Assembly: GCF_001571405.1 (NCBI RefSeq) | Contig: NZ_BCNX01000004.1 | Span: 124,001 to 188,000, forward strand | Direction: 5' to 3' | DNA length: 64,000 nt | From: Methanoculleus thermophilus | GTDB lineage: Archaea > Halobacteriota > Methanomicrobia > Methanomicrobiales > Methanoculleaceae | Part shown: positions 1-64,000 of the stretch, piece by piece | How positions within the stretch are numbered: the stretch's first letter is position 1 | How the letters are laid out: each line of letters starts with the position of its first letter | The notes under the pieces: model-generated | What the model was told of the DNA's origin: nothing | Database searches by the model: none | The model's input: only the letters and a program-made list of their open reading frames with translations | Program-made: the position numbers and the translations under genes

Positions 1-333
1 GCCCAGGATAAGCCCTACCCGCGGCTGGCGGACGTGACGGCAAACCAGACGGTCTTTACCTTAGAGAACGTCACCGGAACCGCCGTCGGGTTCTGGGCAC
101 CCAGGTTCGCAGAGGGTATCAACGTTCCCGGCTACCATCTCCACTTCATCACCGCCGACCGCACCGCCGGTGGGCACCTGCTTGAGATCGTTGTGCCCGC
201 TGGCAGCATCGTTTCGGTCGACACTACGACGAGTTTCACCATGAGGCTTCCGGCGAGCGGAGACTTCTGGACGGTTGACCTATCCGAAGACCTCACAGAT
301 GATCTCAAACAGGTGGAGTCTGTCAAAAAATGA
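1..333 (+). CDS. budA: alpha-acetolactate decarboxylase, 3' part (5' end outside window)
   Basis: Open from base 1 to the stop at 331-333, with the N-terminus cut off by the window edge. The protein contains PGYHLHFITADRTAGGH, the family hallmark whose histidines bind the catalytic zinc, followed by the family's beta-rich C-terminus. The enzyme converts 2-acetolactate to acetoin. In a methanogen acetolactate comes from branched-chain amino acid synthesis, so an acetoin or overflow role is inferred, not shown. The gene ends only 3 bp from the stop of the convergent stress-protein gene, leaving no room for a separate terminator. Confidence 0.88.
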   Translation, partial: AQDKPYPRLADVTANQTVFTLENVTGTAVGFWAPRFAEGINVPGYHLHFITADRTAGGHLLEIVVPAGSIVSVDTTTSFTMRLPASGDFWTVDLSEDLTDDLKQVESVKK

Positions 334-336
334 GGG

Positions 337-795
337 TTATCTGACGACGAGCAGCGGCGGCTTGACCGCGCCGCCGATCTGTTCGAGCAGGGCGCTGATC
401 CGGTTCTTTCCGCTCCGACCGAAAGCGCCCATCACGACCAGACCGTATCCGCCGGAGTTTGCCTCCTTGATGACCTCATCCCGGATATTGCCCTCGACAA
501 TCTTTCCCGAACAGAGGATCTTCTCCCCCCGGTATCGTGTGAGGATGTTGTTCTGATCGTCCGCGATGCTCTTCTTCATATCGTTCCAGATCCGGCCCTC
601 ATAATCCTTCAACATCTCGCAGATACCGCTTTGCGTGCAGAAGTTGAACGCCATCGCTTTGGCCTCAGCGATATCCAGGACTGAGAAGAGGACGACCTCG
701 GCATTCTTCCGCTTTGCCAGTTTGATCGCGTGGAGAGCCGCTTTCTGGCTCCACTTTGACCCATCGATGAGCACGAGTATCTTCATACTATTCAC
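337..795 (-). CDS. universal stress protein (UspA family)
   Basis: About 150 residues. It begins with MKILVLIDGSKWSQKAALHA, the first strand and nucleotide-contact loop of the UspA alpha/beta fold, and ends in VVMGAFGRSG followed by PLLVV, the usual C-terminal strand. The glycine-rich ATP loop is recognisable but not a perfect G-x2-G-x9-G(S/T) match, so nucleotide binding is uncertain. The GTG at 795 overlaps the permease stop (GTGA), suggesting translational coupling; an ATG three codons in (786) is an alternative start. It is the last gene of a Usp-permease-Usp operon, so it probably senses for or modulates the transporter. Confidence 0.85.
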   Translation of the reverse strand: MNSMKILVLIDGSKWSQKAALHAIKLAKRKNAEVVLFSVLDIAEAKAMAFNFCTQSGICEMLKDYEGRIWNDMKKSIADDQNNILTRYRGEKILCSGKIVEGNIRDEVIKEANSGGYGLVVMGAFGRSGKNRISALLEQIGGAVKPPLLVVR

Positions 796-2114
796 ACCAC
801 AAATTTCAACCAGAGTATTCCAAACCCTACCGCTACCGTCAGGAAGAGCACGAGCATTCCAACTTTGAGGAAGTCAATGAACGTGATGCCGATCCCTTCC
901 CGCTCGGCGATACCGATGACGACGACGTTTGCCGATGCTCCAATGGCGGTGCCGTTGCCGCCAAGGCACGCACCGAGGGCAAGCGACCACCAGAGCGGGT
1001 AGATGTCCATCGTCGATCCGAGGTCGTGGATGAGCGGGATCATCGCCGCGGTCAGGGGGATGTTGTCCACGATTGCCGAGGCGATGGCCGCAAACCAGGT
1101 CACTATGAACATCGCCTCCCCGGTCGAGTCGACGTTCTCGATCATGATCGCGGCGATGCTCGATATGACGCCGGTCTCGACGAGGGCGCCGACGATGACG
1201 AAGAGTCCGCCGAAGAAGAAGAGGGCGGGCCACTCGACTTTCTCAAAGATCTCCTCAGGCGACTGCCGGCTCCAGAAGAGGAGGATCGCCGCCCCGATAA
1301 GGGCCACCTCTGCGGGTTCAAGCCCCATCGCCGGGTCGACGAACGGCAGTACAATATGCAGGATCTCCCCGATTCGGTCGTGGACAAAGAAGAGGAGAAC
1401 CACGAAGGCGATCACGGCCACCGACTTGTTGAAGAGGGACCGGTCGACGATAGCCGCCCGTTCGTCAAGTCCCTCAAGTACCCTGATCATCTCCTGGCGC
1501 TCACTGGGGTTCACCTTCATGGACCGACCATAGATGGCGTACATCAACCCGATGAGGATGACCATATCGATGACCATGATGGGCCCAAGGTGGATCAGGA
1601 ACTCGTTGAACGTCAGTCCTGCAGAGGATGCAATCATGATGTTCGGCGGGTCCCCGATGAGCGTCGCCGCCCCGCCAATGTTCGAGGCAAAGATCTCCGT
1701 GACCAGGAACGGGACGGGGTTGAGGTTCATCACCCTCGCGATGTAGAGGAGCATCGGGGTGAGAAGAAGAACAGTGGTGACGTTGTCAAGAAACGCGCTC
1801 ACGATCGCCGTTACGGCCGCAAAGAGGACGAGAACCTTGATCGGGCTGCCTTTAGCGAGTTTTGCTGTCCGTATTGCAATATATTCAAAGAGACCGCTGC
1901 CGCGGGCGGTATTGACGATGATCATCATCCCGAGGAGCAGAAAGATTGTCCCGAAGTCGATATGGTGAAGAAGTGCATCCCAGGGGACGATCCCGACGAA
2001 GACGACGATCGCGCCGCCGAGCATGGCGGCGACCGCCCGGTGGATCCGCTCGTCGATGATGAGCGCGTAGGTGAAGAGAAAGACCGCTACCGCGATCAGT
2101 GCAACCGTATCCAT
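792..2114 (-). CDS. ArsB/NhaD-type ion transporter (SLC13/P-protein permease)
   Basis: 440 residues with about 11-12 hydrophobic segments. Family-type landmarks are the FLDNVTTVLLLTPM helix (about residues 108-121), the GGAATLIGDPPNIMI re-entrant loop (about 148-162) and the repeated second half DNIPLTAAMIPL and GGNGTAIGASANVV, the inverted repeat typical of the ion transporter superfamily. Members exchange sodium for protons or export arsenite/organic anions. The substrate cannot be read from sequence, and no arsR or arsenate reductase lies nearby. It sits between two Usp genes on the same strand, 11 bp from the upstream one and overlapping the downstream one, which supports a stress- or energy-gated transporter unit. 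Confidence 0.85.
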   Translation of the reverse strand: MDTVALIAVAVFLFTYALIIDERIHRAVAAMLGGAIVVFVGIVPWDALLHHIDFGTIFLLLGMMIIVNTARGSGLFEYIAIRTAKLAKGSPIKVLVLFAAVTAIVSAFLDNVTTVLLLTPMLLYIARVMNLNPVPFLVTEIFASNIGGAATLIGDPPNIMIASSAGLTFNEFLIHLGPIMVIDMVILIGLMYAIYGRSMKVNPSERQEMIRVLEGLDERAAIVDRSLFNKSVAVIAFVVLLFFVHDRIGEILHIVLPFVDPAMGLEPAEVALIGAAILLFWSRQSPEEIFEKVEWPALFFFGGLFVIVGALVETGVISSIAAIMIENVDSTGEAMFIVTWFAAIASAIVDNIPLTAAMIPLIHDLGSTMDIYPLWWSLALGACLGGNGTAIGASANVVVIGIAEREGIGITFIDFLKVGMLVLFLTVAVGFGILWLKFVV

Positions 2115-2125
2115 CTCGGCACCCG

Positions 2126-2668
2126 TCAGTAGATGAACGCAGGGATCTCTACCCGCTGGCAGATGCGCAGGACGGTCGGGCTGATCGAGGGATCGGTCTC
2201 CGTACCATGGGCATAGCGCCGGGAGAGCGCAACCATATCAAAGTTACTTGCCATTCGGACGACATCATCACCCTTACGCCCGACAAACATCCTTGACTGT
2301 GTTGAAAAACCGTGTTCCTCAAGTCTTGCTGCGATTTGCTTGAGCAACTTCTGGCCCTCCTCTTCTTTCTTTGCCAGAAACTCTTTCATCGATTCATGGT
2401 CGAGTGTCTCTTCAATGAGTTCGATAACCCTGGCATCGGTAATGTAGGCGAGCGAGATGGTGGCATCGTAGGCGGAGAGGACATCGATGGCTTCATCGGT
2501 GATATCCTGGACGAAGAGATCGAGCGGCATCAGGATGGAGCGGACCTCCGGGATGATCATCTCCTCGTCGGTAAGCAGGAATTCGCCATATTCCTTGAGA
2601 ACTGCCTCGTAGCGCCTCCCGACAATATCTTTGAACTTTCGCTGGATCAAGGAAGAAGAGTAGCCCAT
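2126..2668 (-). CDS. UspA-like stress protein, divergent
   Basis: 180 residues. An extended N-terminal segment (residues 1-40, polar and helical) precedes a UspA-like core starting at RSILMPLDLF and containing AIDVLSAYDATISLAYI, the usual first beta-alpha unit. The end, FDMVALSRRYAHGTETDPSISPTVLRICQRVEIPAFIY, has the layout of the C-terminal Usp strand and helix, but the ATP-binding glycines are replaced by an Arg/Tyr-rich loop, so it probably does not bind ATP in the usual way. It is the first gene of the operon with the permease. A clear promoter was not identified in the 135 bp upstream. Confidence 0.75.
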   Translation of the reverse strand: MGYSSSLIQRKFKDIVGRRYEAVLKEYGEFLLTDEEMIIPEVRSILMPLDLFVQDITDEAIDVLSAYDATISLAYITDARVIELIEETLDHESMKEFLAKKEEEGQKLLKQIAARLEEHGFSTQSRMFVGRKGDDVVRMASNFDMVALSRRYAHGTETDPSISPTVLRICQRVEIPAFIY

Positions 2669-2803
2669 ACTAACTCACTTCTAGGTTTCCCAGACCCTCG
2701 TTTAATACTTTCCTTTATCCTTCCCCGCCGCTCGCTTCTGAACGCCGGTAGTACTCGGAGCGTGAGTTTTTGGTGTCTTTGATGCACATAGACACCTTCT
2801 TTC

Positions 2804-3331
2804 TCACGAGTCTAGGGCTTCCTTGCAGGCGGGGCAGAGCATCTTTCTCTTTCGGTCCAGTTCGTCCAGTGTCCGCGGCCGGAACATGACACACTCGGGG
2901 TTGTCACAGTGTCCAAGCCCAAGAAGGTGCCCGAGTTCGTGTGCTCCCTCTTTTGCTGTCCGATCGATCAGATCGGCATCATCCGGTCTTCTGCCGTAGT
3001 ATTCATTACCAAGTCGGGCGGTCGAGACGACCGCGACACTGCTTGCCGATCGTGCAAGGCCGAAGACGAAGTCGCACCCGGTGACGTAGAGGTCGCGGGA
3101 GGTCACAAGCAGCAGGGGGCCATTGATCGAATACCTGCGGGTGAACGTATCCTGCAGGCGATCAAGGATCTTTTGAGCATCGTGCTGGTCTCGGTCCCTG
3201 TTGTAGCCATCGATGAGGAACGGGTGTTCGAGGAGTCTGGTCTCTCGCCCGAGGATCATCTCGATCATCCGGGCGACGGGGAGCTCGATACCTCTTGGTG
3301 CCTGCTGATCCCAAAGAATATTGATGCTCAT
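2804..3331 (-). CDS. amzA: archaemetzincin metalloprotease
   Basis: 175 residues. The zinc site HELGHLLGLGHC followed by C-x4-CVM and a terminal C-x2-C (MLCPACKEAL) is the archaemetzincin signature HExxHxxGxxHCx4CxMx17CxxC, with three His for the catalytic zinc and four Cys for a structural zinc. Family members are soluble peptidases whose native substrates are unknown in archaea. The start ATG (3331) is only 17 bp from the start of the divergent UPF0146 gene. A TATA-like element for amzA (about 3357-3364, minus strand) lies inside that neighbour's coding region, which would give a nearly leaderless mRNA. Confidence 0.93.
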   Translation of the reverse strand: MSINILWDQQAPRGIELPVARMIEMILGRETRLLEHPFLIDGYNRDRDQHDAQKILDRLQDTFTRRYSINGPLLLVTSRDLYVTGCDFVFGLARSASSVAVVSTARLGNEYYGRRPDDADLIDRTAKEGAHELGHLLGLGHCDNPECVMFRPRTLDELDRKRKMLCPACKEALDS

Positions 3332-3351
3332 TACCTAATTTCTGGGTAATG
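3329..3351. promoter_or_regulatory. symmetric divergent start region of amzA and the UPF0146 gene
   Basis: A perfect inverted repeat, CATTACC (3329-3335) and GGTAATG (3345-3351), is separated by 9 bp. Each arm contains the start codon of one of the two divergent genes. TATA-like sequences sit about 26 bp outside each start (near 3317-3325 for the plus gene and 3357-3364 for the minus gene), that is, inside the opposite gene. The symmetry suits a dimeric regulator binding over both transcription starts; this is inference. Confidence 0.5.
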
Positions 3352-3753
3352 TGTCGGTATAAACGTATTGAACGATGTATTGGGGAGTATATTGCCGATC
3401 ATTACCGGCGGGCCGTGGAAGTGGGCATCGGGAATAATCCCGAGGCCGCAAGGATGGTCGCTTCTGCCGGCGCCCTCATGCTCTGCACCGACATACGATC
3501 CGATATCCGACACGAGGGCCTCCCCGTTGTGACCGATGACATCTTCGAGCCCAAACGTGAACTTTATGCGGGTGCGGACGTGATCTATGCCGTCCGCCCC
3601 GGTGTGGAGATGATCCCGCCGCTGATCGCGCTTGCAAGATCGGTCAACAGCGATCTCCTGGTTTACCATCTGGGATGCGAGATTTATGAGGGCGGCGGAG
3701 AACTCGTGAACTGTGGTCCCGTTCTCCTTCACCGCTACCACCGCCGAACTTAG
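3349..3753 (+). CDS. UPF0146 family protein
   Basis: 134 residues of a conserved archaeal family of unknown function. The segment [31 protein letters not shown] (from about residue 23) resembles the first part of a Rossmann/SAM-binding fold, with a glycine-rich loop and an acidic residue at the end of the second strand. A methyltransferase or nucleotide-binding role is possible but unproven. The ATG at 3349 is the only start after the in-frame upstream stop. The stop codon overlaps the stop of the convergent RFC-L gene (TTAG at 3750-3753). Confidence 0.8.
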
Positions 3754-5114
3754 AAGAGCGTTGCCTGGCCCGGGGGTAGGTCCTGCCGCACCTCATCGGG
3801 TTCGTCGGGAGGATCATCGTCTCTTGGCTTCTGCCCTTTTTTCAAGGTCTTCTCTTTTCTGGAAGCCTTCTTGGCTTTATCCTTCTCCTCCTTTGCAACA
3901 CCTTTGACCACCTTCGTAGCCAGGGCTTTGTCGTGAACGAAGAGGACGAGCTCGTCGGCATCCAGCTGGAACTCGCGGACGTAAGCAGCGGGATCTGCCT
4001 CAACGAGGAGGCTGATTGCGGTGAAGAACTCTTCGCGCAGGAGATTCTCCGGGATATGCATCATCTCGCTGAGTTTCCTGGTCAAACCCGCTCTGATTGC
4101 CTTCTGCTTCCTGGATGATGCCATCTTCTGCCAGCGCGCCGGCGGCATGATGCGGCTATGGATTCCGTGCCCTCCCGCAGCATCGGCGATGCCAAGGAGC
4201 ATCACAGCGCTCGCGTATCGCCAGAGGGTGTAGTATTGCCGCCGATAGGTGCGGCCGATATACTCGTCGGCCCTTGAGAGGTAAGCATAACCCTTTGCCT
4301 GGGAAGCGAGATCGGGCATCTGATCGATATTCCCTTCGAGCCACTGTGCGATGGTATCCGGGGTATCCTCGACCTCCAAAGCCATGCGAATCAGATCGGC
4401 ATCTCTACGACCCTTGAATGCCTCCCCGATGAGTTCGAAGATGGTGGAGCGCTCATCCTTTGCGGAGGTCTGGAGATCGTCCATCGTGAGGCTGTCCTTA
4501 CCTATGGCTGCGGCGTAGAGCATATTCACAGCGGCCCGCATGTCACCGCTGGCGCGGTTTGCAATCTCGTCGAGTGCGGCAGGGTCGCATGCCAGGTTCT
4601 CTGCAGCGCAGATATGGCGGAGGCGGGGTACGATCGAGCGGGCCTGAAGAGCCCGGAATTGGACGGGTTCGGTGGCTGCTTTGAGCTCTTTTGAGAGAGC
4701 GTAGTAATCGTTTGCGATCAGAATCATTGGCTGCTTCGACTCGGCGATGATCTCTATGATCGCCTTTGCCCCGCCCCGGTCAGCCTGCCCATGCAGGTTG
4801 TCGGCTTCATCGAGCAGGATGAGTTTACGGGACGCCCCGGAGAGGCTGGCTGTTGTAGATCCCGACCCCGCCACCCGCTCGAGCGCCGATTTTGTTCGCT
4901 GGTCGGAGGCGTTCAGTTCTACCACCTCCCAGTTCATATCATTTGCAAGGGCATAAGCGCTCGAGGTCTTGCCGATGCCGGGCTTTCCGTACAGGACGAG
5001 CGGTTTTTTCTCTCGCGACCAGTCCCGCGCCCACTCGTACATCTGCCTGATGGCGCTCGAGTTCCCCACAATGTCCGAGAGATGCTGTGGTCTGTACTTC
5101 TCCGCCCAGTCCAT
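3750..5114 (-). CDS. rfcL: replication factor C large subunit (clamp loader)
   Basis: 454 residues. RFC boxes are present in order: WAEKYRP at the N-terminus (box II), Walker [11 protein letters not shown] at about 43-52, Walker B LLDEAD near residue 99, and lid and collar helices after that. The C-terminal tail is Lys/Asp-rich and ends in GQATLF, a PCNA-interacting (PIP) box. The protein loads the PCNA sliding clamp onto primed DNA together with RFC small subunits, which are not in this window. The length matches euryarchaeal RFC-L. It is transcribed divergently from the marker protein 2 gene across about 230 bp. Confidence 0.96.
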
Positions 5115-5343
5115 GCTGATCTATTCGTCGCGGTGGAACAAAAATTCAACTCTGTATCAGAACACGTGGATTGGACTCGTCCCTGCGCGGCAACAGTCCG
5201 CGGTTCTTCTTGCAAAACGAGATGACCCGGATCTCTGCCGCCCTGATCATCATCGGGAACAGAGTGCATAATACCGGGGAATCAAATACATTATCTCTGA
5301 TGAGGCAGAATACCATAAAGAAAAGTGGAGTGTTGGTGTTCCT

Positions 5344-6354
5344 GTGGTGAAGGATTGCTCCACCGATACGGTAGCACAGGCCGTCAGAGAGTATGAGGGC
5401 GTTATCCGGAAGAAAGTTATTGGAGACGTGATTCGTTCCCTCCGTATAGAGAGCCCCGATGTCGTCGCCTCGTTTGGTGAGGATGCTGCAGTTATCAGGC
5501 ATAATACAGATGATGCACTGCTGCTTGCGGCTGACGGCATCTGGAGCAAACTCATGGAAGCGGACCCTTTCTGGGCTGGGTATTGTGCCGTGCTCGTGAA
5601 CGTTCACGATATCGCTGCCATGGGAGGGAGGCCTGTTGCGATAGTCGATATCCTCTCAGTCACGAACGACCGGATCCGCGATGAGGTGACCCGGGGTATG
5701 GTCACGGCATCGGCGCAGTTCGGCGTTCCGATCGTGGGTGGGCATCTGCACCCCGATACACCATACAACGTTGTGGACGTGGCGATCCTCGGAACAGCCA
5801 GGATGGATCAGATCATCTTCTCGAATACAGCGGAGGAGGGCGACCGGGTGATCGCGGCGATAGACCTCGATGGCCGGATACACCCTTCATGCTGCTACAA
5901 TTGGGATTCGGTCACGATGAAGTCCGCAGAAGTGGTCCGCGCCCAGATCCGGCTGATGGAGGATCTCGGGAGAGAGCATCTGGTGACGGCCGGAAAAGAC
6001 ATCAGCAACCCTGGTGTCATCGGGACACTCGGTATGCTCCTTGAGGTAAGCGAAAAGGGTGCAGTGATTGACCTGGAGGCGATACCCCGACCGGATCTCG
6101 CCGCGCTCAAGCTGCCCTTCGAGCAGTGGGTGCGCATGTACCCGGGTATGGGGTTCATCCTGACCGCGAAGGAGGAGAATGTGGAGGAGGTTTGCCATCG
6201 GTTTGCCGACGTCGGCATCACTGCGGCCCCAATCGGGAAGGTCGACGGAAGCCGAAGACTGGCTGTCAGGTACCTGGGCCGTGAGACACAGGTCTTTGAT
6301 CTGGACCAGGAGGGTATCATGCGGATCTTCTCCGAAGGTGGAGCATGCCGGTAA
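5344..6354 (+). CDS. methanogenesis marker protein 2 (AIR synthase-like)
   Basis: 336 residues of the PurM/SelD/ThiL (AIR synthase-related) ATP-binding fold: SFGEDAAVI near residue 41 is the nucleotide-binding strand, and VNVHDIAAMGGRPVAIVDIL is the signature following it. The sequence matches the methanogen-restricted marker protein 2 family, whose reaction is unknown; the fold suggests ATP-dependent phosphorylation or amide formation. Start is GTG 5344 (GTG 5347 also possible), preceded by GGTG at 5335-5338. It overlaps the next gene by 10 bp, and the two marker genes presumably act in one pathway tied to methanogenic cofactors. Confidence 0.85.
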   Translation: MVKDCSTDTVAQAVREYEGVIRKKVIGDVIRSLRIESPDVVASFGEDAAVIRHNTDDALLLAADGIWSKLMEADPFWAGYCAVLVNVHDIAAMGGRPVAIVDILSVTNDRIRDEVTRGMVTASAQFGVPIVGGHLHPDTPYNVVDVAILGTARMDQIIFSNTAEEGDRVIAAIDLDGRIHPSCCYNWDSVTMKSAEVVRAQIRLMEDLGREHLVTAGKDISNPGVIGTLGMLLEVSEKGAVIDLEAIPRPDLAALKLPFEQWVRMYPGMGFILTAKEENVEEVCHRFADVGITAAPIGKVDGSRRLAVRYLGRETQVFDLDQEGIMRIFSEGGACR

Positions 6355-7106
6355 CGGTTGGGCTTGGAGCGGCATCCCCCACAGAGAGCATCCTTTCAAC
6401 TGTCAGGGCGGTCGGTCATGAGGTCGACCTCGTTCTTTTTTCCCAGCCGGGGACTGCTGGCTCGTTCGGAGATGCTGTGAAGGTCATCGAGGCGGAGCAA
6501 CCAGAGGAGGCCCTTGTTGCGGCTCTCACCGACGGCAGGATTGACGCCGCCGTCAGGGGCACGCTGCCTGCGTCCTCCACCCTGAAGGCTCTCAAACGAG
6601 TCGCAGGCGTCGATCAACTGGAGCGGATTGCCCTTCTTGAGACCGCCGACGGGCGCCTCTTTCTCCTCGCCCCGGTCGGAGTCGACGAGGGCTGGACCGT
6701 CACAGAGAAGATGCGGTTCGTAGAGCGTGGCCGTCTTATTGCCCGAAATTTCGGTCTCCCGGAGAAGGTGGCGGTCCTCTCGGGCGGAAGGCTCGGAGAT
6801 GTCGGGCGGCATCCGACCGTCGACCGGAGCATGGCGGATGCTGAACTTGTCGCTCGCCTGACCGGTGCGGAGCATGCCGAGATCCTGATCGAGGATGTGG
6901 TGGGGCGGTATGGGATGATTCTCGCTCCCGATGGGATATCGGGGAACCTGATCTTTCGCACGCTCACGTTCCTCGGAGCGGGGACGGGGCATGGTGCACC
7001 GGTGGTAAATATCGATGATATTTTCGTAGATACGTCGCGCGCCTCAGCAAATTATACCAATGCAGTAATGCTCGCAAAATCTTTGGCGGAATTTAAGAAA
7101 TCGTAG
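6345..7106 (+). CDS. mtxX: methanogenesis marker protein 4 (MtxX / phosphotransacetylase-like)
   Basis: 253 residues. Features shared with the phosphate acetyl/butyryl transferase fold are the N-terminal VTVGLGAA, a central VAVLSGGRLGDVGRHPTVDRS loop and a C-terminal MILAPDGISGNLIFRTLTFLG stretch. The sequence fits methanogenesis marker protein 4, annotated in some genomes as methyltransferase-related MtxX. The biochemical function is not established. It starts inside the end of the marker 2 gene, so the two are co-translated, and it is followed by a 170-bp AT-rich stretch carrying the histone promoter. Confidence 0.8.
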   Translation: MPVTVGLGAASPTESILSTVRAVGHEVDLVLFSQPGTAGSFGDAVKVIEAEQPEEALVAALTDGRIDAAVRGTLPASSTLKALKRVAGVDQLERIALLETADGRLFLLAPVGVDEGWTVTEKMRFVERGRLIARNFGLPEKVAVLSGGRLGDVGRHPTVDRSMADAELVARLTGAEHAEILIEDVVGRYGMILAPDGISGNLIFRTLTFLGAGTGHGAPVVNIDDIFVDTSRASANYTNAVMLAKSLAEFKKS

Positions 7107-7247
7107 ATATTCGTTTATTTTGCTAAAGGAGGCTGTATCCACATTTATTTGAATTGCCTCAATTATCTGCCGGGTATCAAGATGCACTCCCCATATGTAA
7201 TTCCGATAGGAAAGAGGAACGCAAATTTTTGAGATAATCCCGAAACG

Positions 7248-7284
7248 TTTAAATATTAACTCGTACACCTCTTTTTAGAGGTGA
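7248..7284 (+). promoter_or_regulatory. histone promoter, with inverted repeat over the start/RBS region
   Basis: TTTAAATAT at 7248-7256 is a strong TATA box, predicting transcription start near 7278. A perfect 7-bp inverted repeat, CACCTCT (7266-7272) TTTT AGAGGTG (7277-7283), follows directly. Its right arm is the ribosome-binding site of the histone gene, 9 nt before ATG 7293. If transcription starts upstream of 7266 the hairpin would mask the ribosome site; otherwise the repeat is a DNA operator candidate. Confidence 0.6.
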
Positions 7285-7292
7285 ATTTGACT

Positions 7293-7499
7293 ATGGCAGA
7301 TCTACCTATTGCTGCGGTTGTACGTATCGCAAAGAAGAATGGTGCTGAGAGAGTAGGCAGCGATGCTGCTGCTGCGCTGGTTACCAAGGCTGAGGCGTAT
7401 ATCGCTGAGCTGACCAAGGAAGCCAACAGGCTTGCCCAGCACGCCGGACGCAAGACGATCAAGGCAGAAGACGTCGAGCTTGCGGTTAAATCCGCGTAA
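7293..7499 (+). CDS. archaeal histone
   Basis: 68 residues starting MADLPIAAVVRIAKKNG. It has the complete three-helix histone fold with the conserved GAERVG loop, the long central helix and the terminal AGRKTIKAEDVELAVK. It forms dimers and longer polymers that wrap DNA. The GTG at 7281 is part of the ribosome-binding site AGAGGTGA, so ATG 7293 is the start. It is a single-gene transcription unit with its own TATA box and a stem-loop 20 bp after the stop. Confidence 0.97.
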   Translation: MADLPIAAVVRIAKKNGAERVGSDAAAALVTKAEAYIAELTKEANRLAQHAGRKTIKAEDVELAVKSA

Positions 7500-7518
7500 C
7501 TCGATCATCCCTCTTTAT

Positions 7519-7545
7519 GGGGGTTGATCAAACCCCCTTCTCTGG
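7519..7545 (+). terminator. stem-loop after the histone gene
   Basis: A 7-bp stem, GGGGGTT (7519-7525) and AACCCCC (7531-7537), with a 5-nt loop starts 20 bp after the histone stop and is followed by a pyrimidine-rich run. It is probably a terminator or 3'-end stabiliser. Confidence 0.55.
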
Positions 7546-7878
7546 TCTCTCTATTCTGTGGGTTTTTGCTGGGGTGCACTGGATCGTGGGGACTTATGCA
7601 CCTGCGGTGCTCGAACTTCCGCCTGCACCTTTGGTTCACGCGTCGTTTGTTGCCATAGGGGGCTTGGCTCGTCTCTTCCAATGTCAGACGTGCGACCGCC
7701 ACCAGGATGCCACACAAAGCCATCTCCTGGCGATTCTAGCCGGGCTATAGTTGAGGGATGGTAATTTAACGATCCCGTCGTGACAGGTGCCCTATGAGCC
7801 GCTACGTCGCTCTGATGCCAATGGCTGCCGTATGCTCCCGGGAGACCCCGAAAAATAGTTGGTATGCTTGATGCTTGT
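7546..7878. other. intergenic stretch without a supported gene
   Basis: No ORF here has protein-like character. The minus strand of 7590-7625 carries an element resembling the GTTCGAGCACCG repeat found twice at 21.9 kb. A T-rich run on the minus strand near 7847-7857, just beyond the hisB stop, may terminate the his operon. No tRNA, RNase P or SRP RNA signature was recognised. Confidence 0.5.
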
Positions 7879-8460
7879 TTAAAGTGTCCCTTTGGTGCTC
7901 GGGACGTCGCTTATCAAGGGATCGATCGCCACGGCCGCCCGTAATGCACGTCCAAACGCCTTGAATGCCGCCTCGCAGATGTGGTGATCGTTCCTGCCCG
8001 TGACCGTGATGTGCGCGGTGATCCCGGCGTGGTTACAGAGACTGTAGAAGAAATGCTCGATAAGGTCGCCGGGGATGCCGCCCGGGCCCACCGGCGAGAA
8101 CGTTCCTTCGAAGACGAGGTATCCCCGCCCGCCTACATCGAGTGCCACCCGGGCGAGCGCCTCGTCCATCGGGACGGCGGCATCGGCAAACCGGGTGATC
8201 CCGCGTCCATCTCCGACCGCTTCGGCAAGTGCCATTCCAAGGACAATCCCGATATCCTCAATAGTGTGGTGGGCATCCACCGCAAGGTCCCCGATCGCCC
8301 GGATGCTGAGATCCATTCTGCCGTGCCGGGCAAAAGAGTTCAGCATGTGGTCAAAGAACGGTATCCCCGTCTCGATCGTCCCCGCTCCGGAGCCATCGAG
8401 GTCGAGAGAGAGGCTGATATCGGTCTCCTTCGTGGTCCGGTGGACCTCACTTATCCTCAT
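7879..8460 (-). CDS. hisB: imidazoleglycerol-phosphate dehydratase
   Basis: 193 residues starting [15 protein letters not shown]. The two manganese-binding repeats are visible as [13 protein letters not shown] with [11 protein letters not shown] (first half) and [11 protein letters not shown] with [17 protein letters not shown] (second half). It catalyses step 7 of histidine synthesis. The start ATG at 8460 lies inside the end of hisA, and an upstream extension of that frame is a shadow of hisA. It is the last gene of metK-hisG-hisA-hisB. Confidence 0.97.
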
Positions 8461-9166
8461 CTGCTGCCTCCAGAAGTTCTGATAGTCGCACTTTACCGGC
8501 ATAGAGGGCCGAGCCGATGACTGCACCTGCCGCCCCGATCGCGCGGAGCGCACGGACATCCGCCGGACTCGATATCCCGCCCGAGACGACGACCGGGACC
8601 TTTGTTCTCGCAAGGAGGTCCGCCACCGGGGCAACCGCGATTCCTCCCTGAAGCCCCTCCACGTCCACATTTGTGTAGAGGAGCGCTCCGGCGCCGAGGT
8701 TCTCGAACCGCTCAGCCCACGCTAGGTAACTGCCAGCCGGGCGTTTCCAGCCCTCGATCATCACCTCACCCCCCCGGGCGTCAATCCCGGCCATGATCCG
8801 TTCGCTGCCGAACTCTTCGGCGAGCGTACGGATCGTCTCCGGCTCCCGGACAGCCAGCGTTGAGAGGATGACCCGGTCGACGCCGGTATCAAGCCATCCG
8901 GCGGCGTCCTCGACGCTCCTGATACCGCCCCCGAGTTCGACGAAGGCGCTGGTCTCTCTAATAAAGGATCGGATCAGGTCGGCGTTCTTCTGCGCCTGGC
9001 CGAAAGCGCCATCAAGATTGACGATATGGATGCCGTCCGCGCCCTCGTCGAGCCACCGGTATGCCCAGGCGGCCGGTTCCCCGTATACCGTCGCTGCCTC
9101 CGGCCGCCCCTGCACGAGCTGGACGCATCGCCCATCCAGGATATCGACTGCGGGATAGATCTCCAT
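8447..9166 (-). CDS. hisA: ProFAR isomerase
   Basis: 239 residues of the (beta/alpha)8 HisA family. The N-terminal [20 protein letters not shown] carries the first catalytic Asp and the phosphate-binding half; MAGIDARGG carries the second catalytic Asp; [12 protein letters not shown] and [12 protein letters not shown] are the C-terminal phosphate-binding loops. It converts ProFAR to PRFAR in histidine synthesis. ATG 9166, 4 nt after the hisG stop, is a better start than the in-frame ATG at 9190, which lies within hisG. It overlaps hisB by 14 bp. Confidence 0.96.
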
Positions 9167-9170
9167 GCTC

Positions 9171-10070
9171 TCAGCGTATGATCCGTTCAATGGGCATGAC
9201 TAATATGTCTTTTGCGCCCGCACGCTTCAACTGGTTGATCAGCTGATATACCCGCTCCTCTTTGACGACGGCGTGAACTGCGACCAGGTTCTCGTCGGAT
9301 GCAACGTCCATCACCGTAGGGCCGGAGAGGCCGGGCAGCACCTCTCTAACGTCCGCAAGAGCGCTTCTATGGACGTTCATCATCAGATAACACTGACCCT
9401 TCGCCCTGATGACGCTCTCGAGAGCAAGAACGATCTCGTCGATCTTCTCCCTCTTTTCTGCAAGCGATATGGGGTTTGCAATCAGGATCGTCGTGGAGGT
9501 AAGAATCTCCTCAATGACTCGAAGATGGTTCGTCCGAAGCGTCGTCCCTGAGGAGGAGAGATCGACGATGGCGTCGGCGATTCCTAGATGCGGCGTCGCT
9601 TCGCATGCCCCCCCGACCGTCACGATCGTTACATCAATCCCGTGCTCCGCAAAGAACGAGCGCGTGATCCCCGGAAACTCGGTCGCCACCTTCGCTCCCG
9701 CAAGGTCGGCGACGGTCTCGATCCTGGACTCTTCCGGCACCGCGACGACGAGGGTTGCCCTGCCGGTCTGCAGGTCGAGCACCTGCTCGACTACTGAGCC
9801 CCGTTCCATGACCATATCCCTCCCGGTAATGCCGATATCGGCAACACCGTTTGCCACGTACTCCGGTATATCGATCGGCCGGGCAAAGAGGATCTCAACG
9901 TTCGGGTCACGAGTCCGTGTGATGAGTCTTCGCTCCCCTCCGTCAACCAGATGGAGACCGCTCTTCTCGATCAACTCGTTGATGGGCTGGGCGATTCTTC
10001 CCTTGTTAGGGATGACGAGACGAACAAGAGCGGGCCCTGGTTTAGGCCTTTGGGATGATGGGTCACTCAT
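9171..10070 (-). CDS. hisG: ATP phosphoribosyltransferase, long form
   Basis: 299 residues. The catalytic part begins with [23 protein letters not shown] and contains [14 protein letters not shown] and the PRPP loop [12 protein letters not shown]. The last 75 residues (from about [13 protein letters not shown]) form the ACT-like regulatory domain that marks the long, histidine-feedback-regulated form needing no HisZ. First committed step of histidine synthesis. It lies 30 bp downstream of metK with no clear promoter of its own, so it is probably cotranscribed with it. Confidence 0.96.
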
Positions 10071-10100
10071 GGATTGTGAACTCCAAAAAGTTAGAAAGTA

Positions 10101-11303
10101 TTAGAAGGTGGAGAGTTCTCCCTTGATAACCTTCTCGGTGATGGTTGTGGTCCTCTCCAGCCACTCATCGATGATACCCTCAACATCGGGCTTGATGGAC
10201 TCGATCTTCACGCCGGGCTTTGTGAGAATCTGAGCGCTTGCTACGTGCGGCTGGTCGATCGGGTAGCCGATCTGTGAGAGGAGCCGGATATATATCTCCT
10301 CGATGCCGTCGATCTCAGCTACACAGTCCTGTGCAATCTGCGTTGCGAGAAGATTGTAGATCTTGCCGATGTGGTTGATCGGGTTCTTTCCGCTCGTTGC
10401 CTCCATGCTCATGGGGCGGTTTGGTGTGATCAGTCCGTTTGCGCGGTTGCCGCGGCCAACCGATCCATCGTCGCCCATCTCGGCGGAAGTGCCCGAGACT
10501 GTAAGGAAAACACTGCCGTTCTCGAGGTCGTCAGCGGTGTTGATGGCGACGTTGACGGATCTCTTGGTAAACTGCTGAGCGATATTGGCTATCTGCTCGG
10601 TAAAGATGTTCTTTTGCTCGATGTACTCCGTGAGGCTTGAGCAGTAGCGGTCTACAAATGCCATCGCGATCGTGAGGGTGATTGAATCGCCGTCACGCAG
10701 GCACATGATCTTGCAGTCCTGGCCGATGACCGGGTATCTTGGGCGGAGTGTTTCGTCGATGTACGCGGCTACTCCCCGAACGATGCTCTCCGCCTCGCTA
10801 AACGGCGCATATCCAACACCGAAGGAGGTGTCGTTCGCCCGCGGTACCTTTCCCTCGCAGGTCCTAAAGACGTCCTGCAGGTCGGTCGACCCCTTACCCA
10901 TCCGGCAGTCGACGATGACGTCGCGGTTCATATTGATGGTTGGGAGGATCTTCTGGATGTAGTCGCGTGCCGCCTCGACGGCGATCGCGTCCGCGGGGAT
11001 GTTTGCGCCGTTGAAGGTCTTGGTCGCCCGACCAGATATGAGGAAGTAGATCGGCCTTGTGATCAGGCCTCCGCCAAACTTCGGGAGCGACTCGCCTGCC
11101 ACGACTTCGCCCTGATCGGTGTTGTGGTGCAGGACGCTGCCGCATTCCTCCAGGTATGCCTTGCTGAGCGCCCGGCTGATCGACTCTGCAATGCCGTCCG
11201 CAAGGCTATCGGGGTGTCCAAGGCACTTCCTCTCCACGAGTTCAATTTGCTGCTTCTCGATCGGGATCTGGTCAAGCCCTTCAACGCAGATGTTTCTGGT
11301 CAT
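10101..11303 (-). CDS. mat: S-adenosylmethionine synthetase, archaeal MAT type
   Basis: 400 residues of the archaeal MAT family, distinct from bacterial Met[18 protein letters not shown] near the N-terminus, [32 protein letters not shown] in the C-terminal half. It makes S-adenosylmethionine from ATP and methionine, the methyl donor and the radical source for the radical SAM enzymes encoded later in the window. ATG 11303 is preferred over the in-frame GTG 11312, because GGTGGA just upstream can serve as ribosome site and the TATA box predicts a start of transcription close to 11304. Confidence 0.96.
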
Positions 11304-11325
11304 CAAATCCACCGTAGTTCTAAAG

Positions 11326-11334
11326 TATTATATA
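11326..11334 (-). promoter_or_regulatory. TATA box of the S-adenosylmethionine synthetase-his operon
   Basis: The minus strand reads TATATAATA at 11334-11326, centred about 27 bp before ATG 11303. This predicts a very short or absent 5' leader. Confidence 0.6.
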
Positions 11335-11363
11335 TGGAATGACTGCAATTCATATAACCATTT

Positions 11364-12176
11364 CTAACCATTGCTCCGAACCCTGATGTCGGAACGGATG
11401 ACTATCTTGCAGGAGCCGTCTCTAAAGACACGCACCATGCCTCCGCTCTCCGAGACCGTGATGCCGACGGCCGGGATCTCGTGCGTGATTGATGCGGTTG
11501 CGCGGTGCCGCCCCCCAAGACCACTCGGAAGGGAGATCCCCCGCCCGGTGACGTCGAGATAGCGTCCTGCCGCCCGCACCTCGCCGTTTTTGTCGATGAC
11601 GAAGACACCGTCGAGTTGGGCAAATTCCTTGATGCTCTCCCAGTTGTTCCTGTTCTTGATGTCCCGGAGGGCTGCGGGCTGCCCCTGGTAAGGATTGAGG
11701 ATCGCCTGGTGCGAGTGCTTGAAGATCTCTTCGGGGTCACCTATGATGAACGCGGTCCCGATCGACCGTCCTTCACGGCCTTCGACCGCGATCTCGAGGG
11801 CCAGTGTGAGGGCTGCGTGGAGGACGTCGCGTGGGACGATATCGGTGAAGTCCTTGAGGCTGATGAAGTTCTTTCCTTCTTCTATATCGTAGATGATGAT
11901 AGCATAGGGAAAAGCACCGACGACAAGGCCGCTCTCCAGGTTTCTTCGGAGATAGAGGTGGACTGCGGCATCGAGCATATGCCGCTCGCTCACCTCCAGG
12001 ATGTCGTGCATGGTAAGGTCCTTTAGGACGTCGAGCTGGAGTTCCTGCACCTGGATGATCGGGATCTCGGGCGTTTCCGCAAGGACCGGGATCGGCTCGA
12101 TGAATGAGACGACCGCCCGCGCGCCAATCTTTACCGCCACATCACAGGCGGTTGCAAGCATCAGATCGCCATTCAT
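11364..12176 (-). CDS. dacZ: diadenylate cyclase DacZ
   Basis: 270 residues. The C-terminal half is a DisA_N/DAC domain: FAQLDGVFVIDKNGEV carries the DGA-type motif (here DGV) and GGRHRATASITHEI carries the RHR motif, both required for condensing two ATP into c-di-AMP. The N-terminal 120 residues match the euryarchaeal DacZ extension. DacZ is essential in some archaea and linked to osmotic homeostasis. Here it overlaps sucD by 4 bp and is the last gene of the fum-kor-suc operon, a setting that couples c-di-AMP production to expression of the 2-oxoglutarate pathway. Confidence 0.9.
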   Translation of the reverse strand: MNGDLMLATACDVAVKIGARAVVSFIEPIPVLAETPEIPIIQVQELQLDVLKDLTMHDILEVSERHMLDAAVHLYLRRNLESGLVVGAFPYAIIIYDIEEGKNFISLKDFTDIVPRDVLHAALTLALEIAVEGREGRSIGTAFIIGDPEEIFKHSHQAILNPYQGQPAALRDIKNRNNWESIKEFAQLDGVFVIDKNGEVRAAGRYLDVTGRGISLPSGLGGRHRATASITHEIPAVGITVSESGGMVRVFRDGSCKIVIRSDIRVRSNG

Positions 12177-13039
12177 AACATCTCACGGATAAGGCCTGGT
12201 ATCTCTGAGGGCCGGGATGCGACCGGGACACCGAGAGCCGAGAGCCGCCGCACCTTGGAGCGCGCGTCGCCCTCACCCCCTTCGATGATCGCCCCCGCAT
12301 GGCCCATCCTCTTCTCTGGAGGAGCGCTCACACCGGCGATATAAGCGACGACCGGGAGATCGGTCGACCGGACACCTTCCTCCTCCAGGTTGCCTCCCAC
12401 CTCGCCGATGACGACGACGGCTTTGGTCTGCGGGTCCTCCTCAAACCGTGCGAGGACGTCCACAAACGTCTGGCCGATCACCGGATCGCCCCCGATCCCG
12501 ACGACCGTGCTCTGGCCGATACCGGCGCGGGTGAGTTCGTCGACGACCTCGTAGGTGAGGGTGCCGCTCCGGGAGACGACACCGACACTTCCCCGGGTGG
12601 CAAGATGGGCAGGCATGATCCCGAGTTTACACTCCCCCGGCGAGAGGAGGCCCGGGCAGTTCGGGCCGATGACCGTGCAGTCGTGGAGTTTTGCGTAGGC
12701 GAGGGCCTTCATCGTGTCGTGGACCGGGATATGTTCGGTGATGACGACGGCTAGTTCAATCCCCGCGTGTGCCGCCTCCATGATCGCGTCGCATGCGGCG
12801 GGCGCCGGAACGAAGATGACGCTTGCGGTCGCGTCGTGCTCGGCGAGCGCCTCCTTTACCGTGTTGTAGACCGGGGCGCCGTGGACCTCCCGACCGGCCT
12901 TGCCGGGCGCAACCCCCGCAACGACTCCCCGTCCGCCGACCTCGCGGGCATAGGCGTTCATCAGTTCCGTGTGGAACGTGCCCTGTTTGCCGGTGATGTT
13001 CTGAACGATCACCCCGAGATTCTTGTCCCCGTAGATCAT
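12173..13039 (-). CDS. sucD: succinyl-CoA synthetase alpha subunit
   Basis: 288 residues. CoA-binding Rossmann domain at the N-terminus ([12 protein letters not shown], then GVAPGKAG), [19 protein letters not shown] in the middle, and [20 protein letters not shown] near the C-terminus containing the histidine phosphorylated during catalysis. With SucC it interconverts succinate, ATP and CoA with succinyl-CoA; in a methanogen lacking a full TCA cycle it works towards succinyl-CoA, the substrate of KorABCD. 4-bp overlaps with sucC upstream and dacZ downstream. Confidence 0.96.
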
Positions 13040-14121
13040 TGTGTGGCCTCCATCGCTGCCTTTACGGCTGCATCCATGCTCTCAAGCATCCGGTAGCCGC
13101 ATTCCGCGAGCAACTTCCGGCCTTCCTCCTCGTTCGTCCCGGCCATTCGGACTATGACCGGTGGTGCGACGCCGGCGGCGATGATGCCTCTCGCCACCTC
13201 GTCACACCGGGTGATGCCACCAAGGAGGTTGACCACGATCACCTTCACCTTCGGCATGCTCGCGACGAGCCGGACGGCATGCATCACACGCTCCTGGTCG
13301 GCACCGCCGCCGACGTCGAGGAAGTTCGCCGCCCGGCCGTGGTAGTACTCGATGAGGTCGAGCGTCGACATCGTGAGTCCGGCACCGTTCCCGATGACCC
13401 CGATGGTCCCGTCGAGTTCCACGTAGGAGAAGCCGTGCTGCTCGGCCTCACGTTCGCGCTCGGAGAGGTCGCGGTTGATCTCAATCCCCTGGCGGGCAAG
13501 GGCGTTGTCGTCGATGATCAACTTCGCGTCTGCCGCATAGACTCCCCGCGGTGTCGTCACGAGCGGATTTATCTCTGCGAGCATGGCGTCTTTCTCCTGG
13601 AATACATGATAGAGGCTGTTTATGACGGGGGCGAGTTCCTTAGGGGCGCCACCAAGGAGTTCTCGCATGAGAAACGCAGGGATATCGTGGAGGAGTGGGG
13701 ATACGACGATCTTCCTCACGGCGGACTCGTCTGCCAGCGCCATATTCTCGATCTCCACACCGCCGGCATCGGCAAAGAGGACCACCGGTTGTTTGCTCGA
13801 CCGGTCGATGGCAATGCTGACGTAATACTCGTGCTCGATGGGGAGCCGCTCCTCGAGAAGGATCTCCCTGACCGGAACTCCTTTGATCGTTCGCGAGAAG
13901 AGTTCCCGGGCGGTCTCGACCGCAGTCGTGCGATCGGCCATCAGGACTCCACCGGCCTTCCCCCGCCCGCCGACGTCCACCTGTGCCTTCAGCACCACGC
14001 CGTCGCCGAACTCCGGCAGATGTTTCGTGATCTCTTCCGCCGTCCGAATGAGAATTCCCTTCGGGACTGGCACCCCATACTTAGAAAAGATAGATTTTGC
14101 CTCGTACTCCAGCATCTTCAT
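13036..14121 (-). CDS. sucC: succinyl-CoA synthetase beta subunit (ADP-forming)
   Basis: 361 residues. N-terminal ATP-grasp domain (MKMLEYEAKSIFSKYGVPVP; KAQVDVGGRGKAGGV; EINPLVTTPRGVYAADAKLIIDDNA) followed by a C-terminal flavodoxin-like domain (NFLDVGGGADQERV; VNLLGGITRCDEVARGI). Slightly shorter than bacterial SucC (about 388 residues). It forms a heterotetramer with SucD. It overlaps korC and sucD by 4 bp each. Confidence 0.96.
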   Translation of the reverse strand: MKMLEYEAKSIFSKYGVPVPKGILIRTAEEITKHLPEFGDGVVLKAQVDVGGRGKAGGVLMADRTTAVETARELFSRTIKGVPVREILLEERLPIEHEYYVSIAIDRSSKQPVVLFADAGGVEIENMALADESAVRKIVVSPLLHDIPAFLMRELLGGAPKELAPVINSLYHVFQEKDAMLAEINPLVTTPRGVYAADAKLIIDDNALARQGIEINRDLSEREREAEQHGFSYVELDGTIGVIGNGAGLTMSTLDLIEYYHGRAANFLDVGGGADQERVMHAVRLVASMPKVKVIVVNLLGGITRCDEVARGIIAAGVAPPVIVRMAGTNEEEGRKLLAECGYRMLESMDAAVKAAMEATQ

Positions 14122-14657
14122 GATCTACACGCTCGCTCTCCAAGTTCAAATCCTCGTTTCAGTGCTTTTACGTTCAACTCCTCGGTGCCTTTCGGGACGC
14201 TGTCAAGGACCGCACGTTCGATTGCTTCTCTGCTTACGACTCCGGTTGCCGCCACGAGGGCCCCGATCATGACGATATTCGCCACGATCTCACGACCGAG
14301 ATTCATCTTTGCCTCAGTCGTTGCCGGGATCTCATAGTAACGGGAGGCCGGGCGGGACCGGACCAGGTCCGAATCGAGGAGCATGACGGAATCCTTGCCT
14401 GCCCGAACCCCGTACTTCTCAAACCCCTGCTGGGACATGATGACGTAGATATCGGGGTCCGTCACCTCTGGATAGAGGATCGGGTCGTCGTCGATCACCA
14501 CCTGCCCCATCGAGGCCCCGCCCCGGGCCTCCGGGCCGTAGACCTGCGTCTGGACAGCATACTTGTTGTCGTAGAGCGCCGCCGCCCGCCCGAGAATGAC
14601 TGCTGAGAGGATGATCCCCTGACCGCCATATCCCGAGAACCTTACTTCGTGCCTCAC
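14118..14657 (-). CDS. korC: 2-oxoglutarate:ferredoxin oxidoreductase gamma subunit
   Basis: 179 residues beginning MRHEVRFSGYGGQGIILSAVILGRAAA, the gamma-domain signature (GxGGQG) of 2-oxoacid:ferredoxin oxidoreductases, followed by QTQVYGPEARGGASMGQVVID. It is part of the KorABCD complex that reductively carboxylates succinyl-CoA to 2-oxoglutarate using reduced ferredoxin. It overlaps korB and sucC by 4 bp. Confidence 0.94.
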   Translation of the reverse strand: MRHEVRFSGYGGQGIILSAVILGRAAALYDNKYAVQTQVYGPEARGGASMGQVVIDDDPILYPEVTDPDIYVIMSQQGFEKYGVRAGKDSVMLLDSDLVRSRPASRYYEIPATTEAKMNLGREIVANIVMIGALVAATGVVSREAIERAVLDSVPKGTEELNVKALKRGFELGERACRS

Positions 14658-15442
14658 GGTTTCACCCCCATCGCCGGCCGCTTCCGTCGGACCAGTTCTC
14701 CCACGGTGAAGGTCCCGTCCGGGATCGGCTTACCCTCTGCAACCAGTCGGTTGTACTTCTGGACAAGCATCGCGTGGCTCCGGAGGTACTCTATCATATC
14801 CGAGACCCGCCGGAGTTTGTTGTGACGGCCGTAGTTCGTCGGGCACTGGGTCCGTACCTCGATGAACGAAAGCCCCGGGGTCTGCATCCCGGTGGCGATG
14901 GCCTTTGTGAGTTCCTTGACGTGATAGGACGTCCAGCGGGCGACGTAGTTTGCGCCGGCGGCGACGGCAAGTTCAGCAAGGTCAAAGGCCGGCTCACTCA
15001 TACCGTAGGGCGTCGTTGTTGAGTATGCTCCCCTTGGGGTCGTCGGGCTCCCCTGTCCGCCGGTCATGCCGTAGATGTGGTTGTTCATGCAGACCACTGT
15101 CATGTCCACGTTCCGGCGGCAGGCGTGGATGAAGTGGTTCCCGCCGATGGCGGCAAGATCTCCGTCTCCTGTGAAGACGACGACGTTTAAGTCCGGCTTT
15201 GCCATCTTCACCCCGGTGGCGAATGCGAGCGCCCGCCCGTGGGTGGTGTGGAGCGAGTCGGAGAGGATGTAGCCGGGAGCACGGGATGAGCATCCAATCC
15301 CGGAGATGAAGATCGTCTCGTCGCGCTTCCATCCCATCTCCTCCACTGCGGCAAGAGTGCAGTTGATGACCGTTCCGTTGCCGCATCCGGTGCAGTAGAT
15401 GTGGGGGAGGCGGTCAGCTCTCAACCACTCTGGCGCGATCAT
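14654..15442 (-). CDS. korB: 2-oxoglutarate:ferredoxin oxidoreductase beta subunit
   Basis: 262 residues. The thiamine-pyrophosphate site is evident: HIYCTGCGNG near the start, VVFTGDGDLAAIGGNHFIHACRRN (TPP/Mg motif) and VCMNNHIYGMTGGQGSPTTP. TPP-binding catalytic subunit of the 2-oxoglutarate-specific complex; the specificity call rests on adjacency to sucCD and on the domain split into four subunits. Translationally coupled to korA and korC. Confidence 0.94.
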   Translation of the reverse strand: MIAPEWLRADRLPHIYCTGCGNGTVINCTLAAVEEMGWKRDETIFISGIGCSSRAPGYILSDSLHTTHGRALAFATGVKMAKPDLNVVVFTGDGDLAAIGGNHFIHACRRNVDMTVVCMNNHIYGMTGGQGSPTTPRGAYSTTTPYGMSEPAFDLAELAVAAGANYVARWTSYHVKELTKAIATGMQTPGLSFIEVRTQCPTNYGRHNKLRRVSDMIEYLRSHAMLVQKYNRLVAEGKPIPDGTFTVGELVRRKRPAMGVKP

Positions 15443-16539
15443 CGGTGCACCTCCAGTGCCCGGACGAGTTCGGCAGGGGTGTGCAGTTCGCCGCCGATCT
15501 TCGGTAGGGAGATGACCGGCTGGTCTACGTGGCGCTGGACCTCCCGCACCATCTGGCCCATGTTCAGCTCCGGCATCAGGAAGACCTTGGCGTTAGGGAA
15601 TCTCTGGAGAGCCTGCTCCGGGAACGGCCAGACAACCCGAAGCCGCAGGTGGCCGATTGAGTCGTCCTGGCGGTCGCGCATCACCTGCTCGACCGTCCGA
15701 GACGGGGGACCGTAGGTGACAAAGACCGTCTCTGCATCGGGGTTTGTTACCTCGTAGTCGGCAATCTCGTGGCGTGCCGACTCGACCTTGGCAACCAGCC
15801 GACGGACGAGGCGGTCGTGAGCACCTGGGTCGGTCGTGTCCGGGTAGCCCCGCTCATCGTGGGTGAGGCCGGTCACGTGGATGGCTCGACCCGACCCGAA
15901 GGGTGCGAACCCCGGGATTCCGTCATCGTCTGCTTCGTATGGGAGGCAGCCCTCTGCGAGCGGGCGACGGGGAGCGATCTCGACCGAATCGCGAAGGGTC
16001 ACCCTCTCTCGCATATGGCCGACAATCTCGTCGGACATCAGGAAGGTGGGAACTCTGAACCGGTCGGCAAGGTCGAATGCCTTCACGGTCAGGTCAAACA
16101 TCTCCTGCACGGAGTTCGGGGTGAGTGCAATGGTGCTGTAGTCGCCGTGTGAACCGAACCGGCACTGGAGCATATCCCCCTGCGCCGCCCGCGTCGGCTG
16201 GCCGGTGCTCGGTCCGCCCCGCTGAACGTTGACGATGACGCACGGCGTCTCGGTCATGACGGCGTAACCGATATTCTCCATCATCAGCGAGAACCCGGGA
16301 CCGCTTGTCGCGGTCATGGCGCGAACACCCGTCCAGGCGGCGCCGATCACCGCGGCGATGCTTGCGATCTCATCCTCCATGGAGATGAAGACGCCGTTGA
16401 CCTTGGGGAGTCGCCGTGCCATCATCTCGGCTATCTCGGTCGACGGCGTGATCGGGTAGCCGCCAAAGAACCGGCACCCGGCGGCGAGTGCACCTTCAGC
16501 GCAGGCGGCGTTCCCCTGCATGAACTCCGTCCTGCTCAA
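15439..16539 (-). CDS. korA: 2-oxoglutarate:ferredoxin oxidoreductase alpha subunit
   Basis: 366 residues. Pyrimidine-binding domain of the 2-oxoacid oxidoreductases: GNAACAEGALAAGCRFFGGYPITPSTEI at the N-terminus, ATSGPGFSLMMENIGYA and VQRGGPSTGQPTRAAQGDM further on, and a transketolase-C-like domain in the last 110 residues. It pairs with KorB to form the active site. 4-bp overlaps on both sides. Confidence 0.94.
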   Translation of the reverse strand: MSRTEFMQGNAACAEGALAAGCRFFGGYPITPSTEIAEMMARRLPKVNGVFISMEDEIASIAAVIGAAWTGVRAMTATSGPGFSLMMENIGYAVMTETPCVIVNVQRGGPSTGQPTRAAQGDMLQCRFGSHGDYSTIALTPNSVQEMFDLTVKAFDLADRFRVPTFLMSDEIVGHMRERVTLRDSVEIAPRRPLAEGCLPYEADDDGIPGFAPFGSGRAIHVTGLTHDERGYPDTTDPGAHDRLVRRLVAKVESARHEIADYEVTNPDAETVFVTYGPPSRTVEQVMRDRQDDSIGHLRLRVVWPFPEQALQRFPNAKVFLMPELNMGQMVREVQRHVDQPVISLPKIGGELHTPAELVRALEVHR

Positions 16540-16808
16540 AACTCCACCTCCACGCGGTGCGGTTCAAACGGCTTCTCCTCGACCCAGGAGATTGCCTGGT
16601 CGGGACAGATCATGTGGCAGACGCCGCAGAGCATCCGTCCGTAGAGGGCCTGCAACCTGCAGTTCGTGCACCGTTCGGGTCGGTCGAGGACCGGGGTGAC
16701 GATCCCCCGGCTGTTGAGTTCCTTTCCCTCCCGAAAGATCTTGTAGGGGCAGACCAGAACGCAGAGGTTGCATCCTTTACAGCGGCTTTCATCGATGACG
16801 AGTTTCAT
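16536..16808 (-). CDS. korD: 2-oxoglutarate:ferredoxin oxidoreductase delta subunit (2x[4Fe-4S])
   Basis: 90 residues with two ferredoxin-type cysteine motifs: CKGCNLCVLVCP (about residues 9-20), and a second cluster spread over CTNCRLQALYGRMLC with CHMICP. The long spacing in the second cluster is typical of KorD. It passes electrons between external ferredoxin and the TPP centre. First of the kor genes, 11 bp after fumB. Confidence 0.93.
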   Translation of the reverse strand: MKLVIDESRCKGCNLCVLVCPYKIFREGKELNSRGIVTPVLDRPERCTNCRLQALYGRMLCGVCHMICPDQAISWVEEKPFEPHRVEVEF

Positions 16809-16819
16809 GAGACGGTATC

Positions 16820-17365
16820 CTATTTGATATTGAATTGCTGGTGAAATTGTGTTTTCGCTTTCTCATGTACGGTGTGGAAGAGGTCGCCGCCGTGGGCATC
16901 GATCCCGACCGTCAGCGGCAGGCGATCGGCTTTGAGGACCCAGACCGCCTCGGCCATCCCGAGGTCTTCGAAATAGACGCCGGATAGGCTCATCCGGGCG
17001 GCAGCGAGCGCGGCGCATCCTCCCGTGAGCGCGAGGTAGACGGCGCGCCCCCGGAGTTGCTCGACCACCTCTGGGCCCATTCCCCCTTTGCCGATGAGGG
17101 CCCGGACACCAGCATCGATGAGGAACCCCGTGAGCGCGTTCATCCGTGCGGACGTCGTGGGCCCGGCAACGACGAGGCGATCGCCCTGCACCACCGGGCC
17201 GCAGTGATAGATTGCGGCGCCCTCTGGATCGAAGGGTATTCCTTCCTTTATCATACGGAGGTGTGCCTCGTCCCGGGCGGTGTAGATCGTCCCCGAGAGG
17301 GTGACCTGATCGCCGGCCCGGAGCGAGAGGATTTCGTCGCCGAGCGGTGTTGTAAGGTCTATCAT
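16820..17365 (-). CDS. fumB: class I fumarate hydratase, beta (C-terminal) subunit
   Basis: 181 residues starting MIDLTTPLGDEILSLRAGDQVTLSG. Family features are YHCGPVV, GPTTSARM, LIGKGGMG and LTGGCAALAA. It partners with FumA in the two-subunit class I [4Fe-4S] fumarase of archaea, interconverting malate and fumarate. ATG 17365 forms an ATGA overlap with the fumA stop; longer in-frame starts run into fumA and are rejected. Confidence 0.93.
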   Translation of the reverse strand: MIDLTTPLGDEILSLRAGDQVTLSGTIYTARDEAHLRMIKEGIPFDPEGAAIYHCGPVVQGDRLVVAGPTTSARMNALTGFLIDAGVRALIGKGGMGPEVVEQLRGRAVYLALTGGCAALAAARMSLSGVYFEDLGMAEAVWVLKADRLPLTVGIDAHGGDLFHTVHEKAKTQFHQQFNIK

Positions 17366-18198
17366 CGTTCCACCTCCACGGTCGCCCGTCGGCAGGCCCA
17401 GCACTGCACGTTCACCGCCACCGGAAGGGAGGCGGTGTGGCAATCGGCCCGTTTCACCTTCACCGCGAGCGCTGTCGTATCCCCACCGAGTCCCATCGGG
17501 CCGATCCCGAGGGCGTTCACCGCGTCGCAGAGTTCCTGCTCGTAGTCGTCCATGACGTCGATCGGGAGGAGCAGGGCCTCCTTTGCGAGCGCTGCAGCCA
17601 GATCGAACGTCCCGCCGATCCCGACGCCGAGGATCACAGGGGGGCAGGGCCGCCCACCTGCAAGGAGCACCGTCTCCGCGACGAATCGCTTGATCTCCGC
17701 CACCTGCGAGGGGAGGAGCATCCCGATCCTTGAGACGTTCTCGGATCCCGCGCCCTTCGGGAGGACCGTTACCGTGAACCGATCACCGGGTGCCACGTGG
17801 ATTGCCGGCATCCCCGCGCCGGTGTTGTCGTTGGTGTTCTCCCGGGAGAGGGGATCGACGACGTTCGGACGGAGCGGAACTGTGGCTGTCGCCCGGCGCA
17901 CCCCCTCCCGGACCCCCTGATAGAGATCCGGAGAGAGCGGGATGTCGGGTGGCAGGGTGAGATAGACCACCGGCACACCGGTATCCTGGCATATAGGCAC
18001 CTGCCGTTCCTCTGCAAGTGCGATATTCTCCAGAATATTGGCCAACTCTTGCCGTGCGACCTCGTTCCTCTCGGCTTCTGCGGCCTTTCTCAGCGCCGCG
18101 AGAACATCGGGGGGGAGCCGGATCTCTGCCTCCCGCAATGCTCTCTCTGTAGCGTCTGCCAGTGCTCCTGCAAGCCGCGCAGTTTCCGGATGCATCAT
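17362..18198 (-). CDS. fumA: class I fumarate hydratase, alpha (N-terminal) subunit
   Basis: 278 residues. Contains VPICQDTGVPVVYLTLP (first cluster cysteine), RENTNDNTGAGMPAIH, LPKGAGSENVSRIGML and PCPPVILGVGIGGTFD (further cluster cysteine and substrate loop), all typical of the iron-sulfur fumarase alpha subunit. First gene of the nine-gene operon. Two adjacent ATGs (18198, 18195) are possible starts. The TATA box at 18219-18228 is about 25 bp upstream of 18198 and no ribosome site precedes it, indicating a leaderless mRNA. Confidence 0.93.
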   Translation of the reverse strand: MMHPETARLAGALADATERALREAEIRLPPDVLAALRKAAEAERNEVARQELANILENIALAEERQVPICQDTGVPVVYLTLPPDIPLSPDLYQGVREGVRRATATVPLRPNVVDPLSRENTNDNTGAGMPAIHVAPGDRFTVTVLPKGAGSENVSRIGMLLPSQVAEIKRFVAETVLLAGGRPCPPVILGVGIGGTFDLAAALAKEALLLPIDVMDDYEQELCDAVNALGIGPMGLGGDTTALAVKVKRADCHTASLPVAVNVQCWACRRATVEVER

Positions 18199-18218
18199 GT
18201 AATACTGGTGGGAAGAGA

Positions 18219-18246
18219 CTATAAATACCTGTATTCCTGCAGGTAT
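18219..18246 (-). promoter_or_regulatory. promoter and operator candidate of the fum-kor-suc-dacZ operon
   Basis: On the minus strand a TATA box (GTATTTATAG, 18228-18219) precedes fumA by about 25 bp. An inverted repeat, ATACCTG (18225-18231) and CAGGTAT (18240-18246) with 8-bp spacing, begins at the upstream edge of the TATA box and covers the TFB-recognition region. That position suits a repressor blocking TBP/TFB or an activator recruiting them. Confidence 0.55.
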
Positions 18247-18293
18247 GCACTCGGGGATTGGGTTTCAAAAAAAGGACGAGAACGGCTGTGGTT

Positions 18294-18806
18294 TTATGCA
18301 GTCACAGTCCGCTCTTCGACGATCCTTGCGGGAGTCGGGATCTTATATATGCCACGTTTGAGGGAGATCTTTGCCTTCTCTGCATACTGTGGGGTTGTCC
18401 AGACCGTGAAGACCTTCTGGCCCCTCTCAACCCGTGCTGCGGTGCCGACGGCCTTCCCGAAGGCGAGACGCATGCCTTCCGAGACACGGTCAGCACCTGC
18501 GCCGGTTGCCTGCTTGTTCTCACGGAGAACATGGTGCGGGTAGGTCCGGATCTTGAGGTGATAGTTTGCCCTCCCGACTTCCTTCATGAGCTGCCTGTTG
18601 ATACTGGTACGGGCAGCTTCAAGAGCCGTGTGGCGTATCTGGCAGGCCTCGTCGACGACGACGGAGAGCTCGACCGGGAAGTCCTGGCTGAGGTTGCCCA
18701 TATCGAACTGCACGACCTTGCTGCCCGGTACGCCGCCCATATATTCTCTGCGTGTATATGCTTTCTTTGCGAGGTTCCTGTACATCTTCGCTGGTTTTCT
18801 TACCAT
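18294..18806 (-). CDS. rpl10e: 50S ribosomal protein L10e (uL16)
   Basis: 170 residues, the normal length for archaeal L10e. [30 protein letters not shown] at the N-terminus, the conserved [22 protein letters not shown] loop that reaches the peptidyl-transferase/tRNA region, and [14 protein letters not shown] box lies about 35 bp upstream and an AGGAG motif 10 bp before ATG. Monocistronic by context. Confidence 0.97.
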
Positions 18807-18835
18807 GGTTAAAAACTCCTGCCGATCTATAGGTG

Positions 18836-18846
18836 CTTTATAAAAT
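18836..18846 (-). promoter_or_regulatory. TATA box of the L10e gene
   Basis: The plus strand reads CTTTATAAAAT; on the minus strand this is ATTTTATAAAG, centred about 35 bp before the L10e ATG (18806). Confidence 0.6.
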
Positions 18847-18867
18847 GGGGATTTCCTCTAATAAACC

Positions 18868-19629
18868 TTACTGGCCGTTTTCAGTCTCGTCGATCATTCT
18901 GAGTACCCGTCGCCGGACCTCTGCAAACTCGGCGTTGGTGCGATCTCGTGGCCGTGACCAGGGTATCTCCATGACCTCCCGAACCGTTCCGGGCCGGGGC
19001 GAGAGGACGACGATCCGGTCGGATAGGTAGACCGCCTCGTCGACACTGTGCGTGACAAAGATGATTGTCTTCTTCGTCTGCTCCCAGAGGGAGAGGAGTT
19101 CTTTCTGCATCCTGTTGCGTGTCTGGGCGTCCAGCGCCCCGAATGGCTCATCCATGAGGAGGACGTCGGGGTCGTTTGCGAGCGCTCTTGCGATCGCCAC
19201 CCGTTGCCGCATCCCGCCGGAGAGTTCATAGGGGTAAGCGTTCCGGAACTGGGCAAGACCGACCATCTCGATGTAGTGTTCCGCAATTCTATGGCGCTCT
19301 TCCTTTGCGATGCCCTTCATCTCAAGGCCGAAGGCGACGTTATCGATCACCTTTCGCCAGGGAAAGAGGGAGTACTCCTGAAAGACCATCCCCCGCTTTG
19401 GGTCCGGGCCGATGACCGGATGACCGTCAACGGTCACGCTCCCGGAGGTTGCCGTCTCAAGCCCGGCGATGATCCGCAGAAGCGTAGTCTTTCCGCATCC
19501 CGAGGGGCCGACCAGACAGACGAACTCTTTGTCGCGGATCTCGAGGTTTACGCCGGATAGTGCCTGCGTCGCTGTGCCGTCTTCCTTCGGGAATGCCTTG
19601 TTGACGTCCTTTATACTTACCGCGCCCAT
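18868..19629 (-). CDS. ABC transporter ATP-binding protein (nitrate/sulfonate/taurine type)
   Basis: 253 residues. Walker A GPSGCGKTT, Q-loop in VFQEYSLFPW, signature LSGGMRQRVAIARAL, Walker B VLLMDEPFGALD and the H-loop in FVTHSVDEA are intact. VFQEYSLFPWRKVIDN and the C-terminal PRPGTV segment are characteristic of the SsuB/TauB/NrtD group. ATG 19629 sits just before the end of the permease gene; earlier in-frame starts overlap it extensively. Energises the importer with the two upstream genes. Confidence 0.92.
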   Translation of the reverse strand: MGAVSIKDVNKAFPKEDGTATQALSGVNLEIRDKEFVCLVGPSGCGKTTLLRIIAGLETATSGSVTVDGHPVIGPDPKRGMVFQEYSLFPWRKVIDNVAFGLEMKGIAKEERHRIAEHYIEMVGLAQFRNAYPYELSGGMRQRVAIARALANDPDVLLMDEPFGALDAQTRNRMQKELLSLWEQTKKTIIFVTHSVDEAVYLSDRIVVLSPRPGTVREVMEIPWSRPRDRTNAEFAEVRRRVLRMIDETENGQ

Positions 19630-19630
19630 T

Positions 19631-20407
19631 CTAGGCCACCTCCCCGGCATGCCAGCGCAGGAGCCGCTGGTCTACGTAGTTTCTAAAGATCCGGTCGATG
19701 ACAAGGCCTATGATGCCGAGGATCAGCATGTACGCGACGACTTCGGACATCTGGTGGAGGTAGTAGTTATGCCAGAGCTGGTAGCCGAGACCATACGCGG
19801 AGACGCCGAACATCTCGGCGGCGACAAGACACATCCACCCGACGCCCATGGCGGTTCTGATGCCGGAGACGATAGCCGGGATGGCGGCGGGAAGGGCAAC
19901 ATGACGGATCAGTTCTAGTGAAGTGTCGCACCCGAGCACCTTGCCCGCCTCGACGTAGACCTTCGGGACGCTCCGGAACGCGGAGTACGTCGCGATCAAG
20001 ATCGGGAAGAACGCTCCGGCAAAGATGACGAATCCTGCTGCCTGGGTGGTGAGCCCGAACCAGATGATGGCGAACGGGATCCAGGCGAGCGGTGGGATTG
20101 GGCGGAGGATCTCGATGATCGGGTCGAGCAGGAAGTCCGCCACTCTGAACCATCCCATCAGGATCCCGATCGGGATGCCGAGGAGGAGCGCCGCAATAAG
20201 TCCGATCCCAAAGTGCTCAAGACTTGCCGTGATATCGGCAAGAAGGGTTCCGGACTCGAAGAGGTCAACGAACGCGATGGCGACGTCGGTGACGCTCGGG
20301 AGGATGAAGGATCGGCCGACGACGTATTCAGCGACGATCTGCCAGATCACTGCAGCCACAACGAGCGCTGTAATGCCGAGTACTCGTTTCTTTGTTTTAA
20401 GGTTCAT
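19631..20407 (-). CDS. ABC transporter permease (nitrate/sulfonate/taurine type)
   Basis: 258 residues, six predicted membrane helices, beginning MNLKTKKRVLGITALVVAAVIWQIVAEYVVG. The EAA-type cytoplasmic loop that contacts the ATPase is visible as VYVEAGKVLGCDTSLELIRHVALPAAIPAIVSG. ATG 20407 places a basic segment before the first helix. The substrate is undefined: sulfonates, nitrate, nitrite or a thiazole precursor are all handled by this family. Confidence 0.92.
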   Translation of the reverse strand: MNLKTKKRVLGITALVVAAVIWQIVAEYVVGRSFILPSVTDVAIAFVDLFESGTLLADITASLEHFGIGLIAALLLGIPIGILMGWFRVADFLLDPIIEILRPIPPLAWIPFAIIWFGLTTQAAGFVIFAGAFFPILIATYSAFRSVPKVYVEAGKVLGCDTSLELIRHVALPAAIPAIVSGIRTAMGVGWMCLVAAEMFGVSAYGLGYQLWHNYYLHQMSEVVAYMLILGIIGLVIDRIFRNYVDQRLLRWHAGEVA

Positions 20408-20542
20408 GTCTCTGTTCCATTGCCTGATTTTTCCTGTCGGAAGGTGTGGTATGGGCCGCATCTCTCCGGGAGTTTCTCCCTTATTTCATCAGCATCTCGC
20501 TAAAAGATACTTTTGGCGGTAAAAATGAGTGGGGTTTAGGAG

Positions 20543-21523
20543 TTACGCCTGAGCCTTCTCGTAGAATGAGAGATCGAAGAGGTCATCCTGTGTCAGGGGT
20601 TTGTTGATGTAGCCAAGTTCATACTGGAGGTTCGTGTACTCGACGACCGACTCAGTAATGACGTTCGGATCAGCGGTCCAGGTGCCGTCCCATTCCTCAA
20701 AGGATGCCTTCACGGTCTCGACGTTCTGACCGGTCTTGTTCGAGTAGAGGGCTGCGGCCTCGTCCTGGTGCTCAAAATTGTACTCCGTCGCCCTGATGTG
20801 CGTCTTCACGATCTGCTCGACGAGCTCAGGGTGCTCGCGGATCAGAGAACCGCTCGCCACGAGGACACAGCAGGCGTGGTCTTTCATCATCTCGCCCGAG
20901 TGCACGACGGTCCTTCCCACGCCTTCCGCTGCGATGATGGATGGGGACGGGTGGGGAAGGAAGACGCCGTCGACCTGGCCTGCGGAGATTGCGGTGGTTG
21001 CGGCGCCGGGGTCCATGGGGACGATGTTGACGCTTGCCGGGTCGACGCCGTTCTCCTCAAGCCAGGTCCGGAGGATGGTGTCCTGGATGGTTCCCGGCGG
21101 GAAGGTGGCTATCTTCTTGCCGACGAGATCTGCAGGGCTCGAGTAGGACACATCGTTCCTGAGCACGAGGTCGGACCCTTGGGTCTGCACCGCTGCAATG
21201 ATCTTGGCATCAAGTCCGCTGCTCACGGCTGCGATGAACGGGGCGGAGCCGACGTAGGCGATATCAAGGTCGCCGGCAAGCATCGCCTGCATCTCGGGCG
21301 CACCGGTCCCGAACTGGTAGTCGGTCACCTGCGTAATACCGTAGGGCGCGAGGTCTTCCTGCCACCATCCCTTCTCCATCGCGGTGGTGTGGGCGACCTG
21401 GTGGGTGCTTGGCTGGTAGCCGATGCGCAGGTGCGTTACATCGCTGGTTCCGGTGCACCCGGCAGCAAACGTGAACGCCGCGACCAGGGCCACGGCCAGG
21501 AGAATTGCGGTTACTGCTCTCAT
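20543..21523 (-). CDS. ABC transporter substrate-binding lipoprotein (NMT1/SsuA-like)
   Basis: 326 residues. Signal sequence with lipobox-like AAGC (MRAVTAILLAVALVAAFTFAAGC) followed by the mature protein HLRIGYQPSTHQVAHTTAMEKGWW, typical of SsuA/TauA/NMT1 binding proteins. GDLDIAYVGSAPFIAAVSSG and ATFPPGTIQDTILRTWLEENG form the ligand cleft in this family. The start at ATG 21523 follows GGTGGAG. It leads the three-gene importer operon, 135 bp before the permease. Ligand not predictable from sequence alone. Confidence 0.9.
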   Translation of the reverse strand: MRAVTAILLAVALVAAFTFAAGCTGTSDVTHLRIGYQPSTHQVAHTTAMEKGWWQEDLAPYGITQVTDYQFGTGAPEMQAMLAGDLDIAYVGSAPFIAAVSSGLDAKIIAAVQTQGSDLVLRNDVSYSSPADLVGKKIATFPPGTIQDTILRTWLEENGVDPASVNIVPMDPGAATTAISAGQVDGVFLPHPSPSIIAAEGVGRTVVHSGEMMKDHACCVLVASGSLIREHPELVEQIVKTHIRATEYNFEHQDEAAALYSNKTGQNVETVKASFEEWDGTWTADPNVITESVVEYTNLQYELGYINKPLTQDDLFDLSFYEKAQA

Positions 21524-21572
21524 GAGTCTCCACCTAAAAGTAACTGTATATGGCCTAATCTTCACGCTATGG

Positions 21573-21657
21573 GTATATAGTATTGTCGAAAATTGACAAT
21601 ATTATTATACCATAGTTGAAAATCCTGCAATTTATTTTTCCTTATGTTGACAATTTG
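21573..21657 (-). promoter_or_regulatory. promoter and operator candidate of the ABC importer
   Basis: A TATA box (plus strand GTATATAG, 21573-21580) lies about 50 bp before ATG 21523. An inverted repeat, TATTGTC (21581-21587) and GACAATA (21595-21601) with 7-bp spacing, abuts its upstream side. The half-site TTGACAAT recurs at 21647-21654, and a weaker TTGAAAAT occurs near 21616. The array resembles a multi-site regulator operator. Confidence 0.55.
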
Positions 21658-22210
21658 TGTGGTAGAAATCGGTCGGGAGGTATGCTTGCGTATGGCTGGC
21701 TGCCGGCGTGGGCCGGGAACTGGTGGGAAAAACCCGATACACTGGACCGTGGGGGCATCACAATATAGGGGGGAGGGGACAGGGGAGGGGGGATGCTCCC
21801 CCCCGTCAGCCCCACCCCCAAGCGTGATGTCCCCACGGAATCCGTGTCAGGTGGAGCCATATAGGTATCAGCACGTTTCAAGTTGTCCTGAACGGATGGC
21901 GGTTTTCGAGTGCGACGGTCGAAGGACCGGAGTTCGAGCACCGGGGGTGCGAGTTGCGATAGTCCGAAGGACCGGAGCTTAAGCACCACCAGATGAAAAA
22001 CCGGTGAAAACCCCTGTATGGGTCTCGCATTATCGAAATGCGGCCGGCTGAAACGATTCAACGCTTGAGAGATGCCATCAGGTTCGCAGCCACGGGACTG
22101 CGCACCCCCGGATGAGGACCTGCCCCTCCTCCACTCGCCCCCCTTCCTCACCCCGTGCGTGGTTTTAATCTCTTCTCCGGCCAAACGGTACAGACAGGAT
22201 TGTTGATAGA
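21658..22210. other. intergenic region with a tandem repeat, no supported gene
   Basis: An ORF crossing this region on the minus strand (21642-22283) is low-complexity and shadows the start of argH, so it is not called. The stretch 21780-21830 is G/C-homopolymer rich. 21920-21987 holds two copies of a repeat listed separately. Confidence 0.5.
21920..21987. repeat. tandem pair of a GTTCGAGCACC-type repeat
   Basis: CGAAGGACCGGAGTTCGAGCACC (21920-21942) recurs 45 bp later as a near-identical copy (21965-21987, two substitutions). A related element is on the opposite strand at 7590-7625. It looks like a dispersed intergenic repeat family. Confidence 0.6.
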
Positions 22211-23689
22211 ATGCGTTCGGATCAGATTCGGCAGGGCCGTCTCTCCGGCGAGCGTTCGGGCGATATCGAGCACTTCCTTGCATCGATGGAGGCCGACCGC
22301 TGGATTGCAGAGGCGGATCTCCTCGTGGATATGGCTCACCTCCTCGGGCTTCGCCGGCAGGGGATCATCGACGAGGCTCCGGCCCGGGCGCTGATGGCGG
22401 CGCTCCTCGATCTTCACGATCATGGTATCCCAAAGGAGGCGTTCGACGAGAAGTTCGAGGACGTCCACGCGGGCAAGGAGGCCTACCTCATCGACCGAGT
22501 CGGGGAGGATTATGGCGGCCGCCTCCACATGGGGAGGTCGCGGAACGACGAAGTCGCTACCTGCATACGGATTCGGTTGAAACAGGAGATCATCGCCCTC
22601 GTGCGGTCGCTCACCGAACTCCGGCGGACCCTGCTCGACGTTGCCGCCGCCCATATCGAGACGGTGATGCCGGGCTTCACCCACCTCCAGCACGCCCAGC
22701 CCACGACACTGGCGCACTACCTTCTCGCCTACGAGCAGGCTTTCTCGCGAGATACGGCCCGGCTCCGGGAGGCATACGCCCGGTTGGATGTATCGCCGCT
22801 CGGCTCCGCGGCCTTTGCCTCGACCGGATTTCCGCTCGACCGCGCCTACACCGCGAGGCTCCTCGGCTTCTCCCGCCCGGCGCCAAACAGCATGGATGCG
22901 GTTGCCACTCGTGACTTTGCGATCGAGGTGCTCTCCGATGCCGCCATCTGCATGACGACGGCGAGCCGCCTCTGTGAGGAGCTTGTCCTCTGGAGCACTG
23001 CATTCGTCGGGTTCGTCCAGCTCGACGACGTCTACTGCTCCTCCTCCTCGATCATGCCCCAGAAGAAGAACCCGGATGTGGCGGAGATCATGCGGGCGAA
23101 GGCCGGGACGGTTGCCGGTGAGCTTGCCGCGGCGATCACGATCACAAAGGGTCTCCCCATGAGTTACAACCGCGACCTCCAGGAACTGACCCCGCACCTC
23201 TGGCGGGGAGTGGAGGCCGCCCGGCAGAGCATCCCGCTCCTCTCTGGTATGATCGGGTCTGCGACCTTCAATGCGGAGCGGATGGCGGCCGAGGCGGGAA
23301 GAGGCTTTTCTACCGCAACGGATCTCGCGGATCTTCTCGTCCGTGAGTATGGACTGCCCTTCCGCACCGCCCACCGGATCGTAGGGCGGGCGGTCAGGTA
23401 TGGCTCGCTCGATCTGGCCACGCTCGATGCCGCCGCCCGGGAGGCTGCCGGCATCTCGGTCGTGGAGCTGGGGGTGACCGAGGAGAAGATCACCACGGTG
23501 CTCGACCCACGCCATGCCGTCGCGCTGCGCAGCATCACCGGCGGTCCGGCGCCCGCAGCGGTCGCGGTGCAACTCTCCGAGCAGAAAGACCTTCTTGCCC
23601 GCGACGCGGCATGGGTGGAGGAGACCGACGCGGCGTTATCAAACGCCTTTAGAGACCTGATCCTTGAATCACGGAGGTTTGCAGCATAA
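22211..23689 (+). CDS. argH: argininosuccinate lyase
   Basis: 492 residues. Fumarase/aspartase superfamily with the signature SSSIMPQKKNPDVAEIMRAK (flexible catalytic Ser loop), MGRSRNDEVATCIRI near residue 100 and TVMPGFTHLQHAQPTT. It cleaves argininosuccinate to arginine and fumarate, the last step of arginine synthesis; the fumarate can feed the fum-kor route. The stop overlaps the gatD start (TAATG), so it is translated together with the amidotransferase genes. Confidence 0.97.
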   Translation: MRSDQIRQGRLSGERSGDIEHFLASMEADRWIAEADLLVDMAHLLGLRRQGIIDEAPARALMAALLDLHDHGIPKEAFDEKFEDVHAGKEAYLIDRVGEDYGGRLHMGRSRNDEVATCIRIRLKQEIIALVRSLTELRRTLLDVAAAHIETVMPGFTHLQHAQPTTLAHYLLAYEQAFSRDTARLREAYARLDVSPLGSAAFASTGFPLDRAYTARLLGFSRPAPNSMDAVATRDFAIEVLSDAAICMTTASRLCEELVLWSTAFVGFVQLDDVYCSSSSIMPQKKNPDVAEIMRAKAGTVAGELAAAITITKGLPMSYNRDLQELTPHLWRGVEAARQSIPLLSGMIGSATFNAERMAAEAGRGFSTATDLADLLVREYGLPFRTAHRIVGRAVRYGSLDLATLDAAAREAAGISVVELGVTEEKITTVLDPRHAVALRSITGGPAPAAVAVQLSEQKDLLARDAAWVEETDAALSNAFRDLILESRRFAA

Positions 23690-24918
23690 TGGAGACGCTT
23701 CTGACTGGAGACCTGGTGCGCTACGCGAAGGGTGCGGTCACGATCACCGGGACCTACATTGCCGAACGAGATGGAATGGCCGTCATCAAACTGAAGAGCG
23801 GCTACAATATTGGAGTATCCCCCGAAAAACTAGAACTGATCGAACGACCCGCTCCGCAACCGCCGGCAGGCGCCGGGGTGGTCATCCAGAACCCGGGCCT
23901 TCCGGAGCTCGCCATCATCTCCACCGGCGGGACGATCGCAAGCAGGGTGGACTACCGGACCGGGGCGGTGATGAGCCAGTTCTCGGCAAACGATATCCTG
24001 CGGGCGATCCCGGAACTCGGCGATCTTGCCCGCTATCGCGATCGCCAGATTGCAAACATCCTCTCCGAGAACATGCGCCCCGCCCTCTGGCAGGATCTTG
24101 CCCGGGCAATCTATGAGGAGATCCGGGCCGGCGCCGCCGGGGTGATCGTCACTCACGGTACCGATACCATGACCTACTCGGCCGCAGCGGTCAGGTTCAT
24201 GCTCAAGACTCCGGTGCCGATCGTCTTTGTCGGGTCGCAGCGGTCCGCCGACCGCCCGAGTTCCGACAACGCCATGAACGCCCTCTGCAGCGCTGCGGTC
24301 GCTACCGGCGACCTCGGTGAAGTGGCGGTGGTGATGCACGCAACGACGAGCGATGACCGCTGCGCCGTCCATCGGGCGACGCGGGTAAGAAAGATGCACA
24401 CCTCCCGGCGCGACGCCTTCCTGAGCATCGGGATGGAGCCGCTTGGCTACGTCGACTACCCGTCCCTCTCAGTCACCCTCTCGGACGAGGCGGTCCGGCG
24501 GGGTGCAGAAAACCTCGAGATCCACGATGCGCTCGAGGAGCGCTGCGCTCTCCTCCACTTCTATCCCGGAATGCCTCCTGCGGTCCTTGATGCCTTTGAG
24601 GGCTATGCGGGACTGGTCATATCGGGGACCGGGCTAGGACATGTTTCGACAGAGTGGATTGCCCCGCTCCAGGAGATGATCGATGGCGGGACGACCGTCG
24701 TCATGACCTCCCAGTGCCTGCACGGCCGGGTCTGCGACCGTGTCTACAACACAGGCAGAGACCTTCTTGCCATCGGCGTCGTTGAGGGGGAGGATATGCT
24801 CCCTGAAGCGGCGCTCGTGAAACTGATGTGGGTGCTCGGGAATGAGAACGATCCTGAGAAGGCACGTCTGCTCATGCAGACCGATCTTGCGGGTGAGATC
24901 CGGCGGAGGTCGCTATAA
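23689..24918 (+). CDS. gatD: glutamyl-tRNA(Gln) amidotransferase subunit D
   Basis: 409 residues. An N-terminal beta-barrel of about 80 residues precedes an L-asparaginase-like domain with IISTGGTIASRVDY (first catalytic Thr) and GVIVTHGTDTMTYSA (Thr-Asp pair), as in archaeal GatD. It releases ammonia from glutamine or asparagine for GatE. Archaea use this route to make Gln-tRNA(Gln). Overlaps argH and gatE by one base each. Confidence 0.96.
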   Translation: METLLTGDLVRYAKGAVTITGTYIAERDGMAVIKLKSGYNIGVSPEKLELIERPAPQPPAGAGVVIQNPGLPELAIISTGGTIASRVDYRTGAVMSQFSANDILRAIPELGDLARYRDRQIANILSENMRPALWQDLARAIYEEIRAGAAGVIVTHGTDTMTYSAAAVRFMLKTPVPIVFVGSQRSADRPSSDNAMNALCSAAVATGDLGEVAVVMHATTSDDRCAVHRATRVRKMHTSRRDAFLSIGMEPLGYVDYPSLSVTLSDEAVRRGAENLEIHDALEERCALLHFYPGMPPAVLDAFEGYAGLVISGTGLGHVSTEWIAPLQEMIDGGTTVVMTSQCLHGRVCDRVYNTGRDLLAIGVVEGEDMLPEAALVKLMWVLGNENDPEKARLLMQTDLAGEIRRRSL

Positions 24919-26777
24919 TGGACTACAAAGAACTCGGGCTCAAGGCCGGTATCGAGATCCACCAGCAACTCGATACGGCCGAGAAACTCTTCTGCCGCTG
25001 CCCCACGTGTCTGCGGGATATTGACGAGCGGACCGGGGAGTTCTACCGTTACCTCCGGGCGACGGAGAGCGAACTTGGAGAGATCGACCAGGCGGCACGT
25101 GAGGAGATGCGGCTTGTGCGGAAGTTCTGCTACTACACCTACGATACAGTCTGCCTGGTGGAGCACGACGAGGAGCCCCCGGCCCCGATGAACCCCGAGG
25201 CGCTCGAGATCTGTCTTACAATAGCAAAGATGCTCGGGATGACGCCCGTCGAGCAGGTGCACACGATGCGGAAACTCGTCATCGACGGCTCGAACACCAG
25301 CGGATTCCAGCGGACGGCCCTCGTAGCGCTCTCCGGGGCTCTTCCTAACGGCTGCCGGATCGAGACGATCTGCCTTGAGGAGGAGGCGGCCCAGCGGGTG
25401 AAGGATGAGACCTTCTCTCTTGACCGCCTCGGGATCCCGCTCGTTGAGATCACCACCGCACCCTGCATGCACACGCCTGAGGCCGTCGCCGAGGTTGCCG
25501 AGTACATCGGGATGGTCCTCCGCTCGACCGGCCGGGTGAAACGGGGGCTTGGGACGATCCGGCAGGACATCAACGTCTCGATCGCGGACGGCGCCCGGGT
25601 GGAGATCAAGGGTGTCCAGGACCTCGATCTCATCGCCGAGGTGGTCCGCCGTGAGGTGCAGCGGCAGACAAACCTCCTTGCCATCCGCGACGAACTCGTA
25701 AAGCGGGGCGCCCGGGTAGACCACAACGTCATCGACGTCACTTCCATCTTTGCCGAAACGAAATCTTCTATCTTGAAGAAGGCGAAGGCCATCCTCGCAG
25801 TCAAACTCTGTGGGTTTGCAGGACTGGTCGGACGGGAGATCCAGCCCGGCCGCCGTCTTGGAAGCGAGATGTCGGACTACGCGAAGAAGTGCGGGGTCGG
25901 AGGGATCTTCCACACCGACGAGCTCCCAGCCTATGGCGTCACGGCAGAAGAGGTGGCACGCCTGCGCGAGTTCGTCGGTGCCGGGGAGAACGACGCGGTC
26001 GTCATCGTGGCGGCCGGGCGGGAGCGTGCCGGCTGTGCGATCGAGCAGGTGCTGATCCGCGCGGAGATGGCTCTCTCCGGGGTTCCCGAGGAGACTCGGA
26101 AGATGCTTGAGGGTGGAAGTACAGCTTACATGCGCCCGCTCCCGGGAGCCGCCCGGATGTACCCCGAGACCGATGTCTTTGCGGTCACGATCGATGCGGA
26201 CCGCTGGGAGAGCATCAAGGTCCCTGAACTCCTCACCGACCGGGCCGCCCGGTTCGTCCGCGAGTTCGGGCTTGATGAGGCTCTGGCACGGCAGGTGGCG
26301 TTCTCCGAGAGACTGCCGCTCTTCGAGAAAGCGGTCGCCGCCGGTGTCCGTCCCACCCTCGCGGCCAGGACACTCCTTGCCACCTGCCGCGAGCTTGCCC
26401 GCGACGGCGTTGCCGTCGATCGGGTGAGCGAGGGCGAACTCCTTGCCCTTCTCGTGGCGGTCGAGGCCGGTCGGGCTGCAAAGGAGGCGATCCCGGATCT
26501 CATCACCGAACTCGCGCGGACGGCAGACGGTGCGGTTGGGGGACCGGAAGAACGGGTGAATGCGGCTATCGAGAAGGTGAGTCCTGCAGTCTCGCAGGCC
26601 GATGTTGAGGCGATCGTTCATCGTATCGTAACCGAACGGCAGGAGTTTGCCCGCGAGAGGGGCATGGGCGCGCTTGGCCCCCTGATGGGTGTCGTCATGC
26701 AGGAACTCCGGGGAAGCGTGGATGGAAAAGTCGTCAGCGAGATCCTTCGACGAGAGCTAAAGCAGTTGCTCTCCTGA
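24918..26777 (+). CDS. gatE: glutamyl-tRNA(Gln) amidotransferase subunit E
   Basis: 619 residues, normal for GatE. The N-terminal part has GIEIHQQLDT and LGTIRQDINVSIADGARVEIKGVQDLD (the GatB/E kinase-like cradle), an inserted AspRS-like domain in the middle (about 280-400), and a C-terminal YqeY-type tail ending GMGALGPLMGVVMQELRGSVDGKVVSEILRRELKQLL. It activates Glu-tRNA(Gln) with ATP and amidates it with GatD-derived ammonia. Confidence 0.96.
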   Translation: MDYKELGLKAGIEIHQQLDTAEKLFCRCPTCLRDIDERTGEFYRYLRATESELGEIDQAAREEMRLVRKFCYYTYDTVCLVEHDEEPPAPMNPEALEICLTIAKMLGMTPVEQVHTMRKLVIDGSNTSGFQRTALVALSGALPNGCRIETICLEEEAAQRVKDETFSLDRLGIPLVEITTAPCMHTPEAVAEVAEYIGMVLRSTGRVKRGLGTIRQDINVSIADGARVEIKGVQDLDLIAEVVRREVQRQTNLLAIRDELVKRGARVDHNVIDVTSIFAETKSSILKKAKAILAVKLCGFAGLVGREIQPGRRLGSEMSDYAKKCGVGGIFHTDELPAYGVTAEEVARLREFVGAGENDAVVIVAAGRERAGCAIEQVLIRAEMALSGVPEETRKMLEGGSTAYMRPLPGAARMYPETDVFAVTIDADRWESIKVPELLTDRAARFVREFGLDEALARQVAFSERLPLFEKAVAAGVRPTLAARTLLATCRELARDGVAVDRVSEGELLALLVAVEAGRAAKEAIPDLITELARTADGAVGGPEERVNAAIEKVSPAVSQADVEAIVHRIVTERQEFARERGMGALGPLMGVVMQELRGSVDGKVVSEILRRELKQLLS

Positions 26778-26795
26778 TCTGCATTTGCTCTCTAT

Positions 26796-26830
26796 CGGGA
26801 CCGGCCCTGGCCGGCTCCCGGTAACTTTTA
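26796..26830 (+). terminator. hairpin after gatE
   Basis: CGGGACCGGCC and GGCCGGCTCCCG form a near-perfect stem (26796-26820, one bulge) and are followed by GTAACTTTTA. It lies 18 bp after the gatE stop and probably ends the argH-gatD-gatE transcript. Confidence 0.6.
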
Positions 26831-26867
26831 TCAACGGGTCTGCTCATAAATATAAAGGAGTTTTATC

Positions 26868-27179
26868 ATGGGAAAGACAGGAAGCGTTCTATGGGCCCAG
26901 GTTAAGGGCGTGAAGGGACAGATACGGCTCGTCCCTGCAAGTGAAGGCGAAGTGAAGAAGCCCGGTCCGAACCAGCGGTTCAAGCCTGCGGCGGACATCT
27001 ACAAGCGGACAAGCAGAGATGGGCAGGACCCGCGGCGCGGTGGCCGGGGTGGACGTGGCCGGAGCGCAAGCGGGAGCGGGCGCGGCAGAGGTAGTGCCCC
27101 CACTATGGACGTGCGGGTACGCCGGTGCATACGGCGCGCCAAAGTGTCGGCTCTCGGAACCAAGCAGAAATCGAGATAA
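26868..27179 (+). CDS. small basic RGG-rich protein, DUF5350-like
   Basis: 103 residues. The N-terminal 45 (MGKTGSVLWAQVKGVKGQIR onward) resemble a conserved methanogen family of unknown function (DUF5350, from memory). The middle (about residues 50-78) is an RGG/GRGR-type low-complexity segment, and the end is Arg/Lys-rich. RGG tracts bind RNA or DNA, so a role in RNA or chromatin handling is inferred. AAAGGAG lies 7 nt before ATG, and an AT-rich TATA-like element is just upstream. The RGG tract may vary in length between strains. Confidence 0.7.
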   Translation: MGKTGSVLWAQVKGVKGQIRLVPASEGEVKKPGPNQRFKPAADIYKRTSRDGQDPRRGGRGGRGRSASGSGRGRGSAPTMDVRVRRCIRRAKVSALGTKQKSR

Positions 27180-27204
27180 TTGGGTCTCCTCTTCTCCTTC
27201 AATA

Positions 27205-27214
27205 CTTTTTATAC
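27205..27214 (+). promoter_or_regulatory. TATA box giving a predicted leaderless start at 27236
   Basis: CTTTTTATAC is centred about 26 bp before ATG 27236, and no ribosome site lies between. Confidence 0.55.
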
Positions 27215-27235
27215 TTGCGAGTTCCAGTATGTGGT

Positions 27236-27592
27236 ATGGATCTCAAAACCGCCATCAAGACCTATCAGTTCGCCGAACGGGCGAAATCTGAGCTGGTTGT
27301 CGGATCGCAGTTGATGACTGCCCTGATCCAGTTCCCAATCCAGGAGAAACCCGGTGGGAAGCGGATGCTTTTGATGGTGCTCGAGTCTATTCGCTCGGAA
27401 CTCGATTTTGCTTATGGCGATACCGGGAATGGCGAGTTTAAGAAAGCCATCGACCACCTCAACGAAGCGATCAGCCTGACCGAGAGCATGGAACTCGGCA
27501 CTGCTTCAGAGAGGATGGGCCGAGCCGTCAGCGCCGTTACAACTGCAGCCCAGGCCGCGTGGGAGACGCTCAAAGAGCATGAACTCATCTGA
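27236..27592 (+). CDS. small helical protein of unknown function
   Basis: 118 residues starting MDLKTAIKTYQFAERAKSEL. The composition is almost wholly helical, with heptad-like spacing over residues 60-110, and no catalytic motif was recognised. An upstream in-frame extension would overlap the preceding gene and is ignored, because the TATA box sits exactly 26 bp before this ATG. The end overlaps the nitroreductase gene by 14 bp, so the two are co-translated and may act together. Confidence 0.65.
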   Translation: MDLKTAIKTYQFAERAKSELVVGSQLMTALIQFPIQEKPGGKRMLLMVLESIRSELDFAYGDTGNGEFKKAIDHLNEAISLTESMELGTASERMGRAVSAVTTAAQAAWETLKEHELI

Positions 27593-28106
27593 TCTCCTTC
27601 ACTTTCTAAAGACGCGGTCGTCGGTCCGGAGTTACTCCGCAGAGCCGCTCGAACCGGAGGATATCGAGTATATCCTTGCCTGTGCGAGTACGGCGCCGAG
27701 CGCCGGCAACCGTGAGTCCTGGGACGTTGTTCTCGTCACCGATGAGGATCTCCGGATGGATCTTGCACTTGCGGCCTTTGAACAGCAGCAGATCCAGGAT
27801 GCGCCTGCGATCTTTGTGGTCTGCGCAAACTACGTTCGGTCTATGTCGCACTATGGGGAGCGAGGAATCCTCTATGCACTCGAGGACGCCACCATTGCCT
27901 GTACGTATATGATGCTCGCCGCACACGCCCGGGGTCTGCACTCATGCTGGACAGGGGCGTTCAGCGACGACGATATCCGCGAGATCCTTGGTCTTCCGCA
28001 ACACGTCCGGCCGGTCGCGCTTCTCTCTGTGGGCAGGGGGACGCCACCGCTCGAGCCCATGGAGCGGATGCCGGTGAATGAGCACCTGCACCGTGAGACC
28101 TGGTAG
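27579..28106 (+). CDS. nitroreductase family protein (FMN-dependent)
   Basis: 175 residues. [41 protein letters not shown] is the N-terminal FMN phosphate-binding segment, and [22 protein letters not shown] with VALLSVGRG are the central dimer and flavin-contact helices. Members reduce quinones, nitroaromatics or flavins with NAD(P)H; the physiological substrate is unknown. Translationally coupled to the preceding small helical gene. Confidence 0.88.
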
Positions 28107-28125
28107 GAACTACATTGGAGAGATT

Positions 28126-28464
28126 ATGCCGGATTATTTGGTTACGCTTGAGTCAGCGTGGATAATTAAGGATGTTAAATCCATGGACGATGCCGTGAGC
28201 ATCGCAATCAGCGAGGCGGGGAAACGGCTCAACCCCTCGGCAAAGTTTGTTGAGATCGAGGCGGGGATGGTCGCCTGCCCTTACTGTGAGGGAGAACTGA
28301 ACACCGCTCTGGTCGTGGCGAATACCGCCCTGGTTGGGCTTGTGCTCCAGATGAAGGTCTTCCGCGCGGAGTCTGCGGAACATGCAGCAAGGATTGCAAA
28401 GTCGGTCATCGGGAAAGCGCTGCGCGATGTCCCGCTGAAGGTTCAGGATGTGCAGGAGATATGA
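28126..28464 (+). CDS. UPF0212 (DUF555) family protein
   Basis: 112 residues starting [20 protein letters not shown]. It carries a CPYC motif ([15 protein letters not shown]) that could bind a metal or act in thiol chemistry. The family is confined to archaea, mostly methanogens, and has no assigned function. ATG 28126 is preferred; the longer in-frame start lies inside the nitroreductase gene. It overlaps the PfkB gene by 4 bp (ATGA). Confidence 0.8.
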
Positions 28465-29351
28465 TAGCCGTCGTCGGGCATACGGCCATTGATCACCTCT
28501 TCCGGGTCCCGAAGATCCCGGGAAGACATAATTCGACCTATATCATCGGTCATGACGTCTACTTCGGCGGCGGAGCGGCGAACATCGCTGCCGGGATTGC
28601 GACGCTTGGCGAGCGGTGCCGGCTGGTCTCCTCGGTCGGCGGGGACTTTCCGGGCAGCGACTACGACCTCTGGATGCACAATCTCGGGATCATGCAGGAC
28701 TTTATCCTGGTCAAAGACGCCCGCACCGCGACCGCGTATGTCTTTACGGACGATGACGGCGACCAGGAGACCTTCTTTGAGTGGGGCGCGTCAGTAGCGT
28801 TTGCCAAGGCCGAACCTCCCGCTCTCGACTTTGTCCATATGGCGACGGCCGACCCCGATTACAATGTCCGGGTAGCCCAGAAGAGCAAGTTCGCCTCCTT
28901 CGACCCGGGTCAGGACCTTCTCCGGTATACCCCCGATCAACTTGAGATCATCCTTGCGAATATCGATATCCTCTTCTCAAACAATCACGAGATGGACCGG
29001 ATGTGCGATATGCTGGGGCTGGAGCGGGAGGCGCTTGTCGCATCGGTCCCGATGGTGGTCACGACCCGCGGGGCAGAGGGGAGCCTCCTCTGCATGGACG
29101 GCGAGGAGCACCATATTCCGGCCGTCAAGGTGAACGCCGTCGATCCCACCGGGGCCGGCGACGGCTATCGGGCCGGGTTCCTTGTGGCGTTTGCGAGGGG
29201 TTACGCGCCGCTCGACTGCTGCCGTGTGGGGGCGGTAGTATCATCCTTCGTCGTTGAGAAGGCCGGCACTCAGACGAACCTCCCGGACTGGGACAAAATG
29301 CTCGAACGGTATCGGAAGGTCTTTGGCGAGATCGGAGAAACATTTAACTGA
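28461..29351 (+). CDS. PfkB-family carbohydrate/nucleoside kinase
   Basis: 296 residues of the ribokinase/PfkB fold: [33 protein letters not shown] (substrate-side signature) and [14 protein letters not shown] (second PfkB signature with the catalytic Asp and anion hole). It phosphorylates a sugar or nucleoside; substrate specificity is not readable, and archaeal relatives include nucleoside and ribose kinases. Directly coupled to the UPF0212 gene. Confidence 0.9.
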
Positions 29352-29375
29352 GTTATGGGGTATGTTACACAGTTT

Positions 29376-29395
29376 GCCGGCGCAATCGTGCCGGC
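29376..29395 (+). terminator. stem-loop between the PfkB and DUF2070 genes
   Basis: GCCGGC (29376-29381) and GCCGGC (29390-29395) pair across an 8-nt loop, 25 bp after the kinase stop. No T-run follows, so termination is tentative. Confidence 0.35.
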
Positions 29396-29434
29396 TCCTG
29401 CCCCCGGTATGAGAGCGGCAGCGGGGGGCGGCTG

Positions 29435-31174
29435 ATGGACTCCGGCCCCGATGTGCGCGTCGAGGGGCTTACCCGATACATCTTCTCGGCCCCCTCCTGG
29501 CCGCGTTCACTTGCGCTCATCGTTGTGCTCGGCTTCATCATCGATGCCGCCACCTACCGGGCGGGGAACGAGTTCTTCCTGCTCGGCACCCTCGGCTTCT
29601 CGGTCCCGGCACTGATCGCATTCCTGCTGACAGTTCCGCTGGTGCAGGCATCCGGCCGACTGATAACCTGGAACCGCTCGGCTCTTCTTGCGCTGACCTG
29701 TACGGTTCTCTCGGTTATCCTGAGCCTCTCGCCGATTCTGGTGTTCGGTCGCGGCATCCTCCCCTCCCTCTACGCGGTCGCACTCGGCCTGACCTCCGGC
29801 CTCCGGCTGCTGGTCCTTGTTGCCGTGGCCGACTACCGGGTAGGCCGGATGGTTCCCCCTGCGTTTCTTCAGGGGGCTGCAGGGATAGCGGTAGGTGCCT
29901 GGCTCTTTGATCCAGGATTCGTCCCCTATGCCCTCCTCCTCCAGGTAGTCTTCGGTCTGATCTTCGTCTTCCTGATCTGGCTCATCGAGCGGCCGCTAAA
30001 GCGCGCTTTTCAGATCAGCGGGCTTAACTTCCTCAATACCTTCATCGCCCACCTGACCGACGGCTCAAAGAATATGGAGGACTTCTTCCGGGAGATCGGC
30101 GAGGAGGTCTATGTCCCGCAGGTCTCGCTCTTCTTCTCCCGGGAGTCGGGAAAGGACGTCCTTTTTACGGTCCCGAACGTCCACCCCGGCCCGATGGGCG
30201 ACGTCGGCGGCGGCAACCTCCCCCGAATCCTCCATGACACGTTCCCCGAGGAGACGCTGGTCGCCCACGGTTGCGCCACGCACGACTTCAACCTGGTCTC
30301 GGAGAGCGAGATCACGAAGATCGCCCGCGCCGTTGATGCGTCCCGAAAGGATGTCACCTTCACCGGGACTGCGAGCCCCCCGGTCAGGGTCAGAGCGGGA
30401 TCGGTATCGATCCTCTGCCAGCGGTTCGGGGATGCCCTCCTGATGGTGAGCACCCGCTCACCTGAGCGGACGGAGGATCTCGATTACTCGATAGGCCTTG
30501 CCATCATGGCCGAAGGGCGGTGCGCCTTCTCAGAGGTCGCTTTCGTGGACGCCCACAACTGTATGATCAGTGTGGAGTCCCCTGTCCTCCCGGCAACACG
30601 GGTCGCGACGGAGTACATCGCCGCAGCTCGAGAGGGGTTCCGGGTCGCAAAGGATATCCCCTGTGGGCCGCTCGCGGTTGGGGTCTCCCACGTCCGGGTC
30701 CCGTTCACCCGCGAGCAGGGGTTTGGGTCGCTCGGGGTGCAGGTGCTGGCGACCGAGGTCGGCGGGAGGCGGGCGGCCTATGTCCTGATCGACGGGAACA
30801 ACATGGCCCCGGGTGTTCGGGAGCGCCTGCTCTCCGTGGCGCTCGCCCACGTCGATGAGGCCGAGATCATGACCACCGATACCCACACGGTGAACACCGT
30901 CAGCGGCAAGAACCCGGTCGGCTACAGGGTGCCGGTGGAGGAGATCGTCCCATATGTGGAGAGAGCGGTCACCGAAGCGGTCGCCGATCTTGCGGCCGCC
31001 CGAGTCGGGGCGGCGACGGCCTCGTGCGAGGGGATCGTCGTCTTTGGGTCGCAGCGGGTCTCGCAGCTTGCAAGCACCGTGAATGCAATGCTTGCGTTCA
31101 TCGCACCCATTAGTTTCATGATCCTCGTCCTTGCGTTTCTGCTCTCGGTCTTCCTCTACATCGCCCTCCAGTAG
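29435..31174 (+). CDS. DUF2070 family integral membrane protein
   Basis: 579 residues. About six hydrophobic helices in residues 20-190, a soluble domain of some 350 residues, and a final membrane helix (about residues 550-575). The soluble part contains TVPNVHPGPMGDVGGGNLPRILHDTF, VAHGCATHDFNLVS and TTDTHTVNTVSGKNPVGYRVP, conserved motifs of this archaeal family rich in His/Asp that could bind metal. The function is unknown; a membrane-bound hydrolase or phosphatase is a guess from these residues. Confidence 0.82.
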   Translation: MDSGPDVRVEGLTRYIFSAPSWPRSLALIVVLGFIIDAATYRAGNEFFLLGTLGFSVPALIAFLLTVPLVQASGRLITWNRSALLALTCTVLSVILSLSPILVFGRGILPSLYAVALGLTSGLRLLVLVAVADYRVGRMVPPAFLQGAAGIAVGAWLFDPGFVPYALLLQVVFGLIFVFLIWLIERPLKRAFQISGLNFLNTFIAHLTDGSKNMEDFFREIGEEVYVPQVSLFFSRESGKDVLFTVPNVHPGPMGDVGGGNLPRILHDTFPEETLVAHGCATHDFNLVSESEITKIARAVDASRKDVTFTGTASPPVRVRAGSVSILCQRFGDALLMVSTRSPERTEDLDYSIGLAIMAEGRCAFSEVAFVDAHNCMISVESPVLPATRVATEYIAAAREGFRVAKDIPCGPLAVGVSHVRVPFTREQGFGSLGVQVLATEVGGRRAAYVLIDGNNMAPGVRERLLSVALAHVDEAEIMTTDTHTVNTVSGKNPVGYRVPVEEIVPYVERAVTEAVADLAAARVGAATASCEGIVVFGSQRVSQLASTVNAMLAFIAPISFMILVLAFLLSVFLYIALQ

Positions 31175-31220
31175 GGCGAAATCCCCGGCATTTTTCTCTC
31201 TATACGCCCAAACCTTCATC

Positions 31221-32399
31221 ATGAGTTACCGGTTCGCTGGTCGGATGGGACGGATTCCTGAGTCGTTCCTCGACGAACTCTTCCGGGTCTCGGGAGCGCC
31301 CGGGGTGATAACGTTTGCCGGCGGTCTGCCGGCCTCGGCCTACATCGATGTTGCCGGGATCCGGGAGGCGGCCTGTGAGGTCTTTGATGAGATGGGCAGC
31401 AAAGCCCTGCAGTACACGACGACGGATGGCTACCTGCCGCTCCGGGAGTTCATCGCCGACCGCTATCGGCAGCGACTTGGTCTTCCGGCGAGACCAGAGG
31501 AGATCCAGATCGTGAACGGCTCACAGCAGTGCCTGGATCTCGTCGCAAAGATCTTCCTTGACCCGGGCGACGCCGTCGGGATGGAGCGGCCCGGCTATCT
31601 CGGGGCGATCGAGGCCTTCTCTCTCTACGAACCGGTGTTCCACGCAGTCCCGCTCGAGGAGGATGGGCCGGACCTTGCGGCGTTTGCATCGCTCGTCCGG
31701 GACTATGCGCCGAAGTTCTTCTACGGTATCCCTAACTCTCAGAACCCCTCGGGGAGGACGTATTCGCAGGATAAACGCCGCGGTATCGCGGAGATCCTGG
31801 ATGGGACGGATACGGTCTTCTACGAGGACGACGCTTTCGGGGAACTCTTCTTCGACGGGAGGCCGCGGCTGCCGGTGAAGCGTTATCTGCCGGAACAGAC
31901 GGTGATGACCGGGTCGTTTTCCAAGATCGTCGCCCCCGGGATGCGGATAGGCTGGATCTATGCGCCGGAGCCGATCCTTCAGGAATTCAACGTTGCAAAA
32001 CAGGCGGCCGACCTTCACTCGAACTTCCTCTCCCAGGTGATCCTCCACCGCTATCTCGTGACACACGATCTCGACGCCCATGTCCGCCGCGTTGCGGCGG
32101 TCTACGGGGAGCGCTGCCGGCTGGTCTGCGACCTCCTCGACGACCTGATGCCGCCGGGGATGACCCACACCACGCCTGAGGGCGGGATGTTCATGACCGC
32201 GACCCTGCCGGACGGTCTCTCGTCGATGGAGGTCTTCTACGAGGGAATCAAGGAGGGCGTCGCGGTCCTTCCCGGGGTGCCGTTCTACGTCGACGGCGGG
32301 GGAGAGGATACGATCCGGCTGAACTTCTCGGCGGCGTGTGAGGAGGAGATCGTCGAGGGGATGCACCGGCTGGCGAGGGTGGTCCGGAGGCTGGAATGA
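31221..32399 (+). CDS. PLP-dependent aminotransferase, class I (2-aminoadipate/MocR-like group)
   Basis: 392 residues starting MSYRFAGRMGRIPESFLDELF. Contains ITFAGGLPAS, QYTTTDGYLPLREFIADRY, FYGIPNSQNPSGRTYS and the PLP-lysine site MTGSFSKIVAPGMRIGW. The closest characterised type is the LysN/2-aminoadipate aminotransferase group, which also acts on aromatic and branched-chain amino acids. ATG 31221 follows the end of the DUF2070 gene by 46 bp; an earlier in-frame start overlaps that gene. Confidence 0.9.
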   Translation: MSYRFAGRMGRIPESFLDELFRVSGAPGVITFAGGLPASAYIDVAGIREAACEVFDEMGSKALQYTTTDGYLPLREFIADRYRQRLGLPARPEEIQIVNGSQQCLDLVAKIFLDPGDAVGMERPGYLGAIEAFSLYEPVFHAVPLEEDGPDLAAFASLVRDYAPKFFYGIPNSQNPSGRTYSQDKRRGIAEILDGTDTVFYEDDAFGELFFDGRPRLPVKRYLPEQTVMTGSFSKIVAPGMRIGWIYAPEPILQEFNVAKQAADLHSNFLSQVILHRYLVTHDLDAHVRRVAAVYGERCRLVCDLLDDLMPPGMTHTTPEGGMFMTATLPDGLSSMEVFYEGIKEGVAVLPGVPFYVDGGGEDTIRLNFSAACEEEIVEGMHRLARVVRRLE

Positions 32400-32473
32400 G
32401 AAACTGCGCGAAGCCGGGCGCGCGAGGGATACCGCGTCATCGGGCGAAGATGCCTGATTGTAGCCTCTAAGAG

Positions 32474-32518
32474 GGCCGAGCCGCTTCGGGACGCGTCTCC
32501 AATCATCCGTGCTCGGCC
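32474..32518 (+). other. inverted repeat between the aminotransferase and tRNA-Leu genes
   Basis: GGCCGAGC (32474-32481) and GCTCGGCC (32511-32518) are perfectly complementary with a 29-nt loop, 75 bp after the aminotransferase stop. Possible transcript-end structure. The rest of 32400-32640 shows no gene. Confidence 0.4.
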
Positions 32519-32640
32519 TTCAGATCACCTCCGGCTCCGGGGTTATGGCGGGGGAGGTTGCCGGACTTGATCTTCGCCAGAGACCCCGCCGGGCGTCGGA
32601 CTTAATACCTTCGGTTGACAATAGGTACAGGATCCTTTGA

Positions 32641-32725
32641 GCGAGGGTAGCTAAGCCTGGCCAAAGGCGCCGGACTTAAGATCCGGTCCCGAAGGGGTCC
32701 GTGGGTTCGAATCCCACCCCTCGCA
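32641..32725 (+). tRNA. tRNA-Leu (anticodon TAA)
   Basis: 85 nt. Acceptor stem GCGAGGG (32641-32647) pairs with CCCTCGC (32718-32724), with discriminator A. Anticodon stem CCGGA/TCCGG encloses CTTAAGA, giving anticodon TAA at 32677-32679. A long variable arm (GTCCCGAAGGGGTCC) fits a class II leucine tRNA, and the T-loop GGGTTCGAATCCC is intact. CCA is not encoded. The tRNA stands at the left edge of an accessory-looking region. Confidence 0.96.
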
Positions 32726-32729
32726 TCCC

Positions 32730-33123
32730 GTAAATGGGCTATGGTTATTTGAACAAAATTTGTTACCCCTCCACCATTGAAACCAATCCATGCATGGGGC
32801 ACTATCCTACTATTGTGGTCACCCGTCCATCTAAAGAGTACACGGCTCTGTTGTTCCGTTCTAACGGATTGTAGAGGGGTTGTATTCTTGAGGTCATCAC
32901 GAAATCCTCTGAGAAAGGTGATTTCCCCCGTTCCCTCCCCCTGATCGCGGATGGTGGCTGAAAACTGTGAACCGTCGTGAGTCACGATCATTTCCGGGAT
33001 AAGGTCTTCACTTGTTATGATTCCTCCAGGAGGAAGTGAGCCTGCCCTCTTGTATTGGAAGTATAACGAAAACCCGCCCTTGTCAACATGGGGGTTCAAC
33101 AGGGCCAAAAATTGACAGTTCAT
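32730..33123 (-). pseudogene. decayed or truncated protein gene next to tRNA-Leu
   Basis: An open frame starts at ATG 33123 (MNCQFLALLNPHV) and shows plausible protein character (FSLYFQYKRAG; EITFLRGFRDDL; VLFRWTGDHNSRIVPHAWIG) but has no stop before running antisense through the tRNA. A second, further decayed copy of its C-terminal part lies at 39317-39379. A TATA-like element on the minus strand at about 33176-33186 may be its old promoter. The family was not recognised; the beta-strand-rich pattern would fit the C-terminal half of a secreted or pilin-like protein, but this is a guess. Confidence 0.35.
32796..32857. repeat. diverged direct repeat, copy A
   Basis: About 62 bp matching 39317-39379 in the same orientation with roughly three quarters identity (shared cores CACTATCCT, GGTCACC, TCCATCTAAA). 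On the minus strand both encode the same peptide pattern LFRW..GD.N.RIV.H.W.G, so this is a remnant of paralogous genes rather than an att site. Confidence 0.6.
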
Positions 33124-33360
33124 CGTTCGCAAGGAATATCAATTCCGGATTCGGCTCGCCTATCGCCTGCGAAACCTATTTATAATGAACAGTTACCTGG
33201 GGTCTGCCTACCAGGAGGATCTTCTGTCTTAAGCATCAAAGGTCTGTTTGGGATAAGAGGGGCTTCTCATCGGAGGCGGACAAGAGACCTTCCAGCGCCA
33301 TTGGCTGACTGTCCCGGCACTGGAGCCGGATGAAATAATGCAACCAGGACGGTGAGTACG

Positions 33361-34239
33361 ATGCCTACTATCAGGATGAAAGATAACACCCAGATTTACT
33401 ATAAGGATTGGGGAAGCGGACAGCCGGTGGTCTTCAGTCATGGCTGGCCGCTGAGTTCGGATGCCTGGGAGGACCAGATGTTCTTCCTGGCAGAACATGG
33501 ATATCGTTGCATTGCCCATGATCGCCGCGGTCATGGACGATCTGACCAGCCCTGGAACGGGAACGACATGGACACCTACGCGGATGACCTCGCGACCCTG
33601 GTCGAAGCGCTCGATCTTGGGGATGCGATCCACGTCGGCCATTCCACAGGGGGTGGCGAAGTCGCCCGTTACATCGGTCGCCACGGCACGGATCGTGTGG
33701 CGAAAGTGGTGTTGATCGACGCGGTGCCGCCTTTTCTGCTGAAAACGGCTGCCAATCCCGGCGGGATACCACGAGAGACCTTCGATGAGATCCGCGCTGC
33801 CGTCCTCGCCGACCGTTCGCAGTTCTTCAAGGACTTCAGTTCCCCGTTTTATGGTGCCAATCGGCCGGGTTCCAGAGTCTCGCAGGGTCTTCGTGACACG
33901 TTCTGGCTTCAGAGCATGATGGCCGGACATAATGCCGTGTACGAATGCATCAAGGCCTTCTCCGAGACCGATTTTACGGAAGACCTCAAAAAGTTCGATG
34001 TCCCGACCCTCATTATCCACGGCGAAGACGATCAGATAGTACCCATCGGAGTCTCTGCAATGCTTTCATCCAAGATAATCAGAGGTGCCATCCTCAAAGT
34101 ATACCCGGGCGCTCCGCACGGCATCTGTTCAACCCACAAAGACCAGATCAATGCGGATCTGCTCGCATTCATCAAGGGCGAGGCGGTCCCTGATACATCC
34201 ATGGAGTCCGGGATGAAACCGGCCGCAGGGGCGAGATAG
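33361..34239 (+). CDS. alpha/beta hydrolase (arylesterase/chloroperoxidase-like)
   Basis: 292 residues. Oxyanion segment [14 protein letters not shown], nucleophile elbow [14 protein letters not shown] (Ser of GHSTGG), acid-containing strand [12 protein letters not shown] and catalytic His in [10 protein letters not shown]: a complete triad. The [12 protein letters not shown] and PPFLLKT segments place it with the bacterial non-heme chloroperoxidase/arylesterase group, probably acquired from bacteria. ATG 33361 is preferred over GTG 33352, because GGTGA at 33350-33354 can act as ribosome site. A paralogue lies at 48966. Confidence 0.9.
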
Positions 34240-35160
34240 AATCATTCAATTTTTGACTCCCTGCTGATTGATATGGTTATACTTGAACGAAAGGCGGTGA
34301 ACGTTTCAGATGCCTGTGCCCGCTGATCTCCTCGCGACTCTAGATACCTATGGGAATTACGGCACGCCTCATTGCTCCAATCCCTCTATCCCATGTTTGC
34401 TCAGCGTAAACGGTTTCCCGCCCTTGGTGTTCCGCTTCATAAGCGGAGCGTTCCCTTTGAGAACCCCGTCCTTTCTCACTCAGTATACGGAATCGCAAGT
34501 ATCTTCCGGCGCATCTCGCGGAGTCCTGGCAGTCGATCTCGTGGGACGGCGTTGCAAAGTCAAGCTCCCGCTTCTTCCCGGTGAGGGTGGTGCGCCAGTT
34601 CTCTGGTCTTGAGGAATATGACATAACACCATGCAGATTCCGTCCCCTGGTACTCGGCTGCCTTGTTGAACCAGCGGTTCATTCCCTCGGTAACTCTACG
34701 CGCGCCGGCCGCGACAAGAAGGGCAATGCATATTTCTTCCCGGATGTCTCGGTGAACATTGACTGCCGGTTTGACGACGAGGGCATCGGCCGGTACAGGA
34801 GAAGAGGGCACGTCGCAGTGATTCGGATATGATAAATCGTTTGGGTAAGTTGTGTGGAGCGTCAAGACTGTAAGTCTTCTGGAATCGTGATATACCTCAA
34901 AGGGTGCCTCCCAATCTGGAGGTTGAAAGAAGATCGTTGTGTTCAAGACTCCATGCAGACCACTAACGGGTTTTTGGGCAGTTGGTATACATGCTGCGGC
35001 CCCTCCGGTGGTCCAAGAGTAAAGTATATCTACTCCATTAGATGAGGGGGTTCAGGATGTGGTCATAGAGGATGCTGCCAGATGGGATAGGGTGAGACCC
35101 TTTTGATGTGGCCTCGTTTGATGTGGGGGCAATATCTGCTAACTAGGGTCTGGAGGGCAG
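34240..35160. other. 920-bp region without a supported gene
   Basis: Several short ORFs on both strands were examined and none has recognisable protein character. A 7-bp hairpin TCCGCTT-CAT-AAGCGGA lies at 34431-34447. An AT-rich TATA-like element near 35020-35030 could serve the TPR gene that follows. Composition is less GC-rich than the core genes. Confidence 0.45.
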
Positions 35161-38100
35161 ATGAATTGGAAGGGGGTAAAGTTCCTTCTGGGGTTACTCC
35201 CCATGCTGATTGCGGCCTATTTTCGGGGCTTGGAGTATGCCTCCAGCCGTATTGTCAAATGGTTCTGCCAAAAAATATACACATTACTTAATTGGCGCTT
35301 TTTAACCCTTCTTTTAATCGTAACAATTGCCCTGTTCTTCCATTACCTGATATTTAGTTTAAATTTAGTTTCGGTAGCCGATATCCTCGCGGGAAATCTG
35401 GTCTGGATGCCTTCTGGCGTACTTGTATGGATTCGAGATTTTACCCCGATTACGCTCCTTGAATTATGCGGGATCATTTTACTTGCTTACCTGCTCGTTG
35501 AATTCATCCGCTATGCGAGAACCGCTTCGACGAACGTGGCCATTGATGAGTTCAAGGATTTCCGCAAGAGAGCTCCTGGGCGTAATCCGAAGGGGTCCCC
35601 TCCTCTTGCCGAGGATCTCAATGACAGGCTGGTAGTTGAACTGGACCGGATCTGCACCCTATACCATAACATAGCGGAATCAATGTACTCAGTGTCTGGT
35701 TCGCCCGGTATGCGACCCCAGCCTCCTCGAATTATAGTCGAAACGCCGGATAATATGCAGACTGCATCTCAAGTCAGCCAATCGCTGACCGTGGGGCCGG
35801 TCAACATTCCTATGGGCCTGATCCGGGGGATCATATCGTCGTTTATGAAAGGTGTACGGGTAGTTGGGTTTCTTTTTGAGGAGGACAACCGATTGCAACT
35901 GGTCGTCCACAAGATCGGCCCAAAAGAGCAACTCAGTTGGACCGTTACGGGCCCGGAAAAGGCTGGAAATGCTACTCTTCCGGCTGCCCCGGTTCTTGAC
36001 AGCATGATTCAGGAATTGGCATGTAAAATGTTCGCATCTATGGAATTGAAAGGCTCCCACGAGTGGAAGGCAGTCCGGAGTTTTAATCAAGGTCTTGAAG
36101 AATACCTCCACAGTAAAACGAAGCCGCACTATCGTGTTGTTGGGTTAAGGCGAGCCGAAAAAAAGTTTATTGAGGCTCTTTCCGAGGATAAAAGGTACCA
36201 TAAGGCGTATTATAATCTTGGGGTTATCTACTACGAGCAGAAGAAATGGCAGGCGGCTGAGAGGGCTTTTATCTCAAGCCTCCAAGCAAATCCGAATGAT
36301 GAGAACTCATATTATGCCTTGGCACTGAACTACTTTCAGGAGGCATATGAGGTTCTCTCGAAGGGAGAGATCAACAAAGAAAATGGCCTTGGTAAGGAAC
36401 AACTTCGAAGCGTCTATTGTGATTTATGCCGCGTAATCGAACTCTGCGATGTCTGTTTGTCGCTCCAGTGGCCTAACCCGGAAGCCTATGAGTTGAAAGG
36501 GTTCGCATATCGTCTTAGATGTTGTATCACCGATAAGTGCTTGGACTTAGATCGAGGCTGTTCCTTGGATACAGTTCTGACCGAGAGGTGTGGTGTCGAC
36601 GATCTGGAGAATGCGATACGATATCGCCGTACTGCGGTGCAACAGTCCTGGGGGTGTTTACGCAAGCGTTTCATAAAAGCCTCTCTGCTGCCCAGTCAGG
36701 ATAGGTCTGCCAGGGAGTTCGAGGTGACTAAAGATCTGACGTACAAATGTCTGAATAACTTTGCGTATACGCTTCAACAGAAATGTATCGAGATAAAGAC
36801 CCATTCACAATTAGGAAATCTTGGAAGGGTAAATGACCTGACTTGGATAGATCATCTATCTTTCTGGTTGCTATCCCATATTCTGATAAGGATGTATCGG
36901 CAGGCCTTGGATCTGAAACCTTCAAAAGCAAATCCTCATCTTGGTATAGGGGTTGTATATCTCACCGCGGATCGTCCAGATATCGCAGCCAGGTATTTTA
37001 GGAATGCAGTATCGATTGATTGCACTCTTACGTCTGCCTGGGTATATCTTGCTCTGGCGTATAGCAAGTTGCTCGATGATATCGATAACGCCCAAAAGAG
37101 CGGCTCGGAAGGTCGTGTGAAATGCTCCGGTTTGAACGGTTGTACATCTGATAGAGAGAATATCTCTCAGAGTAAACGGAATGAGCAGAAACAGGATTTC
37201 CTTGACAAACGTAATTACGCGCTCAAGCAGATCTTGAATTATATTGAGGTCGAAAAACCATTTCATCTGTATCGAATCATTGAGGATCATAAGGACTGTA
37301 AAGAACGTCCAGAAAGCCAGAGATGCTGGGAGGTTATCTGGTTAGTTGATAAAGCACTTAAGTTTCTGGAATATGCCAGAGCACTTGATGCATCTAACGA
37401 ATTCGTTCTCCCTTCACTCGATTTTATGCGAGATGAGTCAGGTGAGGAGCCAAATGTGGATTCAAACCTCAAATCAATCTTTGAAAATTGGCTGATGGGA
37501 GAGTGGTATCGTATACACGGGGTTTTCTTACTAAAGTGCGGTAAGCCGGTTCTTGTCGAACAGATGTTTCAAAAGTCTCTTGACATGTTGAAGTCGACGT
37601 ATCCTGAGAGAGTTCGAAAGAATTCCATCCATGCGTCTCTGTCTCATGCCCAGATCCGGCAGAAGGACTATCTTAAAGCGATTACTGCCGCAGATAATGG
37701 TTTATCGCTCGATCCGAGGTGCTTCTATGCTCATCTGCGCAGAGGACAGGGGTTTTACGGTATCAACGATCTCGACCGGTGTGTTGAAGAGTACTACTTT
37801 GCACTTCAGTGCGATCCGGAACAACCTGAAGTTTATTTTCGCATAGGCCAGGTAAACCTGCTGCGTGCACAGCGTTCTCACGACCCTAACGAAAAGCGGG
37901 AACTTCTATCGGAGGCATTTAAGTACTTCAAAATGGCTCTGGATTTCCATGAGAGCGGCGATAGAGATTATGCAAAAATGCACTACTGGCTTGGAAAGTC
38001 TTCCTTGATCATGGGCTCTTACAACGAAGCGCGAACATTCTTCGAAACAGCAGAAGCGGTCTTCAAAACCGTAGATCCAGCCGATATTGCTTCAATTAAA

Positions 38101-38721
38101 ACCACATTTCACCTCGGTGAAGCGCATCTTGGTATGGGAATGTTTGCGAGCAGTTCGTTCCATTTTAAGCGCGTACATCACAGTTTGGAGAAATTCCTCT
38201 GTCTTGATGACTCCCTCTACGGAAATTCCCTCCTGCCGGAAGTTGAGGATTTCCTGGAGGATGGCATATGCACCTGCGCTCTTAGGGCTCTTTGTCATAT
38301 TCGATGTGCGATCATGACTGAATTGTGCAAATCAGATGGCATAGGGGCTGCACAAAGGCACCTCGACGCCGCTGAACCGTTAATACAAAAGATCTCAAAC
38401 CCAACAGCATCGCACGAGGTACGATCGGAATACCTGTGTGCAAAAGGTTGGTTGCTGCTGAAAGGGGGAGAGTATTCCGAAGCTATCGAGGCGTTTCAAC
38501 AGGCTCATATATGGAAATCCATGGCGCAAAGTTATTGGTATATGGCCCGTGCCTATTATGAACGGGGAATGCGGTTGCATAATCCTCAACTTCGGAAAGA
38601 GCAGTTCCTTCTGGCGAGTGAGTGTTGTGACTACGTGAAAGCCCTTGATTTCACTGGTCGTTATACGGTTAGGGCGGAGCAGATGCTCTCCAAGTTGAAA
38701 TGCTCTTTAGGTCAAACATAA
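35161..38721 (+). CDS. large membrane-anchored TPR protein of unknown function
   Basis: 1186 residues. Two membrane helices near residues 47-67 and 97-116 (a further hydrophobic stretch at 8-24) are followed by a basic linker and an unrecognised domain (about 130-290) containing PRIIVETPDNMQTASQVSQSL and VVGFLFEEDNRLQLVVHKIG. The rest is helical repeats of TPR character, clearest at about 330-410, 577-638, 779-907, 939-1003 and 1087-1137. It is unusually Cys-rich in the central part. Start ATG 35161 follows GGAGGG. Codon use is visibly AT-richer than in the flanking genes, suggesting recent acquisition. TPRs imply a scaffold for protein partners on the cytoplasmic face; no enzymatic motif was found and no partner gene is adjacent. 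Confidence 0.75.
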   Translation: MNWKGVKFLLGLLPMLIAAYFRGLEYASSRIVKWFCQKIYTLLNWRFLTLLLIVTIALFFHYLIFSLNLVSVADILAGNLVWMPSGVLVWIRDFTPITLLELCGIILLAYLLVEFIRYARTASTNVAIDEFKDFRKRAPGRNPKGSPPLAEDLNDRLVVELDRICTLYHNIAESMYSVSGSPGMRPQPPRIIVETPDNMQTASQVSQSLTVGPVNIPMGLIRGIISSFMKGVRVVGFLFEEDNRLQLVVHKIGPKEQLSWTVTGPEKAGNATLPAAPVLDSMIQELACKMFASMELKGSHEWKAVRSFNQGLEEYLHSKTKPHYRVVGLRRAEKKFIEALSEDKRYHKAYYNLGVIYYEQKKWQAAERAFISSLQANPNDENSYYALALNYFQEAYEVLSKGEINKENGLGKEQLRSVYCDLCRVIELCDVCLSLQWPNPEAYELKGFAYRLRCCITDKCLDLDRGCSLDTVLTERCGVDDLENAIRYRRTAVQQSWGCLRKRFIKASLLPSQDRSAREFEVTKDLTYKCLNNFAYTLQQKCIEIKTHSQLGNLGRVNDLTWIDHLSFWLLSHILIRMYRQALDLKPSKANPHLGIGVVYLTADRPDIAARYFRNAVSIDCTLTSAWVYLALAYSKLLDDIDNAQKSGSEGRVKCSGLNGCTSDRENISQSKRNEQKQDFLDKRNYALKQILNYIEVEKPFHLYRIIEDHKDCKERPESQRCWEVIWLVDKALKFLEYARALDASNEFVLPSLDFMRDESGEEPNVDSNLKSIFENWLMGEWYRIHGVFLLKCGKPVLVEQMFQKSLDMLKSTYPERVRKNSIHASLSHAQIRQKDYLKAITAADNGLSLDPRCFYAHLRRGQGFYGINDLDRCVEEYYFALQCDPEQPEVYFRIGQVNLLRAQRSHDPNEKRELLSEAFKYFKMALDFHESGDRDYAKMHYWLGKSSLIMGSYNEARTFFETAEAVFKTVDPADIASIKTTFHLGEAHLGMGMFASSSFHFKRVHHSLEKFLCLDDSLYGNSLLPEVEDFLEDGICTCALRALCHIRCAIMTELCKSDGIGAAQRHLDAAEPLIQKISNPTASHEVRSEYLCAKGWLLLKGGEYSEAIEAFQQAHIWKSMAQSYWYMARAYYERGMRLHNPQLRKEQFLLASECCDYVKALDFTGRYTVRAEQMLSKLKCSLGQT

Positions 38722-39408
38722 CTGATAGTAGGATTACTTGAACTGCAACAATGACTCCAATACGAGCAACTTTTGTTAATCCGTACCCGTTTAGAGAGAC
38801 AATCCGAAACACCCAGTGTGCCGTATGGAGTAACCGGGGAATGTAAACAAGCGGCTGGGGTGAAAGTTGTCTCTTAGATATCTCGTCTCTCTTCGACCTC
38901 CAGCGACATTCTTGATTAGCGTCGTTAAACGAGTTACACAGCTGGGTTATCGTGGACCCCCTGCCACAGGACTCCGCAAGCACCTATCTATGGCCGTCCC
39001 AAGACACAGAGGGTCGAGCTCGCTACCTACTCATCCTGTTGGACGGGGCTTCAGTTCTTCTTCGCGGAAGTGATCGACTCTCCCCGAATTGCACGATCGA
39101 TGTTCATCTCTGTATAGAGGTTCGAGACGTTCTCGGTGTTCCCGATATCGTGGGTCAAGATATCCGGTGATTACTTGTTTTTTCGACTCTGCTGGAACCC
39201 TCTTGTCGGGGATCGACCACATCTGAAGAGAAAGACCTACAAAACCGTTGCTCCTTGTGTTAATGATCAAACCAACAGCAGCCTTTATTTGAAAAGTACT
39301 GAGTTCCAGCCCACTCGTGGGTCACTATCCTGCCGTTGCGGTCACCATCCATCTAAAAAGCATGCCGCTCGGTCATTCCCGGGCTGACCTCAAAACCAAA
39401 AAAAAGAA
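38722..39408. other. 690-bp region with decayed sequence, no intact gene
   Basis: Short ORFs only. The right end (39317-39379) is a decayed copy of the fragment beside the tRNA. A run of eight A residues at about 39397-39405 (T-run on the minus strand) directly follows the flavoprotein stop and probably terminates that gene. Confidence 0.5.
39317..39379. repeat. diverged direct repeat, copy B (decayed gene fragment)
   Basis: Homologous to 32796-32857. Relative to copy A, one base is missing in the codons after LFRW, so the minus-strand frame is broken; further stops follow. With copy A it brackets the hydrolase/TPR segment. Confidence 0.55.
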
Positions 39409-39963
39409 TTATTGAATCAGCGACCGCCCCAGCGCCTTTGCCTCTTCAATCTTCTCGGGATATTTCGCGAGGTCGTCGAGCTGGTAGCACTGGCCCTGCC
39501 AGATGAACCCTGCATCGACAAATCCCAGGAATGAGAAGACATTCTTCAGGTAATCGTTGAGCGGGTTTAAGACCTCGGGACCGACGCCCCCACAGGTAAA
39601 CGCAGTCACGAACTTCTTGCCCTTCGGGAAGTCGGTGGTGAAATCCGGTTTTAAGTATGCGTAAAACCGGTCAATGAACGGGTAAGCCTGTGCGTTCAGC
39701 CGGAACCAGTAGACTGGGGAGCCGAAGACGACAGCATCGGCGTCGGCCAGCTTCTCGTAGAGCTCCCCCATATCATCCTGTATGACGCAGGGTTGCCCGG
39801 TTTTACAGGTGTTACATCCCTTGCAGGGCTGGATATCAAGGTCGCAAAGCCGTACCAGCTCAGTCGTCGCTCCGGCTTCCCGTGCGCCGGAAAGAATGTG
39901 CTCGACCAGCGTCTGGCTGTTCCCCCCTTTTCGAGGACTGGATGCAATGCCAATGACCTTCAT
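39409..39963 (-). CDS. flavodoxin-fold NADPH-dependent FMN reductase / Isf-like flavoprotein
   Basis: 184 residues. SSPRKGGNSQTLVEHIL is the FMN phosphate loop, CKGCNTCKTGQPC (about residues 48-60) is the compact cysteine cluster motif of methanogen iron-sulfur flavoproteins, and VVFGSPVYWFRLNAQAYPFIDRFY is the flavin-contact region. Isf proteins accept electrons from ferredoxin and reduce oxygen or peroxide. Faces the RidA gene divergently. A T-run after the stop acts as terminator. Confidence 0.9.
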   Translation of the reverse strand: MKVIGIASSPRKGGNSQTLVEHILSGAREAGATTELVRLCDLDIQPCKGCNTCKTGQPCVIQDDMGELYEKLADADAVVFGSPVYWFRLNAQAYPFIDRFYAYLKPDFTTDFPKGKKFVTAFTCGGVGPEVLNPLNDYLKNVFSFLGFVDAGFIWQGQCYQLDDLAKYPEKIEEAKALGRSLIQ

Positions 39964-40047
39964 GAGTACTACATTCTGTTTGGCGCAATTAATCCTTTTC
40001 TCCCTCTCGTATCGCCAAAGACCTGTACAATCCTCATTGTTTTCCGC

Positions 40048-40400
40048 ATTGCCCCTCTCGGTTCGGGCAGTACAGCCAGGCCGTGCCGTGCGGGGGCTAT
40101 CTCTTCATGTCAGGCCAGATCGGGCTCGACCCGGCAACCGGCACCCTCCTAGATACCGTCGAAGGTGAAGCGAGGCAGGCCATGGAGAACCCCTGGGCCG
40201 TGCTCCTCGAAGCAGGCCTCGACTTCTCGGACGCCGTGCAGACCAGGATCTACTTACCGGACCTCGCGAACTTTGAGACGGTCAACGCCGTCTACGCCGC
40301 GTACTTCGAGGAACCCTTCCCCGTTCGGTCGACGGTAGAGATCTCCGCTCTCCCACGAGGTGCTAGGGTCGAGATTGAGATGATCGCGAGGGTGCGATAA
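40048..40400 (+). pseudogene. RidA (YjgF/UK114) family protein, 5' end apparently frameshifted
   Basis: From GTG 40083 the frame encodes 105 residues of a RidA protein: GGYLFMSGQIGLDPATGTLL, DAVQTRIYLPDLANFETVNAVYAAYF, PRGARVEIEMIARVR. The missing N-terminal strand is detectable upstream: GQYSQAV continues in frame before 40083, but the preceding APLG segment lies in the +1 frame (40051-40062), and no start codon precedes either. So either a base is missing near 40060-40070 or the gene is decayed. The catalytic arginine of imine deaminase RidA (Arg105 in E. coli) is replaced by Ala in SALPRG, so imine deaminase activity is doubtful. Confidence 0.6.
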
Positions 40401-40593
40401 CCGGCCTCGATTATGCCAACCCTGGCACTCCCAACCCGGGAATGCCGATCCCCAAGGTCATGGCCGTGTTTTCATGGGTAATGACTGCCCGATATCGTTG
40501 CCGGAGCATAATCCGTTTTTGAATAAAATCACCTTTTTTAACTGGTTGTAAATCAATAATCCAAACTAATTGGGCGCTTCACATACGAAATAT

Positions 40594-40605
40594 TTTTTAT
40601 ACTAT
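40594..40605 (+). promoter_or_regulatory. TATA box of the REC-PAS histidine kinase gene
   Basis: TTTTTATACTAT is centred about 29 bp before GTG 40629, with no ribosome site between. Confidence 0.5.
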
Positions 40606-40628
40606 ACATCTCTTTTAATAAGGCAACT

Positions 40629-42971
40629 GTGCAGACCGTCACCAATCCCTATCGCATCCTCTACGTCGACGACGAGGAGGGACTTCTCGATATCGGCCGT
40701 TTCTACCTTGAACAGGCAGGCGGCATCACCGTCGATGTCACCGCAAGCCCGCACGAGGCACTCCACATGATCCTCTCCGGTCGCTACGACGCGGTCGTCT
40801 CGGATTACCAGATGCCGGAGATGAACGGCATCGAACTCTTAAAGCGGGTCCGGGAGGCGGGGTCCCGGGTGCCCTTCATCATCTTCACCGGGAAGGGGCG
40901 CGAGGAGGTGGTGATCGAGGCGCTGAACAGCGGCGCTGACTTCTATATCCAGAAGGGCGGTAATCCGGGGGCGCAGTTCGCGGAACTCGCAAACGCTGTT
41001 CGGCAGCTGGCTGGAAGGCAAAGGGCGGAGGCCGCAGTCCGCAAGGGCGAAGAGATGCTGCATAAGGCGCAGAAACTTGCCCATCTCGGCAGCTGGGAGT
41101 TCGACCACGAGTCCCGACGTCTGATCTGGTCGGACGAGGTCTACCGCATCTTTGGTCTCGATCCCGGAAAACCGCCGACCTATGAGGAGTTCCTCGCAAT
41201 GGTCCACCCGGACGATCGGGCCGCGGTCGATGCTGCTTATTCTACCTCGGTCGCGGAGGCGAAGGCCGGCTACGAGGTCAAGCATCGGATCATCCGCAAG
41301 GACACCGGGGAGGTCCGGTATCTCGTTGAACGGTGCGAACACCAGCGGGACGAATCCGGCCAGATCGTCCGCTCCGTTGGGATGGTGCACGACATCACGG
41401 AACTCAAACTCGCCGAACTCGAGCTGCGGTCCCAGCACGAGAAACTCCAGGTGGCATACGAGCAGCTCGCCGTCGTCGAGAAGGAACTCCGGTCAAGCTT
41501 CGACGACCTCGCCGAGAGTCAGCGCCAGCTCCAGGCAAGCGAAGAACGCTACCGGCGGATCTCCGAGAGCATCTCTGACGTCGTATATTCCTGTGTCCTC
41601 AAGCATTCGGGCAATTACAGGTTCGACTGGGTTGCCGGAGCGGTGCACGAGATCACCGGGTATACCGAGGACGAGATCCTCGCGATGCGGTGCTGGAGGA
41701 AGATCATCCACCCGGATGATATGCCAATCTTTGAGCGCGAGACTCTCCGGCTCCCCCCGGGAACGTCGTCGCTCTTTGAGATCCGAATTGTCCGCCGGGA
41801 TAGTCGGGTCCGGTGGCTCCGTGTCTCGGCCAACTGCACCGATACCGCGGACGGCGAGATACGGTTATACGGCGGGTGGCAGGATATCACGGACCAAAAG
41901 GAGGCCGAGGAGAGGTTGCGGAAGACCGCGGAGAAGATGGAGAGCATCTTCCGTGCCGCTCCCACTGGCATAGGTATGGCTGTGGACGGAGTCATGACGG
42001 AGGTTAACGGCCGACTCTGCGAGATCTTAGGTTACACCCGCGATGAACTCATCGGCCAGCACGTACAGTTGCTTTGCCCGGACGACACAGTGTATGAGTC
42101 TGCTTTGCAGCAGATGCATGCCCGGGTTGAGGTGACTGGGAAGTGTACGCTTGAGACCCGGTTCCGGCGCAAAGACGGCGCGATCATCGATGTGCTCCTC
42201 TCCATAACACCTCTCGACCCGATGCACTTCTCCTGGGGCGTGACGTTCACCGTCCAGGATATCACGGAACGTAAAGCGATGGAGAGGGAGATCGAATATC
42301 ATGCCAGGGAACTTGCCCGGCAGACGAACAGCCTCGCCATCGCGAATAGGAAACTCAATCTGATGAGCAGCATCACCCGGCACGATATCCTGAACCAGCT
42401 GACGATCCTTCTCGGCAATCTCTGGATTGCGGAGGAGACCGGGGCAGGACAGAACATCTCGGAGTATCTTGCCCGGGTGAAGGGCGCCGCCGGCCGGATA
42501 CACCGCCAGATCGAGTTCACCAGGGACTACACGGATCTCGGCGTCCGGTCGCCGGAGTGGCAGCGTGTTTCGGATCTGATCCGGTCGGCAGTGCACCAGG
42601 ATTTGCCGGTTGACGATGAAACTCGTGACCTGGTCATCTACGCGGATCCGATGCTTGAGACGGTCTTTGCCAACCTGATGGACAACACGCTCCGGCACGG
42701 TGAGTCGGCGACCGGGGTCCGCGTCCGGTATCGCCTGGAGGAGAACGGGGACCTCACCCTCATCTGGGAGGACGACGGCGTAGGTATTCCTGTCGAGGAG
42801 AAGGAGCGGATCTTCCAGCGGGGCGTCGGGAAGAACACGGGTCTTGGCCTCTTCCTGATCCGGGAAATCCTCGCGATCACCGGGATCAACATCGCTGAGA
42901 CGGGTGAGCCCGGGAAAGGAGCACGGTTTGAGATGCTCGTGCCCCGCGGGGCATACAAGATCCTGGGGTGA
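40629..42971 (+). CDS. histidine kinase with N-terminal receiver and three PAS domains
   Basis: 780 residues. The receiver domain (about 8-125) keeps Asp14/Asp15, the phospho-acceptor Asp59 (VVSDYQMPEMNG) and Lys109. PAS domains follow at about 140-260, 310-430 and 440-560, with a coiled coil near 262-305. The kinase core has H585 in SSITRHDILNQLTILLGN, N-box VFANLMDNTLRHG, G1 DDGVGIP and G2 GKNTGLGLFL. This layout is common in Methanomicrobiales signalling proteins, where the receiver can regulate the attached kinase. Start GTG 40629 is near-leaderless. No separate output regulator is nearby. Confidence 0.92.
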   Translation: MQTVTNPYRILYVDDEEGLLDIGRFYLEQAGGITVDVTASPHEALHMILSGRYDAVVSDYQMPEMNGIELLKRVREAGSRVPFIIFTGKGREEVVIEALNSGADFYIQKGGNPGAQFAELANAVRQLAGRQRAEAAVRKGEEMLHKAQKLAHLGSWEFDHESRRLIWSDEVYRIFGLDPGKPPTYEEFLAMVHPDDRAAVDAAYSTSVAEAKAGYEVKHRIIRKDTGEVRYLVERCEHQRDESGQIVRSVGMVHDITELKLAELELRSQHEKLQVAYEQLAVVEKELRSSFDDLAESQRQLQASEERYRRISESISDVVYSCVLKHSGNYRFDWVAGAVHEITGYTEDEILAMRCWRKIIHPDDMPIFERETLRLPPGTSSLFEIRIVRRDSRVRWLRVSANCTDTADGEIRLYGGWQDITDQKEAEERLRKTAEKMESIFRAAPTGIGMAVDGVMTEVNGRLCEILGYTRDELIGQHVQLLCPDDTVYESALQQMHARVEVTGKCTLETRFRRKDGAIIDVLLSITPLDPMHFSWGVTFTVQDITERKAMEREIEYHARELARQTNSLAIANRKLNLMSSITRHDILNQLTILLGNLWIAEETGAGQNISEYLARVKGAAGRIHRQIEFTRDYTDLGVRSPEWQRVSDLIRSAVHQDLPVDDETRDLVIYADPMLETVFANLMDNTLRHGESATGVRVRYRLEENGDLTLIWEDDGVGIPVEEKERIFQRGVGKNTGLGLFLIREILAITGINIAETGEPGKGARFEMLVPRGAYKILG

Positions 42972-43151
42972 AACCCTCGCGTACCTCCCCTGACCAGATA
43001 TCTCCTGTGGTATCCCGGCGGCGCGCGGCGTTCACCAGACTGCATGAGTGGACGGCGACGGCCTTATCTTTGTACCGTTTCGCTAACCGTTACATCCTCC
43101 CCTCGACAACCCGATCCCTACATTCATCTCCTGCCGGTTCGACATTTTAGC

Positions 43152-43598
43152 ATGAATCGTTCTCAGATCCCACTCATCGTCGTCCTCGTGGTCTTCGCTC
43201 TGGTCCTGGCGTGCGGCTGCATGGGCCAGGAGACCGTGGTCTCTGGGGAGGAGGCGGCAGCGGTGCTCGCCTATGCCGACCCGGTCGCCGACAACCTCAT
43301 GCAGGGCTTCAATGAGCATAACTACACGAAGTACTCCCGTGACTTCGGCCCGGAGATGCGGCAGGCTCTCAATGAAGCCGCGTTTGAAGAGAACCGCGAG
43401 TTCGTAACGTCCCGGATTGGGCTCTATGAGTCCCGGAGCGATCCCGTTGTCACGGAGACCGGCGAGTTCGTCGCCGTGACTTACCGGGCGAAGTTCGAGC
43501 AGGAGGACGGTGTGGCGCTCAGGTTTGTCTTCAAGAAGGATGATCCGTCGCACCAGCTCCAGGGGCTCTGGTTCACCTCGCCGATGCTGCGCAGTTAA
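43152..43598 (+). CDS. DUF3887-like lipoprotein
   Basis: 148 residues. Signal sequence MNRSQIPLIVVLVVFALVLACGC with a lipobox-like cysteine at about residue 21-23. The mature part (ADPVADNLMQGFNEHNYTKYSRDFGPEMRQAL, then SRIGLYESRSD and VTYRAKFEQEDGVALRFVF) fits the DUF3887 fold, a cystatin-like domain of unknown function on the outer face of the membrane. The in-frame extension upstream of ATG 43152 lacks coding character. Confidence 0.75.
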   Translation: MNRSQIPLIVVLVVFALVLACGCMGQETVVSGEEAAAVLAYADPVADNLMQGFNEHNYTKYSRDFGPEMRQALNEAAFEENREFVTSRIGLYESRSDPVVTETGEFVAVTYRAKFEQEDGVALRFVFKKDDPSHQLQGLWFTSPMLRS

Positions 43599-43622
43599 AG
43601 CGCTCCATCAGAATTAAAAATG

Positions 43623-43652
43623 AACCCCGGGGAGGTTTTCCCCCGGTTCTTC
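43623..43652. terminator. bidirectional hairpin between the lipoprotein gene and katE
   Basis: AACCCCGGGG (43623-43632) and CCCCCGGTT (43640-43648) pair with a small bulge and are followed by T-rich sequence on the plus strand. It lies between convergent genes and can serve both. Confidence 0.55.
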
Positions 43653-43667
43653 TTCCACCATCCCGCA

Positions 43668-45791
43668 TCAGGCGGGCACCTGCTCCATCTTCTCCCGGTC
43701 CCAGTGGCGGTGCCGGGCGATGGCCGTCTTGAACTGCTCGACAAACGAGCTCACATTCCCCTGGCTCCCGCAGGTCACGACCCCCATCTCGGAGACGGCT
43801 TCTCCTCCGGCACTGGCATCGACGAAGGCCACCCCCTTGATACCGGAGGCCTTCAGGAGTTCGATCCCCTCTCCTATCGCCCCGATCGGCTTGCAGTGCT
43901 TGAAGGCCTCGTTGACGAAGTGGATCGCGTAGCCCTGGTTCTTCAGGGTCTCCGCGTGCCTCCCGCCCGGGACGTACACGGCGTCGTACACGACCGATGC
44001 GGTGGTGACGTAGCTCTTGTCCACCTCCATCTCCTTGCCGTCGGCGGACCTGACCGTGCCGAGGAACTGCGAGACGATCTGCGGGTGAGCCCCCGCATCT
44101 TTCAACGCCTTCTTGACCTGCATCACCTCGTCGTGGTTGTAGCCCTCCATCGCGAGGATCGCAATCTTGCGGCTCTTGATGGTGTCCATGACGGTCCTCT
44201 CCTGGCTGAGGTTCGGGGACTTCTTTGTGCCGGAGGACGCGCCCTTCTCCGCCGGGGGCGGCACCCCGATCCCTTCGGCGATCCGTATCGCAAGATCGCC
44301 GTCGACGTTGTTTATGAGGTCGACCACCCTCTTCCTGACCCCGAAGTCCGAGACCTTCCCGAGTTCGAAGTGGAAGGCCTTGATGATATGCTCCTTCTCT
44401 GCATCCGACATGCTGTTCCAGAAGAGCTTCGCCTGGCTGAAGTGGTCGTTGAACTTCTCGCTCCGTGCACGGATCTTCTTCGCGTCGATCTTCTCCTGGT
44501 GGTGGGCGTAGCCGCCCTCCTCAACCCGGGCCGGCCGGGGCTTGTTATCGCCGAGCGAGTTTGGGAAGTAACTCGCAGCGCCCTTATCGATCGTCATCCG
44601 GTGGTAGCCCTCCCGCTGGTTGTTCGCGACCGGTGCGAGCGGCCGGTTGATCGGGATCTCGTGGAAGTTCGGGCCGCCGAGGCGTATCAGCTGGGTGTCC
44701 AGGTACGAGAAGAGCCGGCCCTGGAGGAGCGGGTCGTTTGAGAAGTCGATCCCCGGCACGACGTTCGCCGGGCAGAAGGCGACCTGCTCGGTCTCGGCGA
44801 AGAAGTTGTCCGGATTTCTGTTTAAGACCATCTTCCCGATCCACCGGATCGGCACCTCCTCCTCGGGCCAGATCTTCGTCGCGTCAAGGATATCGAAGTC
44901 GAAGTTGTGCTCGTCTTCCTCCTCGATCATCTGGACCCCTAACTCGTACTCCGGGTAGTCCCCCATCTCGATCGCCTCCCAGAGGTCGCGGCGGTTGAAG
45001 TCCGGGTCCATTCCGGCCAGTTTCTGCGCCTCGTCCCAGACGAGCGAGTGGATGCCGAGGAGCGGCCGCCAGTGGAACTTGACGAACCGCGCCTTTCCTT
45101 TGGCGTTGATGAACCGGAAGGTATTGACCCCGAAGCCCTGCATCATCCGGTAACTCCGCGGGAGCGCACGGTCCGAGAGGACCCACATGATCATGTGCGT
45201 GATCTCGGGGAGATTCCCGACGAAGTCCCAGAACGTGTCGTGGGCGGCGGAGGCCTGCGGCATCTGGTGGTGCTGCTCCGGCTTGATGGCGTGGACGAGG
45301 TCGGGGAACTTGATGGCGTCAACGATGAAGAAGATCGGCATGTTGTTGCCGACGAGGTCGTAGTTCCCTTCCTCGGTGTAGAACTTCGTCGCAAACCCCC
45401 GGACGTCCCGGACCGTGTCTGCCGACCCCCGGAACCCGACGACGGTCGAGAATCGCACGAAGACCGGCGTCTTCTTCTCCGGATCCTGGAGAAACGCTGC
45501 CTTCGTATACTCGGTCATCGGCTCGTAGACCTGGAAGTAGCCGTGGGCGCCCGAACCCCGGGCGTGGACGACCCGCTCGGGGATCCGCTCGTGATCAAAA
45601 TGCGTCAACTTCTCGCGGAAGTGAAAGTCTTCGAGGAGCGTCGGCCCCCGCTCCCCCGCCTTTAACGCATCATCGGTGTGGCTCACCCGGACACCCTGGT
45701 TCGTTGTCAGGTACTCGCGTTCCGGGTCGTGACGGAATTCGTCGAGTTGCTCCTGCTTGCTCTTCTCATCCACTTTTCTCCTCTGATCCAT
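43668..45791 (-). CDS. katE: large-subunit catalase, HPII type, with C-terminal DJ-1/PfpI domain
   Basis: 707 residues. The catalase core has VVHARGSGAHG with the essential His at about residue 76, FVRFSTVVGFRGSADTVRDVRGFATKFYT, the distal Asn in YDLVGNNMPIFF, and the proximal heme tyrosine in GRLFSYLDTQLIRLGGPN. After a linker (about 525-540) comes a glutamine-amidotransferase-like domain (KIAILAMEGYNHDEV; AVYVPGGRHAETL; GIELLKASG) as in E. coli HPII. It decomposes hydrogen peroxide and requires heme, which the Ahb genes at 61-64 kb could supply. Probably acquired from bacteria. Confidence 0.95.
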   Translation of the reverse strand: MDQRRKVDEKSKQEQLDEFRHDPEREYLTTNQGVRVSHTDDALKAGERGPTLLEDFHFREKLTHFDHERIPERVVHARGSGAHGYFQVYEPMTEYTKAAFLQDPEKKTPVFVRFSTVVGFRGSADTVRDVRGFATKFYTEEGNYDLVGNNMPIFFIVDAIKFPDLVHAIKPEQHHQMPQASAAHDTFWDFVGNLPEITHMIMWVLSDRALPRSYRMMQGFGVNTFRFINAKGKARFVKFHWRPLLGIHSLVWDEAQKLAGMDPDFNRRDLWEAIEMGDYPEYELGVQMIEEEDEHNFDFDILDATKIWPEEEVPIRWIGKMVLNRNPDNFFAETEQVAFCPANVVPGIDFSNDPLLQGRLFSYLDTQLIRLGGPNFHEIPINRPLAPVANNQREGYHRMTIDKGAASYFPNSLGDNKPRPARVEEGGYAHHQEKIDAKKIRARSEKFNDHFSQAKLFWNSMSDAEKEHIIKAFHFELGKVSDFGVRKRVVDLINNVDGDLAIRIAEGIGVPPPAEKGASSGTKKSPNLSQERTVMDTIKSRKIAILAMEGYNHDEVMQVKKALKDAGAHPQIVSQFLGTVRSADGKEMEVDKSYVTTASVVYDAVYVPGGRHAETLKNQGYAIHFVNEAFKHCKPIGAIGEGIELLKASGIKGVAFVDASAGGEAVSEMGVVTCGSQGNVSSFVEQFKTAIARHRHWDREKMEQVPA

Positions 45792-46192
45792 ACTCCCTCA
45801 CCTGCAACTCTCGCGCCCAGGCCGGTCGTGCTCCGCTGCTCCTCCCGGGGGCGTGCCCCCACATCCCGGCCAGCCGTCATAAAAGTAACTGCGTGCCGGA
45901 GGCTGGCGTGCTGTGCGGTTGTTCTTACCCGGATCCCGCCAGAGATCGGTCGTGCAGGTGGAGGCTCTGCGCCCCTCAGGTGCTCCTCGTTATCGGGTTC
46001 ATCGAGCGCGATGGTCCGGTTCCCTGGATGTATCGGGTTTCGCGTCGCAACGATCGAGTCCAAGGGCTGAGTTCTCCATCATCGTTGCCCGAAAGGGCTG
46101 CCGGGACCCCTGAGTCTAACCGACGGATGCACGACGACCTCAATTAATATACTATACTGCCATCACTGCCTGGCTGAAGGGAGGCAGGAAGA
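45792..46192. other. katE/adh divergent intergenic region
   Basis: On the minus strand a TATA-like element lies at 45878-45886, about 90 bp before the katE ATG. Around its expected transcription start is a GGGGGC-GT-GCCCCC palindrome (45847-45860). On the plus strand TTAATATACTATA (46144-46156) is the promoter of the alcohol dehydrogenase. The 250 bp between show nothing recognisable. Confidence 0.5.
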
Positions 46193-47266
46193 ATGAAAGG
46201 CCTGGCTATGCTGAAGATCGGGGAGATCGGATGGATCGAGAAAGAGCGGCCCGCCTGCGGTCCGCGGGACGCTATCGTCAGACCGCTGGCGCTCGCGCCC
46301 TGCACGTCCGACGTCCACACCGTCTGGGAGGGGGCGATCGGCGAGCGGCGCAACCTCATCCTGGGGCACGAAGCGCTCGGGATCGTCGACGAAGTGGGGG
46401 ATGAGGTCAAAGACTTCAAACCCGGCGACCGGGTCATCGTCCCGGCGATCACCCCCGACTGGGAGACGGAAGCAGCACAGCGCGGATTCCCGTCGCAGAC
46501 CGGCGGCCCGCTTGGAGGCTGGAAGTTCTCGAATACCAAGGACGGTGTATTCGCCGAGTACTTCCACGTGAACCTGGCTGACTACAACCTCGCGCACCTC
46601 CCGGAGGGGATGTCCCTTGAGGCCGGGGTCATGCTCCCGGACATGCTTAGCACCGGGTTCATGGGCGCGGAGAATGCCAGGATCGGGTTCGGCTCCACGG
46701 TGGCCGTCCTCGGCATCGGGCCAGTCGGCCTCTCCGCCGTCGCCGGAGCGAGGCTTCGGGGAGCGGGGAGGATCTTTGCCGTCGGCACGAGGCCCGCCGC
46801 TGTTAAGGTGGCGAAGGAGTACGGCGCGACGGATATCATCAGTTACAGGGAGGGAAGCACCGTCGACCAGATCCTCGATAAGACCGGCGGTGCGGGCGTC
46901 GACGCCGTGATCGTCGCCGGCGGCGGGCCGGAGGTCATGATGGACGCAATCAACGTGGCAAAACCCGGTTCGGTCATCTCGAACATCAACTACTTCGGTT
47001 CGGGCATCGGCGACCAGGACATCATACCCCTCCCGCGGGTCGGCTGGGGGTACGGCATGGCCGACAAGAACATCGTAACAGGGCTCTGCCCCGGTGGACG
47101 GGTGAGGATGGAGCGGCTGGCCGACGTCGTGATGTGCGGGCGGATGGACCCCTCGCTCATGGCGACGCACGTCTTCAAGGGTTTCGACAGACTAAAAGAT
47201 GCCCTTCTCCTGATGAAGGAGAAGCCGAGAGACCTGATCAAGCCGGTCGTCATCGTGGAGGAATAG
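46193..47266 (+). CDS. adh: zinc-dependent secondary alcohol dehydrogenase, NADP type
   Basis: 357 residues, strongly similar in pattern to Thermoanaerobacter brockii ADH. Catalytic zinc ligands Cys37, His59 and Asp150 are all present, and NADP-selecting Gly198, Arg200 and Tyr218 are kept (Ser199 is Thr). It oxidises 2-propanol and similar alcohols. Several Methanomicrobiales grow on secondary alcohols with such enzymes, so this gene suggests 2-propanol or 2-butanol can be an electron donor. GGGAGG precedes ATG and a strong TATA box lies 40 bp upstream. Confidence 0.93.
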   Translation: MKGLAMLKIGEIGWIEKERPACGPRDAIVRPLALAPCTSDVHTVWEGAIGERRNLILGHEALGIVDEVGDEVKDFKPGDRVIVPAITPDWETEAAQRGFPSQTGGPLGGWKFSNTKDGVFAEYFHVNLADYNLAHLPEGMSLEAGVMLPDMLSTGFMGAENARIGFGSTVAVLGIGPVGLSAVAGARLRGAGRIFAVGTRPAAVKVAKEYGATDIISYREGSTVDQILDKTGGAGVDAVIVAGGGPEVMMDAINVAKPGSVISNINYFGSGIGDQDIIPLPRVGWGYGMADKNIVTGLCPGGRVRMERLADVVMCGRMDPSLMATHVFKGFDRLKDALLLMKEKPRDLIKPVVIVEE

Positions 47267-47294
47267 AGGCCCGGGGCACTCTCTTTTTGAGGCC

Positions 47295-48131
47295 CTACGT
47301 CTGGATAGCCGGCTTTTCAAAGCAGAGGAAGCGGTGTCGGCACCAGAAGAAATCCCGCTCGGGCAGGATCTGCATCAGCCCTGTTGTCAGCCCCTCGGTC
47401 GCAAGGCTCACGGAGACGAAGAGCGGTGCCATGGGCGACAGGAGGTCCGGCAGGTCTCGGCGTCGTGCGGCGTTGCGGGCGGCGAAATAAAACCAGTAGA
47501 GGGGCGATGCGCTTGAGATCGCGTTCTCCTTCATTGTCATACCACACTCCTCGAAGAGCGATTGATACTGCTCCCATCTCCGGTATACCCTCGGTGCGCT
47601 GGACTCATCATCGTGTGTCTTGAATACCGGTTCTCCCCTTGTGGTTAACTCAATGAGCGTGACATAGCCGCCCGGCCGGATCACGCGGCAGATCTCTTGA
47701 ACAGTGCGTGTCAGTTCATCGCCGTCGGTGATATACCGCAAGACCCAGACGACATTAACCAGGTCGAACATACCGTCCCTGAAGGGAAGCGGAAGGTCAT
47801 CGATGACGTGGTGTTCGACGTTGCGGATGCCTGCTTCGTCCGCTGCCTGCCGTGCCACTTCCACCATCTTCGGTGAGATGTCCACACCGACAACATGGTG
47901 GACCTGCTGGGCGAACCAGAGCGTCCACCGGCCAACTCCGCACCCATAATCGAGTACCGTAAAGTGTGGCTCTATCTGGACTGCTTTTGAAATGAGACGT
48001 TTCTGGCTGCTATCGATGTAGACATTATTCAGGTCTTCGTCATCAATCACAGCTCTAAGCGGGTGACGATGATGCCGTGTAATTTCCTCGTCCCAGGCAT
48101 CGCGTTGACGGGCTAAATTCTGCATGACCAC
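47295..48131 (-). CDS. class I SAM-dependent methyltransferase
   Basis: 278 residues (ATG at 48125 is an alternative start two codons in). Motif I is FTVLDYGCGVGRWTLWFA, the acidic strand 2 residue is in VVGVDISPKMVEVAR, motif post-I/II is FDLVNVVWVLRYI, and motif III is RVIRPGGYVTLIE. A C-terminal extension of about 90 residues is unassigned. Substrate unknown. Convergent with adh, 28 bp apart. Confidence 0.85.
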   Translation of the reverse strand: MVMQNLARQRDAWDEEITRHHRHPLRAVIDDEDLNNVYIDSSQKRLISKAVQIEPHFTVLDYGCGVGRWTLWFAQQVHHVVGVDISPKMVEVARQAADEAGIRNVEHHVIDDLPLPFRDGMFDLVNVVWVLRYITDGDELTRTVQEICRVIRPGGYVTLIELTTRGEPVFKTHDDESSAPRVYRRWEQYQSLFEECGMTMKENAISSASPLYWFYFAARNAARRRDLPDLLSPMAPLFVSVSLATEGLTTGLMQILPERDFFWCRHRFLCFEKPAIQT

Positions 48132-48235
48132 ACCGTTTGCCTCGTTCCAGAGTTTATATGAGTATTTAATGTTTTCACTACCACAGCGCCCCGATCGCTA
48201 CCGAGGTATCACCGCGGTCTCTCCGCTGGAGAGGA

Positions 48236-48785
48236 TCATCGGTATACGCCCTCGCCTGTTATGAGGATCCCCCTCACAGGATAGGTGCCGTTAAACGGGC
48301 CCCTGAACTCGTGGCTCCCCCGCTCAAAGTATGTGTTCGCCACCCCATGACCCACCAGTCGTTCCTCCCGTGAAACTCCAATGAGAAGATGGTGAGGAGA
48401 TTCTCTTCGGCCGCATTAAACGACAGGATGAACGGCACCTCGATGATATTCCCGGAGGCTCCGGGAGTTCCGGCTCGCTCTGCCCCGGCGAACGGGTGAG
48501 CATGGGGACCCCGCCGACGCCCCCGATCCGTACCGATACGTTGCTCCTGTCGAAGTTGCTGAAACTTGCGAGGGAGAGGTCGATGGGAGTGACGTTTCTC
48601 CCGGTCTTTGGGTCGTAGCGAGACGGGATGGGGATGAGGAGGACCACATCCGTGAGGGGTCCGGTCGTCGAGACCTTCTGTTCGTAGTTGTACGATGACT
48701 GGAAACTCTCTGCCGCGGACCGGTTCAGGGACCCCATGATCTGCACTATGAACCCGAACAGGAGTGCAGCGAGGATAACTCCCAC
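48236..48785 (-). pseudogene. small membrane-anchored protein gene with two apparent -1 frameshifts
   Basis: Three frames must be joined to give one sensible protein. From GTG 48785: a membrane helix (GVILAALLFGFIVQIMGSL) and VVLLIPIPSRYDPKTGRN up to PMLTRSPG. After a -1 step near 48460-48490: GNIIEVPFILSFNAAEENLLTIFSLEFHGRNDWWVMGW. After a second -1 step near 48335-48345: NTYFERGSHEFRGPFNGTYPVRGILI, ending at a stop at 48236-48238. Coding sense also seems to extend upstream of 48785 (RRWRVYQRRQKAVFVV) without a start codon. Family not recognised. Either a decaying gene or single-base sequence errors. Confidence 0.6.
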
Positions 48786-48965
48786 GACAAATACCGCCTT
48801 TTGGCGTCTTTGATAGACTCGCCATCGCCTATCCGGGTGTCGGGGCGTTGCCGGTGTTATGTCCTTCGATTCTCTCCCGGCCCTACCTCACCCGGAGGAC
48901 GATGCTGCCACCCCACATTATATATGGCATGACCGGTGTCGTGACCCCGTAGAGGAGGTTATCCT

Positions 48966-49835
48966 ATGCCGTACATCACCGTCGGTAAAGAAAACTCAGG
49001 CCCTATCGACCTCTACTACGAGGACCATGGTTCGGGCAAACCTGTCGTCCTGATCCACGGCTGGCCGCTCTCGAGCAAGTCCTGGGAAAAGCAGGTGCCG
49101 GTGCTGGTTGATGCGGGCTACCGCGTCATCGCCTACGACCGCAGGGGGTTCGGCAACTCCGCCAAACCGACCTTCGGCTATGACTACGACACCCTGGCCG
49201 AAGACCTGCACAGACTCATGACGGAACTCGATCTTGATGACGCAACGCTCGTCGGATTCTCGATGGGCGGCGGCGAGGTCGCCCGTTACCTAGGGACATA
49301 CGGGAGCGACCGCGTGGAGAAAGCCGTCTTCATATCCGCGATCCCGCCGTTCCTCTTGAAGACGGCCGATAACCCCGAGGGCATCGAGGGCAGCGTCTTT
49401 GACGGGCTCATGGAGAGCATCGCCGCCGACCGTCCGGCCTTCCTCTCCAGGTTCTTTTCGGACTTTTACAACGTCGACGTCTTTATGGGCGACCGCGTGA
49501 GCGACGAGGTCGTCCGCCTCAGCTGGAACATCGCGGCCACCGCTTCCCCTGTGGGCACGCTCGACTGCGTCTCTGGGTGGCTGACCGACTTCCGTAGCGA
49601 TCTTGAGAGTATCGACGTCCCGGCCCTCGTGATCCACGGCGACGCCGACCGGATCGTCCCCTTCCTCGCCTCGGGCAAGCGGATCCCGGGGCTCGTCAAA
49701 GAGAGCCGTCTTGTGGTGATCGAGGGCGGGCCGCACGGGATCACCTGGACACACCCCGAGGTGGTCAACCGCGAGCTGCTGGACTTCCTCGAGCAGCGGG
49801 TCGAGCCGTTGCAGCCGGTTACCGGGCTCTCCTGA
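48966..49835 (+). CDS. alpha/beta hydrolase (arylesterase/chloroperoxidase-like)
   Basis: 289 residues. HGWPLSSKSWEKQVP (oxyanion loop), [15 protein letters not shown] (nucleophile Ser), LVIHGDADRIVPF (acid) and GGPHGITWTHPE (His) give an intact triad. Shares long blocks with the hydrolase at 33361 ([23 protein letters not shown]). Family members hydrolyse aryl esters or lactones and may carry out perhydrolysis. An AT-rich promoter-like element (TATATATGG) lies at about 48920-48928, and GGAGG precedes ATG. Confidence 0.9.
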   Translation: MPYITVGKENSGPIDLYYEDHGSGKPVVLIHGWPLSSKSWEKQVPVLVDAGYRVIAYDRRGFGNSAKPTFGYDYDTLAEDLHRLMTELDLDDATLVGFSMGGGEVARYLGTYGSDRVEKAVFISAIPPFLLKTADNPEGIEGSVFDGLMESIAADRPAFLSRFFSDFYNVDVFMGDRVSDEVVRLSWNIAATASPVGTLDCVSGWLTDFRSDLESIDVPALVIHGDADRIVPFLASGKRIPGLVKESRLVVIEGGPHGITWTHPEVVNRELLDFLEQRVEPLQPVTGLS

Positions 49836-49850
49836 AGGGGCGGGAGCCCC

Positions 49851-51050
49851 TCACTCGACCGGGATCAGGCCGGGGTTCGTCCCGGTGATGCACCGCCCGC
49901 CCCCACGGGTGACGACGAAGGTGTTCTCTACCCCGACCATCCCGACACCCCTAATTCCTTTCTTGGGTTCGAGGGCGATGACCATCCCCTCTTCGAGCGG
50001 CTCATGAAAGCCGCGGGCGATGACCGGCATCTCGTCCACGACGAGACCGATGCCGTGGCCCAGGAACTGCACCCGCCGCTCCCCATAGCCCATGAAGTTC
50101 TCGAGGAACGCGGGTTCGAGGCTGCCGATGATCGTATCGTAGATCTCTTCCGGGGTAATCCCGGGCCGAAGCATCGCGGCCGCCTCGTTCTGGATCTCCA
50201 CGCATCGGTGATGCGCCTCGATTGCCTCGCGAGGCAGCGATCCGCGAAAGACGTACGTCATAGTCTTGTCGGTGTGGTAGCCCTGCACCCCGCACGCGCA
50301 GTCGAGGAAGACCAGATCTCCGGGCTTGAGTTTTCGCTCCCGGCTGCCGAGGACCGGGGCGCCGGGGGCCATCCCGCGGGAACCCCCCGGCCCATCGAAA
50401 CTGGTCGGATAGATGGAGTTCTCCCCAAAGCCGAGCTGCCCAAGGACCATCTCCGTCCCGAACATACCAAACCGCGCAATCCCGTGATGCCCCTCCCGGA
50501 CCAGGAGCGAGTAGACCTCCCCGCCGAGTTCGGCCTCGCTCAATCCTTCCGCAAGCATCGCGGGAACGCAGTCCTCGAGGACGCGCCGGTGGATCTTCCC
50601 CGCTTGCTCCATGATCGCAAGTTCATAGGCGCTCTTCCTCGCCCGGACCGCTGCTGCCTGTGCATCGAGCGGTTTTACCTCATGGAAGGGGAAGTGCTTT
50701 CGGAACCGCTCAAGCAGCGCAAGAGGGACGACCTCCGTCTCGACGTGGACCGTCGCCGGGCATGCCCCCATCCCGGCCGCCGCGTCGCGGAAACTTCTCA
50801 TCGGCCGAATCTCGGAAAAGAGCGACTCGTCGAGCGCCCGCTCGTAACTCCGGCGCACCCAGAGGACGGCCTCATCGCCGCGCGGGATGAGGAGGACGGC
50901 GTCCTGCATCGTCCCGGTGAAGTAGAACTGGTTCACCCTCCCAAAGATCGCGGCAAACTCCCATAACGGGTTCTCGGCATCCATGCGGTCCCGAAAGCGC
51001 TCCATGCGGTTGCGGAGTTCTGAGGCGGGGGTCTTACACTCCATACGCAT
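49851..51050 (-). CDS. M24 family metallopeptidase (Xaa-Pro aminopeptidase-like)
   Basis: 399 residues. Creatinase-type N-terminal domain (about 1-150) and pita-bread catalytic domain with the five metal ligands: Asp in FLDCACG, Asp in HTDKTMTY, His in FLGHGIGL, Glu in MVIALEPK and Glu in GVENTFVV. Predicted to remove N-terminal residues before proline using a dinuclear metal centre. The TATA element at 51065-51073 (minus strand) predicts a start of transcription at or near the ATGs at 51050 and 51044. Confidence 0.88.
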
Positions 51051-51123
51051 AGGTGGACTGCGATGGTATTTAGCTCTCGCGGAGGCCCGCTCTGCAGGGG
51101 TTTATAATGCCACACGGCGTAGT

Positions 51124-51879
51124 ATGGCTATGGAGATACCTTTTGTCTTCACCATGCACGAGGGCCTGCCCCGTCAGGGACCGGGGAGCAATGCGTGCAC
51201 AAGAAAGGCCTTCTCGATGCTTACCAATCTTCCCGCCCGGCCGGAGATCCTGGATATCGGGTGCGGATCGGGGATGCAAACCATCGAACTTGCCCGGACC
51301 TGCCCCAGTTGTCGTATCACCGCCACTGATATCCACCAGCCGTTCCTTGCTGACCTCGTCCGGCGGGCGGCATCGGCGGGGTTGGGGGACCGTATCACCA
51401 CCGTCCGCGCCTCGATGGACGATCTGCCGTTCTCTGATGCGTCGTTCAACGTCCTCTGGGCGGAAGGCTCGATCTTCATTGTAGGGTTTAAGGAGGGACT
51501 TCTCTCGTGGCGGCGGCTCCTCCGTCCCGGCGGCTACCTCTGCCTCACTGAATCGGTCTGGTTTACTGAAGATCCCTCACCGGAGGCGGCGGCGTTCTGG
51601 AACGACTGCTACCCGGCGATAACGACGGTCGCGGCAAACCGTGCGATCGCCGAGGACGCCGGTTACAAGGTCGTCGCGACCTTCCCGCTCCCTGCATCTG
51701 CATGGTGGGAGAATTACTATGTACCGGTCCTCAAGCGGATAGATGACCTGCGGCCGAAAGTCACCGGAAATCCAGAGGCGAAGGCGCAGATTGAGTTCGC
51801 CGAGCGGGAGATCGCCGTCTACCGGGAGCACGGGAACGAGTACGGCTACGAGTTCTTCATCCTCCGGAAGGAGGAGTGA
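51124..51879 (+). CDS. class I SAM-dependent methyltransferase
   Basis: 251 residues. Motif I is EILDIGCGSGMQTIELA, followed by ITATDIHQPFLADLVRRA, the motif II region FNVLWAEGSIFIVGF and motif III RRLLRPGGYLCLTE. The Met/Glu-rich N-terminus and C-terminal NEYGYEFFILRKE are typical of small-molecule methyltransferases; substrate unknown. TATA TTTATAAT (51101-51108) predicts transcription starting near 51131, so the second ATG at 51130 may be the actual leaderless start. Confidence 0.85.
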   Translation: MAMEIPFVFTMHEGLPRQGPGSNACTRKAFSMLTNLPARPEILDIGCGSGMQTIELARTCPSCRITATDIHQPFLADLVRRAASAGLGDRITTVRASMDDLPFSDASFNVLWAEGSIFIVGFKEGLLSWRRLLRPGGYLCLTESVWFTEDPSPEAAAFWNDCYPAITTVAANRAIAEDAGYKVVATFPLPASAWWENYYVPVLKRIDDLRPKVTGNPEAKAQIEFAEREIAVYREHGNEYGYEFFILRKEE

Positions 51880-51891
51880 GCCGGCCGGCCA

Positions 51892-52986
51892 TCACCTCCC
51901 CTTTGTCTTCCTGATATCCCGTGCGAGTTTTCCAATCCCTTTCCAGCGCTTCTTTTCGAGCCGGACCAGCCCGATCTCCGCTTTCTCCTCTTCAAAGGCG
52001 AGTTCTCGCATGAGCCTCCGGTAACTCTCCAGCCGTGCCGCGGGAAGAGTCCCGTCCGCGACGGCCGCCTGCACCGCACAGCCCGGCTCCCCCTCGTGTC
52101 GGCAGTTCGAGAACCTGCAGCCTTCCGCGAGCTCGAGGATCTCGGGGAACGTCCCGGCGATACCGGCGGATGTCGTCCCGATCCCGACCTCCCGCAGTCC
52201 GGGGTTGTCGATCATGAGCGCCCCGCCGGGAAGGACGAAAAGCTGGCGGACGGTCGTGGTGTGCCGCCCTCTCTCGTCGTACTCCCGGACGTCTGAGGTC
52301 TCCTGGACCGGCCTATCCATGAGCCGGTTGATCAGGGTGGACTTGCCGACGCCCGACGAGCCGATGAGGGCGATCGTCGTTCGCGGCGAAAGATAGGGAC
52401 CGAGCCGGTCGACGCCCTCCCCGCTCACGGCGCTGATGGGGATGACCGGTATGCCGGTCGCGACCGCGGCGAGGTCGCCAGCGAGCGCTGCGGGGTCGTC
52501 TGCGAGGTCGGACTTGTTGATGACGATGACCGGCCGGGCGCCGGATGCGCGGGCGATCGCGAGGTAGCGCTCGATCCTGCGAGCGTTGAGGTCGCGGCCG
52601 GCGGCGGTCACGATGAAGACCGTATCGATGTTCGCCGCGATGACCTGGTCGGCGCCGTCACGCCCCGTGCTCCCCCGCTCAAAGAGGGTCTTTCGTGGGA
52701 GGATATCGACGATCGTCGATGTACCGGCCTTTGGCTGATGGAGCAGGACGACAAAGTCCCCCACTGCCGGGAAGCGGCCGAGTCTCCGGAGTGCCCCGGA
52801 GATCCCGACCGTGACCGATCCACCGTCGATGAGCACGTCCCACACCGTCTTCTGCCGGCAGGCCACGCGACCGGGGAGGTACGGCCCGGTGTACTTCGCG
52901 AAGGTTCGTTCGTGCTCTTCCGTCCAGCCGAGGTCTTTCAGCGTATAGGGATACGATTCTCCGCATCGGGGCGTGGGTTGGCTCAT
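51892..52986 (-). CDS. rsgA: ribosome small subunit-dependent GTPase A (RsgA/YjeQ)
   Basis: 364 residues with the permuted GTPase order G4-G5-G1-G2-G3: VINKSDLAD comes before GSSGVGKSTLINRL, then GRHTTTVRQL and DNPGLREVG. An OB-fold precedes (WDVLIDGGSV; VGDFVVLL), and a Cys/His zinc motif (CRFSNCRHEGEPGC) follows. In bacteria RsgA checks maturation of the 30S subunit. It is uncommon in archaea, though some methanogens have it. ATG 52986 is chosen; the frame upstream lacks coding character. Confidence 0.92.
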   Translation of the reverse strand: MSQPTPRCGESYPYTLKDLGWTEEHERTFAKYTGPYLPGRVACRQKTVWDVLIDGGSVTVGISGALRRLGRFPAVGDFVVLLHQPKAGTSTIVDILPRKTLFERGSTGRDGADQVIAANIDTVFIVTAAGRDLNARRIERYLAIARASGARPVIVINKSDLADDPAALAGDLAAVATGIPVIPISAVSGEGVDRLGPYLSPRTTIALIGSSGVGKSTLINRLMDRPVQETSDVREYDERGRHTTTVRQLFVLPGGALMIDNPGLREVGIGTTSAGIAGTFPEILELAEGCRFSNCRHEGEPGCAVQAAVADGTLPAARLESYRRLMRELAFEEEKAEIGLVRLEKKRWKGIGKLARDIRKTKGR

Positions 52987-53272
52987 AGTGACCGTACAGG
53001 GGTGGCCTGCGATGCGACAAGTCCTTTGTGGTCGCGATTCCTGGTTGCAGGGTGAGATGCACGTGCAGGGGAGTACCGGGGCCTGGAAGGCGACCGGTTC
53101 ATCATGGATTCCATGGACCCGGCAGTTCCCTTGAGGTTCGTCTGGGATGCAACCAATCCGGATGCAAGTGCATGGCAAAACGAGATCATGACGGGGTCCT
53201 GGTGGCTCATCGAGGAGTACGTTATCCGACCGTAGGGGTCGGTTTCCTGCCGGATGCGCAGCAGGATCGGGA

Positions 53273-55003
53273 TCAATCTCCCTGAAGCGGCCTCCACGCC
53301 CCGGGAGGAACCAGGATCTCAAACCGGGCCCCCCGGCCTGCCGTCCCCGTTTCATGGATCCTGATATCGGTCACGGAGAGGATATCCCGGGCAAAGGCGA
53401 GCCCGAACCCGGTGTTCTTGCCGTGGCCGTACCTAAAGATCCGCTCCTTCTCGTCGTCCGGGACTCCCGCGCCGTCGTCCTCGAAGACCACCGTGAGCGT
53501 CCCGTCAGCCAGTTCATCGGTCGAGATGCAGATCCGGGTGACGCTGCTCCCGTGCTGGATTGCATTCTCAATCAGGTTGTACGCGACTTTCTGTGCGAGA
53601 GGGTCGGCGTAGATCTCCACCGGGGCGACCCGGGTCGATATATCGACCTTTGCAAGGTGCATGCTGCCGATAGCCCTGGTGATCATCGGTTCGAGCGGCT
53701 GCCAGATCGGCTGGTAGGTGCCGAGCGTCTGGTACTCGCGTGAGAACTGGAGGTGTTTCTTGATATCCTCCACGATCTCGATCGAGCGGGAGAGATGCGT
53801 CTCGGCGTCGGGGTGCATTCGGTCCTCCGAAAGGAGTGTCAGGTGCCAGGCAAGCCCGGTGATCTCGTTGCCGATGTCATGGCAGGTTACCTGCGATAGG
53901 AGGGATAACTTCTGGTTTGCCGTTCGAAGGGCAGTCTCCGCCGCCTTCTGGTCGGTGATGTCTCTCGCGATCAGGACGATGCCGGCAGGCTCCCCTGCCG
54001 GGTTTCTGACGAGCGCCCCGGCGATACAGATGGTGCTGCCCCTGCCGTTGTGTGTCACCTCGATATCCGAGACCCGCCCCTCTTTTGCGACAGCAGTCCG
54101 GATCGCGGTACACACCGTATCGGGGATGAACCGGGTAATTGGCTGCCCCACGAGGCCTGATTCAGCCACGCCGAAGATTTCGGCAGCCGACGCATTCGCC
54201 GTGACGATCCTGCCCTCGGCGTCGACGAGGATCAGGCCTTCGGGTATCGTCCTGACGATATCGTCGGCCGCAGTCTGGGGGCTCAGGGTGAACAGCCTAT
54301 GTCTTAAGATCGCATAGGCGATGAGCAGAGAGAAGATTCCGATCCCGATGAAGGTGGCATTGACGGTGTAGATCCCGAGGGGTGTGAGGACCAACTCGGA
54401 GAGAATGCTTAACCCGACGGCGGTTATGATGCCGATACAAAAAAGCAGGTTCTGACGCCGTTTTCTCCCAGGAGGTGCTTTCAGCCAGGATGATATGCCG
54501 GTGTATATCACCCAGCCAATTGCCAGGGTGATATAGGCCTTCTCCACCAGGTAGACGGGACTAGTGAATGCCGGGAGGTGGACATACCCAGTTCCGGGCT
54601 GGAAGGTCACCGTAACGAGCAGATCGGTGAAGAGCCCTACCAGAGCAAAGAGCAGGGCAGGTAGGTACAGGGCAGCGAGGAGAATGCCGTGCTTCTTCTC
54701 CCGTGTGAGGGGGTGGTCGGTGAAGACGAGGGTGAAATGGGTGGCGAGCGCAATGACGAAGATCCAGAAGGCGCCGGCCTTCAGCCAGAACATGAAGCAA
54801 CCTTCATCACTGGCGAAGCGCCAGAGAAGAAATTCGTCCAGGGCCCAGTAGGTTGTGGCGAGCGTCAGCACGAGGAAGAGGCGGTTAACGGCCGATGAGG
54901 CGTTCCGCGCAAAGACGTACATCCCGAGGCTGTAGGTGATGAGTGCTGAGATGATGCAGAACCCGGCCAGGACTGGAGAGAGTACGTTGATGAGATCAGG
55001 CAC
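53273..55003 (-). CDS. membrane histidine kinase (7TM sensor, PAS, HATPase)
   Basis: 576 residues. The N-terminal ~230 residues contain seven hydrophobic helices, like the 7TM histidine-kinase sensor region, followed by a PAS domain (about 245-355, GLILVDAEGRIVTANASAAEIFG). The kinase core has H375 in VTCHDIGNEITGLAW, N-box VAYNLIENAIQHG, G1 EDDGAGVPDDEKERIF and GKNTGFGLAFARDIL. The C-terminus ends in FEILVPPGAW, matching the end of the kinase at 40629 (FEMLVPRGAY), so the two cores are closely related. No response regulator is adjacent. Confidence 0.9.
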   Translation of the reverse strand: MPDLINVLSPVLAGFCIISALITYSLGMYVFARNASSAVNRLFLVLTLATTYWALDEFLLWRFASDEGCFMFWLKAGAFWIFVIALATHFTLVFTDHPLTREKKHGILLAALYLPALLFALVGLFTDLLVTVTFQPGTGYVHLPAFTSPVYLVEKAYITLAIGWVIYTGISSWLKAPPGRKRRQNLLFCIGIITAVGLSILSELVLTPLGIYTVNATFIGIGIFSLLIAYAILRHRLFTLSPQTAADDIVRTIPEGLILVDAEGRIVTANASAAEIFGVAESGLVGQPITRFIPDTVCTAIRTAVAKEGRVSDIEVTHNGRGSTICIAGALVRNPAGEPAGIVLIARDITDQKAAETALRTANQKLSLLSQVTCHDIGNEITGLAWHLTLLSEDRMHPDAETHLSRSIEIVEDIKKHLQFSREYQTLGTYQPIWQPLEPMITRAIGSMHLAKVDISTRVAPVEIYADPLAQKVAYNLIENAIQHGSSVTRICISTDELADGTLTVVFEDDGAGVPDDEKERIFRYGHGKNTGFGLAFARDILSVTDIRIHETGTAGRGARFEILVPPGAWRPLQGD

Positions 55004-55175
55004 GGCTGCTCACGCCCTTGCACCGTTGAGCCTTGTCCGGGTCATCCTGTGCTGTTCCAGATTACCATGGGGGATCATCGAAGAAATGCCTGTATATATT
55101 GACCTGTTCTATGGAAAAACGCTTTGATTTTCAATTAACGCTATCGGTCTAAGATCTATAAAAAATAAGCCCGCC

Positions 55176-55292
55176 ATGCCCTTGCGGATCTTGTCCGAGC
55201 AGGTGCGTGCGGTCTTCCCGGACCGCGTCCGGCTGCCGCAGACGCTTAATAACGGGCTCACGTTACAGTTCCTGCCGGGAAAGAAGGAATGA
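55176..55292 (+). CDS. small ORF upstream of a methyltransferase remnant
   Basis: 38 residues, MPLRILSEQVRAVFPDRVRLPQ onward, preceded by a good TATA box (TCTATAAAAAATAAG, about 55154-55168) that would give an almost leaderless transcript. The stop overlaps the start of the methyltransferase remnant (ATGA, 55289-55292). It may be the C-terminal piece of a lost larger gene or a short leader peptide; not recognised. Confidence 0.35.
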   Translation: MPLRILSEQVRAVFPDRVRLPQTLNNGLTLQFLPGKKE

Positions 55293-55440
55293 GCGGCAAG
55301 TATGTCCTCGGCTACACGGAGCGGGAGGCGGCGACCCTAATCGGGCTCCTCCACGGCGACACCCGGTACCCGGCAGGTTCACGGATGCTCGAGGCGGGGT
55401 GTTGCACCGGCTACCTCGACGTCCATGCTCACCATGGTAG
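55289..55440 (+). pseudogene. truncated SAM-dependent methyltransferase
   Basis: The start codon and first ~50 residues fit a methyltransferase N-terminus: YTEREAATLIGLLHGDTRYPAGSRMLEAGCCTGY, where the glycine-rich motif I normally reads LEAGCGxG. After VHAHHG the sequence loses all family resemblance, and the frame runs into the 3' end of the convergent DUF998 gene. An internal deletion has removed most of the gene. Confidence 0.6.
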
Positions 55441-55485
55441 GTCTACGCGGACGACTCCTGGCCGGGGGCTTCTGCTACACGTCCT

Positions 55486-56097
55486 TCAAGGTGACCGGGA
55501 GGATGTAGCCGGCGCCATGAGGTAGCCCCCGAACGCTGCAAGCCAGAAGAGCGCAGGGTAAACGATCATCCGCTCCGAACCGCCGTGACCGATGGGGCCG
55601 TAGAGATCCAGGACCCCGAAGTCGCTTGCCGCATGGGCCGCGAGGAAGATGAGGCCGAGAGTCCCAGCGATGATCGCTATCGCCTTCAGCGGTCCCTGGA
55701 CGAGAGTGGAGCCGGCGATCGCCTCGAGGTTGAAGAAGAGGAAGGCCGCGAGCGCGAAGAGACCATGGATTCCGGGGATATCCAGCGTAAAGACGGCGGC
55801 GCCGATCGCCCCGATGCCTGCAATGACAAAGACGGGGAGGATCCAGCCTTTCCCGTAGGAGCGGTAGAGGAAGTAGCCGCCGGCGATGTTTAAGAGGCCG
55901 GCTACAAAGAGCGAGGCGTTGAAGAGCCATGCCGTCGCGGCGATCACACCGAGGTCGCTGATCGCGTTCGTGTAGATACTGTAGCCGGACGCCATGGCCG
56001 CGCCCGCCATGAGAACGGTCATAAACTGGACAGGGAGGAGGAAGAGCAGTACCCCTGCTATCGTCCGGGAGCCGTCTGCGGGATCAGTTCTATACAT
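55486..56097 (-). CDS. DUF998 family membrane protein
   Basis: 203 residues with six hydrophobic helices. YSIYTNAISDLGVIAATAWLFNASLFVAGLLNI is the conserved N-terminal block of the DUF998 family, and DIPGIHGLFALAAFLFFNLEAI a later helix pair. Function unknown; relatives are small archaeal and bacterial membrane proteins. Confidence 0.82.
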   Translation of the reverse strand: MYRTDPADGSRTIAGVLLFLLPVQFMTVLMAGAAMASGYSIYTNAISDLGVIAATAWLFNASLFVAGLLNIAGGYFLYRSYGKGWILPVFVIAGIGAIGAAVFTLDIPGIHGLFALAAFLFFNLEAIAGSTLVQGPLKAIAIIAGTLGLIFLAAHAASDFGVLDLYGPIGHGGSERMIVYPALFWLAAFGGYLMAPATSSRSP

Positions 56098-56160
56098 GCA
56101 GAGGAGGTAGAGCCTCTTTCTTGATATCTCCCGCGCATGCCGGGATCCAGTTCATGGTGT

Positions 56161-57318
56161 CTACTTCGTCGCCATCGTCCGGAGGATCGCCATGATGCCG
56201 GGCTTTGTATTTCTCACGAACGGCGAGCCGAACCCGCCCATCTCCATATCCCCGGACCCGAAGATCTCCTCGTTTAATCGGGTGGTGATCTCGTCGAATA
56301 TCCGCTTATACGCGACACAGTGGGGGTCGACGCCCCGGACCTCACCGTCCGTGGGGGCGATCGCGTTGTAGGGGCACCCGCCCCGGCAATATTTGATATG
56401 AGCACACCCGGCGCATTCCTGATCGACGTAGTCCTTGAAGGCGTGCATCAACTTCCAGGCCTTCGACCGGGCGAGGTCTTCGGCCGTAGGGCGGTCGCGG
56501 ACGTTCCCCATCACGTACTTCGGCATCCCGACGAAGCGGTAGCAGGGGTATATGCTCCCGTCAGGGCCGATTGCGAGGGTGGTTCCCATGCAGTCCACGA
56601 ACGTGCAGACGGTTCCGTGCCGGGTGAATATGCCCCTGCAGAGGTCGTTGATGTTCATAACCTCGATCCGGCCCAGGTTATCGAGATACCTGTCGAGGAG
56701 GTAGACCAGGAGTTCCCCGTACTCCTCCGGCTCGAGCGCCCACTCCTTAGGATCTTTGCTTCGGAGCGACGGCAGTGCAGGGTGGAGTTTGAGGGGGAAC
56801 CCTTGCTTGAGGAAGAAGTCAAAGATCGTCTCCTTCTCCTTGACCGACCGGTTGGTGAACGTGCAGATAAACCGGACCTCAAGCCCGTTTTCCCGTGCTA
56901 TCTCGTAGCCCCGCATGGTCTTTGCAAAGTAGCCCTTTCCTCTCTGCGCATCGGTTATCTCCTCGGGGCCGTCGATGCTCGAACCGATGGGAATCTGATA
57001 TTCTGCGAGGATCTCTGCCAATTCCGGGGTGAGCAGCCAGAGGTTGCTCTGCAGGGCGAACGTCGGTGCAAGATGGGCGAGCCCCTCGGAGAGGATCGGG
57101 AGGGCCTGCCGGTAGAATTCAGCGCCGGCAAGGAGCGGTTCGCCGCCATGAAAGGTGATCGTGACCTGGTTGGACTGATAGTCTTTGAGCCATTCGGCAA
57201 TCTCCCGGACCGTCTCGATGCTCATCCTCGGCGACCCTTCATCAGAACTCCAGCAGTAGTGGCATTTTGAGGGGCAGCCGAGTGTGGGGATGATCATGAC
57301 ATGGAAAGGGCTCTTCAT
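56161..57318 (-). CDS. SPASM-domain radical SAM enzyme, peptide-modifying type
   Basis: 385 residues. The radical SAM cluster CPSKCHYCW (Cys15, Cys19, Cys22) is followed by TFHGGEPLLAG. The C-terminal SPASM region has CxxC-type ligands spread over CTFVDCMG, YPCYRF and CAGCAHIKYCRGGCPYNA for auxiliary [4Fe-4S] clusters, as in anaerobic sulfatase-maturating and peptide-modifying enzymes. It looks like the methanogen family typified by Mhun_1560 (recalled, not searched). No sulfatase and no Cys-rich precursor peptide could be found within 1 kb on either side, so the substrate is open. Confidence 0.85.
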   Translation of the reverse strand: MKSPFHVMIIPTLGCPSKCHYCWSSDEGSPRMSIETVREIAEWLKDYQSNQVTITFHGGEPLLAGAEFYRQALPILSEGLAHLAPTFALQSNLWLLTPELAEILAEYQIPIGSSIDGPEEITDAQRGKGYFAKTMRGYEIARENGLEVRFICTFTNRSVKEKETIFDFFLKQGFPLKLHPALPSLRSKDPKEWALEPEEYGELLVYLLDRYLDNLGRIEVMNINDLCRGIFTRHGTVCTFVDCMGTTLAIGPDGSIYPCYRFVGMPKYVMGNVRDRPTAEDLARSKAWKLMHAFKDYVDQECAGCAHIKYCRGGCPYNAIAPTDGEVRGVDPHCVAYKRIFDEITTRLNEEIFGSGDMEMGGFGSPFVRNTKPGIMAILRTMATK

Positions 57319-57534
57319 GTACTGAACTCTCTCTAATGACGTTAAAATCTATTCATAGGGTCGCTTGCGCCTGCAATCCTGGCGGGATTTCATCACCCTG
57401 GAGAATCTTTGCAAGAATTGGTAGACCTCTTTGAGGATTGCAGCGGATGAGTGCACCGCGGGCCGCGGTGGAGGTCGCGTGAGAGGGGATCGGGGGATCC
57501 CCGCCGCGAGTATGTTCGCCTGCCTCGCTGATGA

Positions 57535-58536
57535 CTAGTGGGCAGTCGTGCTCCCGATATCGACGCCCACTATCCCGACGACAGCGCCGGTCGCGTCCTT
57601 GATGGGAGCATACCCGGATATGATGATGGCGGTGGTGTTGTCCCACTCTTCGGTAGAGAGTTCGCTCTCTGCGGAGGGTCCGACAAACCCGGCGAGGAGC
57701 TTGGAGTCATCTCCCGTAGTCTGGTAGATGCTGCCTATCGCGGGTGTGTCGCCGGGTTTGTAGTCGGCATCAACGACATACTCGATGGTATCATTGACTT
57801 TGCGCATTGTATAGACGTAGAGGACCCCGGGGTTTTCGTCCCGGAAGGCGGCGAGTCTGTCGCGGATGGCGATGAACTCCGGTGTGGTCTCATCGCCCGG
57901 CTTGAGTGCGGCGAGGGCGTCGCCATCGATCTGGGCCGCAATCTCCGTTGCGAGGCCTTTCAACATATCTTCGGTGATCACGCTGCCGATGTCAACGCCG
58001 ACAAGCCCGACGATGGAGCCGCTCGCGTCCTTGATGGGGGCATACCCGGAGATGATATAGGCAACGACACCGCCCCACTCTTCGATGTAATACTCGGGCT
58101 CAGCCGAGGGTTCTTCGAACCCGGCGAGGAACGCGGTGTCATCATCCGTGGGATAGTAGACCTCGCCTACTGCGGGCGCATAGCCTCTGCCGTAGTCTGC
58201 ATCCACAACGTACTCGGTGGCGTTCCCGACCTTGCGCATCGTATAGACGTAGAGGACCCCGGGGTTTGCATCCCGGAAGGCGGCGAGCCGGTCGCGGATG
58301 GCGATGAACTCCGGTGTGGTCTCGTCGCCCGGCTTGAGTGCGGCGAAGGCGTCACCGTCGATCTGGGTTGCAATCTCCGCTGCGAGGGCCTTCAACTCTT
58401 CTTGTGTATTCTTTTCCGGAACCGGTTCAGCTCCCCCTTGCGAGAATACGACCCAGACTCCTGCTACTACAATGATCAGGGCAATGACGCCGATTAGCAT
58501 GATAATCGGACTGCGTTGCTGCGTCAAAGAAATCAA
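57535..58536 (-). CDS. membrane-anchored protein with two tandem Cache-like sensor domains
   Basis: 333 residues. One N-terminal membrane helix (about 11-31) places the rest outside the cell. Residues about 47-188 and 194-331 are two copies of the same PDC/Cache-type domain: both contain IDGDA.AALKPGDETTPEFIAIRDRL, GVLYVYTMRKV, EYVVDADY and ISGYAPIKDA.G..VG.VGVDIGS. The copies are also nearly identical in DNA, indicating a recent duplication. There is no cytoplasmic kinase, cyclase or chemotaxis domain, so it may bind a ligand and signal through a partner. The radical SAM gene lies downstream on the same strand. Confidence 0.85.
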   Translation of the reverse strand: MISLTQQRSPIIMLIGVIALIIVVAGVWVVFSQGGAEPVPEKNTQEELKALAAEIATQIDGDAFAALKPGDETTPEFIAIRDRLAAFRDANPGVLYVYTMRKVGNATEYVVDADYGRGYAPAVGEVYYPTDDDTAFLAGFEEPSAEPEYYIEEWGGVVAYIISGYAPIKDASGSIVGLVGVDIGSVITEDMLKGLATEIAAQIDGDALAALKPGDETTPEFIAIRDRLAAFRDENPGVLYVYTMRKVNDTIEYVVDADYKPGDTPAIGSIYQTTGDDSKLLAGFVGPSAESELSTEEWDNTTAIIISGYAPIKDATGAVVGIVGVDIGSTTAH

Positions 58537-58776
58537 CTCCAGTTCAGACTACGAACAGAGTATATTAAAATATTTCCAAATGTTTATAAACAAACTGTTG
58601 TGTTCTGGAAATTTTGGCGCCAGATCGTTCGATTAATGGGAAAAACCCTCGATACTATGAATGTTTCGACACCGTGCAGCAGTAGTTGCTGGGGCCATGG
58701 GATCCGGGATGTCACCGTTGACCAATCCCGGAACCCTTTTCTGCTCTGCTTCTATATGGGTGTACGAGGTAGGAGA

Positions 58777-59205
58777 ATGGACTTTTCCGAATGCGTGAAA
58801 TTCGCAAACGACAACCCTGTGACCTACATCGCGACAGCGGACGGCGACCAGCCCCGGGTGCGGGCGTTTGCCATGTGGTTTGCCGATGAGACCGGGTTCT
58901 ATTACCATACCGGGACACCGAAGGCCGTCTGGCAGCAGCTTACGAAGAACCCGAAGGTCGAACTCTGTTTCTACAACCCGGAGGGCGCCGGAAGGATGAT
59001 GCGAGTGGCGGGTTCGGTCGAGTTCATCGACGATCCCGCCTTAAAAGAGCGACTCGTCGCGGAGCGGCCGTGGCTTCTCCAGATCGGTATCTCCGGCCCG
59101 GACGACCCGAAACTTGCCGTCTTCCGCGTGGCACACGGCGAGGCATACTTCTGGACGATGGAGAACAATATGCGGGAGGCCGAGGCCCCCCGCGTCAGGT
59201 TCTAG
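58777..59205 (+). CDS. pyridoxamine 5'-phosphate oxidase family (flavin/F420-binding split barrel)
   Basis: 142 residues starting MDFSECVKFANDNPVTYIATADGDQPRVRAFAMWFADETGFYYHTG. The split beta-barrel pattern and the TPKAVWQQLTKNPKVELCFYNPEG segment match PNPOx-like flavin reductase/F420-binding proteins of methanogens. The ligand cannot be told from sequence. GAGGT lies 5 nt before ATG, and the TATA-like TCTATATGG is at about 58751-58759. Confidence 0.85.
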   Translation: MDFSECVKFANDNPVTYIATADGDQPRVRAFAMWFADETGFYYHTGTPKAVWQQLTKNPKVELCFYNPEGAGRMMRVAGSVEFIDDPALKERLVAERPWLLQIGISGPDDPKLAVFRVAHGEAYFWTMENNMREAEAPRVRF

Positions 59206-59231
59206 GCGTACAGGGATCGCTCCCCTCCTTT

Positions 59232-60313
59232 TTAGTAGTGCCGCCGGAGGACGCTGCAGACCTTCTCCGACTCGATCCATCCCTGGCTAAGTCGGTCGAC
59301 GAGGGCATTGATGACGGCGGCCTGCCGGGCGATCTCCCTCGAATTCGCTGATCCCTCCATCGCGGCGAGCCCCATGATCATCTGCAGGGGCTGGCGGATC
59401 TGGTCGCTGAGGGCGGCAGACTGTTCGATGCTCTGCTCGATCCGGGAGAATACCTTCCGCCGGAGTTCCTCCATCTTTTTCCGCTCCGAGATATCGCGGG
59501 AGATCGAGAGGACGGTCGTCTTCCCCTGCAGGGGGAAATGGAGCGAGTTGATCTCGACCGGTACCCGGTTCCCGCCCTTCGCGACGTGCTCGCTTTCGTA
59601 GAGGATCCGGTCGTTTAAGCGGAACTGCTTTAAGATGGCAAGGACCTCGCCGAGCCTCTCCGGGGGGACAATATCGAGCGGCGAACGGGCAGCAGTTCGT
59701 CGCGGGAGTAGCCGAGCCGTCTGCAGGCGACCTCGTTTGCTTCGACGAACCGGGTCGGCACCGACTCGGGGGAGAGTTCGAAGACAAGGATGGCATCGTT
59801 CCCCTTCTCAAAGAGCGTCCGATACCGCTTCTCGCTCTCGACGAGGCACCGCTCCGTGAGTTTCCAGCGCGTGATCTTCCGGTATATCTCAAGCCTATTG
59901 TTGCGCACCGGGTAGATCTGCATCGGCCGGCTTGAGTATTCAAGCCAGCATTCCTCGCCGTTAGGCTTACGAAGGTGCAGTTCACGGGTGCCGGCGGTCG
60001 CTATAACCTTCTCAGCATCCTCGACCAGCGGGTTGATGAACCGGTGCGTAAATACCCCGGCGGGCATCCCGGCGACGTCGGCCTCGTTCAGGTCAAAGAG
60101 CCGCCGCATGCTCGCGTTTACCCACCTGACTCGGTTCTGCTCGTCGATGAGAGCGATCCCGTCCTCAAACTCATTGAGCACCTGGTAAATGGTGAAGAGG
60201 AGGAAGTTCTGCATGCGTGAGTGCGGGTCAGTGCCCGTTTCGGGGCAGGTCGCTCCGCTCCGCCTGGTCTGGGGATCCGGGGGAGTCTCGGTTGCCGAAT
60301 CGTCGTTCAGCAT
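59232..60313 (-). pseudogene. PAS-domain sensor protein gene with a -1 frameshift
   Basis: From ATG 60313 the first frame encodes about 208 residues with one full PAS domain (about 45-150, GIALIDEQNRVRWVNASMRRLFDL) and the start of a second (EKRYRTLFEKGNDAILVFEL ... GYSRDELLPV). It then runs out of sense. In the -1 frame from about 59676-59692 the second PAS continues (LDIVPPERLGEVLAILKQF ... FPLQGKTTVLSISRDISERKKM), followed by EQSAALSDQIRQPLQMIMGLA and the stop at 59232-59234. The tail resembles a kinase dimerisation helix without the phospho-accepting His, and no ATPase domain follows. One lost base or a sequence error. Confidence 0.7.
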
Positions 60314-60413
60314 AGGTGGAAGTATACTTCCATGTTCTTATATTATAATGCTTCTATTTTGTGCAACCTCCCCAGGCTCCTGTACGGCTACAGGCCCCAT
60401 TATTCCCCGCTAT

Positions 60414-61127
60414 TTACCAGTCTTTCTTCATTGCTTCCGCCCGGAGTTCCTTTGGCATCAGTTCGATCGCGTACCGAAGCGCCGTCCGGGACATCTTCTG
60501 CTTCTTTGCCATGACATAGGAGAAGACCTCGTCGGTGTGCTTTCTGCTCCCCTCCTTGAGGAGCCAGCCGTAGCCCTTCTGGACCATGTCGTCTGTATTG
60601 GTAAGGAGGAGATCGGCGATCGCGAGGGCCTCGTCGAGGAATTCTCCGTGCTTTGCGGGCACGATGAGCGAGACCGCCGCTGCCCGCCGCATCCAGCGGT
60701 TCTCCGACTGCGTCCAGCGCTTCAGTTCCTCGATCTCTTCCGGGTAGCGCACGATATAATCTCCGACGGCGTGGTTGCAGAGGCCATCGCAGGTGGCCCA
60801 GTTCGTGATGTAGGTCTCGATCCAGCGGCGGAAGACGGCGATATCATCGGGCTCGTAGCGGTCCGCGAGCCTTGATGCCCACTCGGAGACGACGAACGCC
60901 TCTTCAAGCATCCCGGACCGGTAGAGTTCCTCGCAGAGGGCGAAGATCTCCGGTTTTTCGCGGGATTTTACCTCTTTCCAGTACTTCTTTGCGATTGCGG
61001 TCACGGTTGCCGTCCTTATCCCGTAGCACCGGACCCCCTCCTTGAAGAAGCGCTGACTCTTTGCGCATGTCTCAGGATCTGCGTGCGCCGCAAACTCCCG
61101 CCGTATCGCCTCGATGACCGGATCCAT
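60414..61127 (-). CDS. DNA alkylation repair protein, AlkD-like
   Basis: 237 residues, all helical, in the HEAT-like repeat pattern of AlkD/DNA alkylation repair enzymes: GIRTATVTAIAKKYWKEVK, WIETYITNWATCDGLCNHAVG, RWMRRAAAVSLIVPAKHGEF, WLLKEGSRKHTDEVFSYV. These enzymes remove bulky or cationic alkyl bases (3-methyl- and 7-methyl-purines). The Asp and Trp in NWATCDGLCNH fit the AlkD active-site region. ATG 61127; the upstream in-frame extension overlaps the divergent heme-operon leader. Confidence 0.85.
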   Translation of the reverse strand: MDPVIEAIRREFAAHADPETCAKSQRFFKEGVRCYGIRTATVTAIAKKYWKEVKSREKPEIFALCEELYRSGMLEEAFVVSEWASRLADRYEPDDIAVFRRWIETYITNWATCDGLCNHAVGDYIVRYPEEIEELKRWTQSENRWMRRAAAVSLIVPAKHGEFLDEALAIADLLLTNTDDMVQKGYGWLLKEGSRKHTDEVFSYVMAKKQKMSRTALRYAIELMPKELRAEAMKKDW

Positions 61128-61303
61128 ATTCTGGTGTACGGGGGGAAGGGGAATAAGCAATGCGGCACTTGTTCTGCCGCTCAATCTGTACGCAGAACCT
61201 GCTCGATAGCGGCATGCAGATCCTCGGTCGGATTCTGCTCCAGCGGTCCCCTCTCCCCGGTCGGGCGCCGGGATTGATATGCCCCCCGGTTGTCCAAAGG
61301 TTG

Positions 61304-62875
61304 ATGTCGAAAGCAACTGAGATGGGGTGCATGGAGCGCACGAAGGGCCCGGCCCTGATCTCGTGGAACGTCACCCTCCGTTGTCCGCTGATGTGCGCCC
61401 ACTGCTACGCGGACGCTGGCGTTGACGAAGCGGAAGGTGTCCTCTCGACCGCCGAAGCGCTCTCGGTCATCGATCAACTCGCGAACACCGGAAGGCCCAT
61501 CGTCGTCCTCTCCGGGGGAGAACCCCTGATGCGGGAGGATATCTTCGAGATCGCCCGCTACGGGACTGAACGGGGACTCGTGATGGCGATGGGCACGAGC
61601 GGGTACCTCCTCGATAAGGCGACGGCGAAGCGGCTCAGAGACGCAGGAATCCGGTCGGTGGCGGTCAGCATCGACTCCGCCGACCCGGATACCCACGACG
61701 CGTTTCGCGGCGTTGCCGGCGTATGGGAGCGGGCGGTCGCGGCGATCAAGCACTGCCGAGACGCGGGGCTCGGCGTCCGGATCAACATGACGGTCATGCG
61801 CCCCGTCCTCGCCGACGTCGAGGAGGTCATCGCTCTCGGCGAATCCCTGGGTGTCCGCGACTACCAGGTCTTCCTCCCGGTGGAGACCGGGAGGGGACGC
61901 GGACCCGGGCAGGGCAGCCCCCGCGAGTACGAGGACCTGATCCGGGCTCTCCTCCTCCGGTACCGGGAGAGCAATCTCCGGATCCGGCCGACGTGCTCAC
62001 CCCAGTTCCGCCGGATTGCCGACGAAGTCGGGATTGAGAATCGCGGCTGGAGTCGGGGCTGCATGGCCGCCATCAGTTACTGCCGGATCTACGCGACCGG
62101 GGAGGTGACGCCCTGCCCCTATCTGCCGGTGAGCGCGGGCAACCTCCGCACCACGCCGTTTTCTGAGATCTGGAATAATTCGGAACTCTTTCTCGCCCTC
62201 CGCGACCCGGACCGGCTTGCCGGGAAGTGCGGCCGGTGCGGCTACAAGACGGTCTGCGGCGGGTGCCGGGCGCGGGCCTGCCGCGGGGTTGATTTCGTTC
62301 CGGCCCGGTGGTGCGACGGACTCATGCGGCCCGATGACCCCTGCGGGGAGATCACCCGCGAAGACCCGTGGTGCCCCTACGAGCCCGGGGGCCCCGACCG
62401 GACCGATCTTGCGATCCTCGACGCCCTCCAGGGCGACCTCCCCCTGGTCTCGCGCCCGTGGGCCGTCATCGCGGAGAGAGTCGGGCTTGCGGAGGATGAG
62501 GTCGTCGCAAGGATGCGGCGGCTTCAGTCCTTGGGCGTCCTCCGCAGTGTCTCGCCGGTCTATGAATCGCGGAAGTTCGGGCTTGCCGCCGCGACCCTGG
62601 TCGCCCTCCGCGTCCCGGAGGACCGGGTGAGCGAGGTGGCGGAGGTCGTCAGCACCTACCCGGAGGTCTCGCACAACTTCCGGCGTGACCACGCCTACTC
62701 TCTCTGGTTCACCCTCTCCGCCCCGACAGAGGAGCGGCTCTCCGCGGTGCTCGCGGAGATCCTCTCCCGAACCGGCATCCCAAAGGAGGACACGCTCAAC
62801 CTCCCCACCGTCCGGGCCTATAAGATCGACGTGCGGTTCCCGCTCTCGGAGGAGGGGTCGTATGGATCCGACTGA
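61304..62875 (+). CDS. ahbD-ahbA: fusion of AhbD-like heme synthase (radical SAM) and AhbA-like siroheme decarboxylase
   Basis: 523 residues from ATG 61304 (ATG 61322 or 61331 also possible). Residues 1-360: radical SAM domain with CPLMCAHCY (Cys27, Cys31, Cys34), VLSGGEPLMREDI, DTHDAFRGVAGVWERA, FLPVETGRGRG and SPASM-type cysteines CGRCGYKTVCGGCRARAC, as in heme synthase AhbD. Residues about 365-520: Lrp/AsnC-like winged helix plus PEVSHNFRRDHAYSLWFTL, the siroheme decarboxylase AhbA pattern. The two steps bracket the pathway (siroheme decarboxylation first, coproheme to heme last). Overlaps ahbB by 14 bp. AhbD and AhbA are separate genes in the organisms where they were characterised. Confidence 0.78.
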   Translation: MSKATEMGCMERTKGPALISWNVTLRCPLMCAHCYADAGVDEAEGVLSTAEALSVIDQLANTGRPIVVLSGGEPLMREDIFEIARYGTERGLVMAMGTSGYLLDKATAKRLRDAGIRSVAVSIDSADPDTHDAFRGVAGVWERAVAAIKHCRDAGLGVRINMTVMRPVLADVEEVIALGESLGVRDYQVFLPVETGRGRGPGQGSPREYEDLIRALLLRYRESNLRIRPTCSPQFRRIADEVGIENRGWSRGCMAAISYCRIYATGEVTPCPYLPVSAGNLRTTPFSEIWNNSELFLALRDPDRLAGKCGRCGYKTVCGGCRARACRGVDFVPARWCDGLMRPDDPCGEITREDPWCPYEPGGPDRTDLAILDALQGDLPLVSRPWAVIAERVGLAEDEVVARMRRLQSLGVLRSVSPVYESRKFGLAAATLVALRVPEDRVSEVAEVVSTYPEVSHNFRRDHAYSLWFTLSAPTEERLSAVLAEILSRTGIPKEDTLNLPTVRAYKIDVRFPLSEEGSYGSD

Positions 62876-63350
62876 TCTCGCCCTTCTTTCAGAACTTGAG
62901 AAGGGGCTCCCTCTGGTCACCGAGCCGTTTGCAGAGATCGGGCGATGGCTCGGCATCCCGGAGGCGGAGGTGCTCCACCGGGCGCAACGCCTCCGCGAAG
63001 AGGGGGCGATCCGGAAGATACGGGCGCGGATCAACCAGCGGCTCCTCGGGATCACGGCAAACGCCCTCGTCGCCTGGCGCCCGCCCGGGGGGTGGGACGG
63101 GGAGGACTTCTCCCGGTTCGCGTCCGCTCCCGGGATCTCCCACTGCTACCTGCGCCGGCCGGTGCCGGGGAGGTGGGAGTACACCCTGTATACCGTGCAC
63201 CACGGGAGGAGCCGGGAGGGGGTGCTCGCCGCGGTCGAGGAGATGGCCCGGGCGGCGGGGTGCAGCGATTATATCGTGCTCTTCAGCACCGAGGAGTACA
63301 AGAGGGTGCCGAACGTGCGCATCAACGAGAACGGAGGCGGTCTACCATGA
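62862..63350 (+). CDS. ahbB: siroheme decarboxylase subunit (AhbB-like)
   Basis: 162 residues starting MDPTDLALLSELEKGLPLVTEPFAEIG. Lrp/AsnC-like helix-turn-helix in the first 55 residues, then the ligand-binding part GISHCYLRRPVPGRWEYTLYTVHHG, whose HCYxR...W.Y.LYTxxHG pattern is that of AhbB/NirL. With AhbA it converts siroheme to 12,18-didecarboxysiroheme. The helix-turn-helix is a relic of regulators, so DNA binding is not implied. ATG 62862 lies inside the end of the fusion gene; the stop forms an ATGA overlap with ahbC. Confidence 0.85.
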   Translation: MDPTDLALLSELEKGLPLVTEPFAEIGRWLGIPEAEVLHRAQRLREEGAIRKIRARINQRLLGITANALVAWRPPGGWDGEDFSRFASAPGISHCYLRRPVPGRWEYTLYTVHHGRSREGVLAAVEEMARAAGCSDYIVLFSTEEYKRVPNVRINENGGGLP

Positions 63351-64000
63351 ACAGGATCACACAGTGCATGCACGGACGGGGAACGGTCAGCAGCGTTATG
63401 CACCACCGAGACAGGCCTCTTTCAGAGGTGCCGGGAAAGTACCTCGCGTTCATGCAGGACTACCGGCCTGTCGTCTTCTGGAACCTCACCGACCGGTGCA
63501 ACCTCGCCTGCGCCCACTGCTACAGCCGGTCCCGGCCGGACTTGATGACAGACGACGAACTCTCGACCGGCGAAGCCCTCGCGCTCATCGACGACCTCGC
63601 CGCGGCGGGCGTCCCGCTCATCCTCTTCTCCGGCGGCGAACCCCTCCTCCGCGAGGACCTGCCGGAGTTCGCGCGTGCGGCGGCGGAACGCGGGATCAGG
63701 ACCGCGCTCAGCACGAACGGCACGCTGATCACCTCCGATGTCGCCCGGATGATCAAGGAAACCGGGATCGGCTACGTCGGGATATCGCTCGACGGCGCGG
63801 GGCCGGAGACTCACGACACGTTTCGGGGGTGTGAGGGTGCGTTTGCAAGGGCTGTTGAAGGGTTTGCCCGGTGCCGGGAGGCTGGCATCCGGACCGGCCT
63901 CCGGGTCACCCTGACGAGGGAGAACATGGGGGAACTCGAGGCCCTACTCGACCTTGCGGGGACGCTCGGAGCCTCGCGGTTCTGCCTCTACTGGCTTGTG
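63347..64000 (+). CDS. ahbC: 12,18-didecarboxysiroheme deacetylase AhbC, 5' part (continues beyond window)
   Basis: 218 codons are present, without a stop. MNRITQCMHGRGTVSSVMHHRD precedes PVVFWNLTDRCNLACAHCYSRS (Cys51, Cys55, Cys58 for the radical SAM cluster), ILFSGGEPLLREDLPEFA and GISLDGAGPETHDTFRG. The last residues RFCLYWLV match the AhbC/NirJ strand before the PSGRG loop. It would convert didecarboxysiroheme to Fe-coproporphyrin III. Coupled to ahbB by a 4-bp overlap. Confidence 0.88.
   Translation, partial: MNRITQCMHGRGTVSSVMHHRDRPLSEVPGKYLAFMQDYRPVVFWNLTDRCNLACAHCYSRSRPDLMTDDELSTGEALALIDDLAAAGVPLILFSGGEPLLREDLPEFARAAAERGIRTALSTNGTLITSDVARMIKETGIGYVGISLDGAGPETHDTFRGCEGAFARAVEGFARCREAGIRTGLRVTLTRENMGELEALLDLAGTLGASRFCLYWLV

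Follow-up and report, generated by a model that had tools for sequence, protein, structure and literature searches.

A near-core radical SAM/SPASM protein of Methanomicrobia, encoded directly downstream of mcrA in several families, as a tentative candidate for the didehydroaspartate maturase of McrA

Radical SAM enzymes of the SPASM type carry a CX3CX2C motif together with a seven-cysteine SPASM pattern. Enzymes of the anaerobic sulfatase maturase (anSME) type catalyse the two-electron oxidation of a Cys or Ser side chain, and in these maturases the Asp that follows a YPC motif plays a catalytic role. In the SCIFF, PapB and DynA systems, small precursors are clustered with the maturase genes.

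A second set of related systems acts on methyl-coenzyme M reductase (MCR), the source of nearly all biological methane (PMC12176620). According to the available parts of the papers cited here, McrA of M. acetivorans carries methylHis271, methylArg285, thioGly465, didehydroAsp470 and methylCys472 (PMC5943407, PMC7058361). Makers have been reported for three of these five modifications, methylArg, thioGly and methylCys (PMC7581889), and an ordinary methyltransferase is expected for N-methylHis, while the machinery of didehydroAsp was stated to be unknown in 2020 and again in 2021 (PMC7581889, PMC8070964). In the accessible parts of the 2022–2026 literature that mentions didehydroAsp, mostly outside subscription journals, no enzyme is named. 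Two radical SAM enzymes, Mmp10 (the MCR arginine methylase) and MgmA (the MCR glutamine methylase), have McrA as their substrate and are often encoded beside mcr (PMC5943407, PMC11796369); Mmp10 was indeed first picked by mcr-neighbourhood reasoning (PMC5943407).

The DNA analysed here is a stretch of 64,000 nucleotides of Methanoculleus thermophilus (contig NZ_BCNX01000004.1, positions 124,001 to 188,000; hereafter the window). It contains an ORF with an ATG start and a 385-residue product (Table 1), which matches NCBIfam TIGR04083, a hypothetical equivalog with a cut-off of 300 bits, at 709 bits over profile positions 1–375 of 376. The literature that was searched for TIGR04083 or Mhun_1560 by name, mostly outside subscription journals, yielded nothing. 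The protein also matches Pfam Radical_SAM (68.8 bits, cut-off 29.5), Pfam SPASM (32.6 bits, cut-off 21.5) and NCBIfam TIGR04085 SPASM (62.4 bits, cut-off 27), and more weakly the DynA, PapB and SCIFF maturase models. Each Cys of the CX3CX2C motif (C15, C19 and C22) is found in 119/120 archaeal homologues, and eight Cys of the SPASM region (C238, C243, C259, C302, C305, C311, C315 and C334), which would be ligands of auxiliary [4Fe-4S] clusters, are invariant in 120/120. Both cysteine patterns of a SPASM radical SAM enzyme are thus complete.

Table 1. Coordinates of the TIGR04083 gene, its motifs and its neighbour in the window.
Feature	Position	Strand	Basis
TIGR04083 radical SAM/SPASM gene	56161..57318	(-)	ORF, Pfam and NCBIfam profile matches
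SPASM region C238–C334, eight Cys	56317..56607	(-)	Profile matches and homologue alignment
Y257-P-C-Y-R261 (YPCYR)	56536..56550	(-)	120/120 archaeal homologues
C15-x3-C19-x2-C22 codons (CX3CX2C, SAM-binding [4Fe-4S] cluster motif)	57253..57276	(-)	Homologue alignment
Cache-like neighbour	57535..58536	(-)	sCache_3_3, 23.7 bits, below Pfam cut-off 28.8

Another radical SAM/SPASM gene of the window (61286–62875, + strand) is of the AhbD/NirJ2 kind, at about 320 bits and below both 500-bit cut-offs; its product is fused to a siroheme-decarboxylase-like (AhbA/NirDL) domain. It is followed, up to position 64000, by an apparent second decarboxylase subunit and a further radical SAM ORF.

The TIGR04083 gene is present in 197/232 genomes of the class Methanomicrobia, nearly always as a single copy, and in 128/135 of the good genomes of this class. 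It is therefore a near-core gene and not a gene of a RiPP cassette. Within the class it is nevertheless missing from G056 and G076, two good genomes from the same genus as the window, and several genera of Methanosarcinaceae have McrA and no TIGR04083. Phylum-wide it occurs in 167/390 genomes, the carriers belonging to families f1–f6, f8, f14, f21, f27 and f31, and also to f7 (3/7) and f33 (2/3). In a tree of 57 TIGR04083 members, the branching broadly tracks the organisms and a deep split (100/100) sets the three bacterial members apart; descent has thus probably been vertical for the most part, with some losses.

At the scope of the phylum and by family, TIGR04083 occurs only where McrA occurs. 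Both genes were found in 158 of the 390 genomes, the radical SAM gene alone in 9, McrA alone in 71 and neither in 152; all 9 genomes of the second group lie in f3, f6 and f27, families whose other members have McrA. Four f31 genomes (G534, G539, G540 and G545) have the radical SAM gene, as a fragment only in G534 (299 bits), and gave no match to a 204-residue McrA fragment used as query.

The two genes are also linked on the chromosome. Linkage was assessed in the 95 genomes, of the 158 with both genes, for which both positions were among the matches listed, and the radical SAM gene lay within 6 kb of mcrA in 20 of these 95 among the matches listed. All 20 linked genes are downstream of mcrA and on the same strand, 17 of them at less than 500 bp (gaps of 144–490 bp), and the linkage is seen in families f2, f6, f7, f8, f21 and f31; at one further locus, L080, the radical SAM gene is on the strand opposite to mcrA. 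Loci L263–L280, partly fetched on suspected linkage, were left out of these rates. McrA had already appeared near the radical SAM gene in 9/95 distant loci, in a clustering that preceded any suspicion of MCR, and McrB, McrG, MtrE and component A2 are other MCR-system neighbours at some loci. Linkage to mcr, as found for MCR-modifying enzymes, is thus present in several lineages; in the window's own genome and in Methanosarcina, none was seen.

Genus g71 illustrates this arrangement. In its 10/10 carriers the radical SAM gene starts 171–490 bp after mcrA, and in 7 of these 10 it is followed by a hydantoinase-like gene (a putative label), which comes directly after mcrA in 4/4 of the non-carriers inspected. 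McrA position 216 (G157 numbering) is W in 11/11 aligned g71 sequences from genomes without TIGR04083 and F in 6/6 with it, a difference that may be just a subclade marker. In genome G274, a frameshifted 3′ copy of mcrA (L146:8714–9201) stands directly after the TIGR04083 gene; this decaying copy was considered as a mini-substrate and set aside, given the frameshift and the lack of a counterpart at nine other g71 loci that were inspected.

The near-core status of the gene and its position 3′ of mcrA in several families point to the large, abundant MCR as the substrate. We consider it fairly probable that the enzyme has some role in MCR maturation. The more specific proposal, that archaeal TIGR04083 is the maturase making the didehydroAsp of McrA near the thioglycine, is put forward tentatively, at a little short of even confidence.

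This proposal can be compared with the published status of the residue. In the available parts of the sources, didehydroAsp is reported in M. acetivorans, ANME-2c and ANME-2d (PMC7058361, PMC12413448) and as absent from Ca. Ethanoperedens and ANME-1 (PMC9081873, Table 1); it was also found in M. marburgensis, with M. wolfeii, M. kandleri and M. shengliensis negative (PMC9081873, PMC12413448), these last organisms being left out of our comparison. The names given here to the numbered genomes rest on PDB matches of their McrA. The TIGR04083 gene is present in M. acetivorans (at 4090849–4091973 on contig C1 of G465, whose McrA is identical to 8gf5) and in 23/23 genomes of that genus, in 2/3 genomes of the ANME-2c family (McrA of G524 is close to 9qm5), the third, G526, giving no McrA match either, and in 23/25 genomes of the ANME-2d family (McrA of G477 is close to 9qr1). 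It was not found in Ca. Ethanoperedens (G468, whose McrA matches 7b1s), in any of the 12 McrA-containing genomes of the ANME-1-like family f10 or in the control M. jannaschii, which has McrA and serves as a proxy for Methanococcales. Gene presence therefore fits didehydroAsp status, with few independent changes, since the concordant positives are related and descent is largely vertical. The Asp at the modification site is conserved in all 66 aligned McrA sequences, 37 of which come from genomes without TIGR04083; there is thus no co-variation at the level of the residue. This counts against the proposal, as do the missing mcrA linkage in the window's own genome and in Methanosarcina and the bacterial members described below, although conservation of the Asp in genomes lacking the gene is compatible with tolerance of an unmodified Asp.

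We infer McrA as the substrate, this Asp as the residue and dehydrogenation as the reaction. In such a mechanism, the radical SAM cluster would cleave SAM to give a 5′-deoxyadenosyl radical. Within the McrA active-site loop G-(Y/F)-D-L-Q-D-Q-C, this radical would abstract a hydrogen from the second Asp, and the Cα–Cβ bond of this one Asp would be desaturated inside the 570-residue McrA. By analogy with the anaerobic sulfatase maturases, this would be a two-electron side-chain oxidation following the same logic, for which the enzyme would need a base and an auxiliary cluster able to accept electrons, besides the 5′-deoxyadenosyl radical. The Tyr that replaces the Asp after YPC would fit a different deprotonation chemistry. 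If the proposal is true, the function of didehydroAsp becomes testable genetically, the status of uncultured methanogens and ANME becomes predictable from their genomes, and a substrate is assigned to a family so far named only as peptide-modifying.

A first alternative, which we regard as rather unlikely, is that the enzyme modifies some other protein, or a ribosomal peptide, whose gene lies elsewhere, and that the linkage to mcr is incidental. The SPASM family, the database name and the resemblance to the DynA, PapB and SCIFF maturase models all speak for it. So do the three bacterial members (L089, L090 and L092, from Peptococcaceae and Marinifilum MAGs), which score 353–387 bits, above the family cut-off, in organisms where MCR is not expected; MCR is therefore not the substrate of the whole TIGR04083 family. 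These three have YPCQR, with a Gln, where the archaeal proteins have YPCYR, and no precursor was found in their neighbourhoods. On the archaeal side, however, a gene that usually occurs once and in most genomes of the class is unlike a cassette gene, and the uniform arrangement of the linked genes, 20/20 of which follow mcrA on its own strand, argues against an incidental linkage. Clustering of 115 homologous loci, moreover, gave no small-ORF family in more than 6/95 distant loci and no neighbour gene conserved across the order. Intergenic ORFs with up to six Cys do exist in the window between 53001 and 61000, and the locus clustering recovered no family matching them. The conserved small precursor gene that would mark a RiPP maturase was thus not found nearby. 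The first-pass annotation had described a peptide-modifying type of radical SAM enzyme without a visible precursor, and the profile matches and the lack of a convincing precursor nearby bear this out. Its further idea of a hidden short precursor peptide finds no support in a gene that is near-core and directly 3′ of mcrA in several families, and is probably wrong. On two other points the earlier proposal was right: the enzyme is of the peptide- or protein-modifying kind, and its substrate is probably encoded elsewhere.

It is also unlikely, in our view, that the enzyme serves MCR maturation on a target other than didehydroAsp, be it a different site in McrA, a residue of McrB or McrG, or an accessory protein like component A2 (AtwA). 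The mcr linkage would suit this too, and AtwA (TIGR03269, 847 bits in L056) is encoded upstream in several f6 loci, with MtrE downstream in others. On the other hand, the AtwA-like gene beside the radical SAM gene in ANME-2c (L265) reaches only 331 bits against a cut-off of 517, and the AtwA-like label is insecure there and in L137. Furthermore, the available parts of the sources give no other modification lacking an enzyme that M. acetivorans, ANME-2c and ANME-2d share and that is missing from Ca. Ethanoperedens and ANME-1.

Returning to the fold, the model of the window protein (mean pLDDT 85) bears on two further readings, both of which fare worse than the MCR maturation favoured here. A small-molecule substrate, as for some SPASM/Twitch enzymes, is very unlikely: viperin and DesII are among the weaker fold matches, and a protein substrate is a deduction, but the 21 best fold matches are all peptide or protein maturases. 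Sulfatase maturation is more improbable still, despite the closest solved structures being those of the sulfatase maturase anSMEcpe (E about 1e-23 in the structure search, and E 5e-31 by sequence). The window protein scores 175.8 bits with the maturase model TIGR03942, whose cut-off is 349.45, and the catalytic Asp of the solved enzyme (YPCD) aligns with Y260, a Tyr in 120/120 archaeal homologues. Moreover, a sulfatase match is absent from 6/12 genomes carrying TIGR04083, and the only one of the window's own genome (contig C4, 242570–243865) adjoins a different radical SAM gene, so that sulfatase maturation was rejected as the role. This second, anSME-like gene (C4, 240406–241449) probably encodes the maturase of the adjacent sulfatase. 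A role of the neighbouring Cache protein as substrate, as had also been suggested, can practically be dismissed, since its gene, adjacent and on the same strand in the window, is beside TIGR04083 in only 5/116 homologous loci, all from close relatives, and the adjacency is thus local. The Cache-like protein itself appears by eye to contain an internal duplication, with two similar halves of about 165 residues each.

Set against the known systems, the TIGR04083 protein shares the SPASM architecture of the SCIFF, PapB and DynA maturases, with weaker matches to their profiles, whereas their clustered small precursors have no counterpart at the TIGR04083 loci. With anSMEcpe (PDB entries 4k36–4k39) it has in common the radical SAM and SPASM domains and, if McrA is the substrate, the modification of a protein side chain (TM 0.80, 24–26% identity); it differs in falling below the anSME cut-off, in the Tyr after YPC and in a gene presence that needs no sulfatase. 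Finally, it resembles Mmp10 and MgmA in being a radical SAM enzyme encoded near mcr in several families and, as proposed here, in acting on McrA, but these two are cobalamin-dependent methylases, whereas SPASM maturases are the best models for the window protein, which itself contains a SPASM domain.

Follow-up and report, generated by a model that had tools for sequence, protein, structure and literature searches.

Why should the enzyme that acts last in the oxygen-independent, siroheme-dependent heme pathway be joined, in a single chain, to a subunit of the enzyme that acts first? The question is raised by a gene of Methanoculleus thermophilus found in a stretch of 64,000 nucleotides (hereafter the window; positions 124,001 to 188,000 of contig NZ_BCNX01000004.1). 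In Methanosarcina barkeri, the AhbA/AhbB heterodimer decarboxylates siroheme, AhbC makes iron-coproporphyrin III and AhbD makes heme b (PMC3942049). In the interpretation that we consider likely, the gene encodes a bifunctional chain that combines AhbD with AhbA and is paired with AhbB, the chain stems from a one-off fusion of neighboring genes, and the operon chiefly supplies heme to catalases.

The fused gene and its operon

The open reading frame is in frame from 61157 and runs, single and uninterrupted, to a stop at 62875 on the forward strand; four Pfam domains, Radical_SAM, SPASM, the NirDL-like HTH and AsnC_trans_reg2, are recognized in it, all over the respective cut-offs. The earlier note on this DNA had proposed an AhbD-AhbA gene fusion at 61304-62875, and both the fusion, with its two domains in one intact and conserved frame, and the end of the gene stand. 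The start, however, has to be moved: the ATG at 61304 lies out of frame in relatives, L011 and L015 among them, and a comparison of L011, L013 and L015 indicates 61322 or 61331 as the conserved, likelier starts. The features of the locus are as follows.

61331..62875, forward strand: ahbDA fusion gene, 514 aa from 61331 (523 aa from 61304), based on the ORF and on start conservation in L011, L013 and L015
61355..62389, forward strand: AhbD-type radical SAM/SPASM part (TIGR04545 322 bits, TIGR04055 321 bits; tree; motif; Foldseek radical SAM/SPASM matches)
62371..62400, forward strand: junction ...DPWCPYEPGG/PDRTDL..., with practically no linker
62396..62839, forward strand: AhbA part, an HTH and an AsnC-like ligand domain with the SHNFRRDHAYSLWFT motif (NF040708 133 bits, PF22451, PF17805; nearest solved structures NirDL 4ch7 and AhbA 4czd_A)
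62862..63350, forward strand: ahbB, separate partner subunit of the siroheme decarboxylase (P0002; NF040707 140.4 bits, over the cut-off of 125)
63347..64000, forward strand: ahbC, 393 aa, extending beyond the window to about 64528 (L003:3348-4529; TIGR04546 is the best match, at 326.7 bits, well under the equivalog cut-off of 650)

The separate ahbB and ahbC genes thus follow the fusion, as had been claimed; ahbB overlaps the fusion by 14 nt, and ahbC overlaps ahbB by 4 nt (ATGA). Elsewhere in the genome, siroheme supply is represented by a SirC-like gene and a CbiX-type chelatase. The only two PF17805 matches in the genome are the fusion and AhbB, so that the fusion is the sole AhbA; it is also the sole AhbD-like radical SAM protein besides AhbC, the next match scoring 68 bits. 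These profile searches rule out an additional, unfused AhbD or AhbA elsewhere. A separate AhbA translated from an internal start is ruled out as well, since the 20 codons that precede the AhbA domain include no start codon.

The same intact frame is present in eight genomes, seven of the window's genus (its own genome counted) and one of another family, with fusion protein identities of 75-89% and with a single-contig genome (G088) among them, which excludes both an error of assembly and an ORF that is open by chance. Although a separate fusion in genome G375 (see below) could be an indel, given that its 93% identical sister is split, it is extremely improbable that the fused gene is decaying or stems from an error of sequencing or assembly, a possibility already refuted for the window's clade.

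The C-terminal half (residues 370-512) scores 133.4 bits against the model of the siroheme decarboxylase alpha subunit AhbA (NF040708), narrowly missing the curated cut-off of 140 bits, compared with 75.4 bits against the AhbB model. Among solved chains, two siroheme decarboxylases come closest, NirDL with E = 1e-42 and AhbA with E = 7e-29, whereas Lrp-type chains match with E-values of 5e-8 or weaker. A NirDL-like HTH and an AsnC-like domain over the Pfam cut-offs, greater closeness to the decarboxylases than to the DNA-binding Lrp-type regulators and an AhbB partner encoded alongside together identify this half as a siroheme decarboxylase domain, as the earlier note had it, and not as an ordinary regulator of the Lrp/AsnC family. 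An AlphaFold model built on 32 aligned sequences (pLDDT 78, pTM 0.65) shows two folded parts and a drop in pLDDT at residues 361-363. Radical SAM/SPASM enzymes and AhbA/B are the matches obtained for it with Foldseek; the model supports the existence of two domains, not their mutual placement or their placement relative to AhbB.

Distribution and origin of the fusion

AhbA is present in 86 of the 232 genomes of the class and is fused to AhbD in eight of the 86 (an AhbA frame longer than 500 aa was found in eight genomes, and inspection of the ORFs at these loci then confirmed AhbD in frame). The domain pair thus recurs among homologues, a point that had been raised for checking, within one clade: the eight fused genomes, namely G000, G050, G061, G063, G068, G074 and G078 from one genus and G088 from another family, are monophyletic in the AhbD tree (support 100/99), and the named fusion-bearing contigs include Methanoculleus sp. 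UBA77, NL_3.1, Afa-1 and UBA430.

In the loci examined the gene order is D-A-B-C, and in the split relatives ahbD is located directly upstream of ahbA. In about half of the split relatives listed, 14 nt separate the ahbD stop from the conserved start of the AhbA domain, usually with an ATGA overlap. Relative to L113, the nearest split sequence in the tree, 26 nt are missing from the fused junction by hand count, and with these nucleotides the stop is gone and the ahbD and ahbA frames are united. Because the two genes are neighbors in the split relatives, the joining of the "last" enzyme to the "first" follows the ancestral gene order. Within this clade the fusion has a single origin, probably through a small deletion at the junction of adjacent, translationally coupled ahbD and ahbA genes, and has probably been retained as one chain with a fixed 1:1 output.

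Split operons also occur in the window's genus, and their AhbD proteins are only 54-58% identical to the fused type. The existence of at least two unlike ahb operons in one genus suggests replacement or transfer. Several of these split operons of the same genus (L101, L098, L104, L117, L124) carry katE directly downstream, on the same strand.

A second AhbD-AhbA fusion, P0003 (locus L166, genome G375), belongs to another family, and the tree requires two gains. This fusion has a different junction, with a linker rich in Pro, Gly and Glu; it is found in one genome, and the 93% identical sister is split by frame. Judging from these sequences, the second fusion is probably real and independent. 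In one genus of that other family (L174 and L166), the AhbA frame stays open in the sequence that precedes ahbA. This sequence resembles the linker of the fusion, also in cases in which ahbD terminates in a different frame, as though a single indel had made or undone the fusion.

Possible roles of the fused chain

We infer that the N-terminal AhbD part would convert iron-coproporphyrin III to heme b, the product of the operon, that the C-terminal AhbA part would pair with the separate AhbB to form the siroheme decarboxylase, which converts siroheme to 12,18-didecarboxysiroheme, and that AhbC, encoded by the next gene, would perform the step between AhbAB and AhbD.

Under an alternative scenario, raised in the earlier note, the fusion nucleates a four-protein Ahb complex in which the unstable intermediates between siroheme and heme would be channelled. 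The order of the reactions speaks against such a scenario, in that AhbD does not use the product of AhbAB: AhbC intervenes, and it is unfused in every copy seen here. AhbA and AhbB of M. barkeri do copurify (PMC3942049), and the adjacency of the D and A genes, which is also observed outside the class, together with the apparently independent fusion in G375, might indicate that closeness is favored. However, 78 of the 86 AhbA-containing genomes of the class have split genes, the second fusion is confined to one genome, with its own junction and linker, and the choice of partners is explained by gene adjacency alone, without channelling. On balance, channelling appears unlikely.

It is similarly doubtful that the chain serves to link the last step of heme synthesis physically to the first, through heme feedback or within a complex that delivers heme to catalases, and that it arose twice because such coupling is useful. 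In the specific version of feedback, heme from the AhbD half would be passed to the heme-binding AhbA/AhbB and inhibit or destabilize the first step. The heme-forming site and the AhbA domain are indeed located on one chain with almost no linker, and AhbAB of M. barkeri was isolated with tightly bound heme b, which led the authors to propose feedback; nevertheless, the heme occupancy of that complex was just 0.03, and a section of the same article is headed "Heme Does Not Inhibit the In Vitro Enzyme Activity of Purified AhbAB" (PMC3942049), which makes this mechanism quite improbable. The simplest reading remains a bifunctional chain that performs the AhbD step and pairs with AhbB via its AhbA part.

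Heme use and the link to catalases

Across the class, KatG is encoded in 54 genomes and KatE, counting strong matches, in 64. At least one of the two is present in 77 of the 86 genomes with AhbA, compared with 36 of the 146 genomes without it (Fisher p = 5e-23, a value that overstates independence given that the genomes are related); the remaining 9 of the 86 have no strong catalase match. The association extends to gene neighborhoods: a catalase gene lies within 6 kb of ahbA in 50 of the 86 loci, katG is directly upstream of the operon and on the same strand in 25 genomes, and katE is located beside the operon in 23. In six of the fused genomes, katE is convergent and just past ahbC; the window's genome lacks that copy. 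Its single match to the catalase family (PF00199) lies about 16 kb from the ahb genes, without adjacency:

43668..45791, reverse strand: HPII-type heme catalase, 707 aa, probable heme user (NF008422 1071 bits, cut-off 1102; PF00199 E = 2e-183; ORF)

This large-subunit catalase carries a C-terminal PfpI-like domain. Other candidate heme users fared worse in the window's genome: KatG is absent, the HPII-type KatE being present instead; the hydrogenase cytochrome b family PF01292, the sole cytochrome family searched, is absent; and there is no heme user among the genes that flank the operon. The main job of the operon in these methanogens would be the provision of heme for catalases, and the heme made by the ahb genes probably serves these enzymes. 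Peroxide defense would be a simple reason for the presence of a heme pathway in methanogens that are regarded as cytochrome-less. No earlier report of a link between ahb genes and catalases was found in the literature searched, the coverage of which is incomplete.

The pathway has been viewed differently in previous surveys. The ahb genes were reported in Methanoculleus marisnigri, Methanoregula boonei and Methanosphaerula palustris (Storbeck et al., 2010; PMC3004389), whereas a 2021 survey found AhbABCD in none of 32 Methanomicrobiales and proposed the use of environmental heme (PMC8351635). The detection of AhbA in 86 of 232 genomes, with the D-A-B-C order in the loci examined, supports the former report and contradicts the latter: many Methanomicrobiales carry an AhbABCD operon.

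The radical SAM half: AhbD or NirJ2

The identity of the N-terminal half bears directly on the product of the operon. Residues 18-326 match the models of heme b synthase AhbD (TIGR04545, 321.6 bits) and NirJ2 (TIGR04055, 320.7 bits) nearly equally, and the split relative L113 even scores higher with NirJ2 (344 bits) than with AhbD (306 bits), so that AhbD and NirJ2 cannot be told apart by HMM scores alone. The curated equivalog cut-off of TIGR04545, 500 bits, is missed by the fusion; it is reached by none of the 61 relatives, and the fusion P0003 of the G375 family scores 401 bits, which suggests that the cut-off is tuned to Methanosarcina-like members. The radical SAM motif CX3CX2C is present (CPLMCAHC). 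The C-terminal auxiliary-cluster motif is CX2CX5CX38C and departs from the published spacing CX2CX5CX20C.

Within this motif, the AhbD proteins of Methanomicrobiales, both in the window (62230-62390) and in split relatives, carry roughly 18 inserted residues, among them a conserved WCDGL. The long tail, being common to the split relatives, is not a product of the fusion.

In a tree of AhbC and over-cut-off AhbD sequences, in which NirJ2 was not included, the radical SAM half falls on the AhbD side, separated from AhbC by a branch with 100/100 support. The heme synthase assignment of the earlier note is thereby supported, with a score below the curated cut-off, and the outcome that would have spoken against it, assignment to a non-heme family, did not come about. 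Given the score and the spacing of the tail, we treat this half as an AhbD orthologue by descent and context that forms a divergent branch, and do not claim strict membership of the equivalog.

The near-equal scores and the aberrant tail could also be taken to mean that this half is a NirJ2-like or other enzyme acting on tetrapyrrole side chains, and that the operon yields a modified tetrapyrrole rather than heme b. The grouping with AhbD types in the above tree, the complete set of A, B, C and D in the operon and the ties of the operon to catalases, which use heme, render this version very unlikely. The AhbC/D-like radical SAM proteins (about 280-320 bits) encoded in the AhbA-less genomes G056, G027, G044, G011, G079 and G118 look like a separate paralogous family.

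Relation to known systems

Such a fusion has been described before: a 2024 study devotes one sentence to the joining of ahbAB and ahbD in five assemblies of Methanomicrobia (cluster 36.2; mSystems; PMC11237513). There, too, genes for a siroheme decarboxylase and a heme synthase are combined within this broad archaeal group, and the proteins are very likely the same; however, in the gene analyzed here AhbA alone is fused, and AhbB is separate. The present analysis corrects and details that passing mention, adding the exact make-up and order of the fusion, its single origin, the history of the junction, the link to catalases and a probable second fusion.

The M. barkeri proteins AhbD (Mbar_A1458) and AhbAB (Mbar_A1459/A1460) belong to the same four-protein siroheme-dependent route (PMC3942049); as in the window, AhbA and AhbB are separate subunits, and the locus tags of D, A and B are consecutive, but AhbD and AhbA are separate proteins, and the tail has the CX20C spacing instead of CX38C. 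Most other archaea have AhbAB fusions of the NirDH type (PMC3004389; solved NirDL 4ch7/4czc), which also lie within the Ahb route and involve AhbA, but they join two subunits of one enzyme, whereas the fusion described here joins enzymes from opposite ends of the route. The closest arrangement is that of the split ahbD-ahbA-ahbB-ahbC operons of other Methanomicrobiales (L113, L115, L141; M. marisnigri and M. boonei, PMC3004389, Table 1), which have the same gene order and the same insert in the AhbD tail. The nearest of these show about 60-70% identity. All differ in having ahbD and ahbA as two genes, which commonly overlap in an ATGA.

Also in the window, a PAS-domain sensor at 59232-60313 on the reverse strand appears split into ORFs in different frames (59630-60313, 59287-59985 and 59232-59474) and is possibly a frameshifted gene.
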